Assembly (NCBI RefSeq): GCF_000949135.2
Contig: NZ_JTAN02000008.1
Coordinates: 1-64,000 of the forward strand
Direction of reading: 5' to 3'
DNA length: 64,000 bases
From: Burkholderia sp. USMB20
GTDB taxonomy: Bacteria; Pseudomonadota; Gammaproteobacteria; Burkholderiales; Burkholderiaceae
The translations under genes and the position numbers were made by a program. Position 1 is the first letter of the stretch, and every line of letters starts with the position of its first letter. Positions 1 to 64,000 of this stretch are shown here, one piece after another. The notes beneath the pieces were generated by a model that did no database searches, was not told where the DNA came from, and saw only the letters and a program-made list of their open reading frames with translations.

Positions 1-602
1 TGGGTGTGACGCAGCGCGCCCGCGCGCGCCGTCGTGAGGCCGAGCACCGCGGCGACCGCGGTCGGGCGCGCAGGCGGCTCGACCGCATCCGTGAGCGCGT
101 CGGCTTGGGTGGCCTCACCGTCGGCATGCGCATCCGGTGCAGCTTCCGCCGCCGGCGCGCGCGGTGCGGGCAGGCAGCGCGTCGCGGGCACCGCGCTCAG
201 GTGCCGGTGGCCGGCCGCGGTGAAGGCATCACAGATCGCGCGGAACCACGCGCGGTCGACGACGGCCAGCACGCGGCGGCCGTCGGGCAGCGCGACCGGA
301 TCGAGCGCGACATGGCAGCCGAGCGGATCCTGGATCAGCTGATCCTCGACGATGTTCGGGAGCGCCTGGCGCAGCTTCGGCCCCTTGAGCGGCGGCACGG
401 TCGCGGCCAGCAGCAGCACGTCGCGCGCGGCGACGATCAGCACCGTCGCGTTCGCGCGCGGCAGCAGCGCGAGCGCGGCGCGGCCCGCGCGCTGCACCTG
501 GCCGGCCTTGTCCATGAGCGTGAACGGCAGCTCGGGCCACTGCCATTCCTGCAACGGCACGGCCGGCTCGCGCGGCGGCAAAGAAACAATCAGCGTGCTC
601 AA
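1..602 (-). CDS. gspL: Type II secretion protein GspL (5' part; runs off window)
   Basis: Cytoplasmic/inner-membrane platform protein that links the GspE ATPase to the pseudopilus. Only the first 200 codons are present. I translated the frame by hand: it begins STLIVSLPPREPAVPLQEWQ and stays open to the window edge. Later segments (LPNIVEDQLIQDPLGCHVAL, VLAVVDRAWFRAICDAF) match the actin-like cytoplasmic domain of GspL. The start is TTG at 602, preceded by an AGGAG five bases or so upstream. It lies 24 bases after gspK and follows the usual K-L order. No ATG start fits this frame as well. Confidence 0.85.
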   Translation of the reverse strand, partial: MSTLIVSLPPREPAVPLQEWQWPELPFTLMDKAGQVQRAGRAALALLPRANATVLIVAARDVLLLAATVPPLKGPKLRQALPNIVEDQLIQDPLGCHVALDPVALPDGRRVLAVVDRAWFRAICDAFTAAGHRHLSAVPATRCLPAPRAPAAEAAPDAHADGEATQADALTDAVEPPARPTAVAAVLGLTTARAGALRHT

Positions 603-626
603 GAGCTCCTCTCCCGGATGGCGTCG

Positions 627-1745
627 TTATAGCTGGTCGCGGATGCGCACGACCCGCGTCGAGTGCGTGGTCGGATCACGATACACGAGCGAGGTGCGAT
701 CGACCTCCGCGCGATCGTGCTGAATCCGGCCATGCACGATGAAGTAACTCGAATTGACGTCGACGAGGCTCGAGTCGATCGTCACGTTCGGCGCGCCGGC
801 ACCGCGCAGCGCGAGCTGCACGTCGCCGACGTTGCGGAAAAACACGGTCTCGCGCCGCGCTACGAGCGCCTGCGCGGACGACACGCTCATCCCCGGCATC
901 AGCGCCGCGATCACCTCGGCCGGCGCGGTGTTCATGTTCACCGGCGTCGTGGTCGGCAGCACGGTGACGAACGGGCGCAGCCGCGCGATCATTTCGGGCG
1001 TGACGCCGTCGACGTCGAGCAGGCTGTCGACGCCGGTCATCACGAGCGGCGCGGGCCCGCGGTCGCCGTCGGACATCCCCGGCTCGTCGGTGAAGTTGCC
1101 GGCCGTGTCGCCGCCGGGCACCGGCGCGGTCGCGGCCGTTCCGGCGCCGGGCAGCGTCGGCGTCTGGAAACGCGTCGCCGAGTGCATCAGGCCCGCGCGC
1201 ATCTGCAGCGCGATCCGCTTCGCGAGCGCGCCGTCGTAACCGAGCGTCGTCAACAGCCGCTGGAACGCCTGGAGCTGCATTGCGTTGAGCTGCAGCACAC
1301 CGGGCGCCGGTGACGACACGAGGTTGCGCAGGTTGTACTTCGCCTGCGCGTCCTCGATCGATCCGGAGATGTAGGTGTCTTCGCCGCCGTTGTCGTTCGG
1401 CGCGCCGATCCGGCCGAGGAAATCCGACAGCTTCGTCTGCGCGATCGGCACGGCCCAGATCCCGCCGAGATAGGTGATGCCGGGCGCCGTGTCGCCTTCG
1501 GAGCGCAGGATCATGCGCGTCCAGTCGAGCGCGCCGCGCGCGACCCACTGCGCCTGCGCGATCACGCGCTGGTTCTCGATGCGGCGAATCTGCACCTGCT
1601 GGCGCCACAGCATCCCCGACACGAGGATCGCCGACAGCGCGACGACGAGCAGCGCGGTGATGATCGCCGCGCCGCGCTCGCGGCGGCCGCGTACGGCGCC
1701 ACGCGCGGCGAACCGGGTACGGTGAGGGCGCGCGCGCATCGTCAT
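627..1745 (-). CDS. gspK: Type II secretion minor pseudopilin GspK
   Basis: 372-aa minor pseudopilin thought to cap the pseudopilus tip with GspI and GspJ. The N-terminus has a basic leader ending RGRRERG, then AAIITALLVVALSAILVSG. It lacks the Glu at +5 found in the other pseudopilins, which is normal for GspK. The body has a C-terminal helix-hairpin-helix-like segment (VDGVTPEMIARLRPFVTVLP) and a conserved PVNMNTAPAEVIAALMPG motif. The ATG at 1745 overlaps the gspJ stop as ATGA, so I chose it over the longer upstream frame, which only shadows gspJ. Confidence 0.93.
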   Translation of the reverse strand: MTMRARPHRTRFAARGAVRGRRERGAAIITALLVVALSAILVSGMLWRQQVQIRRIENQRVIAQAQWVARGALDWTRMILRSEGDTAPGITYLGGIWAVPIAQTKLSDFLGRIGAPNDNGGEDTYISGSIEDAQAKYNLRNLVSSPAPGVLQLNAMQLQAFQRLLTTLGYDGALAKRIALQMRAGLMHSATRFQTPTLPGAGTAATAPVPGGDTAGNFTDEPGMSDGDRGPAPLVMTGVDSLLDVDGVTPEMIARLRPFVTVLPTTTPVNMNTAPAEVIAALMPGMSVSSAQALVARRETVFFRNVGDVQLALRGAGAPNVTIDSSLVDVNSSYFIVHGRIQHDRAEVDRTSLVYRDPTTHSTRVVRIRDQL

Positions 1746-2446
1746 TCCCCGACGAGGAAGATGCGCGTGACGGGCACGCGCAGCGACGTCGCGCCGATGC
1801 TGACCTGCAGCCCCGTCACGGCCCGCGCCGGCGGCGCGTTGCCGATCTGCGGCACCTTCAGCGCATCGTTGTTCTGCGTGAGCGCGTCGTTGGCCGTCTG
1901 CAGGTTGGTGGTCCAGCCGACGCGCGGCACGTACAGCTTCGCGTCGATCGCACCGACGCCGCTCATCAGCGCGACCCAGCTCCAGCCGTCGACGCTGCTG
2001 TCCTTCAGCACGTCGCGCAGGCGGTTCGCGCCGTCGAGCGGCGGCGATGCATAGCGCACGACGCGCCCGCCGGCGATCCGGTAGCGGACCACCTGCAGCC
2101 GCGGCGCGGCGCCCGGCACGTCGAGCTCGCGGACGATCTGCAGCGTGTTGCCGGCGACGCCGATCGCCGGCTGGCCGGCTTCGTCGTCGGTCGCGGCGAG
2201 CCGCGCGTCGATGCGCATCTGGTCGAACATCTGCGCGAACACGCGCTCGTCTTCCATCGCGGCCGCGACCTTGTCGCGGCCGCGCATGATCTGGTCGAGC
2301 CCGCGCCACGACAGGATCGCGACCACCGCGAGGATCGCGATCGCGATCATCAGTTCGATCAGCGTGAAGCCGCGTACGCGGCGCGAGCCGGCGGCGCGCA
2401 GGGGCCGGCGCGGCATCGGCGCGTCAGAGCGGACGGCTGGTTTCAT
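1742..2446 (-). CDS. gspJ: Type II secretion minor pseudopilin GspJ
   Basis: 234-aa pseudopilin of the general secretion pathway, part of the GspI-J-K tip complex. A prepilin cleavage site RVRG/FTLIELMIAIAILAVV is followed by one hydrophobic helix, with Glu at mature position 5. The leader is about 26 residues, longer than the six to ten typical of the family, as for several pilins in this cluster. It overlaps gspI by 23 bases at its start and gspK by four bases at its end, which implies translational coupling. Processing needs a prepilin peptidase, which is not in this window. Confidence 0.93.
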   Translation of the reverse strand: MKPAVRSDAPMPRRPLRAAGSRRVRGFTLIELMIAIAILAVVAILSWRGLDQIMRGRDKVAAAMEDERVFAQMFDQMRIDARLAATDDEAGQPAIGVAGNTLQIVRELDVPGAAPRLQVVRYRIAGGRVVRYASPPLDGANRLRDVLKDSSVDGWSWVALMSGVGAIDAKLYVPRVGWTTNLQTANDALTQNNDALKVPQIGNAPPARAVTGLQVSIGATSLRVPVTRIFLVGE

Positions 2447-2909
2447 TCGCGACCACCGTCACCATTTGCGCGAGCACGCCGGCGCGCCCCGGCATGCTCA
2501 CCGACATCTGCACGCGCCGGAACACCGGGTTCGGCGTCGTGCTCACGCGCTGCGTGCAGACCAGCTGCAGGTTGCCCTGCGAACAGTCGAAGCTCTGTTC
2601 GCCGACCTCCGGCCACGCATGCGTGAGGCGCAGTTGCGCGAGCGCGTTGTCGGCACTCCAGCCGGCGAGCAGCCGGCGGTGGAGATCGGATGCATTGGTC
2701 GCCATCGTGCCGACCGCGCGGATCGACGCGGCGAGCGCGACCGCGATGATCGCGAGCGCGACCAGCACCTCGATCATCGTGAAGCCGCGCGCCCCGACGA
2801 GGCCGGCCGCGGGCCGGTCTCCGGAGGAAGCACGCCTGGGGTGCCCCGAAGGGAGTCCCCGTGGGGGGCGGGAAGCGGCCGGAAAGGGCAGGCGACGACG
2901 CATCGTCAT
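2424..2909 (-). CDS. gspI: Type II secretion minor pseudopilin GspI
   Basis: 161-aa pseudopilin; nucleates the pseudopilus tip in the family model. The processing site is GARG/FTMIEVLVALAIIAVALA. A conserved Cys pair lies in DCSQGNLQLVCTQRV. The ATG at 2909 overlaps the gspH stop (ATGA). The predicted leader is unusually long, about 43 residues, because a G/C-rich palindromic stretch (about 2820-2885) sits in frame between the start codon and the cleavage site. No closer ATG or GTG is available in this frame. This looks like an inserted repeat tolerated in a part that is cut off. Confidence 0.9.
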   Translation of the reverse strand: MTMRRRLPFPAASRPPRGLPSGHPRRASSGDRPAAGLVGARGFTMIEVLVALAIIAVALAASIRAVGTMATNASDLHRRLLAGWSADNALAQLRLTHAWPEVGEQSFDCSQGNLQLVCTQRVSTTPNPVFRRVQMSVSMPGRAGVLAQMVTVVANETSRPL

Positions 2910-3448
2910 TGCACCTCGTAGCGGCCGTTGCCGGTGCCGACGATCGTCGCGCTGCCGACCGCCGAATGCAGCGTCACGCGCACCGGCGTGTCGATGCTTT
3001 CCGTGCCGAACACGACGCGGCTCGCGCGCGTGTCGGCCCCGGGATAGTCGATATCGGCGCCCGTGACGCCGCCGTCCCAGTCGCGCGGGCGCAGCACGTC
3101 GTCGCGCAGCGTGTGCCAGCCGTCGGGCGAGCTCACGTCGAAGCGGAAACCGTGCGCGGTCGGCTGCCACGCGATCGGGCGCGCGCGCACCTGTGCTTCG
3201 TCGCCGGCCGTCTCGAACAGCAGCGCGATGCGCTGCGCTTCCTCGCGCAGGTCGGTGCGCGGATTGCGCGTCAGCGACAGCGACGCGAGCGACACCAGCA
3301 GGCCCGCGATCACGAGCACGACGAGCATCTCGAGCAGCGTGAAGCCGCGTGCGCGTGCCACGGTCACGGCCGCGCCGCGCCGCACGCGGCCGTCGCGGGC
3401 ATCGCGGCGAGCGCGAGCGGAGTGCAAGGGCGTGCGAGGGGCGGGCAT
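2906..3448 (-). CDS. gspH: Type II secretion minor pseudopilin GspH
   Basis: 180-aa minor pseudopilin linking the tip complex to the GspG major pilin shaft. The prepilin motif is ARARG/FTLLEMLVVLVIAGLL with Glu at +5; the rest is a beta-rich globular domain ending VGTGNGRYEVQ. From the ATG at 3448 the leader is 35 residues. An in-frame GTG at 3367 would give an 8-residue leader of normal size, so the start is uncertain; neither has a clear Shine-Dalgarno sequence. It overlaps gspI by four bases and follows gspG after a 42-base gap. Confidence 0.9.
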   Translation of the reverse strand: MPAPRTPLHSARARRDARDGRVRRGAAVTVARARGFTLLEMLVVLVIAGLLVSLASLSLTRNPRTDLREEAQRIALLFETAGDEAQVRARPIAWQPTAHGFRFDVSSPDGWHTLRDDVLRPRDWDGGVTGADIDYPGADTRASRVVFGTESIDTPVRVTLHSAVGSATIVGTGNGRYEVQ

Positions 3449-3490
3449 GGAGTGAAGAACGGGGAGAACGTCGGGACGGTCAGCGCAGGC

Positions 3491-3943
3491 TTACTGCCAC
3501 GAACCGATGTCGGAATCGTTGCTCTCGCCGCCTTCCTTGCCGTCGGCGCCGTAGCTGAACACGTCGATCTCGCCGTGCACGCCCGGGTTCAGGTACTTGT
3601 ACCCGTTGCCCCACGGATCGTTCGGCAGGCGCTCGAGATAGCCGCCGTCCTTCCAGTTGTTCGGGATCGGATCGGTGGTCGGCTTCTGGATCAGCGCGTT
3701 CAGGCCCTGTTCCTGGGTCGGATAGCGGCCGTTGTCGAGCCGGTACAGCTTGAGCGCCTGCATGATCGTGCCGATGTCCTGCTTCGCGGCGATACGGCGC
3801 GCCTCGTCGGGACGGCTCATGATCTTCGGCACGATCAGTGCCGCCAGGATCCCGAGGATCGCGACCACCACCATGATCTCGATCAGCGTGAAACCGCGCT
3901 GACGGCGCACGGCCGCATTACGGCGAGTGATCCACGTTTGCAT
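3491..3943 (-). CDS. gspG: Type II secretion major pseudopilin GspG
   Basis: 150-aa major pseudopilin that forms the shaft of the type II secretion pseudopilus. Leader [17 protein letters not shown], then [20 protein letters not shown] with Glu at +5. The GspG signature is complete: [20 protein letters not shown], then [17 protein letters not shown] and [16 protein letters not shown], and a C-terminal acidic calcium-loop region with [14 protein letters not shown]. It is the first gene of the minus-strand G-H-I-J-K-L run and is divergent from gspC. The promoter should lie in the 177-base gap 3944-4120. Confidence 0.97.
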
Positions 3944-4120
3944 GACTGACTACCTCTTCCAAAAAATGTCGTCGATTAAGTGACGCACCCGGCGCATTCC
4001 GGACGTTTGCCTGACGGCCAGCTTCCGTTTCCCCCGGGCGCGGAGCACGCATTGTAAGGCGCGCACTGCCGAGGGCTTTCACCCAACGCAAATTTCATAT
4101 ACATCCGTACAATAGCGCGC

Positions 4121-4531
4121 ATGAACGCGCTCTCGATCCGGATCCTCTCCCTAGCCCTCTTCGCGGGTTTGTGCGCGACGGCCACCTACTGGGTCGTCAC
4201 GCTGTCGGCCCGCGAAGCGCCGCTGCCCGCCGCCGCCGCGCGGTTGCCGATCCGCACCGAGGACGCCGCCGCGCTCTTCGGCGGCCAGCTCGACAAGAAT
4301 CCCGTGCAGGACATCCACCTGTTCGGCATTCTCGCGCTCGATCATGGCGGCGCCGCGATCGTCGGCATCGGCGGCGAGCCGCCGCGCGCCGTGTCGCTCG
4401 GCGCGGAGCTCGCGCCCGGAGCGAAGCTCGCCGAAGTGCGCAACCGCTCGATCATCGTCGACCGCAACGGCGCGCGCGCCGAAGTCCAGCTCCCCGCGAA
4501 CACGCCGTCCCCCGCGATCTACATGCGTTGA
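4121..4531 (+). CDS. gspC: Short GspC-like type II secretion protein
   Basis: 136-aa inner-membrane protein with one N-terminal membrane segment (LSLALFAGLCATATYWVV) followed by a periplasmic homology region: RTEDAAALFGGQL, then VQDIHLFGILALDHGGAAIV, then AVSLGAELAPGAKLAEVRNR. The family member connects the inner-membrane platform to the GspD secretin. This copy ends right after the HR domain and has no PDZ or coiled-coil C-terminus, so it is about half the length of enterobacterial GspC. It is the only gsp gene here on the plus strand, divergent from gspG and convergent with gspF (30-base gap). The position supports the GspC call. Confidence 0.85.
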   Translation: MNALSIRILSLALFAGLCATATYWVVTLSAREAPLPAAAARLPIRTEDAAALFGGQLDKNPVQDIHLFGILALDHGGAAIVGIGGEPPRAVSLGAELAPGAKLAEVRNRSIIVDRNGARAEVQLPANTPSPAIYMR

Positions 4532-4561
4532 ACGGCGGCGGCCTGACCGGCGGTCGGGCCG

Positions 4562-5779
4562 TCACTGCACCATGTTGTTCAGCTCGATGATCGGCAGCAT
4601 CACGGCCAGCACGATCACGAGCACGATCCCGCCCATCGCCAGGATCAACAGCGGCTCGAGCAGGCTCGTCAGGAACATCGTGCGGCGCTCGAGCTCGCGC
4701 GCTTCACCTTCCGCCGCGCGATCCAGCATCGTCGTCACGTCGCCCGTCGCTTCGCCCGAACGGATCAGGTGCACGAGCACCGGCGGAAACGTCTTCACGT
4801 TGTTCAGCGCGCGCGACAGCGCGGAGCCTTCGCGCACGCGCACGATCGCGTCGTCGATGTTCGCGCGCATCGCGCGGTTCGACAGCGTCTCGCCGGCGGC
4901 CTGCAGCGCGCGCAGGATCGGCACGCCGGCCGCGGTCAGGATGCCGAGCGTGCTCGCGAAGCGCACCGTGTTGTAGCCCCGCACGAGCTTGCCCGCGAGC
5001 GGCGCGGTCAGCACCCAGCGGTCGAACGCGAGCCTGGGCCCGTCGCGCGACAGCGTCGCCTTCACCACCCACACGACGAGCGCGACCGCGATCAGGATCG
5101 CCCACCACCAGTGCCGCACGAAATCCGACAGCGCCATCATCACGACCGTGAGGATCGGCAACTGCTGCTTCGTGCTCGCGAACACGTTGACGACCTGCGG
5201 CACGACGTAGCTCAGCAGGAACGTGACGATGCCGAACGCGATCAGCGTGACGATCCCCGGATACGTGAACGCGAGCAGGATCTTCTGCTTCAGCGCGTTG
5301 CTCTGTTCGATGTAGTCGGCCAGGCGCGACAGCACGATGCCGAGCTTGCCGGTGTGCTCGCCCGCCGCGACCAGCGCGCGGTAGATTTCGGGGAAATCGC
5401 GCGGATGCTGGCCCAGCGCATTCGCGAGCGAGTGGCCGCCGAGCACTTCCGCGCGGATCGAGGCCATCAATTCGCGGATGTAGTCGCGCTCGGCCTGCTC
5501 GGTGAGCACGCCGAGCGCCTCGTCGAGCGGCAGCCCCGCGATCAGCAGGCTCGCGAGCTGGCGCGTGAGGATCGCCTGCTCGCGCTGCGACAGCTTGCGG
5601 CCGAACGCGAGGCGCTGCGAGCGCGCGCCGCGGCTCGCGCTGGCGGCCGGCTCGACCACCAGCGGCGTGAGCCCCTGCGTGCGCAGCTGGCCGCGCGCGG
5701 CGCGCGCGCTGTCGGCATCGATCACGCCCTTCTGCGCGCGCCCGGCCGCATCGATTGCTTCGAAACGGAATGCCGACAT
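4562..5779 (-). CDS. gspF: Type II secretion inner-membrane protein GspF
   Basis: 405-aa polytopic platform protein of the type II secretion machine. There are two GspF domains. The first (about residues 65-190) contains RQLASLLIAGLPLDEALGVL and GEHTGKLGIVLSRLADYIEQ. The second (about 265-390) contains FASTLGILTAAGVPILRALQ and RSGEATGDVTTMLDRAAEGE. Hydrophobic segments lie near 170-190, 220-240 and at the C-terminus (LLEPLLILAMGGIVLVIVLA). It sits four bases after gspE, so gspD-E-F form one transcription unit. Full length for the family. Confidence 0.97.
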   Translation of the reverse strand: MSAFRFEAIDAAGRAQKGVIDADSARAARGQLRTQGLTPLVVEPAASASRGARSQRLAFGRKLSQREQAILTRQLASLLIAGLPLDEALGVLTEQAERDYIRELMASIRAEVLGGHSLANALGQHPRDFPEIYRALVAAGEHTGKLGIVLSRLADYIEQSNALKQKILLAFTYPGIVTLIAFGIVTFLLSYVVPQVVNVFASTKQQLPILTVVMMALSDFVRHWWWAILIAVALVVWVVKATLSRDGPRLAFDRWVLTAPLAGKLVRGYNTVRFASTLGILTAAGVPILRALQAAGETLSNRAMRANIDDAIVRVREGSALSRALNNVKTFPPVLVHLIRSGEATGDVTTMLDRAAEGEARELERRTMFLTSLLEPLLILAMGGIVLVIVLAVMLPIIELNNMVQ

Positions 5780-5783
5780 CGCG

Positions 5784-7283
5784 CTATGCGCCTCCCGTCA
5801 CGCGCAGCACTTCCTCGAGCGACGTCGCACCGGCCGCGAGCCAGCGCTCGGCGTCGTCGCGCAGCGTGCGCATCCCTTCCGCGCGGCCCGCGGCGAGAAT
5901 CTCCGCATCGGCCGCGTTGCGGTGGATCAGCGTGCGGATCGAATCATCGACCACCAGCAGTTCGTATACGCCGCGCCGGCCCGCGTAGCCCGAATGCCCG
6001 CACTTGTCGCAGCCGACCGGATGCCACACGGTGCGGCCTTCCTCCTGCCGCTCTTCCTTGCAGACCGGGCACAGCTGCCGCACCAGGCGCTGCGCGAGCA
6101 CGCCGAGCAGCGACGACGCGAGCAGGTACGGCTCGACGCCCATGTCGGTCAGGCGCGTGACGGCGGACGCCGCATCGTTGGTGTGCAGCGTCGCGAGCAC
6201 GAGGTGGCCCGTGAGCGACGCCTGCACCGCGATCTGCGCGGTTTCGAGGTCGCGGATTTCGCCGATCATGATCACGTCCGGGTCCTGGCGCAGGATCGAA
6301 CGCAGCGCGCGGGCGAAGGTCATCCCGATCCGCTCGTTCACCTGCGTCTGGCCGATGCCGGACAGGTCGTATTCGATCGGATCCTCGACGGTCATGATGT
6401 TGGTCGTCGCCGTTTCGAGCCGCGACATCGACGCATACAGCGTCGTCGTCTTGCCCGAACCGGTCGGGCCCGTCACCAGCACGATCCCGTGCGGGCGGCC
6501 GATCAGCTTGTCGAACTGGACGAGCGTGTCGCGGCCCATCCCGAGCGCTTCGAGGTTCAGGCGCTGCGCGTCCTTTTCCAGCAGACGCAGCACCGCGCGC
6601 TCGCCGTGCCCGGTCGGCAGCGTCGATACGCGCACGTCGACCGGCCGGCCGCCGACGCGCAGCGTGATGCGGCCGTCCTGCGGCAGGCGTTTCTCGGCGA
6701 TGTCGAGCTGCGCCATGATCTTGATCCGCGAGATCAGCGCGCCGTGCAGCGCCTTCTTCGGGCGCACGACGTCGCGCAGCGTGCCGTCGACGCGGAACCG
6801 CACGACCGAGGCATTCTCGAACGGCTCGATGTGAATGTCCGACGCCTGTTCGCGCGCCGCTTGCGTGAGCAGCGCGTTGATCATCCGGATGATCGGCGCA
6901 TCGTCTTCCGATTCGAGCAGATCCTCGACTTCGGGGATGTCCTGCATCAGCCGCGACAGGTCGACTTCGCCTTCGACCTCGCCGACGATCTGCGCCGCGC
7001 TGCCGTCCTGGCGCGCGTAGGCCTGGTTGATCGCCTGCGCGAGCTCGTCGGCCGGCACGCGATGCACGGAGATCGAGCCGAAGTTGCGCGCGATTTCGGC
7101 GAGCGCCGCATCGTTCGTGCGTTCGCTGATCCACACCTCGAGCGTGTCGTCGAGCTGGTGCGCGATCAGCACCTGGCCGCTCTTCGCGAAGCCGTACGGC
7201 AACAGGCGCGCGGCGAGCGGCGACGGCGGCTGCCGTTCGCCGGGCGTGCCGTCGTGAGCGGAGGACGCGCGCACGTCGCTCAC
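5784..7283 (-). CDS. gspE: Type II secretion ATPase GspE
   Basis: 499-aa cytoplasmic AAA-like ATPase that powers pseudopilus assembly. The order is an N-terminal domain, the SDIHIEPFE motif near residue 148, Walker A TGPTGSGKTTTLY near 271-283, the Asp box VEDPIEYDLSGIGQTQVNE, Walker B DPDVIMIGEIRDLETA and a His box TGHLVLATLHTNDA. A zinc-binding tetracysteine loop follows (CPVC then CDKC). The start is GTG at 7283, overlapping the gspD stop as GTGA; no ATG lies nearby. The longer upstream open frame only shadows gspD. Confidence 0.96.
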   Translation of the reverse strand: MSDVRASSAHDGTPGERQPPSPLAARLLPYGFAKSGQVLIAHQLDDTLEVWISERTNDAALAEIARNFGSISVHRVPADELAQAINQAYARQDGSAAQIVGEVEGEVDLSRLMQDIPEVEDLLESEDDAPIIRMINALLTQAAREQASDIHIEPFENASVVRFRVDGTLRDVVRPKKALHGALISRIKIMAQLDIAEKRLPQDGRITLRVGGRPVDVRVSTLPTGHGERAVLRLLEKDAQRLNLEALGMGRDTLVQFDKLIGRPHGIVLVTGPTGSGKTTTLYASMSRLETATTNIMTVEDPIEYDLSGIGQTQVNERIGMTFARALRSILRQDPDVIMIGEIRDLETAQIAVQASLTGHLVLATLHTNDAASAVTRLTDMGVEPYLLASSLLGVLAQRLVRQLCPVCKEERQEEGRTVWHPVGCDKCGHSGYAGRRGVYELLVVDDSIRTLIHRNAADAEILAAGRAEGMRTLRDDAERWLAAGATSLEEVLRVTGGA

Positions 7284-9622
7284 TGCGAGGCTCCCGGCGT
7301 GGCGGTCAGCGGCTGTTGCGGCACGGCCTGCTGCGGTACGCTCCGCGGCTGCGCGGGCGTTGCCTCCGGCAGCGGCTGGGCCGGCACCGGCGCCACCTGG
7401 CGTTGCAGCTGCTGACGGCGCATCTTGTCGAGATCGAACAGGTTCCCGGCCGGCGTGCCGCCCTGGCTCGGGCCGAGCGGCATCGGCGGGACGATCGGAT
7501 CGTCCTTGTCGCGGATCACGTTGTTGTCCGACTTGTACGCGCCCGTCACGCCCTGGATGTAGTCGTAACGGTTGGCCGTGACTTCCTGCGCGGTGCCGCG
7601 ATCGGAAATGATCACGGGGCGCAGGAACACCATCAGGTTGGTTTTCGCGCGCACCTTCGATTCCGAACGGAACAGCTGGCCGATCCACGGAATGTCGCCG
7701 AGCAGCGGGACCTTGCTGTTCGATACCTGATAGTTGTCCTGCATCAAGCCGCCGAGCACGATGATCTCGCCGTTGTCGGCCAGGATCGTCGACTGGATCG
7801 ACCGTTTCGTGAAGGTCGGGCCGGTCTGCGCGCTGGTCGTGCCGGCGACGACCGCCGAATCCTCTGTATAGAGCTGCAGCTTCAGGATCCCGCCGTCGGT
7901 GATCTGCGGCTTCACGTGCAGCGTCAGGCCGACGTCGCGACGGTCGTAGGTGTTGAACGCGTTGCTCGTCGTGCCGCTCGTCAGGTTCGAATACGAGCCG
8001 GTTGCAATCGGCACGTTCTGGCCGACCACGATCTTCGCTTCCTCGTTGTCGAGCGTGATCAGGTTCGGCGTCGACAGCACGTTCGCGTCGCTCACGCCCG
8101 CAAAGTATTGCAGCAGCGCGCCGAGCCCCTGCACGCCGAACATGTTGTGCAGCCAGCCGATGTTGAGCCCCTGGGACAGCTGCCCGAGGTTGGAGGCCAG
8201 CCCGCCTCCGGTGATCCCGCCGGCCGCGTTGGCCACACCGCCGGCCGTCAGGTTGATGATGCTGTTGCCGAGGCCCAGCCCGGGGTTCAGGTTCGTGCCG
8301 CCGAGAAACTGGCCGCTCGCCACCTGCCACTGGATGCCGAGGTTGCCCTGCGTCGTCGAGTTCAGCTCGACGATCAGCGCTTCGATATAGACCTGCGCGC
8401 GCCGTGCGTCGAGCTGGTCGATCACCGAGCGCAGGTTGCGGTAGACCGGGTCGGACGCGGTGATGATCAGCGAGTTGGTGGCCGAGTCGGCCTGGATCAT
8501 CCCGCCCGGCTGGTTGTCGTCGCCCTTTTCCTTGTCGCCGCCGAGCAGGCCGCCCGTGCCGAGGCCGCCGCCAGACGAGCCGCTGCCGCCGTAGGCCGAC
8601 GAAGAAGACGAACCTCCGAGGCCGCCCGACGGCAGCGGCGGGGTACCCGACGTGCCGGTCGAGAAGTTGCCGCTCTGCGACGAGCCGCCGCCCTGGTTGA
8701 AGCTGTTCGCGTCGTTGGACGACGCCGACGAACCGCTGTCGCCGCTGCTCTTGCCGAGCATCCCGCGCAGCGTCTTCGCGAGCTTCACCGCGTCGGCGTT
8801 GCGCAGCGGCACGACGTGCATGTTGCCGGGCACCGCGCTCGGCGCGTCGAGCTGCTGCACGAGGCGCTTCGCGGCCGCGAGGCGCGACGCGCTCGACGCG
8901 CGCAGCATCAGCGAGTTGGTGCGCGGGTCGGCCGTGACCGACACCTTCAGCGTCGCGTCGCTGTTGCCGATCGCGCCCGGGTCGAGCATCTTCTGCAGCT
9001 GCGCGGCGAGGTCGATCGCGTTCGCATTGCGCAGCGGCACGACCTGGACCTGCGCGCCCGCGGCGCTGTCGACGCCCGAGATGATCTGCGCGATGCGGCG
9101 CACGTTGTCCGCGTAGTCGGTGACGACGATCGTGTTGTTCGCCGGGTAGGCGGTGACCGTGTTGTTCGGCGAGATCAGCGGCCGCAGCACCGGCAGCAGG
9201 TTGTTCGCCGATTCGTTGCGCAGCTCGAACACCTGCGTGATGACCTGGTCGCCGCGCGCCTGCGGCGCATTGCCGACATAGGTCGGCACGCCCTGCAGCT
9301 TCGCGTCGGCTTCCGGCACGACCTTCAGCACCCCGTGATCCTGCACGAGCGCGAAGCCCTGCATGCGCAGCGCCGACTGCAGCGTCTTCAGCGCCTGGTC
9401 TTCCGGCACCGGACGTTCGGCCACGAGATTGAGCTGCCCCTTCACGCGGGGGTCGACGATGATGGTCTTGCCGGTTGCGGCACCGATCGCCTTGGCGACC
9501 TGGTCGATGTCCGCATTCACGAAATTGAGCGTGACCTGAGCGTAGGCGGCCTGCGAAACGATGATGCCGGCGACGATCAGGGTCGTCGCGATGCGCCGCA
9601 TAACGAAGCGATTTCTTGTCAT
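7280..9622 (-). CDS. gspD: Type II secretion outer-membrane secretin GspD
   Basis: 780-aa secretin forming the outer-membrane gate of the type II system. A signal peptide (MRRIATTLIVAGIIVSQAAYA core) precedes the N0 domain (VTLNFVNADIDQVAKAIGAA). N1-N3 repeats follow, with NTIVVTDYADNVRRIAQIIS and a low-complexity Gly/Ser loop around residues 290-375 typical of GspD N3. The C-terminal secretin core includes VLSTPNLITLDNEEAKIVVG and VPLLGDIPWIGQLFRS. A Pro/Gln-rich tail closes the protein. It is first in the D-E-F unit. An alternative ATG at 9601 would remove seven residues. Confidence 0.97.
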   Translation of the reverse strand: MTRNRFVMRRIATTLIVAGIIVSQAAYAQVTLNFVNADIDQVAKAIGAATGKTIIVDPRVKGQLNLVAERPVPEDQALKTLQSALRMQGFALVQDHGVLKVVPEADAKLQGVPTYVGNAPQARGDQVITQVFELRNESANNLLPVLRPLISPNNTVTAYPANNTIVVTDYADNVRRIAQIISGVDSAAGAQVQVVPLRNANAIDLAAQLQKMLDPGAIGNSDATLKVSVTADPRTNSLMLRASSASRLAAAKRLVQQLDAPSAVPGNMHVVPLRNADAVKLAKTLRGMLGKSSGDSGSSASSNDANSFNQGGGSSQSGNFSTGTSGTPPLPSGGLGGSSSSSAYGGSGSSGGGLGTGGLLGGDKEKGDDNQPGGMIQADSATNSLIITASDPVYRNLRSVIDQLDARRAQVYIEALIVELNSTTQGNLGIQWQVASGQFLGGTNLNPGLGLGNSIINLTAGGVANAAGGITGGGLASNLGQLSQGLNIGWLHNMFGVQGLGALLQYFAGVSDANVLSTPNLITLDNEEAKIVVGQNVPIATGSYSNLTSGTTSNAFNTYDRRDVGLTLHVKPQITDGGILKLQLYTEDSAVVAGTTSAQTGPTFTKRSIQSTILADNGEIIVLGGLMQDNYQVSNSKVPLLGDIPWIGQLFRSESKVRAKTNLMVFLRPVIISDRGTAQEVTANRYDYIQGVTGAYKSDNNVIRDKDDPIVPPMPLGPSQGGTPAGNLFDLDKMRRQQLQRQVAPVPAQPLPEATPAQPRSVPQQAVPQQPLTATPGASQ

Positions 9623-9990
9623 GGATGAATGGGTCGATGCCGGCTCAGGCCACTTCCGGCGGTAGTGCTGGGATCCAGGTCCGAAAGAGGCGACATTAGC
9701 AGCTTTTCATGTCCGGAATATCACATTGAGCCGAGGACTGTCTCACATACGACATGTATCCGGCGCACCGTATGCAATATGTAAGATTTCGGCGCCGACC
9801 CGGGCTGCCGTCCATCGCCGTCGTTTTTGCGATGAATCGACACGAAAATGCGGTATAAACGGGCAGCCGTCGTTCGCATGTCGCCACGTGACGGACTCTC
9901 GGTATGATACGGGCGGCACGTTTCCAGTCGCACGAATAACGGACACGGGTTTTCCCGATCCTTGCGCCCATTTCTTTCGTTTTCCGCACC
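9623..9990. promoter_or_regulatory. Divergent intergenic region, gspD / lytic transglycosylase
   Basis: This 368-base gap separates gspD (leftward) from the transglycosylase gene (rightward), so it should hold both promoters. It is somewhat richer in A+T than its neighbours. Small open frames here are short and show no recognisable protein. I see no terminator or strong repeat. Confidence 0.5.
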
Positions 9991-10440
9991 ATGAACAGAC
10001 GGTTCGCTTCGATCGCGTTGATCGCCGCCGGCGTGTGGTTCGCCTGCGGAAGCGCACGCGCGGATTGTTTCGACGAGGCCGCCCGCTACCAGAAGGTCAA
10101 TCCGCTGATCCTGCGCGCGATCGCGTGGCAGGAGTCGCACAACCGGCCCGACGCGCTGAACAAGAATACGAACGGCTCGGTCGACTACGGCCTGATGCAG
10201 ATCAATTCGATCCACCTGCCGGCGCTGTCGCGCTACGGCATCGGCCGCGACACGCTGATGCAGCCGTGCAAGAACGTCTACATCGCCGCTTGGCACCTGC
10301 GCCAGAAGATGAATCGCTACGGCAACACATGGCAGGCCGTCGGCGCCTATCATTCGGAAACGCCGTCGCTGCGCGACAAGTATGCGCGGCAGATCGCCGG
10401 GATCCTGACGCAGTGGAAGCTGATGCCGCCCGAGCAGTGA
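9991..10440 (+). CDS. Small secreted lytic transglycosylase (SLT domain)
   Basis: 149-aa protein with a signal peptide (MNRRFASIALIAAGVWFACG, cleavage near SARA/D). The mature part is a minimal SLT fold: the catalytic Glu in AIAWQESHNRPDALN, then NGSVDYGLMQINSIHLPAL, and CKNVYIAAWHLRQKMNRYGN with WQAVGAYHSE. It matches the IpgF/BapC-type family of small lytic transglycosylases, which open peptidoglycan for secretion machines. Sitting next to the gsp genes, it may help the type II apparatus span the wall; that link is inference. A Cys pair (DCFDEA and PCKNV) may form a disulphide. Confidence 0.85.
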   Translation: MNRRFASIALIAAGVWFACGSARADCFDEAARYQKVNPLILRAIAWQESHNRPDALNKNTNGSVDYGLMQINSIHLPALSRYGIGRDTLMQPCKNVYIAAWHLRQKMNRYGNTWQAVGAYHSETPSLRDKYARQIAGILTQWKLMPPEQ

Positions 10441-10612
10441 CGCCGCGCCGCGGCGCTTGCCGACGCCGTGCCGCTCGGCCGGCGCGCGTTTGATGCACAA
10501 TGCGGATCTCACGCCGCGGTTTCGACCGGCCCGGGCGACCGGCTCCGGGCCGATCGCGCCCCGCCAGGACGCCGCGGCCGCTTTTCCCTCTTTTCCGTTG
10601 GTGCAAATCGTT

Positions 10613-11926
10613 ATGAATCCGGCAATGAACCAGCCGTTGCCCGTCACCGTGCTGTCCGGTTTCCTCGGCGCCGGCAAGACCACGCTGCTCAATCACATCC
10701 TCGCGAACCGCGCGGGCCTGAAAGTCGCCGTGATCGTCAACGATCTCGCGGCGGTCAACATCGACGCGTCGCTCGTACGCGATGCGCAGGCGTTGTCGCA
10801 TGTCGAGGAACGCCTGGTCGAGATGTCGAACGGCTGCATCTGCTGCACGCTGCGCGACGACCTGCTCGTCGAGATCCGCAATCTCGCGGCGGATGGCCGC
10901 TTCGACGCGATCGTGATCGAATCGACCGGCATCGCGGAGCCGATGCCGATCGCCGAAACCTTCACGTTCGTCGACGACGACGGCGCATCGCTGTCGAACG
11001 TCGCGCGGCTCGACACGCTCGTCACCGTGGTCGACGCCTACAATTTCCTGCGCGACTACGGTTCCGACGACGCGCTCGCGACGCGCGGCATCGCCGCATC
11101 GGACGAAGACGATCGCACGCTCGTCGAGCTGCTGATCGAGCAGATCGAATTCTGCGACGTGCTCGTGATCAACAAGACCGACCTCGTCGGCGCGGAAGAA
11201 CTCGCGCGTCTGCAGCACATCCTCGCGCGGCTCAACCCGCGCGCGCACCAGGTCGTGTCGACGTTCGGCAACGTGCCGCTCGAGGAAGTGCTGAACACCG
11301 GCCGCTTCGATTTCGACGAGGCCGCGAACGCGCCGGGCTGGCTCGCGTCGCTCGATCACGATCACACGCATTGCGACGATCCCGAGTGCCACGATCCGCA
11401 TCATGCGCACGTGCATGGCGAAGCCGACGAATTCGGCATCGGCAATTTTGTTTACCGCGCGCGCCGGCCGTTTCATCCGGCACGGCTCTGGGCGCTGCTG
11501 CATCAGGAATGGCCGGGCGTACTGCGCAGCAAGGGCTTCTTCTGGCTCGCGACGCGCAACGACATCGCGGGCTCGCTGTCGCAGGCGGGTGGCGTATGCC
11601 GGCATGGCCCGGCGGGCCTCTGGTGGGCCGCGCAGGATCGCGCGGAATGGCCGGACGACGACGAGTTGCTCGCCGAAATTCGCACGGAGTGGCAGGGCGA
11701 CCTCGACGACCGCTCGGTCGGCGATCGCCGTCAGGAACTGGTGCTGATCGGCATCGCGCTCGATGCCGACGCATGGCGCGCGAAACTCGACGCATGCCTG
11801 CTCACCGATGCGGAATTCGCGCTCGGTGCGGCGCAATGGAGCGCGTTCGACGATCCGTTTCCGGTGTGGGATGTCGATGCGCACGACGACGACGATCCCG
11901 GCGATACGCAGATCGTGCACGCGTAA
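10613..11926 (+). CDS. CobW/COG0523-family GTP-binding metallochaperone
   Basis: 437-aa G3E-family P-loop GTPase. Walker A GFLGAGKTTLLNHIL near residue 14, the metal motif GCICCTLRDDLL, the Mg/hydrolysis segment ESTGIAEPMPIAE, and guanine-specificity NKTDLVG. The C-terminal CobW_C domain starts about residue 280 (YRARRPFHPARLW) and contains KGFFWLATRN. Between the domains is a His/Asp/Cys-rich stretch (from DHDHTHCDDPECHDPHH) that could bind zinc or cobalt. The family inserts metals or supports zinc homeostasis; the metal cannot be read from sequence. I chose the ATG at 10613; 10625 is also possible. No Zur-like operator was recognised upstream. Confidence 0.87.
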   Translation: MNPAMNQPLPVTVLSGFLGAGKTTLLNHILANRAGLKVAVIVNDLAAVNIDASLVRDAQALSHVEERLVEMSNGCICCTLRDDLLVEIRNLAADGRFDAIVIESTGIAEPMPIAETFTFVDDDGASLSNVARLDTLVTVVDAYNFLRDYGSDDALATRGIAASDEDDRTLVELLIEQIEFCDVLVINKTDLVGAEELARLQHILARLNPRAHQVVSTFGNVPLEEVLNTGRFDFDEAANAPGWLASLDHDHTHCDDPECHDPHHAHVHGEADEFGIGNFVYRARRPFHPARLWALLHQEWPGVLRSKGFFWLATRNDIAGSLSQAGGVCRHGPAGLWWAAQDRAEWPDDDELLAEIRTEWQGDLDDRSVGDRRQELVLIGIALDADAWRAKLDACLLTDAEFALGAAQWSAFDDPFPVWDVDAHDDDDPGDTQIVHA

Positions 11927-12013
11927 TACTCGGTAAAAACGGCCTGCGAAAGGCAACCGTTAAATCTTGCAAGAGTGGCGCGAACTGTGGCGAAAATGCC
12001 GCGCGCGCCCAAC

Positions 12014-12042
12014 AAAAAACCCGCCGAACGGCGGGTTTTTTT
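12014..12042. terminator. Bidirectional rho-independent terminator (CobW gene / hup)
   Basis: Stem AACCCGCC / GGCGGGTT with a GAAC-type loop, flanked by an A-run on the left and a T-run on the right. It lies between the convergent CobW gene and HU gene and can serve both strands. Confidence 0.9.
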
Positions 12043-12060
12043 CCTGGAACAGGCGCTGGA

Positions 12061-12339
12061 TTAACGCTTGTTGACGGCGTCCTTGAACGCCTTGCCAGCC
12101 GTGAACTTGACCGTCTTGGCTGCCGGGATCTTGATGGTTTCGCCGGTCTTCGGGTTGCGGCCCGTACGTGCTGCGCGCTTGCCCGAACCGAAGCTGCCGA
12201 AGCCGATCAGCTGAACCGCATCACCCTTCGACACGGCCTTCTTGATGACTTCGAGCAGCGTGTCCAGCGTTTCGCCGGTTTGAGCCTTGCTGGCGCCCGT
12301 TTGGGCGGCGACGGCGTCGATCAGTTCCTGTTTGTTCAT
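12061..12339 (-). CDS. hupA: DNA-binding protein HU
   Basis: 92-aa histone-like nucleoid protein that bends and compacts DNA as a dimer. It begins [20 protein letters not shown]. It carries the HU signature [20 protein letters not shown] with the beta-arm Arg and Asn-Pro intercalation residues, and ends [11 protein letters not shown]. The length is normal. AAGGAACC-type Shine-Dalgarno bases lie just upstream of the ATG at 12339. It is monocistronic, ended by the hairpin at 12014-12042. The choice of hupA rather than hupB is by usual annotation of this Burkholderia locus and is not certain. Confidence 0.95.
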
Positions 12340-12729
12340 TAAGGTTCCTTTTTCAGGTTAGGTTTGACACGAACAGCGCGAACGCGCCGATTATACGTGC
12401 GCGAACCGTGCCGTCGAGAGTCAGACTTCGACGGCACAGCGCCGAATCCTGGCCCGCGCGACGTGCCGTCCGGTTTGCCGGAAGGCCACCCCGCGGTACG
12501 GCGTTGCTATGATAGCGCAGCGCAAACCCAATAACGACAAGGGTTTCAAAGATTTTCATCGGTATTTCGCCGAATGAATCGTCGATTGCCCGTTTTTTGA
12601 CCCGCGCCAACCGGACGGGATACGCAGCCGGGTCCGCCGCCGCGCAACGCCGTTGGTTTTTGCCAACGACCCGCCGGACGCCTCCGCGCAATCCCTTGCC
12701 AGGCTTGGCTGCCACGTTTTTTGTTTCGC
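12340..12729. promoter_or_regulatory. Divergent intergenic region, hup / mnmC
   Basis: About 390 bases between the HU gene (leftward) and mnmC (rightward), expected to contain both promoters. A TATCAT-like -10 for hup can be read on the minus strand near 12510, without a convincing -35. No coding frame here looks real. Confidence 0.4.
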
Positions 12730-14691
12730 ATGCCCGACCGACTCGTTCCCGCCACGCTCGCGTTCCGCGACGACGGCACCCTCATCTCGCCCGCGTACGG
12801 CGACATCTATCACAACGTCGCGGGCGCGCTCGCGCACGCGAACTACGTGTTCATCGCGGGCAACGCGCTGCCCGGGCGCTGGCAAGGCCGGCGCACGTTC
12901 ACGATCGTCGAGACGGGGTTCGGCGCGGGCGTCAACTTCCTCGCGACCTGGGCCGCCTGGCGCGACGATCCCGCGCGCTGCGAACGGCTGCATTTCGTGT
13001 CGTTCGAGAAGCATCCGTTTTCGCGCGATGACCTGCGCCGGGCACTGTCCCATATGGTTGCGAACACAACGATATCGACGGAAGCGGAAATGCTCGCCGA
13101 TGCGTGGCCGATGCTCGTTCCCGGTTTTCATCGCCTCGAATTCGACGCTGGCCGGGTCGTGCTCACGCTCGCGCTGGGCGACGCGTGCGAGATGCTGCCG
13201 AAACTGGTCGCCCGCGCCGATGCGTTCTATCTGGACGGTTTCGCGCCCGCGAAAAACCCGGATCTCTGGTCGGCCGACGTGTTCCGCGCGCTCGCACGTA
13301 TCGCCGCCGAGAAGGCGACCTTTGCGACCTATTCGAGCGCGGGCGTGGTGAAACAAGCGCTCCTCGAAGCGGGTTTCACGTATCGCAAGATGGCCGGCCT
13401 GGCCGGCAAGTTCGCGATGCTCGCGGGCGAATACGCACCGCGCTGGCGGATGCGCCGGCACGAACCGCCGCGCGCGTTGCCGGTTGCCGCGCGCGACGCG
13501 ATCGTGATCGGCGCGGGGCTGGCCGGCTGCGCGGTCGTCGAACGGCTCGCCGCGCGCGGCTGGAACGTCACGCTGATCGAGCGACACGCGCGAATCGCGA
13601 GCGACGCATCGGGCAATCCGGCCGGCGTATTCCATCCACTGATGACGCGCGACGACAACGTCGCGAGCCGCCTCACGCGCAGCGGTTTCCTGCATGCGCT
13701 GGCGCGCTGGCGCGCGCTCGAGCATGCGGGTCACGCGTTCGCGCGCAGCACGCGCGGGATGATCCATCTCGCGGAATCGGCCGACGATTTCGTGCGGATG
13801 CGCGATGCGTTCGACGCGCTCGGCGCACCGTCCGACTACGTGTCGCTGCTCGGCACGGACGCCGCGCGCGCGCATCTGAACCTGCCGGTCGCACATGGCG
13901 GCCTGCTGTTTCCGCACGGCGGCGCCGTCTGGCCGGCCGGGGTCTGCGCCGCACAAGTCGCGGCGGCCGGTGAACGCGTGACACTGCTCGCCGGCACCGA
14001 AGTCGCGCGACTCGAGCGCGATGGCGACACGTGGCGCGCCGTCGACGCGGCAGGCGCGACGCTCGCCGAGGCGCCGGTCGTCGTGCTCGCGAACGCGGGC
14101 GACGCCGTGCGTCTCGCGGGCCTGCGGCACGTCGCGCTGCAGCCGGTGCGCGGCCAGCTCACGCTGCTGCCGCCCGGCAGCACGGCACCGCTGCCGTGCC
14201 CCGCGATCGGCGACGGCTATGCGGTACCGCTCGACGACGGCACGCTGCTGATCGGCGCGACGTTCGAACCCGACGACCTCGATCCGGCGATGCGCGGCGC
14301 CGGGCATATCGAAAATATCGAGCGCGTCCGGCATCTGCTGCCCGGCCTGATCGGCGAGTTGCCGGACGTCGATACGCTGCGCGGGCGCGTCGCGTTTCGC
14401 TGGGTCGTCGCCGATCGCGTGCCGGTGATCGGCCCGCTCGCCGACGAAGCGCAGGCCGTCGCGAACGCACGCGTGCTGAGCGGTGCGAGGGCGCGCGACC
14501 TGCCGCGTACCGCGGGCCTGTACGGCGCATTCGGCTACGGTTCCCGCGGCCTCGTGTGGGCCGCGCTCGGCGCGGAACTGATCGCGTCGCAACTGGAAGG
14601 CGAGCCGCTGCCGCTCGAGCGCGAACTCGCCGATGCCGTCGACCCGGCCCGGTTCCTGATCCGCGCGCTGCGCGGCCGCCAGATCGGCTGA
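12730..14691 (+). CDS. mnmC: Bifunctional tRNA 5-methylaminomethyl-2-thiouridine enzyme MnmC
   Basis: 653-aa enzyme finishing the mnm5s2U34 wobble modification. The N-terminal part (about 1-240) is the SAM methyltransferase: ETGFGAGVNFLATWAAW is the SAM loop, and FYLDGFAPAKNPDLWS carries the conserved D-G-F-xP motif. The C-terminal part (about 255-640) is the FAD oxidoreductase that removes the carboxymethyl group: AIVIGAGLAGCAVVERLAAR is the dinucleotide fold, and YGAFGYGSRGLVWA the C-terminal FAD contact. I start at ATG 12730; a TTG three codons upstream is also open. It works downstream of MnmE/MnmG, and mnmG is in this window. Confidence 0.95.
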   Translation: MPDRLVPATLAFRDDGTLISPAYGDIYHNVAGALAHANYVFIAGNALPGRWQGRRTFTIVETGFGAGVNFLATWAAWRDDPARCERLHFVSFEKHPFSRDDLRRALSHMVANTTISTEAEMLADAWPMLVPGFHRLEFDAGRVVLTLALGDACEMLPKLVARADAFYLDGFAPAKNPDLWSADVFRALARIAAEKATFATYSSAGVVKQALLEAGFTYRKMAGLAGKFAMLAGEYAPRWRMRRHEPPRALPVAARDAIVIGAGLAGCAVVERLAARGWNVTLIERHARIASDASGNPAGVFHPLMTRDDNVASRLTRSGFLHALARWRALEHAGHAFARSTRGMIHLAESADDFVRMRDAFDALGAPSDYVSLLGTDAARAHLNLPVAHGGLLFPHGGAVWPAGVCAAQVAAAGERVTLLAGTEVARLERDGDTWRAVDAAGATLAEAPVVVLANAGDAVRLAGLRHVALQPVRGQLTLLPPGSTAPLPCPAIGDGYAVPLDDGTLLIGATFEPDDLDPAMRGAGHIENIERVRHLLPGLIGELPDVDTLRGRVAFRWVVADRVPVIGPLADEAQAVANARVLSGARARDLPRTAGLYGAFGYGSRGLVWAALGAELIASQLEGEPLPLERELADAVDPARFLIRALRGRQIG

Positions 14692-17711
<3,020 letters not shown>

Positions 17712-18216
17712 AAAAATGTTTTGCAGATTACAGGCTCGACCGCGCGGCGATTCGCTGAATGCCGGTCGACGCCGATTCGGGCGTTCCGCGTCGCCAGTCC
17801 TCCTGAAAATCTGTGGATAACTGGATATTCCGCTGCAAAGTCAACGCACTGCGGTATGGATAACCCGGTGGATCGCCGCCAGCCGCACGATGGCCGATTC
17901 GAACAGGAAAATGTTTGCGCGTTGCGCCGTGAGGCCGGCAGGGATTGCCGGCACAACGAAAAAATCCGGTTATCCAGCGATTTTCCACAGAATGAAGGGG
18001 ATAACTTAGCTGTGCGATTTTCCGCTCTCGCTTAGAATGTCGGCTTTGCGGACACCGGAACGACCAGTGTCTCACCGGTCGCCGCGAACGCGACCGCCGC
18101 GTGTGCCTCGCGACGGCCGTGTCGACGCTCCTCGATGAGCGTCTGTTTTGAGATAGACATTCGATCTCCACACTACGGCTGCTCGGCAATCCGGGCGGCG
18201 GCAAAGCGAAAAGACT
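17712..18216. other. DnaA-box-bearing intergenic region; candidate origin element B
   Basis: 505 bases with no credible gene. One exact DnaA box on the minus strand (17812-17820), two one-mismatch boxes (17855-17863 reading TTATCCATA on the minus strand; 17981-17989 TTTTCCACA) and weaker GGATAA/TTATCC cores near 17969-17977 and 17997-18004. The boxes cover about 190 bases. The AT-rich flank is modest (GAAAAAATGTTTTGCAGATT at the left end). With region A it brackets a two-gene operon. The MarR promoter must also lie here. Confidence 0.6.
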
Positions 18217-18855
18217 ATGAGCGAAGGCGTTTACGGGAATCAGGCTTCGGGACGTGTGACCCACAGCTTGCTGCGGTTGAGTACGGCCATGCGAAGCCAG
18301 GCATGGGATTGGGCGGAAGGCGCGGGCCTCACGCCGACGCAGGGCGAGATCCTCGTGCTGCTGCTGCAACGCAAGGGCCCGATGCGGCTCGGCGAGATCG
18401 CGCGCGAGACGCAGCTCACGGCTGCGACCACCAGCGATGCGGTCAGCACGCTCGAGACGAAGGGGCTCGTCGAGAAGCGCCGCGCGCTGGACGACGGCCG
18501 CGCGCTTGCCGTGCGCCTGTCGGCCCGCGGCCGTACCGCGGCGAAGAAGGCGCTGCAATGGCCGGAATTCCTGACGAAGGCGGTCGGCAAACTCGGCGCG
18601 GACGAGCAGGGCGCGCTGTACCGCGCGCTGCTGAAGACGCTGCGCGAACTGCAGGTGGCCGGCGCGACGCCGCCGCAGCGCATGTGCCTGACGTGCACGC
18701 ATTTCCAGCCGGGCAAGCAGTCGAAGAAGACCGTGCATCACTGCGCGGCGCTCGACCTGTCGATGGCCGACAGCGATCTGCGTCTCGACTGTTCGGTGCA
18801 CGAAGAAGCCGACGCGGCAACGCAAAAGAAGACCTGGAAGGTGTTCGCCGGCTGA
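18217..18855 (+). CDS. MarR-family regulator with a C-terminal cysteine tail
   Basis: 212-aa protein. Residues about 15-150 are a MarR winged helix: LTPTQGEILVLLLQRKGPMR, then GEIARETQLTAATTSDAVST for the recognition helix, and LVEKRRALDDGRALAVRLSA for the wing. The last 55 residues are not usual for MarR: MCLTCTHFQPG, then HHCAALDLSMADSDLRLDC and SVHEEAD, i.e. four cysteines and several histidines. This could bind zinc or an iron-sulphur centre and make the regulator metal- or redox-sensitive; that is inference. It is upstream of the amidotransferase gene (25-base gap), probably in one operon. Ligand unknown. Confidence 0.88.
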   Translation: MSEGVYGNQASGRVTHSLLRLSTAMRSQAWDWAEGAGLTPTQGEILVLLLQRKGPMRLGEIARETQLTAATTSDAVSTLETKGLVEKRRALDDGRALAVRLSARGRTAAKKALQWPEFLTKAVGKLGADEQGALYRALLKTLRELQVAGATPPQRMCLTCTHFQPGKQSKKTVHHCAALDLSMADSDLRLDCSVHEEADAATQKKTWKVFAG

Positions 18856-18880
18856 CGTCCGTCGATCGACCGGGAGGCCG

Positions 18881-19594
18881 ATGATGAACGCTGAAGTGGT
18901 GGCGATCCGCCACGTGCATTTCGAGGACCTCGGCAGCTTCGAGCAGGTGCTCGGGGCGCGCGGGCGGCGGGTGCGCTACGTCGACGTCGGCGCGTCGCGC
19001 GTCGAGGTGCTCGACGCGCTCAAGCCGGCGCTGCTCGTGATGCTCGGCGGGCCGCTCAGCGTGTACGAGGACGCGCAGTATCCGTCGATCGCGCCGCTCA
19101 CGGCGCTCGTGCGCCAGCGCATCGACGCCGGGCTGCCGATCCTCGGTATCTGCCTTGGCGCGCAGTTCATCGCCCGCGCGCTCGGTGCACGCGTCTATCC
19201 GGCTGCGCAGAAGGAACTCGGCTGGGCGCCGCTGACGCTCACCGACGCGGGCCGCGCGTCGCCGCTGCGCCATCTCGACGGCGTGGCGACCTCGATGCTG
19301 CACTGGCACGGCGATACGTTCGACCTGCCGGGCGGCGCGATCCATCTCGCCTCGACACCGGCCTGCCGCCACCAGGCGTTCGCATGGGGGCAGCACGTGC
19401 TGGCGCTGCAATGCCATCCCGAAATCCGTGCCGACCGCTTCGAACCCTGGCTGATCGGCAACGCCGGCGAAATCGCGTCGACGCCCGGCATCGACGCACG
19501 CCAGCTGCGCGCCGACACCGTGCAGCACGGTCCCGCGCTGGAGACGGCCGCGCGACGCATGTTCGCGGAGTGGCTCGACAGCGTCGGGCTTTGA
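18881..19594 (+). CDS. Class I glutamine amidotransferase-like protein
   Basis: 237-aa GATase1-domain protein, of the GMP-synthase-like subgroup that occurs alone. It has the nucleophile elbow LPILGICLGAQFIARALGAR with the catalytic Cys, a catalytic His-x-Glu in ALQCHPEIRADRFEPW, and HWHGDTFDLPGG. The family removes the amide of glutamine or of gamma-glutamyl compounds. The real substrate is unknown. Shine-Dalgarno bases GGGAGG sit eight bases before the ATG pair at 18881/18884. It follows the MarR gene closely. Confidence 0.88.
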   Translation: MMNAEVVAIRHVHFEDLGSFEQVLGARGRRVRYVDVGASRVEVLDALKPALLVMLGGPLSVYEDAQYPSIAPLTALVRQRIDAGLPILGICLGAQFIARALGARVYPAAQKELGWAPLTLTDAGRASPLRHLDGVATSMLHWHGDTFDLPGGAIHLASTPACRHQAFAWGQHVLALQCHPEIRADRFEPWLIGNAGEIASTPGIDARQLRADTVQHGPALETAARRMFAEWLDSVGL

Positions 19595-19786
19595 TCCCGA
19601 GCGAGCGGCACCGCGCGTGACCGACCCGCAGGCCTTGCCGGTCGGCGCACCGCTGCATGCCGTGTGCGCGCGGCATCGCTGCCGGCGCTACCTGACCATC
19701 CGCTTACTGCCGAACCGGCCGCCAGCAGGCTTCGAGCCCGCATGCTACGCTCGTCCGCTGTTTCCCTTTCCTGGCGAGCGGCCTCC

Positions 19787-20899
19787 ATGACTGCGCTGTT
19801 TTCCCCGTTCACGCTGCGCGGCGTGACCCTTCCGAACCGGATCGTGATCTCCCCGATGTGCCAGTACTCGGCCGAGCGCGGCGAGGCGACCGACTGGCAC
19901 ATGATTCACCTCGGCCATCTCGCGCTGTCCGGCGCGGGCCTGCTCTGCATCGAAGCGACCGCGGTCGAACCCGACGGGCGCATCACGGCCGGCGACCTCG
20001 GTTTGTGGGACGACGCGACCGAAGCAGCGCTCAAGCCCGTGCTGGCGGCGATCCGCAAGCATTCGCCGGTCCGCGTCGCGATGCAGCTGTCGCACGCGGG
20101 GCGCAAGGCGTCGAGCGAGGTGCCGTGGAAGGGCGGCCAGCTCGTGTCCGTCGCCGATGGCGGCTGGCTGCCGCATGCGCCGTCGGCCCTACCGCACAAG
20201 GACGGCGAGACGCCGCCGCTCGCGCTCGACGCGGCCGGCCTGAACCGGATCCGCGACGCGTTCGCGGCGAGCGCGAAGCGTGCCGCGCGCCTCGGCATCG
20301 ATGCGATCGAGGTGCATGCGGCGCACGGCTACCTGCTGCATCAGTTCCTGTCGCCGCTTGCGAACCAGCGTACCGACGAATACGGCGGCTCGCGCGAAAA
20401 CCGGATGCGCTTTCCGCTCGAGATCTTCGAGATCGTGCGCGCGGCGTTTCCTGCGGACCGGCCGGTCGGCGTGCGCGTGTCGGCGACCGACTGGGTCGAG
20501 GGCGGCTGGGAACTCGAGGACACGATTGCGTTTGCGCACGAGCTGAAGCAGCGCGGCTGCGACTGGATCGACGTGTCGTCCGGCGGCGTGTCGCCGCTGC
20601 AGAAGATTCCGCTGTCGCCCGGTTACCAGGTGCCGTTCGCGCAGGCGGTGAAGCGCGCGGTCGGGATGCCGACGATCGCGGTCGGCCTGATCAACGATCC
20701 CGCGCATGCGAACCGGCTGATCGAGTCGGGCGACGCCGATTTCGTCGCGATGGCGCGCGCGATGCTGTACGACCCGCGCTGGCCGTGGCATGCGGCTGCC
20801 GAGCTCGGCGCGCAGGTGTCGGCGCCGCCGCAGTACTGGCGTTCGCAGCCGCGCGAGCACAAGGCGTTGTTCGGCGACATCGCATTCGGCCAGCGCTGA
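19787..20899 (+). CDS. Old yellow enzyme family NADH:flavin oxidoreductase (YqjM-like)
   Basis: 370-aa TIM-barrel FMN enzyme. YqjM-type features: RIVISPMCQYSAERGEATD with the redox-tuning Cys and Tyr, MQLSHAGRKASSEVPWKGG, the substrate-binding EVHAAHGYLLHQFLSPLANQ His pair, QRTDEYGGSRENRMRFPLEI, and a phosphate loop TIAVGLINDPAHANRLIESG. The family reduces activated C=C bonds of enones and nitro compounds with NAD(P)H. The start is ATG at 19787; the longer upstream frame has no family homology. The 192-base gap before it should hold a promoter. Confidence 0.93.
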   Translation: MTALFSPFTLRGVTLPNRIVISPMCQYSAERGEATDWHMIHLGHLALSGAGLLCIEATAVEPDGRITAGDLGLWDDATEAALKPVLAAIRKHSPVRVAMQLSHAGRKASSEVPWKGGQLVSVADGGWLPHAPSALPHKDGETPPLALDAAGLNRIRDAFAASAKRAARLGIDAIEVHAAHGYLLHQFLSPLANQRTDEYGGSRENRMRFPLEIFEIVRAAFPADRPVGVRVSATDWVEGGWELEDTIAFAHELKQRGCDWIDVSSGGVSPLQKIPLSPGYQVPFAQAVKRAVGMPTIAVGLINDPAHANRLIESGDADFVAMARAMLYDPRWPWHAAAELGAQVSAPPQYWRSQPREHKALFGDIAFGQR

Positions 20900-20906
20900 G
20901 CGTCAT

Positions 20907-20924
20907 GCGCGCAATATTGCGCGC
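20907..20924. repeat. 18-base perfect palindrome downstream of the OYE gene
   Basis: GCGCGCAATATTGCGCGC reads the same on both strands. It lies eight bases past the OYE stop codon and has no T-run, so an operator or a DNA-structure site fits better than a terminator. Confidence 0.6.
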
Positions 20925-21009
20925 GATGTTGAGCGAAGCAATCTTGAACGTGTAGGATGCGGGTGATTCGCCGCATGTCCCGACGCGGCACCGACCGGTG
21001 CCGCGTTTT

Positions 21010-21040
21010 CGTTTTGCGCGACGCACGGCCGCGCAAAACG
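21010..21040. promoter_or_regulatory. Inverted repeat in the SET-gene leader
   Basis: Arms CGTTTTGCGCG (21010-21020) and CGCGCAAAACG (21030-21040) are perfect 11-base complements with a 9-base loop. They sit 48 bases before the SET-domain start codon. This may be a leader hairpin or an operator. Confidence 0.5.
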
Positions 21041-21087
21041 ACAGCGCGGCCGTCTTCCATTCAAGTCGTCTTCAAAGGATTCGTTCG

Positions 21088-21612
21088 ATGAGTTCACGCA
21101 GGATCGCGGTACGCCGCTCGGGAGTTCACGGCAAGGGCGTGTTCGCGGTGGAGCCGATCAAGGCCGGCGAACGCGTAGTGGAATACAAGGGCGAGCGAAT
21201 TTCGTGGAAGGAAGCGCTGCGCCGCCATCCGCACGACCCGAACGAGCCGAACCATACGTTCTACTTCGCACTGGAAGAGGGCGGGGTGATCGACGGCAAG
21301 ATCGACGGCAACAGCGCGCGCTGGATCAACCATTCGTGCGCGCCGAACTGCGAGGCCGAGGAGATCAAGGGCCGCGTGTTCATCCACGCACTGCGCGACA
21401 TCGGGCCGGAAGAAGAGCTGTTCTACGACTACGGCCTCGTGATCGACGAGAAGCTGACGAAGAAACTCAAGCGGGAATACGCGTGCCATTGCGGCGCGAC
21501 CGCATGCCGCGGCACGCTGCTCGCCACGCCGGACGACGACGGCAAGAAGAAGAAGGACAGGAAGGACGGCAAGTCCGAGTCCGGCGCGAAGGACAAGAAA
21601 AAGAAGAAGTGA
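21088..21612 (+). CDS. SET-domain protein with lysine-rich tail
   Basis: 174-aa protein with a near-complete SET methyltransferase fold: SGVHGKGVFAVEPIKAGERV at the start, the SAM motif ARWINHSCAPNCEAEEIKGR, and FIHALRDIGPEEELFYDYG with the catalytic-site Tyr. A post-SET cysteine cluster follows (YACHCGATACRGTLL), which with the NHSCAPNC Cys could bind zinc. The last 25 residues are almost all Lys/Asp (DDDGKKKKDRKDGK and on), a disordered, possibly DNA-binding tail. SET proteins methylate lysines; bacterial targets are mostly unknown. ATG 21088 was chosen because the SET core begins right after it. Confidence 0.9.
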   Translation: MSSRRIAVRRSGVHGKGVFAVEPIKAGERVVEYKGERISWKEALRRHPHDPNEPNHTFYFALEEGGVIDGKIDGNSARWINHSCAPNCEAEEIKGRVFIHALRDIGPEEELFYDYGLVIDEKLTKKLKREYACHCGATACRGTLLATPDDDGKKKKDRKDGKSESGAKDKKKKK

Positions 21613-21706
21613 CCGGTGAGGCCGCGCATCGCGCGCGGCTGCGTCACCGCCGGATGGCCGCCGCGCGGCCGTCCATCCAGCCTGATGAGGGTTCGCCGCA
21701 CGTGCC

Positions 21707-23191
21707 TCAGTGCGTCGGCGCGGCGGCCGGCGTCTCGCTCGCCGGCTTCCCGGTGCGCTTGGCGAGCGGCACCCGCACCACGAAGCGCGAACCGCCTTCC
21801 GATGCATCCTCGTACGACACCGTGCCGCCGTGCATCGCGATGATGTCGTGCACGATCGCGAGCCCGAGCCCGGCGCCCGTCTCGACGCCGTTGCCGCTTT
21901 GCGCGTCGCCACGGAAGAAGCGCTTGAACAGGTCGGCCTGCTGATTGGCCGGCACGCCCGGGCCGTTGTCCTCGACGACGATCTCGGCGGCCGGTTCGCC
22001 GGTCTCGAGCGCGCCGCGCGCGACGTTCACCGTGATCCGCGCCCCGTGCGGCCGGGCGAGCGGCACGTATTTCAACGCATTGTCGAGCAGGTTCGCGATC
22101 ACCTCGCGCAGCAGCACGGGGTTGCCGCGCACGTTCAGCGTTTCGTCCTCGCCGGGATCGTCGCTTCGCTGGAAGCCGAGGTCGACATGCGACGCGAGCG
22201 CGCGCGGCACCCATTCGGCACCCGTCTCGAACGCCATCGCGGCCAGGTCGACGTCGACGAAACGCGCGGCCTGTTCGCCCGGCTCCGCGCGCGCGAGCGA
22301 CAGCAGCTGGTTCGACAGCCGCACCGCGCGGTCGGCGGCCGCGCGCAGTTCGCGCACCGCGGCATAGGTCTGCTGCGGGTCGCGCGCGACGGCGGCCTGC
22401 TCGGCATGCAGCTTCACGGCCGTGAGCGGCGTGCGCAACTGGTGCGCGGCATCGGCGATGAACTTGCGCTGCGCGTCGAGCGCGGTCTTCAGGCGGCCGA
22501 GCAGCGCGTTCATCGCGCTCGTCAGCGGCCGGATCTCGAGCGGCACGTCGGTTTCGTCGACCGGCTCCAGCGACGTGTGGGTCTGCCGGTTCAGCGAATC
22601 GGCGAGATGCGTGAGCGGGCCGAGCTGCTGGTTCACGACGCGCCACACGATGCCCCAGCCCGCGAGCAGCAGCAGCAGCAGCGGCATCATGATCGCGACG
22701 AGGAATTCGGCCGCGATCCGGTAGCGGTGCCGCACCGGCTGCGCGACCTCGACCACCATCGGCCGGCCGCCGTCGACTTCCTCGACGCGCACCTGCGCGA
22801 CCCGCACCGCGCGGTTGTCGTACTCGGCCTCGAACACGTACGCGTGATGCATGCGGCGCACGTTGATGCCCCGCAGCGGCAGTTTCGGATCGCCGGCGAG
22901 TTCCTGCTCGCCGTCGCTGATCCGGTAGATCAGCGCCTCGGCCGGATCGGAGAACATCGCCTGCGCGAGCGGCGGCACCGTGAACGGCGCGTCGGGGCCG
23001 GCGATCTGGATCTGTTTGGAGATGGCGGTCGCGAGGTCGGCGAGCGAGCGGTCGATCACGTGTTGCGTGTATTGCCACGCGAGCCAGTAGGCGATCAGGC
23101 CGCTCATCAGCGCGAGCATCGACAGCGGCGCGGCGAGGCGCCGGAGTAGCGAGCGGCGCAGGCTGGTGGTCACAGCCGGATCAGAAGACAT
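21707..23191 (-). CDS. Two-component sensor histidine kinase (TctE/QseC-like)
   Basis: 494-aa inner-membrane kinase. Membrane helices near residues 20-40 and 165-190 enclose a periplasmic sensor of about 130 residues (2CSK_N-type). The DHp helix carries the phosphorylated His in FIADAAHQLRTPLTAVKLHA. The ATP-binding part has the N box EVIANLLDNALKYVP, then VEDNGPGVPANQQ and GAGLGLAIVHDIIAMHGG. The partner regulator gene lies upstream on the same strand with a 116-base gap, wider than usual. ATG 23191 was preferred to a TTG at 23203. No transport gene lies next to it, so the stimulus is unknown. Confidence 0.93.
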   Translation of the reverse strand: MSSDPAVTTSLRRSLLRRLAAPLSMLALMSGLIAYWLAWQYTQHVIDRSLADLATAISKQIQIAGPDAPFTVPPLAQAMFSDPAEALIYRISDGEQELAGDPKLPLRGINVRRMHHAYVFEAEYDNRAVRVAQVRVEEVDGGRPMVVEVAQPVRHRYRIAAEFLVAIMMPLLLLLLAGWGIVWRVVNQQLGPLTHLADSLNRQTHTSLEPVDETDVPLEIRPLTSAMNALLGRLKTALDAQRKFIADAAHQLRTPLTAVKLHAEQAAVARDPQQTYAAVRELRAAADRAVRLSNQLLSLARAEPGEQAARFVDVDLAAMAFETGAEWVPRALASHVDLGFQRSDDPGEDETLNVRGNPVLLREVIANLLDNALKYVPLARPHGARITVNVARGALETGEPAAEIVVEDNGPGVPANQQADLFKRFFRGDAQSGNGVETGAGLGLAIVHDIIAMHGGTVSYEDASEGGSRFVVRVPLAKRTGKPASETPAAAPTH

Positions 23192-23307
23192 TTCGACGGG
23201 CAAATGGATAAGCGCCGCTCACGGGGAGCGGCGCGGACGTGCGCCGGACGGCGACGCGGGCAGGGCGGCTCGCCGGCGGCACGCGGCCGGCCGGCGTGCG
23301 GCGCCGC

Positions 23308-24000
23308 TCAGACGCTCGCGGTCTGGCGGATTTCCTGCAGCAGATAGCCGAAGCCGCGCACCGTGACGATTTCGACGCGGCACTGCTCGAGTTTCTTGCG
23401 CACGCGATGCACGTAGACTTCGATTGCGGTGTCGCCGAGATCGCCGCCGAAGTGCGTGAGGTGATCCTGCAGCTGGGCCTTGCTGACGACGCGGCCGTGA
23501 CGCAGCAGCAGCATTTCCAGCACCGCGAATTCGCGCGGCGACAGTTCGAGCGGCTTGTCGTCGTTGAAGATGCGGCGATCGACGCCCGAGAGGCGGACGC
23601 CGCCGAGCGACACTTCCGGACGCGGCATGTCGCTGTGCGGGCCGCTGCGGCGCATCACCGCGCGGATGCGCGCTTCGAGCTCGGCCGGCTCGAACGGCTT
23701 GAGCATGTAGTCGTCGGCGCCGGAGTTCAGGCCCTGGATCCGGTCGTTCAGTTCGTCGCGCGCGGTCAGCACGATGACCGGCGTGTGGCGGTTGGTCTGG
23801 CGGAAACGCGTGAGCAGCGTCATCCCGTCGATGCCCGGCAGGCCGAGGTCGAGGATCACGAGTTCGTGGCGGTTCTGTGCCAGCGCCTGTTCGGCAAAGA
23901 TGCCGTCATGCACCATGTCGACGGTGAAGCCAGCCTGCTCGAGGCTGCTCTGGATACCGCGTGCGATGGGGCGGTCGTCTTCGATCAGAAGGAGTCGCAT
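23308..24000 (-). CDS. OmpR/PhoB-type response regulator (TctD-like)
   Basis: 230-aa regulator. The receiver domain (about 1-115) begins MRLLLIEDDRPIARGIQSSL, has the phospho-accepting Asp in LVILDLGLPGIDGMTLLTRF, the switch Thr in VIVLTARDELNDRIQGLNSG, and the Lys in DDYMLKPFEPAELEARI. The C-terminal winged helix includes LELSPREFAVLEMLLLRHGR and VEVYVHRVRKKLEQC-type recognition (here IEVYVHRVRKKLEQCRVEIV). It precedes its kinase on the same strand. Target genes are unknown; autoregulation is likely by family habit. Confidence 0.95.
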   Translation of the reverse strand: MRLLLIEDDRPIARGIQSSLEQAGFTVDMVHDGIFAEQALAQNRHELVILDLGLPGIDGMTLLTRFRQTNRHTPVIVLTARDELNDRIQGLNSGADDYMLKPFEPAELEARIRAVMRRSGPHSDMPRPEVSLGGVRLSGVDRRIFNDDKPLELSPREFAVLEMLLLRHGRVVSKAQLQDHLTHFGGDLGDTAIEVYVHRVRKKLEQCRVEIVTVRGFGYLLQEIRQTASV

Positions 24001-24122
24001 GAAGTTCGCTCAAGTACAATGGGTTGGCGGTTCAGGCACGCGGACAGCACGACGCCGTTTCCACAGGGGCGCCGCATCGCCTGACATCAAGCATGGCGGC
24101 CAGCGAACGATTAAATCCAATC

Positions 24123-24353
24123 ATGTCCGATATTTCGATCCACGACCTCGAAGCCGCGATCAATTTCTGGCGCGCCCGCTCGCCGTCGAGCGGCGACGAA
24201 CTCAAACTCTGCGAAGAGGCCAGTGCGCTCTCCAAGCCGTATGCGCTGCTGATTGTACAGCGCGCAAGCGCGCTGCAACTGGAAGGTTTGGACCCTAGGG
24301 CGCGGAAAGCGTACGAGACTTACGTGCGCCTTAAGGATGGCTTGGAAAGTTGA
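24123..24353 (+). CDS. Small conserved protein, DUF3717-like
   Basis: 76-aa soluble, alpha-helical protein starting MSDISIHDLEAAINFWRARS. I believe this matches the DUF3717 family seen in Burkholderia and relatives, from the DLEAAINFWR start and ALSKPYALLIVQRASALQLE. There is no signal peptide, membrane segment or catalytic motif. It is divergent from the response-regulator gene (122-base gap). The A+T content rises just after its stop. Function unknown. Confidence 0.7.
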   Translation: MSDISIHDLEAAINFWRARSPSSGDELKLCEEASALSKPYALLIVQRASALQLEGLDPRARKAYETYVRLKDGLES

Positions 24354-24445
24354 AGGCTTTCGCTGAGTACATCCTAGAAAACGTTCATCGAAATGAAAAG
24401 TTGACGCGCCGCGCGTCGAAAGACGCGCGGCGGTAGAGGACGACC

Positions 24446-24754
24446 TCAGGCGGCCGGTTGGGTATGTGCGCACACCTGGTCGATGAACGTCGCGAGCGCG
24501 ATGTCGCGCTCGGTCAGGCCGTCCGCATCGTGGGTCGACAGCGTCACGTCGACGCGGTTGTATACGTTGAACCATTCCGGATGGTGGTTCATTTCCTGCG
24601 CCTTGATCGCGACGCGCGTCATGAAGCCGAAGGCCTCGTTGAAATCGGCGAAGCGCAGGCTGCGCTGGATCGCGTCGCGGCCCGGCACGGCCGTCCAGTG
24701 CGGCAGGCCTTCGAGCCGGGTCTTGCGTTCTTCTGATGTGAGCTTGTGGATCAT
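24446..24754 (-). CDS. phhB: Pterin-4a-carbinolamine dehydratase PhhB
   Basis: 102-aa enzyme that dehydrates the 4a-hydroxytetrahydropterin made by phenylalanine hydroxylase, so that the cofactor can be recycled. Family core: [20 protein letters not shown] with the catalytic His pair, then [19 protein letters not shown]. The ATG at 24754 gives the normal family length; the longer open frame upstream has no family match. It lies 184 bases after phhA on the same strand, so phhA-phhB are probably one unit. Confidence 0.95.
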
Positions 24755-24938
24755 GTTGCACCTCGTTGGGTAACGGCGCCCGCACGCGGGCAAAGGCCAC
24801 GCGGCAAAGCCGGTACCGGTCATTGTTTCATAGTTGGGCGACGGGCATTCGGTGACGGGCATCCGGGGACGGCCATCTGGCGACGGGCATCGGAAGGCGG
24901 GCGCCGGCGCACGAATCACGCCGGCGTGGCCCGCGGCC

Positions 24939-25832
24939 TTACGCGTCCGCGTCGTCCGGCCAGCCTTCTCCCGTGCCGCGATGCAGCACGAGATCGCCAT
25001 CGCATACCGCGCCGGCCGCGAATTCGGGCTGCGCGGCCAGCCGGTCGGCCAGCGCGCGGCCGTCGACGTCGGCCAGCGCGAACAGCTGCGCGAAATCGTC
25101 GATTACGAAGTAGGTCTTTTGGAACGTGTCGATCCGGTACCGCGTGCGCATCACGCGCTCGAGGTCGAAACCGAGCCGGTTCGGCGCCGCGCTTTCGAGA
25201 CTGTAGAGGCTCTCGCCCTTGCTCGACACGATCCCGGCGCCGTAGATCGACAGCCCGTTCGTGCCCTGCGGGTCGCGGATCAGGCCGAATTCCACCGTAT
25301 ACCAGTAGAGGCGCGCCAGCCGCGCGAGCGCCGCTTCGTCGTCCGCGACCGCGAGCGCGGTGCGGCCGTAGGCCTGCATGTAGTCGGCGAACACCGGTTC
25401 GATCAGCAGCGGCACGTGGCCGAACAGGTCGTGGAAGCAGTCGGGTTCCTGCAGGTAGTCGAGCTGGTCCGGGCGGCGCATCCACCAGGTGACCGGAAAC
25501 CGCCGGTTCGCGAGGTGCTCGAAGAACACGCGATCGGGCACGAGGCCCGGCACCGCGACGATTTCCCAGCCGGTGGCCGGCTTCAGCTGGCGGTTCACGT
25601 CGGCGAACGACGGCACGCGATCGGCCGGCAGGTCGATCTTCCCGAGCCCGGCGACGAACGCGTCGCACGCGCGACCGCGCAGCAGCGCCGACTGGCGCGC
25701 ATAGAGCTGCTGCCACACCGCGTGGTCGACCTGGCCGTAACGTTCGAGCGGCTGGTCGATGGTGAAATCGGCGCGGGTTTCGAGGCCCGCATCGAACTGC
25801 TCCTGCAGTTTCGCGGTGACGACGGTGGACAT
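24939..25832 (-). CDS. phhA: Phenylalanine 4-monooxygenase PhhA
   Basis: 297-aa pterin- and iron-dependent enzyme turning phenylalanine into tyrosine, the first step of phenylalanine catabolism. The 2-His-1-Glu iron site is visible: both His residues in [20 protein letters not shown] and the Glu in [13 protein letters not shown]. Pterin-site residues lie in [20 protein letters not shown]. It has only the catalytic domain, as in bacterial enzymes, with no ACT regulatory domain. ATG 25832 starts [13 protein letters not shown]. Divergent from an Lrp-type regulator, with a likely operator between them. Confidence 0.97.
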
Positions 25833-25909
25833 GGTGAGGCTCTGCACGCTGTGATGGGAACCATGCAAGTGTAGAGCGGGGGACATGCGGAATGGGCGCA
25901 AAGATGGCG

Positions 25910-25956
25910 TTGATTCGCTTGATGGTGCGATAATCGCGCATCAAAATCGTAATCAA
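25910..25956. promoter_or_regulatory. Probable Lrp-type operator between phhA and its regulator
   Basis: Nested inverted repeat: outer TTGATT (25910-25915) and AATCAA (25951-25956), inner TTGATGGTGCGA (25919-25930) and TCGCGCATCAA (25934-25944). The centre is AT-rich (TAA). Two spaced half-site pairs on one face suit a multimeric Lrp/AsnC protein. It is placed to control both divergent genes. No experimental support. Confidence 0.55.
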
Positions 25957-25970
25957 TGCGGAGAATGTTC

Positions 25971-26456
25971 ATGCTGGAACTCGATCACTTCGATCTCGCG
26001 CTTCTCGACGTGCTGCAGCGCTTCGGCCGCGCGACGCACCAGCAGCTTGGCGAGGAGGTGCCGCTGTCGCCGTCGCAGATCGGCCGGCGGCTGCAGCGGC
26101 TCGAGGCGGCCGGCGTGATCGAAGGCTATCGCGTGATGTTGCGCCCCGAAAAGCTTGGGCTCGGCGTCACCGCGTTCACGAGCCTGAAGCTCAAGCACCA
26201 CGGCGATTCGATCATCGAGCAGTTCCAGCAGCAGATCGACGTGCTGCCCGAGGTGCTCGAATGCCATGCCGTGGTCGGCGATGCCGACTATCTGCTGCGG
26301 ATCGTCGCGCCGGATCTCAACGCGCTGTCGCAGTTCGTGATGAAGAAGCTGATGCGCGTGCCGGGCGTCGACAGCGTGCGCTCGAACATCGTACTGACGA
26401 CGTTCAAGCGCAATGGCGCGCTGCCGCTCGCGCACCTGGCGCCCGGCGCCGCGTGA
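25971..26456 (+). CDS. Lrp/AsnC-family regulator of phhAB (inferred)
   Basis: 161-aa feast/famine regulator. The N-terminal helix-turn-helix is ALLDVLQRFGRATHQQLGEE with VPLSPSQIGRRLQRLEAAGV as recognition helix. The C-terminal RAM/ACT-like ligand domain includes VLPEVLECHAVVGDADYLLR and VMKKLMRVPGVDSVRSNIVL. Three ATGs are in frame (25956, 25965, 25971); I chose 25971 because GGAG sits seven bases before it. The divergent placement next to phhA makes aromatic-amino-acid response likely, by analogy with other phh loci. Confidence 0.92.
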   Translation: MLELDHFDLALLDVLQRFGRATHQQLGEEVPLSPSQIGRRLQRLEAAGVIEGYRVMLRPEKLGLGVTAFTSLKLKHHGDSIIEQFQQQIDVLPEVLECHAVVGDADYLLRIVAPDLNALSQFVMKKLMRVPGVDSVRSNIVLTTFKRNGALPLAHLAPGAA

Positions 26457-26510
26457 CGCGGCGGCGGGGTTGGCAGCGGGGCGCAAGGCGCCGCCGCGGA
26501 TAGGGCTCGA

Positions 26511-27044
26511 TCAGGCCGCTTCGGATTGCGCGTCGGCGTTCAGCAGGTCGACGTACGCGACCGCGACGAGATCCTCGTGCGCCACGCCGAGCTTCGCGAA
26601 CACGTCATGCGCCTCGGCTTCGCCGCCGGCTTCGTCGTCGTCGGGGCCGAGCACCACTTCCAGTTCGATGAAGTCGCCGAGGCCGTCGACGCGGTCGAGG
26701 TGGATCCGCGTGCGGCCGACGAGGTACACGTGCCGTTCCTTCGTCACGATGCCGCGCGTGGTCAGCGCGGTCGCGAGCAGCGAGTGCATCGCGTCCGGGT
26801 TCGTCACAGGGCTGCGCGTGTAGTACGACGCCTTCGGACCGTCGCGATCGTCGCGCTGGTAGAAGATCAGCTCGGCCGGCGTGCCGTCTTCGAAGCGGCG
26901 CAGCTTCAGCCGGCCGCGCGGCACGTCGTAGAAGAAATCCTGCTGGCGGTAGAAGAGCGGTGCTTCGGTTGCGAGCATCGCGGCGCGTTCGCGCAGCTGG
27001 TCGAATTCGCGGGCGCGGGCTTTGATCTCGATGTTGCGGGCCAT
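26511..27044 (-). CDS. CYTH-domain protein (class IV adenylate cyclase-like)
   Basis: 177-aa CYTH-fold protein. It opens with the namesake E-x-E-x-K-type strand, MARNIEIKARAREFDQ. Positive residues lining the tunnel follow: FYDVPRGRLKLRRFEDGTPA and YYTRSPVT, and GRTRIHLDRVDGLGDFIELE gives the acidic metal site. The family acts on triphosphates (thiamine-triphosphatase or adenylate cyclase activity); which applies here cannot be told. AAGGAG sits eight bases before ATG 27044, so the TTG 15 bases upstream is not the start. Confidence 0.87.
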   Translation of the reverse strand: MARNIEIKARAREFDQLRERAAMLATEAPLFYRQQDFFYDVPRGRLKLRRFEDGTPAELIFYQRDDRDGPKASYYTRSPVTNPDAMHSLLATALTTRGIVTKERHVYLVGRTRIHLDRVDGLGDFIELEVVLGPDDDEAGGEAEAHDVFAKLGVAHEDLVAVAYVDLLNADAQSEAA

Positions 27045-27231
27045 GCGGGTCTCCTTCAATCAGGGGTCTCGCGGTGTGCGAACGGACAATCTAGCAAAAA
27101 GCCTGGGATGGTGGCGTGACGAGCGACTGGCGCGCGGCAGCGCGACTCGGAGCGGGCGATTGGGGCTCGTATGTGATTTCGCTGGTTATGCGCGGGTGTG
27201 TTGGCGATTTGTGATTCGCAAGATCCGCCGG

Positions 27232-27276
27232 AGACGCCAAAGACGCCAAAGACGCCGCAGACGCCGCAGACGCAGG
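27232..27276. repeat. 9-base tandem repeat, about five copies
   Basis: Unit AGACGCCAA at 27232 and 27241, then AGACGCCGC at 27250 and 27259, and a partial fifth copy AGACGCAGG that runs into the next array. Copies come in identical pairs, as expected from slippage. Confidence 0.85.
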
Positions 27277-27331
27277 GATGCAGGGATGCAGGGATGCAGG
27301 GATGCAGGGATGTAGGGATGTAGGGATGCAG
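27276..27331. repeat. 8-base tandem repeat, seven copies
   Basis: Unit GGATGCAG repeated seven times without gaps; copies five and six read GGATGTAG. It directly continues the 9-base array. Non-coding, with no frame constraint. Confidence 0.9.
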
Positions 27332-27419
27332 AGGAGCAGTGACGAGAGGAACAGGAATAGCAGGAAGCGTCAGGCGTAAAAGTCCACTGCACGACCCGTC
27401 ACACCGACATCAGCCACGC

Positions 27420-28319
27420 TCATATCGCCCACTGCGTCTCGATCAGCCGCAGCGCGGCCGCGATCGCCGGTTCGTCGCGCCGCTCGACGAGCGCCACAAA
27501 GGTCAGCTCGGTCGGCACCGTCACGCGTTCGACGATCGTCAGCGCGTGCGCGTGCGCTTCGGCCAGCGCGGTCGAGTCCCGCGCGAGCGTCAACCCGATC
27601 CCCGATTTCACGAGATCGAGCATCGACTGCTCCTGGTCGACCTCGGCGACCTTCACCGGCTGCGCGCCGGCCGCCGCGAAAAGCCGCGACAGCAGCCGGT
27701 GATGGGCGGACGCCGGCGGCGTCCAGATCCACGGCAGCGCGGCGAGCGCGCGCCAGTCGTGCGCGCGCTGCACGCGCTCCTTCCAGCCGGCCGGCGCGAG
27801 CACGCGGTACTGGAAACGCGTGAGCGTGACCGTGTGGAACAGCGTGTCGTCGCGCGGCTCGTCCTCGCCGGGCCGGCCGATGTAGTAGCCGACGTCGAGC
27901 GCCCGCGCGCGCACCTGCTCGAGCACCCAGCCGGACATCCCGTGCCGCAGCGCGGTTTCTATCTGCGGATGGGTTTCGACCAGCGCGCGCAGGAAGCCGC
28001 CGAGCCGCAGGAAACCGGGGTCGAGAATCGTGCCGATCCGCAACCGGCCACGCACCTCGTGCCGCAGCGCGGCAGCGGCGCGCTGCACGTCGGCGGCTGC
28101 GGCCAGCGCGCGCTCCGCGTGCGGCAGCAGCGTCTGGCCGTCGCGTGTGAGCGCGAGCCCGCGCGACGTGCGCGTGAACAGCGTGACGCCGAGCGTTTCC
28201 TGCAGATGCTTGATCTGCAGGCTGACGGCCGGCTGCGTCAGGTGCAACTGCACGGCGGCGCGCGTCAGGTTGCCTTCGCGGGCGACCGTCGCGAACGCAC
28301 GGAGCAGGGTGAGATCCAT
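27420..28319 (-). CDS. LysR-type transcriptional regulator
   Basis: 299-aa LysR regulator. The N-terminal helix-turn-helix is MDLTLLRAFATVAREGNLTR followed by AAVQLHLTQPAVSLQIKHLQ, and GVTLFTRTSRGLALTRDGQT ends the DNA-binding domain. The effector domain runs from about residue 90 (VRGRLRIGTILDPGFLRLGG). The start ATG 28319 begins the conserved helix; a longer frame adds 13 residues without homology. It is divergent from the GMC oxidoreductase, its likely target, across a 402-base gap filled with hairpin repeats. The ligand is unknown. Confidence 0.92.
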   Translation of the reverse strand: MDLTLLRAFATVAREGNLTRAAVQLHLTQPAVSLQIKHLQETLGVTLFTRTSRGLALTRDGQTLLPHAERALAAAADVQRAAAALRHEVRGRLRIGTILDPGFLRLGGFLRALVETHPQIETALRHGMSGWVLEQVRARALDVGYYIGRPGEDEPRDDTLFHTVTLTRFQYRVLAPAGWKERVQRAHDWRALAALPWIWTPPASAHHRLLSRLFAAAGAQPVKVAEVDQEQSMLDLVKSGIGLTLARDSTALAEAHAHALTIVERVTVPTELTFVALVERRDEPAIAAALRLIETQWAI

Positions 28320-28480
28320 CGTCGTGATATGAGCGCAGCTTATAACGCAGTTCAGCATAACTCATTGGATTGGTGGACGGCAGGCGGAGTACGCTTCATC
28401 GATCGCGTCGCCCGCGACGCACTATGCTGAAAACTACGCGCGGGATTGCGCCGCGCGGGACACAACAATGCGCTTTGCAT

Positions 28481-28710
28481 GGGGCACGAGTAGGCGATGA
28501 AGTGCTAACTCGGGTCGACCGCAAAGCACGGGGCACGAGTAAGCGCTAAAGCGCCAACTCGGGTCGACCGCCGTGGGGATGGAGTAAGCGCTGAAGCGCC
28601 AACTTCATCCAACCACGCCATGGGACCCGAGTAAGCGCTGAAGCGCTAACTCGGGTCGACCGCAAAGCATGGGACCCGAGTAAGCGCTAAAGCGCTAACT
28701 CGGGTCGACA
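28481..28710 (+). repeat. Five tandem palindromic hairpin units in the GMC gene leader
   Basis: Units centred near 28500, 28547, 28593, 28640 and 28690, period about 48 bases. The best units (four and five) pair GACCCGAGT with ACTCGGGTC, then AGCGCT with AGCGCT, around a 2-4 base loop. Linkers are also alike (CGCAAAGCA-GGG). Unit three has different outer arms, GGATGGAGT and ACTTCATCC, yet they still pair fully with one G:U. The array ends at the Shine-Dalgarno sequence of the GMC gene (GGAGA at 28711), so it would be transcribed as a leader. Confidence 0.92.
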
Positions 28711-28721
28711 GGAGACACGTC

Positions 28722-30407
28722 GTGACGACTCAACGCACGCTCGAGGGCGAATTCGATTACGTGATCGTCGGCGCGGGCACCGCAGGCTGCGTGCTCGCGA
28801 ACCGCCTGACCGAGGATCCCGAGATCCGCGTGCTGCTGCTCGAAGCGGGCGGCAAGGACGACTATCACTGGATCCACATCCCGGTCGGCTATCTGTACTG
28901 CATCGGCAATCCACGCACGGACTGGCTGTACAAGACACAGCCGGAGGCGGCGCTCAACGGCCGCGCACTGTCGTATCCGCGCGGTCGCGTGCTCGGCGGC
29001 TGCTCGTCGATCAACGGGATGATCTACATGCGCGGCCAGCGCGAGGATTACGACAGCTGGGCGCAGGAAACCGGCGACGCGGGCTGGTCGTGGGACAGCG
29101 TGCTGCCGATCTTCAAGCGCAGCGAGGACCACCACGCGGGTGCGAGCGACGCACACGGCGCAGGTGGCTACTGGCGCGTCGAGAAGCAGCGGCTGCGCTG
29201 GGAGATCCTCGAATCGTTCGCGCAGGCCGCGCAGCAGACGGGCATCCCGGCGACCGACGATTTCAACCGCGGCGACAACAGCGGGGTCGGCTATTTCGAG
29301 GTGAACCAGAAGCGCGGCGTGCGCTGGAATACGTCGAAGGCGTTCCTGCGCCCCGCGATGACGCGCCCGAACCTGACCGTGATAACCGGCGCGCATGCGC
29401 AGCGCGTGATCTTCGACGGGCGGCGCGCGGTCGGCGTCGAGTATCGCGGCGGCGGCACCGACTACGTCGCGCACGCACGCGCCGAAGTGCTGCTGACCGC
29501 CGGCGCGGTGAACTCGCCGCAGCTGCTCGAACTGTCGGGCATCGGTGCGGGCGCACGGCTGCAGGCGCTCGGCATCGACGTCGTGCAGGACCTGCCGGGC
29601 GTCGGCGAGAACCTGCAGGATCACCTGCAACTGCGGATGGCGTTTCGCGTCGAAGGCGTGCGCACGTTGAACACGCTGTCCGCGCACTGGTGGGGCAAGC
29701 TGATGATCGGCGCGGAATACGCGCTGCTGCAGCGCGGGCCGATGTCGATGGCGCCGTCGCAGCTCGGTGCGTTCGCAAAATCCGATCCCGACGATCCCGC
29801 GCTCACGCGCCCCGATCTCGAATATCACGTGCAGCCGCTGTCGCTCGAGCGCTTCGGCGAGCCGCTGCACAGCTTCAACGCCTTTACGGCGTCCGTCTGC
29901 CATCTGCGGCCGAGTTCGCGCGGCAGCGTGCATATCGCGAGCCCCGATGCCGGCGTGGCGCCGTCGATCGCACCGAACTATCTGTCGACCGACCACGATC
30001 GCCAGGTCGCCGCGAACGCGCTGCGTCTCACGCGCCGCATCGCATCCGCGCCGGCGCTCGCGCGCTACCGTCCGGAGGAGATCCTGCCGGGCGAGCGATA
30101 CCGGACCGAAGCCGAACTGATCGAAGCGGCGGGTGCGGTCGGCACGACGATCTTCCATCCGGTCGGTACGTGCCGGATGGGGCGCGCGGACGACGCGCGT
30201 GCCGTCGTCGACAGCCGGCTGCGCGTGCGCGGCATCGCCGGGCTGCGGATCGTCGACGCATCGGTGATGCCGTTCATCACGTCGGGCAACACGAATTCGC
30301 CTACGCTGATGATCGCCGAGCGCGCAAGCGACATGATTCGCGCCGATCGACGCGCGACGCGTGACGCGACGCAGGTGCGAACGGACGCGACGATGACGGC
30401 TGCGTGA
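28722..30407 (+). CDS. GMC-family FAD oxidoreductase (choline/alcohol dehydrogenase-like)
   Basis: 561-aa flavoenzyme. The FAD fold DYVIVGAGTAGCVLANRLTE begins at residue 11. GMC signature 1 is GRVLGGCSSINGMIYMRGQR and signature 2 is GAVNSPQLLELSGIG. The C-terminal active site has HPVGTCRMG with the catalytic His, and NTNSPTLMIAERASDM. Length and motifs fit alcohol or choline dehydrogenases; the substrate is not evident. GTG 28722 is the start, ten bases after GGAG. The cofactor is reoxidised by an unknown acceptor. The LysR gene and the hairpin leader suggest tight control. The next genes downstream encode an ABC importer that may bring in its substrate, which is inference. Confidence 0.93.
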   Translation: MTTQRTLEGEFDYVIVGAGTAGCVLANRLTEDPEIRVLLLEAGGKDDYHWIHIPVGYLYCIGNPRTDWLYKTQPEAALNGRALSYPRGRVLGGCSSINGMIYMRGQREDYDSWAQETGDAGWSWDSVLPIFKRSEDHHAGASDAHGAGGYWRVEKQRLRWEILESFAQAAQQTGIPATDDFNRGDNSGVGYFEVNQKRGVRWNTSKAFLRPAMTRPNLTVITGAHAQRVIFDGRRAVGVEYRGGGTDYVAHARAEVLLTAGAVNSPQLLELSGIGAGARLQALGIDVVQDLPGVGENLQDHLQLRMAFRVEGVRTLNTLSAHWWGKLMIGAEYALLQRGPMSMAPSQLGAFAKSDPDDPALTRPDLEYHVQPLSLERFGEPLHSFNAFTASVCHLRPSSRGSVHIASPDAGVAPSIAPNYLSTDHDRQVAANALRLTRRIASAPALARYRPEEILPGERYRTEAELIEAAGAVGTTIFHPVGTCRMGRADDARAVVDSRLRVRGIAGLRIVDASVMPFITSGNTNSPTLMIAERASDMIRADRRATRDATQVRTDATMTAA

Positions 30408-30907
30408 CGCCACGCTGACACGCGCGACAGCGGGCTGTCATCCGAGCACCCGCTGTTTCGCTATGCGAAGCAAAGGTGACGCGCGAGCATCACAATGACA
30501 CGGGCGCGGCGATGCGCACGGCAATTGCTTCGCCCACTCGCTTATCGCTTATGTCACGCGGCTTTTTTTGCGCGACGACATGACGCGCAGCGTCACATGC
30601 CTGCGTTCAATCAGGCACGTCCGATGCGAGCATGCGCACCTCGATGATGCGCGCGTCAAAAAAGCGCGTCGAAAATTTGCGCTCAGCCGCGCCCGATATG
30701 GCCGCCAGCCCTATAAGTGCAAATCCCGATGATTGCACTGCACCAACGGCGCGACAATGTTGCGCAGTGTGCATACGCGTCGGCGCGGGAGACCACCCTC
30801 GAGGCGTAATACGGCGCCCCGGGGGCAGCCCGCAGATCCGCGGACTTGTTCGCGGTCGCTTGCGCGAATCTTCCCGGTGCTTCGCCTGACTTCGTACGGA
30901 AGGGAAC
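30408..30907. promoter_or_regulatory. Intergenic region before ABC operon 1
   Basis: 500 bases without a credible gene. It should carry the promoter of the first ABC operon. An imperfect inverted repeat pairs TGCACTGC (30734-30741) with GCAGTGTGCA (30764-30773) around a 22-base spacer, a possible operator. I see no strong terminator after the GMC gene. Confidence 0.4.
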
Positions 30908-31687
30908 ATGATTCTCGGCGACACGATTCTCGAAACACGCGGATTGACGAAGGAATTCAGGGGCTTCACCGCCGTGAACGGTGTCAACCTGCGTGTGCGG
31001 CGCGGCGCGATCCATGCGTTGATCGGACCGAACGGCGCGGGCAAGACCACCTGCTTCAACCTGCTGACCAAATTCCTGACACCGACGGCCGGCCAGATCG
31101 TCTTCAACGGCATCGACATCACCGACGAGCGGCCCGCGCAGGTCGCGCGGCGCGGCATCATCCGTTCCTTCCAGATCTCGGCGGTATTCCCGCACCTGAC
31201 AGCGTTGCAGAACGTGCGCATCGGCCTGCAGCGCGCGCTCGGGACTGAATTCCACTTCTGGCGCAGCGAGCGCACGTTGCGGCGCCTCGACGATCGCGCG
31301 ATGGATCTCCTCACGCAGGTCGGCCTCACCGATTTCGCGCACGTGCCGACGGTCGAACTCGCATACGGCCGCAAGCGCGCGCTCGAGATCGCGACGACGC
31401 TCGCGATGGAACCCGAACTGATGCTGCTCGACGAGCCCACGCAAGGGATGGGCCACGAGGACGTCGATCGCGTGACCGCGCTGATCAAGAAGGTGGCGAG
31501 CGGCCGCACGATCCTGATGGTCGAGCACAACATGAACGTGATCGCGGGCATCTCCGACACGATCACCGTCCTGCAACGCGGCGAAGTGCTGGCCGAGGGC
31601 TCGTATGCGGAAGTGTCGAAGAATCCGCTGGTGATCGAGGCCTACATGGGCAGCGCCGATGCGGCGCTCGCGGGGGCGCACGCATGA
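30908..31687 (+). CDS. ABC transporter ATPase, LivG-like (system 1)
   Basis: 259-aa cytoplasmic ATPase of a branched-chain-amino-acid-type (HAAT) importer. Walker [18 protein letters not shown] near residue 40. The signature region is VELAYGRKRALEIATTLAME in place of the usual LSYGQQR form, then Walker B LMLLDEPTQGMGHEDV and the H-loop ILMVEHNMNV. First of five genes G-F-K-H-M; it overlaps the next gene by four bases. GGAAGGGAAC precedes the ATG. The transported compound is unknown; despite the family name it need not be an amino acid. Confidence 0.92.
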   Translation: MILGDTILETRGLTKEFRGFTAVNGVNLRVRRGAIHALIGPNGAGKTTCFNLLTKFLTPTAGQIVFNGIDITDERPAQVARRGIIRSFQISAVFPHLTALQNVRIGLQRALGTEFHFWRSERTLRRLDDRAMDLLTQVGLTDFAHVPTVELAYGRKRALEIATTLAMEPELMLLDEPTQGMGHEDVDRVTALIKKVASGRTILMVEHNMNVIAGISDTITVLQRGEVLAEGSYAEVSKNPLVIEAYMGSADAALAGAHA

Positions 31688-32439
31688 AGCACAGCGAACG
31701 GGAGGAACGCGAATTGAGCGGCGTCGAGAGCGGCACGCCCGCGCTGGAGATCACGGGCCTCGAGGCCTGGTACGGGGAATCCCACATATTGCACGGTGTC
31801 GACCTGAGCGTTCATCGCGGCGAGGTCGTCACGCTGCTCGGCCGCAACGGCGCGGGCCGCACCACGACGCTGCGCGCGATCATGGGCCTCACCGGCCGGC
31901 GCAGCGGCTCGATCAAGGTTTCGGGCAACGAGACGATCGGCCTCGCGACGCACCGCATCGCGCATTTCGGCGTCGGCTATTGCCCGGAGGAGCGCGGAAT
32001 CTTCTCGAGCCTGTCGTGCGAGGAGAACCTGATGCTGCCGCCGCCGATCGGCCCGCGCGAGCACGCGATGTCGCTCGACGAGATCTACGCGATGTTCCCG
32101 AACCTCGCGTCGCGCCGGCAGAGCCAGGGCACGCGGCTGTCCGGCGGCGAGCAGCAGATGCTCGCGGTGGCGCGGATCCTGCGCACCGGCGCGAACCTGC
32201 TGCTGCTCGATGAAATTTCCGAAGGCCTCGCGCCGGTGATTGTGCAGGCGCTCGCGCGCATGATCGTCGCGCTGAAGGCGCGCGGCTACACGGTCGTGAT
32301 GGTCGAACAGAATTTCCGCTTCGCCGCGCCGCTCGCCGACCGCTTCTACGTGATGGAACATGGCCGCATCGTCGAGCATTTCCGCTCATCCGAACTGGAA
32401 GGCAAGATGCCGATCCTTCACGACCTGCTCGGGGTGTGA
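31684..32439 (+). CDS. ABC transporter ATPase, LivF-like (system 1), Walker A Lys replaced by Arg
   Basis: 251-aa ATPase subunit. Signature LSGGEQQMLAVARILRTGAN, Walker B LLLLDEISEGLAPVIVQALA (Ile where most have Pro) and the H-loop switch in VVMVEQNFRFA. Its Walker A reads LLGRNGAGRTTTLRAIMG: the nearly invariant Lys is Arg (codon CGC at about 31858-31860). In most ABC proteins this change weakens ATP hydrolysis, so this subunit may be a poorly active partner to the LivG-like one. ATGA overlap with the upstream gene. Confidence 0.92.
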   Translation: MKHSEREERELSGVESGTPALEITGLEAWYGESHILHGVDLSVHRGEVVTLLGRNGAGRTTTLRAIMGLTGRRSGSIKVSGNETIGLATHRIAHFGVGYCPEERGIFSSLSCEENLMLPPPIGPREHAMSLDEIYAMFPNLASRRQSQGTRLSGGEQQMLAVARILRTGANLLLLDEISEGLAPVIVQALARMIVALKARGYTVVMVEQNFRFAAPLADRFYVMEHGRIVEHFRSSELEGKMPILHDLLGV

Positions 32440-32516
32440 CGCCGCCCCGTTTCCCTTGCCGCTAGCCGTGGCGGCCTACGAACAACCACAACGCATCAGA
32501 ACAACAGGAGACGTCA

Positions 32517-33716
32517 ATGAAAATGAAGACCCTCGCACACGCGTGTCTGGCGGTCGCGACCGCAGCGTTCACCGCCGGCGCCGCACACGCCGCGGATAGC
32601 GTGAAGATCGGCTTCATCACCGACATGTCGGGGCTGTACGCGGACATCGACGGGCAGGGCGGCCTCGAGGCGATCCGGATGGCGGTCGCCGACTTCGGCG
32701 GCAAGGTGCTCGGCAAGCCGATCGAGGTCGTCTATGCCGATCACCAGAACAAGGCGGACATCGCCGCGTCGAAGGCGCGCGAATGGATGGACCGCGGCGG
32801 GCTCGACCTGCTGGTCGGCGGCACGAACTCCGCGACCGCGCTGTCGATGAACCAGGTCGCGGCCGAAAAGAAGAAGGTCTACATCAACATCGGCGCGGGC
32901 GCCGACACGCTGACCAACGAGCAGTGCACGCCGTACACGGTCCACTACGCATACGACACGATGGCGCTCGCGAAGGGCACCGGGTCGGCGGTGGTGAAGC
33001 AGGGCGGCAAGAGCTGGTTCTTCCTGACCGCCGACTACGCATTCGGCAAGGCGCTCGAGAAGAACACGTCGGACGTCGTGAAGGCGAGCGGCGGCCAGGT
33101 GCTCGGCACGGTGCGACACCCGCTGTCCGCGTCGGACTTCTCGTCGTTCCTGCTGCAGGCGCAGTCGTCCAAGGCGCAGATCCTCGGCCTCGCGAACGCG
33201 GGCGGCGACACGATCAACTCGATCAAGGCCGCGAAGGAGTTCGGCATCACGAAGACGATGAAGATCGCCGCGCTGCTGATGTTCATCAACGACGTGCACA
33301 GCCTCGGCCTCGAGACGACGCAGGGCCTCGTGCTGACCGACAGCTGGTACTGGAACCGCGACGCGACGGCGCGCCAGTGGGCGCAGCGCTACTTCGGCAA
33401 GATGAAGAAGATGCCGTCGAGCCTGCAGGCGGCCGACTACTCGTCGGTGACGACCTACCTGAAGGCGGTCCAGGCGGCCGGCACGACCGACTCCGACAAG
33501 GTGATGGCCGAGCTGAAGAAGGCGAAGATCAACGACTTCTACGCGAAGGGCTACATCCGCCAGGACGGCAGCATGATTCACGACATGTACCTGATGGAAG
33601 TGAAGAAGCCGTCGGAATCGAAGGAGCCGTGGGACTACTACAAGGTGCTCGCGACGATTCCGGGCGAGCAGGCGTTCACGACCAAGCAGGAGACGCGCTG
33701 CGCGGCATGGAAGTAA
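32517..33716 (+). CDS. Periplasmic substrate-binding protein, HAAT family (system 1)
   Basis: 399-aa protein with a signal peptide (LAHACLAVATAAFTAGAAHA, cleaved before ADS). The mature part has the type I periplasmic-binding fold: VKIGFITDMSGLYADIDGQG, then IEVVYADHQNKADIAASKAR and GLDLLVGGTNSATALSMNQV. Cys residues in NEQCTPYTV and ETRCAAWK may form a disulphide. It captures the ligand and passes it to the membrane pair encoded next. AGGAG lies 8 bases before ATG 32517. The likely operon order is unusual, as both ATPases come first. Confidence 0.92.
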   Translation: MKMKTLAHACLAVATAAFTAGAAHAADSVKIGFITDMSGLYADIDGQGGLEAIRMAVADFGGKVLGKPIEVVYADHQNKADIAASKAREWMDRGGLDLLVGGTNSATALSMNQVAAEKKKVYINIGAGADTLTNEQCTPYTVHYAYDTMALAKGTGSAVVKQGGKSWFFLTADYAFGKALEKNTSDVVKASGGQVLGTVRHPLSASDFSSFLLQAQSSKAQILGLANAGGDTINSIKAAKEFGITKTMKIAALLMFINDVHSLGLETTQGLVLTDSWYWNRDATARQWAQRYFGKMKKMPSSLQAADYSSVTTYLKAVQAAGTTDSDKVMAELKKAKINDFYAKGYIRQDGSMIHDMYLMEVKKPSESKEPWDYYKVLATIPGEQAFTTKQETRCAAWK

Positions 33717-33815
33717 GCGCGGGCGCGGCCGCAGCGATGTGGCCGCGGCACCGCCCGCGTGCGCGACGGCAAGACGGTTGCGCACGCAACGAAACTCATT
33801 TGGACGGCTAAGTCG

Positions 33816-34700
33816 ATGGAAATCTTTGGCATTCCGTTGCCGGCGATGCTGAGCCAGTTGCTGCTCGGGCTCGTCAACGGCTCGTTCTACGCGATCCTGA
33901 GCCTCGGGCTGGCGGTGATCTTCGGGCTGCTCAACGTGATCAACTTCGCGCACGGCGCGCTGTTCATGCTGGGCGCGATGCTCGCGTGGATGGGGCTGTC
34001 GTATTTCGGGTTGCCGTACTGGGCGATGCTCGCGCTCGCGCCGCTGATCGTCGGCGCGTTCGGGATCCTGGTCGAGCGCTCGATGCTGCGCTGGCTGTAC
34101 AAGCTCGATCACCTGTACGGGCTGCTGCTCACGTTCGGCCTCACGCTCGTCGTCGAAGGCGTGTTCCGCTCGGTCTACGGGTCGTCCGGCCAGCCGTACG
34201 ACGTGCCGTCGCAGCTGTCCGGCGCGACCAATCTCGGCTTCATGTTCCTGCCGAACTACCGCGCGTGGGTGGTCGTCGCGTCGCTCGCGGTGTGTCTCGC
34301 GACCTGGTTCGTGATCGAGAAGACGCGCCTGGGCGCCTATCTGCGCGCGGGCACCGAGAACCCGAAGCTCGTCGAGGCGTTCGGCGTGAACGTGCCGATG
34401 ATGATCACGCTCACCTACGGCTTCGGCGTCGCGCTCGCGGCATTCGCGGGCGTGCTCGCGGCGCCGGTGATCCAGGTGTCGCCGCTGATGGGCCAGCCGA
34501 TGATCATCACCGTGTTCGCGGTGGTCGTGATCGGCGGGATGGGCTCGATTCTCGGCTCGATCATCACCGGGCTGATGCTCGGCGTGATCGAGGGCTTCAC
34601 GCGCGTGTTCTATCCGGAAGCGTCGGCCACGGTGGTGTTCGTGATCATGGCGATCGTGCTGCTGATCCGCCCGGCTGGCCTGTTCGGCAAGGAAAAATGA
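33816..34700 (+). CDS. ABC transporter permease, LivH-like (system 1)
   Basis: 294-aa inner-membrane permease with about eight hydrophobic segments. LivH features: LLLGLVNGSFYAILSLGLAV at the N-terminus, GLLNVINFAHGALFMLGAML, and the EAA-like loop GVNVPMMITLTYGFGVALAA; a late GGMGSILGSIITGLMLGVIE segment. ATG 33816 begins at the first membrane segment; the upstream extension is not conserved. It overlaps the next permease gene by four bases. The 99-base gap after the binding-protein gene has no terminator. Confidence 0.93.
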   Translation: MEIFGIPLPAMLSQLLLGLVNGSFYAILSLGLAVIFGLLNVINFAHGALFMLGAMLAWMGLSYFGLPYWAMLALAPLIVGAFGILVERSMLRWLYKLDHLYGLLLTFGLTLVVEGVFRSVYGSSGQPYDVPSQLSGATNLGFMFLPNYRAWVVVASLAVCLATWFVIEKTRLGAYLRAGTENPKLVEAFGVNVPMMITLTYGFGVALAAFAGVLAAPVIQVSPLMGQPMIITVFAVVVIGGMGSILGSIITGLMLGVIEGFTRVFYPEASATVVFVIMAIVLLIRPAGLFGKEK

Positions 34701-35674
34701 TGCAGAGAAAAGTGCTCTACGGCGTGCTGCTCGCCGCACTGCTCGCCGCCCCCTTCATCGGCGCGTATCCGGTGTTCGTGATGAAGGTGCTCACGTTCGC
34801 GCTGTTCGCGGCCGCGTTCAACCTGCTGATCGGCTATACGGGGCTGCTGTCGTTCGGCCATGCGATGTTCCTCGCGACCGCCGGCTACGCGACCGGCTAT
34901 ACGATCCAGACGCTCGGCTTCACGCCGGAGCTCGGCGTGCTTGTCGGCACCTTCGCCGCGACGCTGCTCGGGCTCGTCGTCGGCCTGTTCGCGATCCGCC
35001 GGCAGGGCATCTACTTCGCGATGATCACGCTCGCGTTCGCGCAGATGGTCTACTTCATCTACCTGCAGGCGCCGTTCACACACGGAGAGGATGGCCTGCA
35101 GGGCGTGCCGCGCGGGCATCTGTTCGGGGTCGTCGACCTGTCGAACGACGTCGCGCTCTACTACGTCGTGCTCGCGGTGATCGTCGCGGCGTGCGCGTTC
35201 ATCGTGCGCATCGTGCACTCGCCGTTCGGCCAGGTGCTCGTCGCGATCAAGGAAAACGAAGCGCGCGCGATCTCGCTCGGCTACGACACCGACCGCTTCA
35301 AGCTGCTCGCGTTCATCCTGTCGGCCGGGCTCGCGGGGCTGGCCGGTTCGCTGAAGGTGCTGGTGCTCGGCTTCGAGACGCTGTCCGACGCGTACTGGAC
35401 GATGTCGGGCCTCGTCGTGCTGATGACGCTCGTCGGCGGGATGGGCACGCTGTTCGGGCCGCTGCTCGGCGCGGCGCTGATCGTCGCGCTGGAGGACCGG
35501 CTCGGCGACATCGGCGAATGGCTCGCGTCGATGACGGGCATCGGCTGGTTCCACTCGCTCGGCGAATCGGCGACGATCGTCACCGGGCTGATCTTCATCG
35601 CATGCGTGCTTGCGTTCCGGCGCGGGATCGTCGGCGAGATGGTCGCACGGGTCAAGACGCTCAGGCCGTCCTGA
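34697..35674 (+). CDS. ABC transporter permease, LivM-like (system 1)
   Basis: 325-aa inner-membrane permease. LivM motifs: AAFNLLIGYTGLLSFGHAMF, IRRQGIYFAMITLAFAQMVY, and the coupling loop AIKENEARAISLGYDTDRFK, then LVVLMTLVGGMGTLFGPLLG. Two adjacent ATGs (34697 and 34700); the first overlaps the LivH stop as ATGA, so translation is coupled. It pairs with the LivH-like subunit to form the channel. Last gene of system 1. Confidence 0.93.
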   Translation: MMQRKVLYGVLLAALLAAPFIGAYPVFVMKVLTFALFAAAFNLLIGYTGLLSFGHAMFLATAGYATGYTIQTLGFTPELGVLVGTFAATLLGLVVGLFAIRRQGIYFAMITLAFAQMVYFIYLQAPFTHGEDGLQGVPRGHLFGVVDLSNDVALYYVVLAVIVAACAFIVRIVHSPFGQVLVAIKENEARAISLGYDTDRFKLLAFILSAGLAGLAGSLKVLVLGFETLSDAYWTMSGLVVLMTLVGGMGTLFGPLLGAALIVALEDRLGDIGEWLASMTGIGWFHSLGESATIVTGLIFIACVLAFRRGIVGEMVARVKTLRPS

Positions 35675-35935
35675 TTGCAGCGCGCCGCGGCGTGGCGACG
35701 CGTTGATGCGAAGCACCATCCGGCGCGGCCGGGAAGGGCGTCGCGGCGGCGTCGGCACGGTGCCGCGCGGCAAGGCTGGTGCCCCATTTTCGTGCGGCGA
35801 TGCACCATAGGGGTAAATGCTAAGTTGTCGCAGGGTGAAAGGTCCTTTAATCTTCGTTTCAGTTCTGATGCACCGCGAAACGAATTTGCAGGTGGAGAAC
35901 GAGGAGACAATCGAGGCACAAAGTGCCCGGACCCC

Positions 35936-35970
35936 AAAGCGCTGTTGGACGGAATCCAACAGCGCTTTTT
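35936..35970. terminator. Strong rho-independent terminator after ABC operon 1
   Basis: Stem AAAGCGCTGTTGGA / TCCAACAGCGCTTT with a short CGGAA loop and a T5 run. It lies 260 bases past the last gene of system 1, so either the transcript has a long 3' tail or it ends a separate small RNA. Confidence 0.9.
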
Positions 35971-36734
35971 CATTTGTGTGCGCGAATTTCCATTGATGGT
36001 GCAGGCGAGTGGCGCCGCGTTTCCCGCGCCCGTTTCCGCCTCACCTCATCTCGCATCGCTCGCGTTTCATCCCGTCCCCCCGTTTTCGTCCAATCCTGCC
36101 GGTCGATCGTCGCTGGCGCACAGCCACGCGCATGCCGTCCGGGCTTACCCGGTTGGCGTGCGCAAAAAGCGTCCGTTACACTCAGCTTTCGCCGACCGTG
36201 CGGTCGGGAAAATAGTCGGCAGTTCTCCTACAAGCAAAATGCAGAAGAGGGAGTGCGGTTGGATGAGAAGCGCGGGACGATGGATCGGGGTGCGAAGGGC
36301 GGCTGGCGCCGCTCGTTCGGGGGCGGCGGTGCATCGGTATGCCCGGGCTTTCACGAGCCGTCCTGCGGACGGTATGCGCGTTCTGGAGCGATTGCCCGGC
36401 ACGGCGGCTTCTCCGGTCGTTGCGTTCGCATCCGACGCGTCGTTCGGATGCGCATGAACCGCCGGTTTTCCGATCGTGTGCCGCGCGCTTGCGGAGCCGA
36501 ACCAGGCTCGGCCAGCCGACCTTCCCGCGATCGTTGCGTTCGCATCGATCGCGTCTTGCGCAACGCTGCGTTTCTCCGTTCCCTTCATCGTGACGACATT
36601 GCTGCCGCGCATCGTGGCGGTCGAACGACCGTTTCGGAACGCGCCGCGGCGCGGGCGTGCGTGCGATCGCCGGGGCTCGATTGCGACGCCGGCGTTTCAC
36701 GGGAAAACGAGCGTAGACGCGGTACGGCGAGATA

Positions 36735-36748
36735 GTTAATTTATTAAC
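36735..36748. promoter_or_regulatory. AT-rich inverted repeat before ABC operon 2
   Basis: GTTAAT-TT-ATTAAC, arms perfectly complementary, 69 bases before the binding-protein start. It stands out from the GC-rich surroundings and may overlap the operon 2 promoter or be an operator. Confidence 0.5.
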
Positions 36749-36816
36749 TTGTTTGAGGACCGGGAGCCGCCCGAGCGACCCACGGATTTTTCGAGCAGCG
36801 TTTGGAGACAACGTAA

Positions 36817-37974
36817 ATGAAGATGAATCGATGGATGGAGGTTCTGCTTGCCGCGGGCCTCGTGGGTGCGGCGGCCACGGCGTCGGCGCAGGTGAAGATC
36901 GGCGTGACGCTGTCGGCCACCGGGCCGGCCGCCTCGCTCGGGATTCCGGAAAAGAACACGATCGCGCTGCTGCCGAAGGAAATCGCGGGCAAGAGCGTCC
37001 AGTACATCGTGCTCGACGATGCGTCCGACACGAGCCGCGCGGTGCAGAACGTGCGCAAGCTGATCGACGAGGATCACGTCGACGCGATCATCGGCTCGTC
37101 CGTCACGCCGAACTCGCTCGCGATGCTCGATCCGGTGTCGCAGGGCAAGACGCCGACGATCTCGCTCGCGGCGAGCGCGCAGATCATCTCGCCGATGGAC
37201 GCGAAGCGCGCATGGATGTTCAAGGTGCCGCAGAACGACCAGCTGATGGCCGACGCGATCGCCGGCTACATGGCGAAGCACGGCGTGAAGACGGTCGGCT
37301 TCATCGGCTTCGCCGATGCGTACGGCGACAGCTGGTACAAGACGTTCAGCGCGGCGGCCGAGAAGAACGGCCTGAAGCTCGTGTCGAACGAGCGCTTCAA
37401 CCGCACCGACGCGTCGGTGATGGGGCAGGTGCTGAAGCTGTTGGGCTCGAATCCCGACGCGGTGCTGATCGCCGGTTCGGGCACGCCGGCCGCGCTGCCG
37501 GCCAAGACGCTGAAGGAGCGCGGCTACAAGGGCAAGGTGTACCAGACGCACGGCGTCGCGAACAACGACTTCCTGCGCGTGTGCGGCAAGGATTGCGAAG
37601 GCGAGATCCTGCCGGCCGGCCCGGTGCTCGTGACCGACCAGCTGCCCGATTCGAATCCGGTGAAGAAGCCGGCGCTCGGCTACAAGGCCGCATACGAAAA
37701 GGCGTACGGGGCCGGTTCGCTGGCGACCTTCGGCGGCCATGCATGGGATGCGGGCCTGCTGCTGCAGCGTGCGATTCCCGATGCGCTGAAGAAGGGCCAG
37801 CCGGGCACCGAGGCGTTCCGCGAGGCGCTGCGCGCATCGCTCGAGAGCGTGAAGGACCTGCCCGTGTCGCACGGCGTGATCAACACGACGGCGACCGATC
37901 ACAACGGCTTCGACACGCGGGCGCGCGTGATGGTGCAGATCGTCGACGGCAAGTGGAAGCTGCAGGCCGAGTAA
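36817..37974 (+). CDS. Periplasmic substrate-binding protein, HAAT family (system 2)
   Basis: 385-aa LivK-type binding protein. Signal peptide WMEVLLAAGLVGAAATASA, cleaved before QVK. The mature fold starts VKIGVTLSATGPAASLGIPE, with YIVLDDASDTSRAVQNVRKL and IIGSSVTPNSLAMLDPVSQG (ligand-contact Ser/Thr loop), and FIGFADAYGDSWYKTF. A Cys pair RVCGKDCEGE probably forms a disulphide. It leads the operon K-H-MG-F. GGAG lies 13 bases before the ATG; upstream repeats may affect its expression. The ligand is not known. Confidence 0.93.
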   Translation: MKMNRWMEVLLAAGLVGAAATASAQVKIGVTLSATGPAASLGIPEKNTIALLPKEIAGKSVQYIVLDDASDTSRAVQNVRKLIDEDHVDAIIGSSVTPNSLAMLDPVSQGKTPTISLAASAQIISPMDAKRAWMFKVPQNDQLMADAIAGYMAKHGVKTVGFIGFADAYGDSWYKTFSAAAEKNGLKLVSNERFNRTDASVMGQVLKLLGSNPDAVLIAGSGTPAALPAKTLKERGYKGKVYQTHGVANNDFLRVCGKDCEGEILPAGPVLVTDQLPDSNPVKKPALGYKAAYEKAYGAGSLATFGGHAWDAGLLLQRAIPDALKKGQPGTEAFREALRASLESVKDLPVSHGVINTTATDHNGFDTRARVMVQIVDGKWKLQAE

Positions 37975-38163
37975 GCACCACGTGAAACCGGCGTGCGCGG
38001 CGCGAACGGTGCCGTGCGCGCCGTCGGCGGCGCGGCGATCCGTGCTCGCGCCGCATGGAATGCCGGGAAGCCCGCAACGCGACGCCTGACCCCCGGTCTT
38101 GCCGTCCGCGCGCGGGCCGTTCCCGTCGCCGTTTCTCCGCAGCATTCTCGATACACGAAACGT

Positions 38164-39219
38164 ATGGATCTCTCGATTGCGGCGATCCTCGCGCAAGACG
38201 GCATCACGACCGGCGCCATTTATGCATTGCTGTCGCTGGCGCTCGTGCTGGTGTTTTCCGTCACGCGGGTGATCTTCATTCCCCAGGGCGAATTCGTCGC
38301 CTACGGTGCGCTCACGCTTGCGGCGTTGCAGGCGCAGAAATTTCCCGCCACCTGCTGGCTGCTGTTCGTGATGGGCATCGCATGCTTCCTGCTGGAAGTC
38401 GGCGGCCTGGTCCGCCATCGCGAACGCCGCCATCAACTCGGCCGCACGCTCGCGACGCTCGGCAGCCGCTACGTGCTGCTGCCGCTCGCGGTGTTCGCTA
38501 TCACGCGCAGCTTTGCCGCGCAGCCGCTGCCGATGCTTGCGCAGATCGCGTTGACGCTCGCGATCGTCGTGCCGATGGGGCCGTTCGTCTACCGGCTCGT
38601 CTACCAGCCGATCGCCGAAGGCACGACGCTGCTGTTGCTGATCGTGTCGGTCGCCGTCCATTTCGCGATGGTCGGCCTCGGGCTCGTGATGTTCGGCGCT
38701 GAAGGCTCGCGCACCAACGGCTTCGCGGATGCGTCGCTGTCGGTCGGCAGCATGACGGTGTCGATGCAGAGCATCCTCGTGGTCGTGACCGCGCTGGTGC
38801 TGATCGGCGCGCTCTATGTGTACTTCGGCCGCACGATCGCCGGCAAGGCGCTGCGCGCGACGTCGGTGAACCGGCTCGGCGCGCGGCTGGTCGGCATCGG
38901 CACGACCGAAGCAGGGCGGCTCGCATTCACGCTGGCGGCCGGGCTCGGTGTGCTGTCCGGCATCCTCGTCGGTCCGCTGACGACGATCTATTACGACTCC
39001 GGCTTCCTGATCGGCCTGAAGGGTTTCGTCGGCGCGATCATCGGCGGGCTGGTCAGTTATCCGCTCGCGGCCGCCGGCTCGCTGCTGGTCGGCGTGCTCG
39101 AATCGTATTCGTCGTTCTGGGCGAGCGCGTACAAGGAAGTGATCGTGTTCACGCTGATCATCCCGGTGCTGCTGTGGCGCAGTTTCGCGGCGCCGCATGC
39201 GGAAGAGGAAGAGGAGTGA
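38164..39219 (+). CDS. ABC transporter permease, LivH-like (system 2)
   Basis: 351-aa permease, longer than LivH of E. coli. It has an extra hydrophilic loop about residues 85-100 (RHRERRHQLGRTLATLGSR) and further segments before the LivH core. Core motifs: TTGAIYALLSLALVLVFSVT, RVIFIPQGEFVAYGALTLAA, and ATSVNRLGARLVGIGTTEAG as the coupling loop, then GFVGAIIGGLVSYPLAAAGS. It ends in an EEEEE tail. ATG 38164 was chosen over the upstream open extension. It is followed within four bases by the fused permease-ATPase gene. Confidence 0.9.
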   Translation: MDLSIAAILAQDGITTGAIYALLSLALVLVFSVTRVIFIPQGEFVAYGALTLAALQAQKFPATCWLLFVMGIACFLLEVGGLVRHRERRHQLGRTLATLGSRYVLLPLAVFAITRSFAAQPLPMLAQIALTLAIVVPMGPFVYRLVYQPIAEGTTLLLLIVSVAVHFAMVGLGLVMFGAEGSRTNGFADASLSVGSMTVSMQSILVVVTALVLIGALYVYFGRTIAGKALRATSVNRLGARLVGIGTTEAGRLAFTLAAGLGVLSGILVGPLTTIYYDSGFLIGLKGFVGAIIGGLVSYPLAAAGSLLVGVLESYSSFWASAYKEVIVFTLIIPVLLWRSFAAPHAEEEEE

Positions 39220-39223
39220 CGCG

Positions 39224-41008
39224 ATGAAGACGATGGTACGCAACAAGACCTTCTGGGTGTTTCTCGTGGTGCTGTTCGCGCTGCCGGTGCTGCCCGGCGC
39301 GCTGCAGGTGCCCGAATACTGGATCACGCTGCTGAACTACATCGGCCTCTACGCGATCGTCGCGATCGGGCTCGTGCTGCTGACGGGCGTCGGCGGGATG
39401 ACGAGCTTCGGGCAGGCCGCGTTCGTCGGCATCGGCGCGTATGCGACCGCATTCCTGACCACGCGATACGGCGTGTCGCCGTGGCTCGCGCTGATCGTCG
39501 GTGTCGTGCTTACGGCGCTCGTCGCGCTGGTGCTCGGCGCGGTCACGATGCGCCTGTCCGGGCATTTCCTGCCGCTCGGCACGATCGCGTGGGGGCTCGC
39601 GCTGTTCTATCTGTTCGGCAACCTCGAGCTGCTCGGCAAGTACGACGGGATCAACGGGATTCCGGCACTGAACCTGTTCGGCATCGAGCTCGGCAGCGGC
39701 CGCAGCCTGTACTTCCTGATCTGGGCCGTCGTGCTGGCCGCGATCGTGTCGGTGCAGAACCTGCTCAACAGCCGGCCCGGCCGCGCGATCCGCGCGCTGC
39801 GCGGCGGCGGCGTGATGGCCGAAGCGATGGGCGTGAACACCGCGTGGATGCGCGTCGTGATCTTCACCTACGCGGCCGTGCTCGCCGCGGTATCGGGCTT
39901 CCTGTACGCGCACCTGCAGCGCGCGGTGAACCCGACCCCGTTCGGCCTGAACCACGGGATCGAATTCCTGTTCATGGCCGTGGTCGGGGGCGTGTCGCAC
40001 GTATGGGGCGCGGTGCTCGGTGCGGCGATCCTCACCGTGCTGCAGGACTACCTGCAGACGCTGTTGCCGAAGCTGCTCGGCTCGGAAGGCAACTTCGAGA
40101 TCATCGTGTTCGGCGTGCTGATGGTGCTGTTGCTGCAGTACGCGCGCCAGGGGGTATGGCCGTTCGTCGCGAAGCTGTTTCCACGCGGGCCGCGCGCACA
40201 TGTGCCCGACCATGCCGACCCGCTGCCGCAGCGCGCGAAGCCGGTGGCGGGCGAGCCGCTGCTCGTGGTCGACAACGCGCGCAAGCAGTTCGGCGGGCTG
40301 GTGGCCGTCAACGACGTCAGTTTCGACGTGAAAGCGGGGCAGATCGTCGGCCTGATCGGCCCGAACGGCGCGGGCAAGTCGACCACGTTCAACCTCGTGA
40401 CCGGCGTGCTGCAGCCGACCGGCGGCACGATCACGTTCCGCGGCGAGCGGATCAACGGGCTCACGTCGCGCCAGATCGTCCGCCGCGGGATCGGCCGGAC
40501 GTTCCAGCACGTGAAGCTGCTGCCGACGATGACGGTGCTCGAGAACGTCGCGATCGGCGCGCATTTGCGCGGCCATACGGGCGTCTGGCGCAGCATCGCG
40601 CGGCTCAATGCACATGAGGAAGCGCAGCTGCTGGCTGAAGCGGCACGACAGATCCGCCGCGTCGGGCTGGAGAAGCACATGTACGACGAAGCGGGCAGCC
40701 TCGCGCTTGGCCAGCAGCGGATTCTCGAAATCGCGCGCGCGCTGTGCTGCGATCCGACGCTGCTGCTGCTCGACGAGCCGGCGGCCGGGCTGCGCTACCA
40801 GGAGAAGCAGCAGCTCGCGGACCTGCTGCGGCGCCTGAAGGCCGAAGGGATGAGCGTGTTGCTCGTGGAACATGACATGGATTTCGTGATGAACCTCACT
40901 GACCGGCTGGTGGTGATGGAATTCGGCACGCGGATCGCGGAAGGGCTGCCGCAGGACGTGCAGCAGGATCCGGCGGTGCTCGAAGCGTATCTGGGCGGGG
41001 TGGAGTGA
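39224..41008 (+). CDS. Fused LivM-LivG permease-ATPase (system 2)
   Basis: 594-aa single polypeptide. Residues about 1-320 are a LivM-like permease ([20 protein letters not shown], then [20 protein letters not shown] and [20 protein letters not shown]). Residues about 345-594 are a LivG ATPase: Walker [19 protein letters not shown], signature [17 protein letters not shown], Walker [19 protein letters not shown] and H-loop [13 protein letters not shown]. No stop or restart lies between the parts. The linker is rich in Pro/Arg/Ala (about 320-345). ATG 39224 follows GGAGTGACGCG. Fusion fixes equal dosage of the subunits. Confidence 0.93.
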
Positions 41009-41763
41009 TGACGGACACGACGATGCCGATTCTCGAGGTACGCGGGCTGGCGGTGCGGTACGGAAAGGTCGAGGCGCTGCACGGTGCGGCGATCAAGGTC
41101 GGCGCAGGGCAGATCGTCAGCGTGATCGGCCCGAACGGAGCCGGCAAGTCGACGCTGCTGAACGCGATCATGGGCGCGTTGCCGGTGACCGGGCACGCGT
41201 CGGGCGCGATCGTTTACCGCGGTAACGACGTAGGCGCATTGCCCGTCGAGCAGCGCGTCGCGCGCGGGATGTGCCTTGTGCCGGAAAAGCGCGAGCTGTT
41301 CAGCACGATGACCGTCGAGGACAACCTCGTGCTCGGCGCGTATCGCCGCAAGGTCGCGGGTGAGTCGAACTTCCTCGACCAGCTCGATCATGTGTTCGCG
41401 CTGTTTCCGCGGCTCAAGGAGCGGCGCAAGCAGGCGGCCGGCACGCTGTCGGGCGGCGAACGGCAGATGCTTGCGGTGGGCCGCGCGCTGATGGGTAAGC
41501 CCGACCTGCTGATGCTGGACGAGCCGAGCCTCGGGCTGGCGCCGCTGATCGTGAAAGAGATTTTTCATATCATCAGCGCGTTGCGTGGCACGGGCGTCGC
41601 GACGCTGTTGATCGAGCAGAACGCGCGGGCCGCGCTACAGATCTCGGACTACGGCTATGTGCTGGAGACCGGCGAGTTTGCGCTGGAAGGGCCGGCTGCC
41701 GAGCTGGCACAGAATCCGCAGGTAATCGAAACGTATCTGGGGCTGGCGAAGAAAACGGCTTGA
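41008..41763 (+). CDS. ABC transporter ATPase, LivF-like (system 2)
   Basis: 251-aa ATPase. Walker [21 protein letters not shown] with the normal Lys, signature [20 protein letters not shown], Walker [22 protein letters not shown]-loop [16 protein letters not shown]. It closes operon 2 and pairs with the fused LivM-LivG. The ATG at 41008 shares one base with the preceding stop (TGATG). A GTG at 41005 is possible. The parS palindrome and T-run begin 28 bases past its stop. Confidence 0.93.
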
Positions 41764-41795
41764 TGGGTGAGGCGGTGGGCGGGAAACGCGCGGCG

Positions 41796-41811
41796 TGTTT
41801 CACGTGAAACA
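41796..41811. other. parS centromere site 1 (perfect)
   Basis: Exact match to the 16-base universal parS (TGTTTCACGTGAAACA) bound by ParB. It extends to a 26-base perfect palindrome (41791-41816). T-rich bases follow (TTTTTGTTTT), so the same DNA could also form a rho-independent terminator for the livF-like gene. About 4 kb from parA-parB. Confidence 0.95.
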
Positions 41812-41859
41812 CGCCGTTTTTGTTTTCGGAGGAGGGCGACGTGACGTTGAATCGAGTGT

Positions 41860-42028
41860 GGGGATAAGTGCCGGAGCAACCAGCGGAAGCACTGTGATGA
41901 GAGTGCGGACCCATCGCGTCGGGTTGCACAGGGGATTGAGCGTTGCATGCGCGATAGTGGTCGGCCGCCCGAGGGGCGGGCGCCACAGGGGATAAGTGTC
42001 GGGCGATTCACCGGAAATACTGTGATGC
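41860..42028 (+). repeat. Imperfect 41-base direct repeat pair
   Basis: Copies at 41860-41900 and 41988-42028. Both start GGGGATAAGTG and end ACTGTGATG, with CGG and CGGAA blocks kept between. The GGGGATAA start is one or two changes away from a DnaA box on the other strand (first copy TTATCCCCA). Function unknown. Confidence 0.65.
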
Positions 42029-42217
42029 CACGGTGATGTCGGTTCACGAGCCGCTACCAGGTCCTCGGTTTTGCACAGCTTGACGATGTGCGTCGAGGTC
42101 GTGCCAGCGCCGCCAAGGCCGCGCCAGGCGGTACAGCTCGGCCGATCGGCCGAAAAAAACCGGCTAAATGAACGGTCCCTACCATTCGGACGGCCTTCGG
42201 GTGAAAACCGAACCCGC

Positions 42218-42223
42218 TATAAT
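42218..42223 (+). promoter_or_regulatory. -10 box of a probable mnmG promoter
   Basis: Perfect TATAAT 57 bases before the mnmG start. The -35 is weak (TTCGGG at 42196-42201, 16-base spacer). Confidence 0.5.
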
Positions 42224-42279
42224 TCGGCCCATACATTTCTCAGATAGGTTCGTGCGCAGTCCTGCGCGCGGAATCCACC

Positions 42280-44250
42280 ATGCTTTTTCCCACAGAATTT
42301 GACGTCATCGTCGTCGGCGGCGGGCACGCCGGCACGGAGGCCGCGTTGGCATCGGCCCGTATGGGTGCGAAGACGCTGCTGCTGACCCATAACATCGAAA
42401 CGCTCGGGCAGATGAGCTGCAATCCGTCGATCGGCGGTATTGGCAAGGGCCATCTGGTCAAGGAAGTCGATGCGCTCGGCGGCGCGATGGCCGCTGCGAC
42501 GGACGAGAGCGGTATTCAGTTCCGGATCCTGAATTCGTCGAAAGGCCCGGCCGTGCGCGCGACGCGTGCGCAGGCCGACCGTATCCTGTACAAGGCTGCG
42601 ATCCGCCATCGGCTCGAGAACCAGCCGAACCTGTGGCTGTTCCAGCAGGCCGTCGACGATCTGATGGTCGAAGGCGACCGCGTGGTGGGCGCCGTCACGC
42701 AGATCGGCATCCGCTTCCGCGCACGCGCGGTGGTGCTGACCGCGGGTACCTTCCTCGACGGCAAGATCCACGTCGGCCTGAACAATTACACGGGCGGTCG
42801 CGCGGGCGATCCGGCGGCCGTGTCGCTGTCGGCGCGTCTGAAGGAGCTGAAGCTGCCGCAGGGCCGCCTGAAGACCGGTACGCCGCCGCGTATCGACGGC
42901 CGCTCGATCGATTTTTCGAAGCTGGACGAGCAGCCGGGCGACCTCGATCCGATCCCGGTGTTCTCGTTCCTGGGCCGTGCGGAGCAACATCCGCAGCAGT
43001 TGCCGTGCTGGGTCACGCATACGAACGAGCGCACGCACGACATCATTCGCGGCGGCCTCGACCGGTCGCCCATGTATACAGGCGTGATCGAAGGTGTCGG
43101 CCCGCGTTACTGCCCGTCGATCGAGGACAAGATCCACCGGTTCGCGTCGAAGGAATCGCACCAGATCTTCCTCGAGCCGGAAGGGCTGACGACCAACGAG
43201 TTCTATCCGAACGGGATTTCGACGAGCCTGCCGTTCGACGTGCAGCTCGAACTCGTGCACTCGATGCGCGGCCTCGAGAACGCGCACATCCTGCGCCCCG
43301 GCTATGCGATCGAATACGATTACTTCGACCCGCGCGCGCTGAAGGCATCGCTCGAGACGAAGGCGATCAACGGGCTGTTCTTTGCGGGCCAGATCAACGG
43401 CACGACAGGCTATGAAGAAGCGGCCGCTCAAGGGCTGCTGGCCGGTCTGAACGCAGGCCGTTACGTGCAGGAGAAGGACGCATGGTGCCCGCGTCGAGAC
43501 CAGGCGTACCTGGGCGTGCTGGTCGACGACCTCGTCACGCGTGGCGTGGCCGAGCCGTACCGGATGTTCACGAGCCGTGCCGAGTATCGTTTGAGCCTGC
43601 GTGAAGACAATGCGGACATGCGCCTGACCGAGATCGGCCGCGAGCTGGGCCTGGTGGACGACGTGCGCTGGGATGCGTTCAGCCGGAAGCGCGACGCTGT
43701 TTCACGTGAAACCGAACGACTGAAGTCGACATGGGTCACGCCGAAGACGCTTCCGCCGGAAGAGGCGACCGCGCTGCTCGGCAAGGCGATCGATCACGAG
43801 TACAGCCTCGCGGAGCTGCTGCGTCGCCCGGGTATCAGCTACGACGGCGTGTGCGGCCTGAAGGGCGGCGAATGCGGTCCGGCGGAGCCGTTGGCCGACG
43901 ATCCGGTGCTGCTCGAGCAGATCAAGGAGCAAGTCGAGATCGGTATCAAATATCAGGGCTATATCGAACGCCAGGCGAGCGAGATCGAGCGCAACGATGC
44001 GAACGAGAACACGCGCCTGCCGGACGGTATCGACTATCGCGAGGTGCGCGGCCTGTCGTTCGAAGTGAGCCAGAAGCTCAACGAGTTCCGGCCGGAAACG
44101 ATCGGCCAGGCATCGCGGATCTCGGGCGTCACGCCGGCTGCGATCTCGCTGCTGATGGTGCACCTGAAGCGCCGTGGCCTCGGCCGTCGTAATGGCACTG
44201 CCGCAGAGGCGACCGAGCAGGGGGACGGCACCGTCCCGACGCAACAATGA
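42280..44250 (+). CDS. mnmG: tRNA uridine-5-carboxymethylaminomethyl enzyme MnmG (GidA)
   Basis: 656-aa FAD/NADH enzyme that with MnmE modifies wobble uridines. FAD fold [19 protein letters not shown] near residue 10, MnmG signature [20 protein letters not shown] and [20 protein letters not shown], plus [20 protein letters not shown]. Full length. An internal parS core lies at 43699-43712 within the coding frame. The ATGA overlap with rsmG shows the order gidA-gidB-parA-parB, a common layout near bacterial origins. MnmC, which finishes the pathway, is at 12730-14691. Confidence 0.98.
43699..43712. other. parS centromere site 2 inside mnmG
   Basis: Perfect 14-base palindrome GTTTCACGTGAAAC. 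The 16-base form differs from consensus at the last base only. It is in frame and encodes part of MnmG (D-A-V-S-R-E-T), so selection keeps both the protein and the site. About 1.3 kb from parA. Confidence 0.92.
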
Positions 44251-44933
44251 CGGCGCGTCGCGCGCCGGCGGTTAATCGGGACGTACTTGAACAAATGCTC
44301 GTCGACGGCACGGCCGCGCTCGACATCGCATTGACGGATACACAACGCAACCAGCTGCTCGATTACGTCGCGCTGCTCGGCAAGTGGAACGCGGTCTACA
44401 ACCTGACCGCGATCCGCGACCCGAAGCAGATGCTGATCCAGCACATTCTTGATTCACTCTCCATCGTTCCGCATCTGCGCGACCGTGCATCGGCGCGCGT
44501 GCTCGACGTGGGTTCGGGCGGCGGGTTGCCCGGTATCGTGCTGGCGATCGTCCGGCCGGACTGGCAAGTGACGCTGAACGATATCGTGCAGAAGAAGTCT
44601 GCATTCCAGACTCAGACGCGTGCGGAGCTGAAGCTCGCGAACCTGTCGGTCGTCACCGGGCGGGTCGAATCGCTGCAGCCGGGTGTCGAAGTGCCGGAAA
44701 AATTCGACATGATCGTATCCCGCGCCTTCGCGGATCTATCCGACTTCGTTAAACTTGCTCGACATCTCGTCGCGCCCGGCGGATCGATCTGGGCGATGAA
44801 GGGTGTCCACCCGGACGACGAAATTGCACGGCTGCCGGAAGGCAGTCGCGTAAAGCAGACGATGCGGCTGGCGGTGCCGATGCTCGATGCCGAACGGCAT
44901 CTGATCGAGGTCACCGTCGACGAGGCGAATTGA
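44247..44933 (+). CDS. rsmG: 16S rRNA (guanine527-N7)-methyltransferase RsmG (GidB)
   Basis: 228-aa SAM enzyme methylating N7 of G527 in 16S rRNA. SAM loop [39 protein letters not shown] and [15 protein letters not shown] are conserved RsmG features. ATG 44247 overlaps the mnmG stop (ATGA), indicating coupled translation. A 52-base gap separates it from parA. Loss of the gene is known to give low-level streptomycin resistance in other bacteria. Confidence 0.97.
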
Positions 44934-44984
44934 AGGCGCGCGGTAGCGCGCTGTTTGTTTGAAGGTAAAGGGAACACACCAACG

Positions 44985-45764
44985 ATGGCAAAGATCTTCT
45001 GCGTTGCGAACCAGAAGGGGGGCGTCGGCAAGACGACGACATCGGTCAATCTCGCCGCAAGCCTTGCAGCGCAGGAGCAACGAGTCCTGCTGATCGATCT
45101 CGACCCGCAGGGCAACGCGACGATGGGTAGCGGGATCGACAAGGCCGCCTGCGAGTCGACCGTGTACGAAGTGCTGGTTGACGGCGTCTCGGTGACGGAC
45201 GCGCGCGTGCGTCCGGAGGGCGTCACGTACGACGTGCTGCCGGCCAACCGCGAGCTGTCGGGTGCCGAGATCGAACTGATCAGCATCGACAACCGCGAGC
45301 GTCGGTTGAAGGCCGCGCTCGAGCATGTGGCCGACGACTACGACTTCGTGCTGATCGATTGCCCGCCGACGCTGTCGCTGCTGACGCTGAACGGGCTGTG
45401 CGCGGCGCACGGCGTCGTGATCCCGATGCAGTGCGAGTACTTCGCGCTGGAAGGGTTGTCGGATCTCGTCAACACGATCAAGCAGGTCCACGCGAACATG
45501 AATCGCGACCTGAAGATCATCGGCTTGTTGCGCGTGATGTTCGATCCGCGCATCACGCTGCAGCAGCAAGTCTCCGATCAACTGAAAGCGCACTTCGGCG
45601 ACAAGGTGTTCGACGCTGTGATTCCGCGCAACGTGCGCCTCGCGGAAGCGCCGAGTTACGGGTTGCCGGGCGTCGTGTTCGACCGCAATTCGCGCGGTGC
45701 GCAGGCGTATCTCCAGTTCGGTGCCGAGATGATCGATCGCGTGCGCGCGTTCGAGGTGTCGTGA
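44985..45764 (+). CDS. parA: Chromosome-partitioning ATPase ParA
   Basis: 259-aa Walker-type ATPase (Soj/ParA type Ib) that positions replication origins with ParB-parS. The deviant Walker A KGGVGKTTTSVNLAASLA begins at residue 11, switch I is LLIDLDPQGNATMGSGI, Walker B FVLIDCPPTLSLLTLNGL, and a late AVIPRNVRLAEAPSYGLPGV is typical of the chromosomal group. It lacks the N-terminal DNA-binding domain of plasmid ParA. AAGGTAAAGGG lies before ATG 44985. Eight bases precede the parB frame. Confidence 0.98.
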   Translation: MAKIFCVANQKGGVGKTTTSVNLAASLAAQEQRVLLIDLDPQGNATMGSGIDKAACESTVYEVLVDGVSVTDARVRPEGVTYDVLPANRELSGAEIELISIDNRERRLKAALEHVADDYDFVLIDCPPTLSLLTLNGLCAAHGVVIPMQCEYFALEGLSDLVNTIKQVHANMNRDLKIIGLLRVMFDPRITLQQQVSDQLKAHFGDKVFDAVIPRNVRLAEAPSYGLPGVVFDRNSRGAQAYLQFGAEMIDRVRAFEVS

Positions 45765-45795
45765 TCCGGACATGAGCGAAGCGAGGAAGAAAGAC

Positions 45796-46689
45796 ATGAA
45801 CGCGGTACCAAAGAAGAAGGGCTTGGGACGTGGCCTCGAAGCGCTGCTCGGCGGCAGTGCGGACATCACCGAAGCGGTGAAGATCGAAGGGGCACCGAAC
45901 ACGCTCGCGCTCGGCAAGCTGCAGGCCGGCAAGTACCAGCCGCGGACGCGGATGGACGAAGGCAGCCTGCAGGAGCTGGCGGCCAGCATTCGCGCGCAAG
46001 GCGTGATGCAGCCGATCCTGGTACGCCCCATTTCGTCTGACAAATACGAGATCATCGCAGGCGAGCGGCGTTTCCGCGCGGCACGCCTGGCTGGCCTCGA
46101 CGAAGTGCCGGTGCTCGTGAAGGACGTGTCCGATCAGGCCGCCGCGGCGATGGCGCTGATCGAGAACATCCAGCGCGAGGACCTGAACCCGCTGGAAGAG
46201 GCGCACGGTATCCAGCGTCTGCTCGACGAGTTCGGTTTCACGCACGAACAGGCGGCCGAATCGGTCGGCCGTTCGCGCAGCGCGGTATCGAACCTGCTGC
46301 GCCTGCTGAACCTCGCTTCGCCAGTGCAGACGATGCTGCTGGCCGGCGATCTCGACATGGGGCACGCGCGCGCGCTGCTCGCGGTCGACGCCGCGACGCA
46401 GATCACGCTCGCGCATCAGGTCGTCAACAAGCGCATGTCGGTGCGCGAGACCGAGAAGCTGGTCGCGCACACGACGAAGGAAGCGCCGGCGGTGAAGGCG
46501 CGCGCGAAGGATGACGGCGGCCGCGACACGCGCCGTCTCGAGGAAGAGTTGTCCGACCTGCTCGCGTCGACGGTGAAGATCAAGCTCGGCCGCCGCGGGC
46601 GAGGGCAGGTGCTGATCGACTTCGGCAACCTCGACGCGCTCGAGGGCATTCTCGCGCGCCTTCGCGGCAACGTCGCGACGGAAGAGTAA
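45796..46689 (+). CDS. parB: Chromosome-partitioning protein ParB (CTPase)
   Basis: 297-aa parS-binding clamp. N-terminus MNAVPKKKGLGRGLEALLGG is the ParA-interacting tail. The CTP-binding patch is IAGERRFRAARLAGLDEVPV, the box ALIENIQREDLNPLEEAHG follows, and the helix-turn-helix is THEQAAESVGRSRSAVSNLL. The C-terminal dimer domain ends KIKLGRRGRGQVLIDFGNLD. I start at ATG 45796 because GAGGAA sits seven bases upstream; ATG 45772 would add eight residues. Two parS sites lie within 4 kb, so the ParABS system is complete. Confidence 0.98.
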   Translation: MNAVPKKKGLGRGLEALLGGSADITEAVKIEGAPNTLALGKLQAGKYQPRTRMDEGSLQELAASIRAQGVMQPILVRPISSDKYEIIAGERRFRAARLAGLDEVPVLVKDVSDQAAAAMALIENIQREDLNPLEEAHGIQRLLDEFGFTHEQAAESVGRSRSAVSNLLRLLNLASPVQTMLLAGDLDMGHARALLAVDAATQITLAHQVVNKRMSVRETEKLVAHTTKEAPAVKARAKDDGGRDTRRLEEELSDLLASTVKIKLGRRGRGQVLIDFGNLDALEGILARLRGNVATEE

Positions 46690-46711
46690 CGAGGTGCGAT
46701 TGACGGAGAAC

Positions 46712-47833
46712 ATGGGCGCGGCAGCGCCGCGCCGATGGCTCGGATGGCTGATGCAGGAGCCGGTGCTGGCGGTACTGGCGCTTGCACTGATTATTCTTCA
46801 ATTGTTGCGTCCGCAACCAATTGCCGCATTGGCCGGTCTCGTCGACTGGCAGACCGTCGCGACGCTCGCGGGTCTGCTGATGCTGACCAAGGCGCTCGAG
46901 CTGTCCGGGTGCCTGATGTGGCTCGCGCATCGCATCGTGCATCACGTGCATTCCGAGCGCGGGCTGGCGATGTTGCTCGTCGTGTTCGCGGCGGCGCTCG
47001 CGATGTGGCTCACCAACGATGTCGCGCTGTTCGTCGTCGTGCCGCTGATGGTGTCGCTGCGCCTGCTGACGCCGCTGCCTTTCCGGCGGCTCGTGATCGT
47101 GGTCGCGCTGGCCGTCAATGCGGGGTCCGTCGCGACTCCGCTCGGCAATCCCCAGAACCTGTTCCTGTGGCAATTGAGCGGCGTGTCGTTCGGCCGCTTC
47201 GTCGTCACGCTCGGGCCGCTCGCGCTGGCGCTGATGGCGCTGCTGCTCGTGCTGACGGCGTGTGCGTTTCGCGCGAAGCCGCTCGATCTGTCTGGAGACG
47301 TCCAGGCCGTCCCCGTCCAGCGCCTGCATGCGTTGCTCGCGGCGGTGCTGTTCGGTGCGTTCGTGCTGCTCGCCGATGCGCACCATCCCGTGCCGGGCCT
47401 GATTGCCGTCGTGATCGCGCTGCTGGTGGCGAGACGTGATGCAGTCCTGAAGATCGACTGGCTGCTGCTGCTGATCTTCGTGCTGATGTTCGTCGTGCTG
47501 CGCAGCGCGGCCGCGTTGCCCGTCGTGCACGACGCGATCGCGCGGACTCACCTCGATTCGCCGCTGCGCGTGTTCGCGGCAGGCGCGGTGCTGTCGCAGG
47601 GCATCAGCAACGTGCCGGCGGCGATCCTGCTGTCGGAATTCACGCGCGACTGGCGGGCGCTCGCGTTCGGCGTATCGGTCGGCGGTTTCGGTTTCGCGAT
47701 CGGTTCGCTCGCGAACCTGATCGCGGTGCGTCTCGCGAAGGAGCCGCGCATGTGGCTGCCGTTTCACCTCGTGTCGATCCCGTTCGCGCTGGTGAGCGCG
47801 GCATTGGGTGCGTGGTTGCTCGTGCGCGGTTAA
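46712..47833 (+). CDS. Anion/citrate transporter-like membrane protein (ArsB/NhaD fold)
   Basis: 373-aa membrane protein with 10-11 hydrophobic segments. ALAMWLTNDVALFVVVPLMV and VNAGSVATPLGNPQNLFLWQ form the T-N-D and G-N-P-Q-N motifs of the ArsB/CitMHS/NhaD group, and AGAVLSQGISNVPAAILLSE is the second Asn hairpin. The family moves anions or Na+/H+; the substrate cannot be assigned. The start is either GTG 46694 or ATG 46712; GGAGAAC precedes the latter. It follows parB within 25 bases, perhaps cotranscribed. Confidence 0.83.
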   Translation: MGAAAPRRWLGWLMQEPVLAVLALALIILQLLRPQPIAALAGLVDWQTVATLAGLLMLTKALELSGCLMWLAHRIVHHVHSERGLAMLLVVFAAALAMWLTNDVALFVVVPLMVSLRLLTPLPFRRLVIVVALAVNAGSVATPLGNPQNLFLWQLSGVSFGRFVVTLGPLALALMALLLVLTACAFRAKPLDLSGDVQAVPVQRLHALLAAVLFGAFVLLADAHHPVPGLIAVVIALLVARRDAVLKIDWLLLLIFVLMFVVLRSAAALPVVHDAIARTHLDSPLRVFAAGAVLSQGISNVPAAILLSEFTRDWRALAFGVSVGGFGFAIGSLANLIAVRLAKEPRMWLPFHLVSIPFALVSAALGAWLLVRG

Positions 47834-47936
47834 GCGATGCGGCCGCCTGCGGTGCAGGCGTGCTGCAAGCTTGACGGGGTGGGGCACAGCATTCGCAGTG
47901 GGTGAGAAACCGGGGGCTGTTGATAAGTGCGGCGAT

Positions 47937-47956
47937 CCACAGTCGATCGACTGTGG
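47937..47956. repeat. 20-base perfect palindrome upstream of atpI
   Basis: CCACAGTCGATCGACTGTGG is identical on both strands. It is about 340 bases before the atp promoter. Looks like a dimer operator or a hairpin with no loop; no T-run follows. Confidence 0.75.
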
Positions 47957-48296
47957 TGGCACAACAACTGATTGCTGGCATCGACGCGCTCGCGTGCGAG
48001 CGTATTTCACGCATCGCGCTCGTCGCGGTGGTCACAGTATTTCCTCTCCTTCGCATCGCTGCGCCGGATCATTATCCGTGATCGCGTCACAGCGGAATTC
48101 CTGCTGCAAACGCGTCGCGCCGGTGTCGCCCGCACCAGGCGTCGATGCCACGTCATTGCCTCGTCGCCGGACTTTTTCGGGCAAGAAATACCGGTGCAAA
48201 AAAGCGACCTTACAACTGTCATCGTACGTCGTGGATTCGCGCGTTTTTCACATGATGAGGCGTCGTTTTACGCAGGTTTTTGTCGCGTCTAAAGCC

Positions 48297-48325
48297 TTGA
48301 ATCACTTGCAACTATCGCTTACAAT
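48297..48325 (+). promoter_or_regulatory. Probable sigma70 promoter of the atp operon
   Basis: -35 TTGAAT (48297-48302), 17-base spacer, -10 TACAAT (48320-48325). Spacing is optimal and both boxes are one or two changes from consensus. The start codon is about 80 bases on. Confidence 0.6.
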
Positions 48326-48405
48326 CGCCCGGATTTGTTAGCTAGGCACCCCTGAAAGCTTTCGGAAAGCAGGGGCCGGGTTCAAGGATTTTGCGGAAGA
48401 TTGCG

Positions 48406-48933
48406 ATGGCGGGTCAGGCGCCGAACGACAGGCACGATGATCACCGAGCGCAACGCACCGCTTCAGCGGCCGGCGAGCGGCGCGAGTCCGATGACGACGA
48501 CTGGGATGCCGAGCAGCAAGATAACAACATCGTTCCGCTCACGCGGACGGAAGCCGAGAGGTTGTTCGGTCCGGACGTGAGCAAGCCGTCGCGCGTGACC
48601 CCCTACAAGGTGGTGATCGCGCAGGTGGTCTTGTCCCTGGTTGCAACGCTGGCGTGGTGGCTGTTTTCAAAGTCGCCGGGCGCCGCTGCGCAATCCGCGT
48701 TTCTGGGCGGGGCGATCGGCTGGGTGCCAAGCGCGTTGTTCGTGGCACGACTGAAGGCAGGTGGCTCGGCCACCGTGATGAGCTGGGTGATGGGCGAAGC
48801 CCTGAAGCTCGGCGTGACGATCGGGATGTTCGCCGCAGTGGCATACGGCTACGCCGGCGTGCACTGGCCTGCACTCCTCGTCACCTACCTCGTCGTGCTG
48901 AAGACGTACTGGATCGCGCTGGCCTGGCGGTAA
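48406..48933 (+). CDS. atpI: ATP synthase accessory protein AtpI
   Basis: 175-aa protein. The first 60 residues are hydrophilic and very acidic (GERRESDDDDWDAEQQ). Four membrane helices follow (VVIAQVVLSLVATLAWWLFS, SAFLGGAIGWVPSALFVARL, VMGEALKLGVTIGMFAAVAY and LLVTYLVVLKTYWIALAW). AtpI is thought to help assemble the c-ring. It is the first gene of atpIBEFHAGDC. ATG 48406 follows GGAAG; a TTG at 48391 would add five residues. Confidence 0.88.
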   Translation: MAGQAPNDRHDDHRAQRTASAAGERRESDDDDWDAEQQDNNIVPLTRTEAERLFGPDVSKPSRVTPYKVVIAQVVLSLVATLAWWLFSKSPGAAAQSAFLGGAIGWVPSALFVARLKAGGSATVMSWVMGEALKLGVTIGMFAAVAYGYAGVHWPALLVTYLVVLKTYWIALAWR

Positions 48934-48998
48934 GCAACAAGCAGCGTGCGGTTTCGACAACGAACCGCACCGGCCCGTTCCCGCAATCGCGGCAATAG

Positions 48999-50252
<1,254 letters not shown>

Positions 50253-50381
50253 GGTTCCTCGGAAATATGCGACCGGCGTGAGCCGGCGCAGGGCGGAACG
50301 GAGACTTGGGGCGCTGATCGAATGCAACTCGATGAGCGCCTTACCGTTTCATTTTTCCGGAATAGCAGATAAGGAAACACC

Positions 50382-50852
50382 GTGAATCTCAACGCAACTC
50401 TGTTTGCGCAAATGGTCGTGTTCCTGGTCCTCGCGTGGTTCACGATGAAATTCGTGTGGCCGCCGTTGATCAACGCCCTCGACGAACGTTCGAAGAAGAT
50501 CGCCGACGGCCTCGCAGCCGCGGAGAAGGGCAAGGCGGAACTCGACGCAGCGCACAAGCGCGTGGACCAGGAACTCGCGCAGGCCCGCAACGACGGCCAG
50601 CAGCGCATCGCCGACGCTGAAAAGCGTGCCCAGGCGGTCGCCGAGGAAATCAAGGCCAACGCCCAGGCTGAAGCCGCCCGCATCGTCGCCCAGGCGAAAG
50701 CGGAAGCAGAACAGCAAATCGTGAAGGCGCGCGAAGCGCTGCGTGGCGAAGTCGCCGCGCTGGCCGTGAAGGGCGCCGAGCAGATCCTGAAGCGCGAAGT
50801 CGATCAAACGGCCCACGCCCAACTGCTGAATCAACTGAAAGCCGAGCTCTGA
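50382..50852 (+). CDS. atpF: ATP synthase F0 subunit b
   Basis: 156-aa stator subunit. One N-terminal membrane helix ([20 protein letters not shown]) then a long charged coiled coil rich in Ala/Lys/Glu (about 30-156), with [20 protein letters not shown] near the delta-contacting end. The start is GTG 50382, nine bases after AAGGAAA. The length is normal. Only two bases separate its stop from atpH. Confidence 0.97.
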
Positions 50853-50854
50853 TC

Positions 50855-51394
50855 ATGGCCGAACTTGCAACCATCGCCCGCCCTTACGCAGAAGCGCTGT
50901 TCCGCGTGGCCGAGGGAGGTGACATCGCCGCCTGGTCCACGCTCGTGCAAGAGCTGGCCCAGGTTGCGCGTCTGCCGGAAGTGCTGTCGGTCGCGTCGAG
51001 CCCGAAGGTGACGCGCACGCAAGTAGCCGAGTTGCTGCTTGCTGCGGTGAAGTCGCCGGTCGCGGCCGGCGCCGAAGCGAAGAACTTCGTGCAGATGCTG
51101 GTCGACAATCATCGCATCGCGCTGCTGCCGGAAATCGCCGAGCAGTTCGAGGCGCTCAAGAACGAACGTGAAGGTGCAGCCGACGCCGAGATCGTGAGCG
51201 CGTTCCCGCTGAACGGCGCGGATCTCGAAAGCCTCGTCTCTGGCCTCGAACGCAAGTTCAAGCGCAAGCTGAAGCCGACGGTCGAAGTCGATTCGTCGCT
51301 GATCGGCGGCGTGCGCGTGACGGTCGGCGACGAAGTGCTCGACACCTCGGTTCGCGCGCGCCTCGCATCGATGCAGGCTGCGTTGACCGCCTGA
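50855..51394 (+). CDS. atpH: ATP synthase F1 subunit delta
   Basis: 179-aa stator protein joining subunit b to the F1 head. N-terminal six-helix domain starts [20 protein letters not shown]; the C-terminal part has [20 protein letters not shown] then [20 protein letters not shown], the family signature. Located between atpF and atpA as in nearly all atp operons. GCTCTGATC precedes the ATG, with the upstream stop two bases away. Confidence 0.97.
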
Positions 51395-51438
51395 GCGCCA
51401 CGCCGGCACGCAACAGAATTGACTATCAGGAGCGAATA

Positions 51439-52980
51439 ATGCAACTCAATCCCTCTGAGATCAGCGAGCTGATCAAGAGCCGGATCCAGGGCCTTGAAGC
51501 GAGCGCAGACGTTCGCAACCAGGGCACCGTGATCTCCGTGACCGACGGTATCGTGCGTATCCACGGCCTGTCGGACGTGATGCAGGGCGAAATGCTCGAG
51601 TTTCCGGGCAACACGTTCGGCCTCGCGCTGAACCTCGAGCGCGACTCGGTCGGCGCGGTGATTCTCGGCGAATACGAACACATCTCGGAAGGCGACATCG
51701 TCAAGACGACGGGCCGCATTCTCGAAGTCCCGGTTGGTCCGGAACTCGTCGGCCGCGTGGTCGATGCGCTCGGCAACCCGATCGACGGCAAGGGCCCGGT
51801 CAACGCGAAGCTGACCGACGCGATCGAAAAGATCGCCCCGGGCGTGATCTGGCGTAAGTCGGTGTCGCAGCCGGTGCAGACGGGCATCAAGTCGATCGAC
51901 GCGATGGTGCCGATCGGCCGTGGCCAGCGTGAGCTGATCATCGGCGACCGTCAGTGCGGCAAGACCGCGGTGGCGCTCGACGCGATCATCAACCAGAAGG
52001 GCAAGGACCTGATCTGTATCTACGTCGCGATCGGCCAGAAGGCTTCGTCGATCATGAACGTGGTTCGCAAGCTCGAAGAAACGGGCGCGATGGAATACAC
52101 GATCGTCGTCGCCGCTTCGGCTTCGGATTCGGCAGCGATGCAGTACCTCGCACCGTACGCCGGCTGCACGATGGGCGAATACTTCCGCGACCGCGGCCAA
52201 GACGCGCTGATCATTTACGACGACTTGACCAAGCAAGCTTGGGCATACCGTCAGATCTCGCTGCTGCTGCGCCGCCCGCCGGGCCGTGAAGCATACCCGG
52301 GTGACGTGTTCTATCTGCACTCGCGTCTGCTCGAGCGTGCTGCTCGCGTGTCGGAAGAGTACGTCGAGAAGTTCACGAACGGCGAAGTGAAGGGCAAGAG
52401 CGGCTCGCTGACGGCACTGCCGGTCATCGAAACGCAGGCTGGCGACGTGACCGCGTTCGTTCCGACGAACGTGATCTCGATTACCGACGGCCAGATCTTC
52501 CTGGAAACCGACCTGTTCAACGCAGGCATCCGCCCGGCAATCAACGCCGGCGTGTCGGTGTCGCGCGTCGGCGGCGCCGCTCAGACGAAGGTCGTGAAGA
52601 AGCTGTCGGGCGGTATCCGTACCGACCTCGCGCAGTACCGTGAACTGGCCGCATTCGCGCAGTTCGCATCGGACCTCGACGAAGCGACCCGCAAGCAGCT
52701 CGAGCGCGGCCGCCGCGTGACGGAACTGCTGAAGCAGCCGCAGTACCAGCCGCTGCAGGTCTGGGAACTGGCCGTGTCGCTGTACGCCGCGAACAACGGC
52801 TACCTCGACGATCTCGACGTCAAGCAAGTGCTGTCGTTCGAGAAGGGCCTGCGCGACAACCTGAAGACCAGCCACGCTGACCTCATCAAGCGCATCGAAG
52901 ACACCAAGGATCTCTCGAAGGACGACGAAGGCGCGCTGCGCTCGGCGATCGAATCCTTCAAGAAGTCCGGTGCCTATTGA
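51439..52980 (+). CDS. atpA: ATP synthase F1 subunit alpha
   Basis: 513-aa nucleotide-binding subunit of the F1 head. Walker A is [15 protein letters not shown] (Cys where E. coli has Thr), the beta-barrel start is [20 protein letters not shown], and signature [20 protein letters not shown] carries the Arg finger. Catalysis occurs on beta, while alpha sites are structural. AGGAG before ATG 51439. The gene strand has strongly biased codons, and a 1467-codon minus-strand frame across atpH-D is only its shadow. Confidence 0.99.
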
Positions 52981-53049
52981 TCCGCGAGTGACACACTGAG
53001 GCCGCGCGGGTGCTGATGCGCCCGCGCCGCTTCGGTCAAGGAGCAAGCT

Positions 53050-53925
53050 ATGGCTGGAATGAAGGAAATTCGCGGCAAGATCAAGAGCGTGCAGAACACG
53101 CGCAAGATCACGAAGGCGATGGAGATGGTGGCTGCATCGAAGATGCGTCGCGCGCAGGAACGCATGCGCGCCGCTCGTCCGTATGCAGACAAGGTCCGTG
53201 CCATCGCCGCGCACATGAGCCGTGCGAACCCGGAGTACCGCCACCCGTTCATGGTGGCAAACGACGGCGCGCAGACGGCCGGCATCATCCTCGTCACGAC
53301 GGACAAGGGTCTTTGCGGCGGTCTGAACACCAACGTGCTGCGTGCGACGGTGCAGAAGTTCAAGGAGCTGGAAGAGAAGGGCCAGAAGGTCGAAGCCACC
53401 GCGATCGGCGGCAAGGGCCTCGGGTTCCTGAACCGCTTCGGCGCGAAGGTGATGTCGCAGGTCGTGCACCTCGGCGACACCCCGCATCTGGACAAGCTGA
53501 TCGGCGCCGTGAAGACGCAGCTCGATCTGTACTCGGAAGGCAAGCTGTCGGCGGTCTATATCGCTTACACGCGCTTCGTCAACACGATGAAGCAGGAAGC
53601 CGTGATCGAGCAGCTGCTGCCGCTGTCGTCGGAACACTTCGAAGCCGATGACGGTACGCCGGCCACGTCGTGGGACTACATCTACGAGCCGGACGCGCAG
53701 GCAGTCGTCGACGAACTGCTCGTGCGTTACGTCGAGGCGCTGGTGTACCAGGCCGTCGCGGAGAACATGGCGTCCGAGCAATCGGCGCGGATGGTCGCGA
53801 TGAAGGCCGCGTCCGACAACGCGAAGACGGTGATCAGCGAACTGCAGCTCGTGTACAACAAGAGCCGCCAGGCCGCGATTACGAAAGAACTGTCGGAGAT
53901 CGTCGGCGGCGCAGCCGCTGTTTAA
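53050..53925 (+). CDS. atpG: ATP synthase F1 subunit gamma
   Basis: 291-aa central-stalk subunit. N-terminal helix [20 protein letters not shown] then [20 protein letters not shown]; Rossmann-like core with [20 protein letters not shown]. The C-terminal helix is [20 protein letters not shown] followed by [20 protein letters not shown], the most conserved stretch of the family. Position between alpha and beta genes is standard. AAGGAGCAAGCT lies just before the ATG. Confidence 0.98.
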
Positions 53926-55386
<1,461 letters not shown>

Positions 55387-55505
55387 CGGCTTGAGTGAGT
55401 CGCAAGCCGGCGTGTGCCGGCCGGAGCAATCAGTCAGCGATGACTTATTCCGGCCGCTCGCGCCGGCCGCAATACGCTCAACCCGTGGATGAGATTGGAG
55501 TCGAT

Positions 55506-55931
55506 ATGGCAACCATCAAAGTAGACGTCGTCAGCGCGGAAGAGCAGATCTTCTCGGGCGAGGCGAAATTCGTCGCGCTGCCGGGCGAAACGGGTGAGCT
55601 GGGCATTCTGCCGGGCCACACGCCGCTCATCACCCGGATTCGTCCGGGTGCGGTGCGCATCGAAGTCGAGGGCGGCAACGACGAATTCGTGTTCGTCGCA
55701 GGCGGCATTCTCGAAGTGCAGCCGGGCGCCGTGACGGTGCTCGCCGATACCGCGATCCGCGGCAAGGACCTCGACGCGGCGAAAGCCGAGGAAGCGCGCA
55801 AGCGTGCCGAGGAAACGCTGCAGAACGCGAAGTCGGACCTCGACCTCGCAAAGGCGCAATCCGAGCTCGCGACCGCGATGGCGCAGCTCGAAGCGATCCA
55901 GCGTCTGGCGAAGATTCGCAGCCGGCACTAA
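55506..55931 (+). CDS. atpC: ATP synthase F1 subunit epsilon
   Basis: 141-aa regulatory and coupling subunit. N-terminal beta sandwich: [40 protein letters not shown], and [20 protein letters not shown]. The C-terminal helical hairpin ([20 protein letters not shown] onward) may inhibit ATP hydrolysis. ATG 55506 begins the conserved strand; the longer upstream frame is not conserved. Last gene of the operon, closed by the terminator at 55955-55983. Confidence 0.97.
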
Positions 55932-55954
55932 GCCGCGCGCGCGTATCCCGCGAA

Positions 55955-55983
55955 AGAAAGCAGCCTTCGGGCTGCTTTTTTTT
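55955..55983 (+). terminator. Rho-independent terminator of the atp operon
   Basis: Stem AAGCAGCC / GGCTGCTT with a TTC-G loop and a run of eight Ts. It begins 24 bases past atpC. Confidence 0.95.
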
Positions 55984-56189
55984 CGCCCGTCGTTTTCGTC
56001 TGTTTTTTTGCGGGCCGGATCGTATCGTCCGGTCGTGCTATTTCATCCGTCCGCCGCGATTTGATGTCAGAGTGTCGTCAGCAGAGCGCGGCATCATCCG
56101 GCAGAGGCAGTCCGCCGCGATCGTGGCGGAGCAGGCAGGCGCGCGAGCCGCGCGCCGGGCCGATCAGACAAAAACGGACGGAGACATCG

Positions 56190-57917
56190 ATGGCAGCAGA
56201 CCTTGGCAAGGGGGCGCTGATCGCGCCCGAAAACGGACTGTCGTACGTGCGCGGCGCGACCGACGTGCCGCTATCCGAAGCGACGATCAGCCGATTCCTG
56301 CTCGACACGGCCGGCCGCTTTCCCGATCGTCCGGCCGTCGTGTTCCGCGAACAGCAGGTGCGCTGGACCTGGCGCGAATTCGCACGCGAGGTCGACGTGC
56401 TCGCGGCGGGTCTCGCCGCGCTCGGGATCGTGAAGGGCGACTGCGTCGGCATCTGGTCGCCGAACCGCAGCGAATGGCTGCTCACGCAGTTCGCGACCGC
56501 GCGGATCGGCGCGGTGCTCGTCAACATCAACCCGGCCTACCGGCTCGCGGAACTCGAATACGCGCTGAACAAGGTGGGCTGCAAGGCCGTGATCGCGGCC
56601 GAGCGCTTCAAGACGTCCGCGTACGTCGAGATGCTGCAGACCATCGCGCCGGAGCTCGCGAGCGCGACGCCGGGCGACCTGCATGCGGCGCGCGTGCCGA
56701 GCCTGCGCACGGTCGTTTCGATGGGCGAGGCGGCGCCGGCCGGCATGTTCCGCTTCGCGGACGTGATGGCGCGCGGCCGCGACACGCTCGATGTCGCGCG
56801 GCTCGACGCGATCGGCGCGACGCTCGTGGCCACCGAGCCGATCAACATCCAGTTCACGAGCGGCACGACCGGCAGCCCGAAGGGCGCGACGCTCACGCAC
56901 CGCAACGTCGTCAACAACGCACGCTCGATCGCGGCGGCGATGCGTTTCACCGAGCAGGACTCGCTGTGCATCCCGGTGCCGCTGTATCACTGCTTCGGGA
57001 TGGTGCTGGCCGTGCTCGCGTGCGTGTCGGAGGGCGCGGCGATGGTATTCCCCGGCGAGGCGTTCGATCCGGTCGCGACGCTCGCGGCCGTGGCCGACGA
57101 ACGCTGTACCGCGCTGCACGGCGTGCCGACGATGTTCATCGCGGAACTCGATCATCCGGACTTCGCGAAGTTCGACCTGTCGACGCTGCGCACCGGCATC
57201 ATGGCCGGCTCGCCGTGCCCGATCGAGACGATGAAGCGCGTCGTGTCGCAGATGCATTTGCGCGAGATCACGATCGCGTACGGGATGACGGAGACGAGCC
57301 CCGTGTCGTTCCAGAGCTCGACCGACGATCCACTCGAGAAGCGCACGACGACGGTCGGGCGCATCCAGCCGCACCTGGAGGTGAAGATCGTCGATCCGAA
57401 CGGCGAGATCGTGCCGGTCGGCGCGACGGGCGAGCTGTGCACGAAGGGCTATTCGGTGATGCTCGGCTATTGGGACGACGACGCGAAGACGCGCGAGGTG
57501 CTGGTCGACGGCTGGATGCATACGGGCGACCTCGCGACGCTCGACGCTGACGGCTACTGCAACATCGTCGGTAGGCTGAAGGACATGGTGATTCGCGGCG
57601 GCGAGAACGTGTATCCGCGCGAGATCGAGGAATTCCTGTTCAGGCATCCGAAGATTCAGAGCGCGCAGGTGTTCGGCGTGCCCGATGCGAAGTACGGCGA
57701 GGAGCTGTGCGCGTGGATCGTGCTGCGCGCGGACGAGCAGATGACCGAGGACGACGTGCGCGCGTTCTGCAACGGCCAGATCGCGCACTACAAGATTCCG
57801 CGCTACATCCGCTTCGTCGACGAGCTGCCGATGACGGTGACGGGCAAGGTGCAGAAGTTCGTGATGCGCGACCGGATGATCAAGGAACTGAAGCTGGACG
57901 TGCAGAAGACCGCGTGA
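56190..57917 (+). CDS. AMP-forming acyl-CoA synthetase
   Basis: 575-aa adenylate-forming enzyme. P-loop [21 protein letters not shown]5 motif [15 protein letters not shown]7 [21 protein letters not shown]8 hinge [20 protein letters not shown], and the catalytic Lys in [14 protein letters not shown]. It activates a carboxylic acid (probably a medium or long-chain fatty acid) with ATP then CoA. ATG 56190 follows ACGGAGACATCG. The longer upstream frame has no homology. It is monocistronic between two terminators. Substrate chain length is not readable. Confidence 0.93.
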
Positions 57918-57988
57918 GAGGCCGGTTGGCCGGCCGCAGGAAAAACGCGGCGGCCTGCGGGCCGTTGCGTTTTCGATGGACGAAAAAA

Positions 57989-58008
57989 AGCGGGCTTATT
58001 AGCCCGCT
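57989..58008. terminator. Terminator hairpin after the acyl-CoA synthetase
   Basis: AGCGGGCT-TATT-AGCCCGCT with an A7 run on the left and an AAAAA on the right. The T-run is on the minus strand, so it ends leftward transcription best; a plus-strand role is possible but weaker. Confidence 0.7.
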
Positions 58009-58020
58009 AAAAACCACACG

Positions 58021-58320
58021 CTACGGGGTTAGCGCGAGGAGACCAAAGATGAAACCGGATCCGGCGGGGGGCCGGAAACGACTCCAACAGGGATGCCCCT
58101 CGGAAGGGCTTCGGTACGTGACCGACTGGCTCGCAGCGCTTCGCGTCCGCTCACACTTGGCACACGAGACCGCATCCGTGTTGAAACCGTTGAGGCCATT
58201 GTGGGCGAATTGCTCACCCCTCGCGGTAACAAAGTGTTTCAGGTTGTAACGCCCGCCAGATAAGGCTTTCCGGGATTTTTTGCTGTTTTCGGGGTCCTGA
58301 AAAAGGTCATATTTACCCAT
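58021..58320 (-). CDS. Doubtful small protein of unknown function
   Basis: 99-codon frame from ATG 58320, which follows a GGAAAAG Shine-Dalgarno-like stretch. It starts MGKYDLFQDPENSKKSRKAL and includes RYNLKHFVTARGEQFAHNGL. There is no signal peptide, membrane helix or known domain; two Cys sit in SCAKCERTRS. Codon use is unlike the neighbours and the region is A+T-rich at its start. Could be a real accessory gene, a remnant or chance. The frame also lies next to a leftward terminator hairpin, which supports transcription in this direction. Confidence 0.3.
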   Translation of the reverse strand: MGKYDLFQDPENSKKSRKALSGGRYNLKHFVTARGEQFAHNGLNGFNTDAVSCAKCERTRSAASQSVTYRSPSEGHPCWSRFRPPAGSGFIFGLLALTP

Positions 58321-58646
58321 CTTTTCCGCAGAGTTTTCAGCGGTTGCACATAATGCGTTTTTCATGCGTATCGGCATCGGTGAATGGCCGATTTACACGC
58401 CCGAATGTGCATCGCGCGGCACATATCGCATATGACGATTCATTCGTCAGAAAGATTTTGAAACGTGATCGGCGCGCGCGGTAGTCGGCTATTCGGCCAA
58501 TTTTCGCGGTTTTACGTCTTCAGCCCCCTGCGCCGTGTGTAACGGCGGTGCGGCGGACGGCCATACCGCCGCCCGCGCCCCGTTCGCCTGCTGCGATAGC
58601 GGCGGCGTTGTCTGCTATCGGCCGCCGTTGCCGCCCGCGATCGCGC

Positions 58647-59459
58647 TTACTTCAGCCACTTGTCGGCGATCGCCTGGTATTCGCCGGTCGACAGCGCGAG
58701 GTGCAGCCACTGGTCGACATACTGCTGGAACACGACGTCGCCGCGCGGCACCATGTACGCCTTTTCGCCGAACTGGAACGGCTTGTCCGGATGCACCGAG
58801 CACAGGCCCGGATTCAGCTTTTGCTGCAGCAGCGTCTCGGATGCGTCCGTCACCATGACGTCCGCCTTGCCCGCGAGGATCTGCTTGAAGATCGTCACGT
58901 TGTCAGGGTAGACGGTCAGGTTCGCGTGCGTGAAGAACTGCTTCGCGAAGCGCTCGTTGGTGCCGCCCGGGTTCACGATCACGCGGGTCTCGGGCCGGTC
59001 GATCTGTGCGACGGTCTGGTACTTGTCTGCGTCCGCGCAGCGCACGATCGGCGTCTTGCCGTCGACCACGTACGGCTGCGTGAAGAACACGCGCTTCTGG
59101 CGCTCGAGCGTCGTCGATACGCCGCCGACCGCGATATCGCACTTCGCGACGAAGTCGTTGGTGAGGTTCGACCAGCTCGTCTTCACGAAGTCGGCCTTCA
59201 CGCCGAGCGATTTCGCGAGCGACTCGGCCATGTCGATGTCGATGCCCTCGAAGCGGCTGTCGCTCCGGTAGTACGAATACGGCTTGTAGTCGCCCGTCGT
59301 GCACACGCGCAGCGTGCCGCGTGCGAGCACGTCGTCGAGCCGCGAGCCGGCCGCGGCCGCGGACGACGGTGCGGTCGCGGTCGTACCCTGCGCGTGCGCG
59401 GCGGCGCAGAAAAGCAGGGTGGCGGCGGCGAGCGCGGCGCGCGTCGCAAGTGTCTTCAT
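58647..59459 (-). CDS. pheC: Periplasmic cyclohexadienyl dehydratase (PheC-like)
   Basis: 270-aa protein of the type II periplasmic-binding fold. Signal peptide ALAAATLLFCAAAHA. The mature part strongly resembles P. aeruginosa PheC from memory: LDDVLARGTLRVCTTGDYKP, IVNPGGTNERFAKQFF, VYPDNVTIFKQILAGKADVM and VDQWLHLALSTGEYQAIADK. PheC converts prephenate or arogenate to phenylpyruvate or phenylalanine in the periplasm. No ABC permease is adjacent, which argues against a simple amino-acid-binding role. The distinction rests on remembered similarity, so treat substrate as likely, not proven. Confidence 0.78.
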   Translation of the reverse strand: MKTLATRAALAAATLLFCAAAHAQGTTATAPSSAAAAGSRLDDVLARGTLRVCTTGDYKPYSYYRSDSRFEGIDIDMAESLAKSLGVKADFVKTSWSNLTNDFVAKCDIAVGGVSTTLERQKRVFFTQPYVVDGKTPIVRCADADKYQTVAQIDRPETRVIVNPGGTNERFAKQFFTHANLTVYPDNVTIFKQILAGKADVMVTDASETLLQQKLNPGLCSVHPDKPFQFGEKAYMVPRGDVVFQQYVDQWLHLALSTGEYQAIADKWLK

Positions 59460-59608
59460 CGGTCTCCTCCGTGGATCGGTTCGATATCAGCGTCCGATCA
59501 TAACGGAGCCATCGCGCGCGTCATATGGCCGCCATCGCATCGACATACGCAGCCGTGCGGCCCCGCTCCGGTAAAATGCCGCTTTGCCTTCGCATCGTCG
59601 CTCCTACC

Positions 59609-60703
<1,095 letters not shown>

Positions 60704-61148
60704 GCGCAAGCGTTGTCATGCTGCACTGCGGGATGACGGCGTTTCGCTGTCGGCGCTAAACAGGGCGCAACCCCGCCCCGGTTGCCGATCCATCGCTTGT
60801 CAAGACTTGACTTATGCACATTTTCCACGTTGCAGCGCGGTAGAGCCCTGCATCGGTCGAATTGTCTCGCTATGGTTGGGTAATTTGAATAGCAGCCTTA
60901 TGGAATAAGGCTCCGCGGGGCGCGGCACACGGCGGCCGGAAACAGCGGAAAGCACGGCCCCGCGCGCTTTGCGGCGATTGGACGGGGAGTTCTCAACAAA
61001 GTTATCCACAGGCTGGTCAGGGTATACGGCGATTCCTAATGCGAATCCAAAACTTAGCGCCGAATCTGAAGTTTTACTTTAAGTCCGTCACCGTGATGCG
61101 GACTCGGATGCAAGTCGTCCGTGCGCTGTGCGCCGCCGGAGCGCGGTG
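60704..61148. other. Intergenic region before priA with a DnaA box
   Basis: 445 bases, no credible gene. Exact DnaA box TTATCCACA at 61002-61010, a hairpin AGCCTTAT-GGA-ATAAGGCT (60894-60912) and a small inverted repeat GTCAA-GAC-TTGAC near 60799. The priA promoter should be here. See the related box inside priA. Confidence 0.55.
61002..61010 (+). promoter_or_regulatory. DnaA box upstream of priA
   Basis: Exact TTATCCACA, 139 bases before the priA start. Suggests DnaA-dependent control or a DnaA-titration site. Confidence 0.6.
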
Positions 61149-63410
61149 ATGGACGGCACCTACCTGCGGGTCGCCCTCGACCATCCGCTCGCCACCCTGT
61201 TCGACTACCGCTGCGACGTCCAGCCGGCGCCCGAGCCAGGCACCCTGGTGCAGGTGCCGTTCGGCAAGCGGCAGGTCGTCGGCCTCGTCTGCGAAGTGAC
61301 GACTCACACCGACGTGCCGCCGTCCCGCTTGCGGGCAATCGACGCGATCTGCACCGAGCTGCCGCCGCTGGCGCCGGACTGGCTTGCGCTCGTCTCTTTC
61401 GCGGCCGACTACTACCAGCGCGGTCGCGGTGAAGTCGCGCTGCCGGCGTTGCCGCAGGCGCTGCGCGACGCGGAGCGCTGGGGGCGGCTGCTGGCGCCCG
61501 AGGTGCGTCACCGGCTGACCGAAGCCGGCCGCGCGGCGCTGCCCGATGCACTGCCCGCGCGCGGGGCCGCGCTGCGGCGGCTCGCGCAGGCACTCGCCGA
61601 CACCGATTCGCTGACGCTGCCCGATGCGCGCGCATTGCATCCGAAGGCGGCGGCCACGCTCGACGACTGGGCGGCGCGCGGCTGGGTCGCGATCGAGGAA
61701 ATCGGCTGGGCCGACGCGCCTGTGCCCAAAGCTGTGGATAACCTGTCGACAACCGGTGGACGAACTGCGCCGCCGGCGCTCACCGACCAGCAGGCCGAGG
61801 CGCTCGACGCGATCCGCGCCGCGCAGGGCTTCGCGCCGTTCCTGCTGCATGGCGTGACCGGCAGCGGCAAGACCGAGGTGTATCTGCATGCGCTCGCCGC
61901 GCTGCTCGATGCGCGGCCCGACGCGCAGGCGCTCGTGCTCGTGCCCGAAATCAACCTGACGCCGCAGTTCGAGGCCGCGTTTCGCGCGCGCTTCGCAGGC
62001 ACGCTCGCCGACGACGCGATCGTCACGCTGCACAGCGGGCTCGCCGAAGGCGAACGGGCGCGCAACTGGCTCGCCGCACATACGGGCCGCGCGCGGATCG
62101 TGCTCGGCACGCGGCTCGCGGTGCTCGCGTCGCTGCCGACGCTCGCGCTGATCGTCGTCGACGAGGAGCACGAGCCCGCGTACAAGCAGCAGGAAGGGCT
62201 GCGCTATTCGGCGCGCGATCTCGCGGTGTGGCGCGCGAAGCATCTCGGCATTCCGGTCGTGCTCGGTTCGGCGACGCCGTCGCTCGAGACGTGGTGGCAG
62301 GCCGAGCAGGGGCGCTACACGCGGCTCACGCTGTCGCGCCGCGCGGTGGCCGACGCGACGCTGCCGACCGTGCGGCTGATCGATCTCGAAGAGGAGCGGC
62401 GGCGCGGGCGCGCGTCGATGGGCGGGCTGTCGGGGCCGCTCGTCGCGGCGCTGAAGGCGCGGCTCGAGCGCGGCGAGCAGAGCCTCGTGTTCCTGAACCG
62501 GCGCGGCTACGCACCGCAGCTTGCGTGCGACGCGTGCGGCTGGGTCGCCGGTTGCCCGCGCTGCAGCGCCTATGTCGTGCTGCACAAACCCGAGCACGCG
62601 TTGCGCTGCCATCACTGCGGCTGGGAAGCGCGCATTCCGCGTTCGTGCCCGGAATGCGGGAACGTCGACATCGCGCCGCTCGGGCGCGGCACGCAGCGCA
62701 TCGAGGAGGCGCTCGCCGAGGCCGTGCCGGGCGCACGGATCCTGCGGATCGACGCGGACAGCACGCGGCGCAAGGGCAGTGCGCAGGCGCTGTTCTCGGA
62801 TGTGCACGCCGGTGAAGTCGACATCCTGGTCGGCACGCAGATGATTGCGAAGGGGCACGACTTCCAGCGCGTGTCGCTCGTCGGCGTGCTCAATGCCGAC
62901 ACCGCGCTGTTCTCGCATGACTTCCGCGCGAGCGAGCGGCTGTTCGCGCAGCTGATGCAGGTGAGCGGCCGCGCGGGGCGCGCGGGGCTGCCGGGCGAGG
63001 TGCTGGTGCAGACGCGTTATCCGCGTCACGCGCTGTATCACGCGCTCGGCCGACAGGATTACGTCGGCTTCGCGAATTCGACGCTCGGCGAGCGCCGCGA
63101 CGCGCACCTGCCGCCGTTCGTCTACCAGGCGCTGCTGCGCGCCGAGGGGCGCACGCTCGACGCGGCGCTCGCGTTCCTGCTGCAGGCCGCGGCCGCGTTG
63201 CCGGGGCTGCCGGGTGCCGATCGCGTGACCGTGTACGACGCGGTGCCGATGACGATCGTGAAGGTCGCGAACGTCCACCGCGCGCAGCTGCTGCTCGAAA
63301 GCGCGTCGCGGGCCGCGCTGCAGCACGCGCTGCGCGCATGGCAGCCGGAACTGCGCGCGCTGAAGGGCGTGCTGCGGTGGAGCGTCGAGGTCGATCCGCT
63401 GGATATCTGA
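61149..63410 (+). CDS. priA: Primosomal replication-restart helicase PriA
   Basis: 753-aa superfamily 2 helicase that reloads the replisome at stalled forks. The N-terminal 3'-DNA-binding domain covers about 1-110. Walker A GVTGSGKTEVYLHALA, DEEH box LIVVDEEHEPAYKQQ, motif III GSATPSLETWW, then eight zinc-binding Cys in CDACGWVAGCPRC, CHHCGW and CPECG. Motif VI-like VSGRAGRAGLPGEV. ATG 61149 follows CGGAG. A second DnaA box (61733-61741, reverse) lies inside the gene, in the linker after the DNA-binding domain. Confidence 0.97.
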   Translation: MDGTYLRVALDHPLATLFDYRCDVQPAPEPGTLVQVPFGKRQVVGLVCEVTTHTDVPPSRLRAIDAICTELPPLAPDWLALVSFAADYYQRGRGEVALPALPQALRDAERWGRLLAPEVRHRLTEAGRAALPDALPARGAALRRLAQALADTDSLTLPDARALHPKAAATLDDWAARGWVAIEEIGWADAPVPKAVDNLSTTGGRTAPPALTDQQAEALDAIRAAQGFAPFLLHGVTGSGKTEVYLHALAALLDARPDAQALVLVPEINLTPQFEAAFRARFAGTLADDAIVTLHSGLAEGERARNWLAAHTGRARIVLGTRLAVLASLPTLALIVVDEEHEPAYKQQEGLRYSARDLAVWRAKHLGIPVVLGSATPSLETWWQAEQGRYTRLTLSRRAVADATLPTVRLIDLEEERRRGRASMGGLSGPLVAALKARLERGEQSLVFLNRRGYAPQLACDACGWVAGCPRCSAYVVLHKPEHALRCHHCGWEARIPRSCPECGNVDIAPLGRGTQRIEEALAEAVPGARILRIDADSTRRKGSAQALFSDVHAGEVDILVGTQMIAKGHDFQRVSLVGVLNADTALFSHDFRASERLFAQLMQVSGRAGRAGLPGEVLVQTRYPRHALYHALGRQDYVGFANSTLGERRDAHLPPFVYQALLRAEGRTLDAALAFLLQAAAALPGLPGADRVTVYDAVPMTIVKVANVHRAQLLLESASRAALQHALRAWQPELRALKGVLRWSVEVDPLDI

Positions 63411-63461
63411 GCGGGGCGGCGGCGGTCGTCGTGCCGCGCGCCGCTTCCTCGGAACCGAGCT

Positions 63462-63504
63462 TGCCGACCTGCCGACCTGCCGAGCTGCTGAGCTGCTGAG
63501 CTGC
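63462..63504. repeat. Short degenerate tandem repeat before the LysR-like frame
   Basis: About five copies of an 8-base unit of the form TGCCGACC / TGCCGAGC / TGCTGAGC. It occupies the place where a helix-turn-helix coding region would be expected, immediately before the truncated LysR frame. Confidence 0.7.
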
Positions 63505-63519
63505 CGGTACCTGTCGATC

Positions 63520-64000
63520 ATGAACATCGCCGAGGCGGCGGAGGCGGTGCGCCGCACCGACAGGCACGCGCTGATGATCTGCGTGTCGCATACGTTCTCG
63601 GCGCTCTGGCTGTCGTCGCGGCTGCCCGCGTTTCGCGAGCGGTTTCCGGATATCCGGCTGAACGTGATCGTCACCGAACACTTCATGGAACTCGACGGGC
63701 TCATCGAGCCCGATGTGATCATCACGAAGAACCCGCCGCGCGAGCCCGAGTTCGAAGCCGAGCCGCTGTTTCACGACATCGTGTATCCGGTTTGCAGCCC
63801 GTCCTTTCACGAACGCCATTTTCGCGGCCGGTCGCTGAAGCCGCTGGACCTGCTGTCGTGCCCGACCCTGAACCTGTCGATGCTCGGCCGCGCGCAGGTG
63901 TGCGAGCACGTCGACTGGCGCGTGTGGCGCAACTGGTTCCAGCAAGGCGACGGTACCGACACGCTGACCGAGAACAAGTATCTGGAAAGCAACGACTACC
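63520..64000 (+). pseudogene. LysR-type effector domain without its DNA-binding domain (runs off window)
   Basis: From ATG 63520 the frame reads MNIAEAAEAVRRTDRHALMI, then LWLSSRLPAFRERFPDIRLN and VIITKNPPREPEFEAEPLFH, a GcvA-like LysR effector domain. The expected 60-residue N-terminal helix-turn-helix is missing. The frame is open upstream back into priA, but that part encodes no helix-turn-helix and overlaps the tandem repeat. So this seems a 5'-truncated LysR gene or a stand-alone effector domain. The 3' end lies outside the window, so its full state is unknown. Confidence 0.65.

Follow-up and report, generated by a model that had tools for sequence, protein, structure and literature searches.

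Tandem hairpins adjoining Shine-Dalgarno sites: a candidate RNA element of the Burkholderiaceae

The array and its surroundings

In Burkholderia sp. USMB20, the leader of a gene for a GMC-family oxidoreductase carries five tandem hairpins that run up to the Shine-Dalgarno (SD) sequence, which raises the question of whether such an array belongs to this one gene or to something more general. The DNA analysed, hereafter the window, is the whole stretch of 64,000 nucleotides from contig NZ_JTAN02000008.1. The array, its parts and its neighbours are listed below, with scores from the covariance model introduced in the next section.

28472..28482, + strand: left terminus GCTTTGCATGG of the array; same boundary in the GMC leader of G001 (L003) and at nadA of G017 (L373)
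28477..28519, + strand: hairpin unit 1, SD-distal, the most diverged in sequence; 55.9 bits
28526..28568, + strand: hairpin unit 2; 65.4 bits
28571..28613, + strand: hairpin unit 3, of a second unit type, outer arms GGATGGAG/CTTCATCC; 55.5 bits
28618..28660, + strand: hairpin unit 4; 70.5 bits
28667..28709, + strand: hairpin unit 5, SD-proximal, consensus; 73.1 bits; a local hairpin in both the minimum free energy (MFE) and the centroid fold
28710..28715, + strand: SD sequence AGGAGA, immediately 3' of unit 5; AGGAGACACGTCGTG also in the arrayless relative L034
28722..30407, + strand: GMC-family oxidoreductase gene, GTG start; best matches are choline dehydrogenase models, below their cut-offs
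27420..28358, - strand: divergent ORF resembling a LysR-type regulator, named by reading of its translation only

An earlier note on this DNA had described five tandem palindromes ending at the SD of the GMC gene, and this was confirmed: five model units of 43 nt, spaced by 49, 45, 47 and 49 nt, occupy positions 28477-28709, AGGAGA follows at 28710-28715, and 6 nt separate it from the GTG codon at 28722. The five units stand, but they are imperfect palindromes, since A.G, A.C and A.A mismatches occur. Each begins with GCATGG or a variant of it and closes with CGAC or AAC; between these, nine outer base pairs and five inner ones are separated by a 1x1 A.A mismatch, and a four-base loop caps the inner stem. 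The A.A mismatch and a URAA loop are present in 5/5 units; units 1 and 2 have one A.G mismatch each in the outer arm; in the inner stem, unit 1 has one further mismatch, and an A.C occupies the foot in units 2 and 3. Unit 3 had been singled out for its changed outer arms, and the letters agree that all nine outer pairs are kept, one of them as G:U. It is no lone variant, as units resembling it, with different linkers, alternate with those of the main type in two relatives of the GMC locus (L035 and L039) and in one array of G001. The linkers of this second type (window unit 3, L035, L039 and L002) resemble CCGTGGGG / CCAACCACGCC and could pair with each other, and L039 carries apparent hybrids of the two types.

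A 30-nt core pattern, with at most 3 mismatches allowed, was found 5 times in the window against 0.00 expected per shuffled window, units 2, 4 and 5 accounting for three of the matches and antisense echoes of the last two units for the others. The region 28440-28770 folds more stably than 100 of its own shuffles (z -8.5). Its MFE and centroid folds hold local hairpins at units 1, 3 and 5 only and pair unit 2 with unit 4; that the folded leader does not form five local hairpins speaks against reading the array as an RNA element. Elsewhere in the window, matches to the Rfam sRNAs ncS01 (RF02865; 35861-35971, + strand) and Bp1_781 (RF02423; 57982-58208, - strand) were seen.

Distribution of the hairpin family

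A covariance model built from 32 units placed the hairpin at many sites in G001, the nearest to the window of the genomes searched, with 43 sense units in 23 arrays (E<=0.1; 45 hits, two of them antisense echoes that were dropped). At E<=0.001, matches occurred in at least 62 of 65 genomes of the genus, with between at least 4 and at least 85 units each (at least 37 in G001 and at least 65 in G021), and in at least 189 of 398 genomes of the family, belonging to at least 8 of 25 genera. At least 4 of 300 genomes of the order matched at the E<=1e-5 asked for there, all 4 within the same family. The numbers of candidates scored per genome were 98, 16 and 21 for genus, family and order, so that each unit count is a minimum and the lack of a match may in some cases be a false negative. 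Phage records gave no match to the model; 17 plasmid records did, all from Burkholderia, Paraburkholderia or Caballeronia.

The tentative mention in the earlier note of similar palindromes elsewhere in Burkholderia is thus borne out by G001 and by the genus-wide matches. Its view of the array as a leader of the GMC gene proved too narrow, the array being one member of a dispersed family that stands before many genes. Read from their translations, the genes downstream include nadA, prpC, atpC, a GMC gene (again in G333), a CoA-transferase, dehydrogenases and transporters.

Unit architecture and covariation

The family consensus is a unit of about 49 nt, GC(TTT or RAA)GCATGGG - hairpin - YCGACA. 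In G333, a genome of genus g20, the model search gave 190 hits, of which 139 sense units were used once antisense echoes and one partial hit had been dropped. These form 45 arrays of 1 to 7 units, and 71 of the 94 intervals between units are exactly 49 nt. Among the 117 units of exactly 43 nt, the A.A mismatch is kept in 99 and the URAA loop in 108.

Pairing of the arms was evaluated in three sets of loci. In the loci of G001 and the window, 91.7% of cells were paired, against 79.8% after shuffling and at most 35.3% when the structure was slid. One SD-proximal unit per locus in G333 (2 of 45 arrays left out for length) gave 94.3% against 83.9%, with double changes in 11 of 14 pairs and 57 such cells against 14.5 in shuffles. 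Orthologous SD-proximal units at nadA, from the 30 best-scoring of 65 loci, one per genome, gave 95.9% against 87.3%, with 41 double-change cells against 13.2. All five measures exceeded every shuffle in the three tests with one exception, the number of pairs with double changes in the G001 and window set, which was reached in 11 of 500 shuffles; slid structures paired 15.6-37.1% of cells across the tests.

The earlier note had proposed a covariance model in related genomes as a check, and covariation beyond shuffles was found at independent as well as orthologous loci. Such covariation is expected of a structured RNA element, and the position at the SD would imply transcription of the last unit. 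The further proposal that selection acts on structure rather than on sequence stands in its first half: paired changes recur in homologous arrays of all three sets, but conservation extends to the core sequence and to the feet (GCATGGG, CGAC), which indicates constraint on both. Moreover, the SD-proximal unit of each species may be a recent copy, so that pairing could serve the spread of the unit and not the host gene.

Placement before translation starts

Arrays were scored by a strict rule, under which an SD-like tetramer lies at most 12 nt past the array, a start codon 3-13 nt further on, and a frame of at least 40 codons follows. In G333, 37/45 arrays pass, against 3/45 on the antisense side and 23/900 random places; in G001, 18/23 pass, against 1/23 and 12/460, about 2.6% of the random places passing in these two controls. 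The SD-like tetramer of the passing G333 arrays starts 0-6 nt after the unit. Among the G333 misses (L258, L263, L266, L272, L277, L283, L284 and L286), L263, L266 and L286 have AGGAG at most 2 nt from the array with a short frame, and L283 continues into another unit; among those of G001 (L009, L012, L174, L177 and L182), L182 has AGGAG with a short frame and L177 continues into another unit. In G001 and G333, the two fully examined genomes, the arrays are anchored at SD sites in the orientation of the gene. The existence, structure and placement of the family are well supported.

The upstream neighbour in G333, according to a heuristic gene call, is codirectional for 28/45 arrays and divergent for 17/45, and 11 arrays begin at most 57 nt past the stop codon of an upstream codirectional gene. 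In other genera, 14 of 27 hand-picked units from six genomes (facing Caballeronia copies left out) pass the strict rule, against 0/27 on the antisense side and 16/540 random places. This fraction speaks against the SD-anchored reading, as do Caballeronia copies located in an rRNA spacer and inside another repeat.

The spacer copy, in G210 (L235:1501-1543), lies between 23S and 5S rRNA genes, antisense to the rRNA, and its 24-nt flank is also carried by L238 and L241. In Caballeronia L300:600-1343 and L297:568-1373, the hairpin sits within the loop of another dispersed palindrome (CTTTCTTTGC ... GCAAAGAAAG); such hairpin-bearing palindromes face each other about 480-740 bp apart, and L297 and L300 lie inside long inverted repeats. 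The same palindrome without the hairpin occurs upstream of the GMC gene in L071, and in a variant form in L043, L044 and L050.

Presence, absence and possible growth of arrays

At nadA, 54 of 65 genomes of the genus carry a unit that matches the model (30/30 and 24/35; E<=0.05 within each set, some matches weak), and the 13 nt from unit to start codon are identical in 30/30 genomes. Across 28 of those 30 loci (2 left out), divergence of the outer arms (0.278) exceeds that of third codon positions (0.196). The 11/65 leaders without a match, a count that speaks against the preferred reading given below, comprise seven short ones (G014, G015, G016, G025, G028, G051 and G053) and those of G040, G024, G043 and G041. 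The short leaders have an SD and no hairpin, with 53-86 nt between the upstream terminator and the start. G024 and G043 retain, by eye, a diverged hairpin ending CGACAGGAG, and the arrayless leader of G040, which stands among array-bearing genomes, looks like a secondary loss. When the single-unit leaders of G017, G021 and G036 are set against the arrayless one of G016, the insert stands out as a block flanked by CAGGGCTG and AGGAGATG. Upstream of nadA, at a distance of 53-350 nt, 65/65 leaders (L312-L376) hold a terminator-like inverted repeat with a T run, and in L357 and L359 the array begins right after it.

At the GMC gene, the array is present in the window, in G001 and G333, and in 2 of 80 named relatives (L035, L039); the other 78 have none, some of them with little upstream DNA (e.g. 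L056, L068, L087 and L089). The GMC gene therefore does not need the array. The arrayless relative L034 shares CACAACAA with the window on one side and AGGAGACACGTCGTG on the other. In these alignments, what distinguishes leaders with an array from those without is the presence of entire units immediately 5' of the SD.

The register of the G333 arrays, CGACA|GCTTTGCATGGG...CGACA|GGAG, implies that insertion of a unit after the A and ahead of GGAG would recreate an identical site for another. Match of the core to the consensus declines away from the SD, from 16.0 (n 20) to 14.1 (n 8) of 17 positions, and a comparison of the two ends in 12 arrays gave p 0.016 for the core and p 0.074 for pairing. 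Together, these observations are consistent with arrays that grow or are renewed from the SD side; slippage, accompanied by decay of the distal units, could also apply. Units may thus be added, or best retained, at the SD side, and the SD would be left intact each time while arrays grow.

Proposed action and competing explanations

What the family does and how it spreads we infer from the features above. The hairpin family is probably an undescribed RNA element acting at the translation start or on messenger stability, and we hold at about even chances the fuller reading of it as an SD-anchored RNA hairpin element of the Burkholderiaceae, built of head-to-tail units and renewed at the SD side. 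Any transcript begun upstream and translated from this SD would contain at least the last hairpin and could be acted upon as RNA. An SD-like tetramer 0-6 nt past the unit, together with a -10 stretch that would coincide with the freely varying arm, places the action on the RNA; on the latter ground a promoter-like role of the last unit was judged unlikely. Action would come after transcription begins, on ribosome loading or mRNA decay. The A.A mismatch (an internal loop in the RNA), the URAA loop and the GCAUGGG/CGAC feet are conserved, which suggests that a factor recognises them and is the most likely mediator; tandem repetition suggests that the number of units acts as a dose.

Narrower roles were considered. 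Transcription attenuation, one of the possibilities raised in the earlier note, is unlikely as a general role because arrays often follow codirectional genes closely (28/45 in G333, 11 of them at most 57 nt from the stop) and the window array has no terminator-like site on the sense strand in 28300-28800. A hairpin that keeps the SD open found no support, the unpaired probability of the SD being 0.406 with the real hairpins and 0.440 with shuffled ones (38 arrays, p 0.18). A conserved mini-ORF, with an AUG in the linker and an in-frame stop in the stem, was also set aside, no SD being seen by eye before the AUG; of 117 G333 units, 90 have both features, 20 only the start, 2 only the stop, and 5 neither.

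The main rival, a serious one though less likely than the preferred reading, is a selfish or near-neutral mobile palindrome (REP-, BOX- or MITE-like) that prefers sites just 5' of GGAG-type sequences, with pairing needed for its spread and host effects incidental. Several observations suit it: whole units are present or absent between species at nadA and GMC, the left terminus GCTTTGCATGG is repeated, the CGACA|GGAG junction recreates a site at which repeated insertion could grow arrays, distal units decay, the nadA leader of G040 is arrayless amid array-bearing genomes, and Caballeronia has copies in an rRNA spacer and inside another repeat. Against these stand the unit at nadA in 54/65 genomes and the failure to find a cognate enzyme, PF01797 (E<1e-5) being detected in 10/65 genomes and in neither G001 nor G021. 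In addition, the pneumococcal BOX repeat, judged parasitic, is enriched between convergent genes (PMC3049150, Table 1), whereas 37/45 and 18/23 arrays here lie at an SD and start codon.

A passive RNA barrier, for which any stable hairpin would suffice to guard the 5' or intercistronic end from ribonucleases or to keep the SD free, is improbable. It would explain a stable stem directly 5' of the SD, after divergent (17/45) and codirectional (28/45) neighbours alike (heuristic gene call), but a passive stem has no need of the conserved A.A mismatch, URAA loop and feet, and accessibility of the SD is not raised.

A more elaborate scheme, to which we give little credence, joins mobility and function: the RNA hairpin would spread between genes via SD sites, arrays would grow unit by unit, and a domesticated, catalytically degenerate RAYT-type hairpin-binding protein would read them, so that genes across the family would be joined in a post-transcriptional network graded by the number of units. 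A RAYT-like protein is encoded in 183 of 200 family genomes, its match to the NCBIfam model REP_Tyr_transpos lying below the cut-off, and in G001 (L377:959-1750) and G015 (L378:717-1445) the H-x-H of its HUH motif reads QVQ. Seven genomes examined from genera rich in units (g1, g10, g13, g20 and g25) have lost the motif, whereas sampled homologues from g3, g5 and g24, in which no units showed up, retain it. The pattern is broken by g7 and g15, which lack the motif although units were likewise not seen there, by G015, a g1 genome that has neither units nor the motif, and by g11, which retains the motif and has a few weaker matches (at least 3 units at E<=0.001 in G211). From these sequences, the association of motif loss with unit presence may be taken as a weak lead.

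Mutational correction of palindromes by template switching, which would maintain complementarity of the arms without selection, is very improbable: outer arms more divergent than third codon positions at nadA agree with it, but the A.A mismatch should then be erased too, yet it is kept in 99/117 units, the URAA loop likewise speaks against mere correction, and SD anchoring is left unexplained.

Should the preferred reading of an SD-anchored RNA element be true, many gene leaders in Burkholderia, Caballeronia and related genera hold an unannotated RNA element, which one survey has already listed as CRISPR, and there is a repeat family with copies linked to translation starts. It may then be asked how a repeat reaches SD sites or is retained there. 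Since leaders with no, one or several units form a natural series (nadA in 65 genomes, GMC in 80 relatives), an effect on expression is directly testable.

Comparison with known systems

An orphan CRISPR or its decay product can be dismissed for practical purposes: although such repeats appear without Cas genes in Paraburkholderia in Table 4 of PMC5968390, the linkers measure about 15 nt where the period is the commonest one and resemble one another, repeat arms covary and arrays sit at SDs. This survey lists as CRISPR, Cas not identified, repeats of P. terrae, P. hospita and P. oxyphila that contain the hairpin core, namely GCGTAAGCGCTAAAGCGCTAACGCC (P. terrae BS001 and BS110), GGCGTTAGCGCTTTAGTGCTTACGC (P. 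hospita and P. terrae BS007) and GTCGACCAGAGTTAGCGCTTCAGC (P. oxyphila); by their letters alone, these would belong to the same hairpin family. Unique spacers of repeat length, as expected of a CRISPR, are absent from G333, where the main linker TCGACAGCTTTGCATGGGA recurs in 29 of 94 cases. The earlier note had already rejected a CRISPR on its short and similar linkers, and the regular spacing in G333 (71/94 intervals of exactly 49 nt) upholds that judgement.

For the hairpin, Rfam gave no family match at gathering score, the window array yielding two miRNA matches far below theirs; matches to the toxic sRNA RF02278 in G001 lie at other places than the hairpin units. Phrase searches, with most subscription papers outside their scope, found no paper that names the hairpin family. 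The accessible parts of two papers on B. cenocepacia transcripts (PMC4603805, PMC5688073) do not mention the arrays, and of exact searches with repeat letters, one gave no paper and another PMC5968390 and PMC6431383 (Trypanosoma), the latter taken as chance.

Like cis-regulatory leader RNAs and 5' stabilising hairpins, considered as kinds, the units place a structured RNA directly 5' of the SD. Unlike either kind, they precede many unrelated genes per genome, have no evident ligand class and also occur between genes.

REP and REPIN sequences carry a conserved GTAG/GGAG tetranucleotide as their 5' foot. The present family resembles them as short imperfect palindromes, intergenic and many per genome, but differs in its direct 49-nt tandem arrays, SD anchoring and freely varying arms; the GTAG/GGAG foot was not found in the unit alignments, where the 5' foot is GCATGGG. 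A REP/RAYT system as general engine was rejected, PF01797 (Y1_Tnp) reaching E<1e-5 in 10/65 genomes of the genus, G001 not among them, with no strong match in the other 55.

According to PMC3049150, the pneumococcal BOX element (boxA-boxB(n)-boxC) is over-represented between convergent genes, judged parasitic and variable in unit number between strains. The hairpin family differs in that its units adjoin SDs in gene orientation (G001, G333), its arms covary and its hosts belong to another phylum; enrichment between convergent genes does not fit G333, where 37/45 arrays lie directly before an SD and start codon. Shared with BOX are dispersal, a modular build in which inner units repeat in tandem, in varying number, between distinct ends, and predicted RNA hairpins. 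G333 displays this build in arrays of 1-7 units: a first flank CAGCAACCATCTT in many arrays, an inner linker, and an end at the SD.
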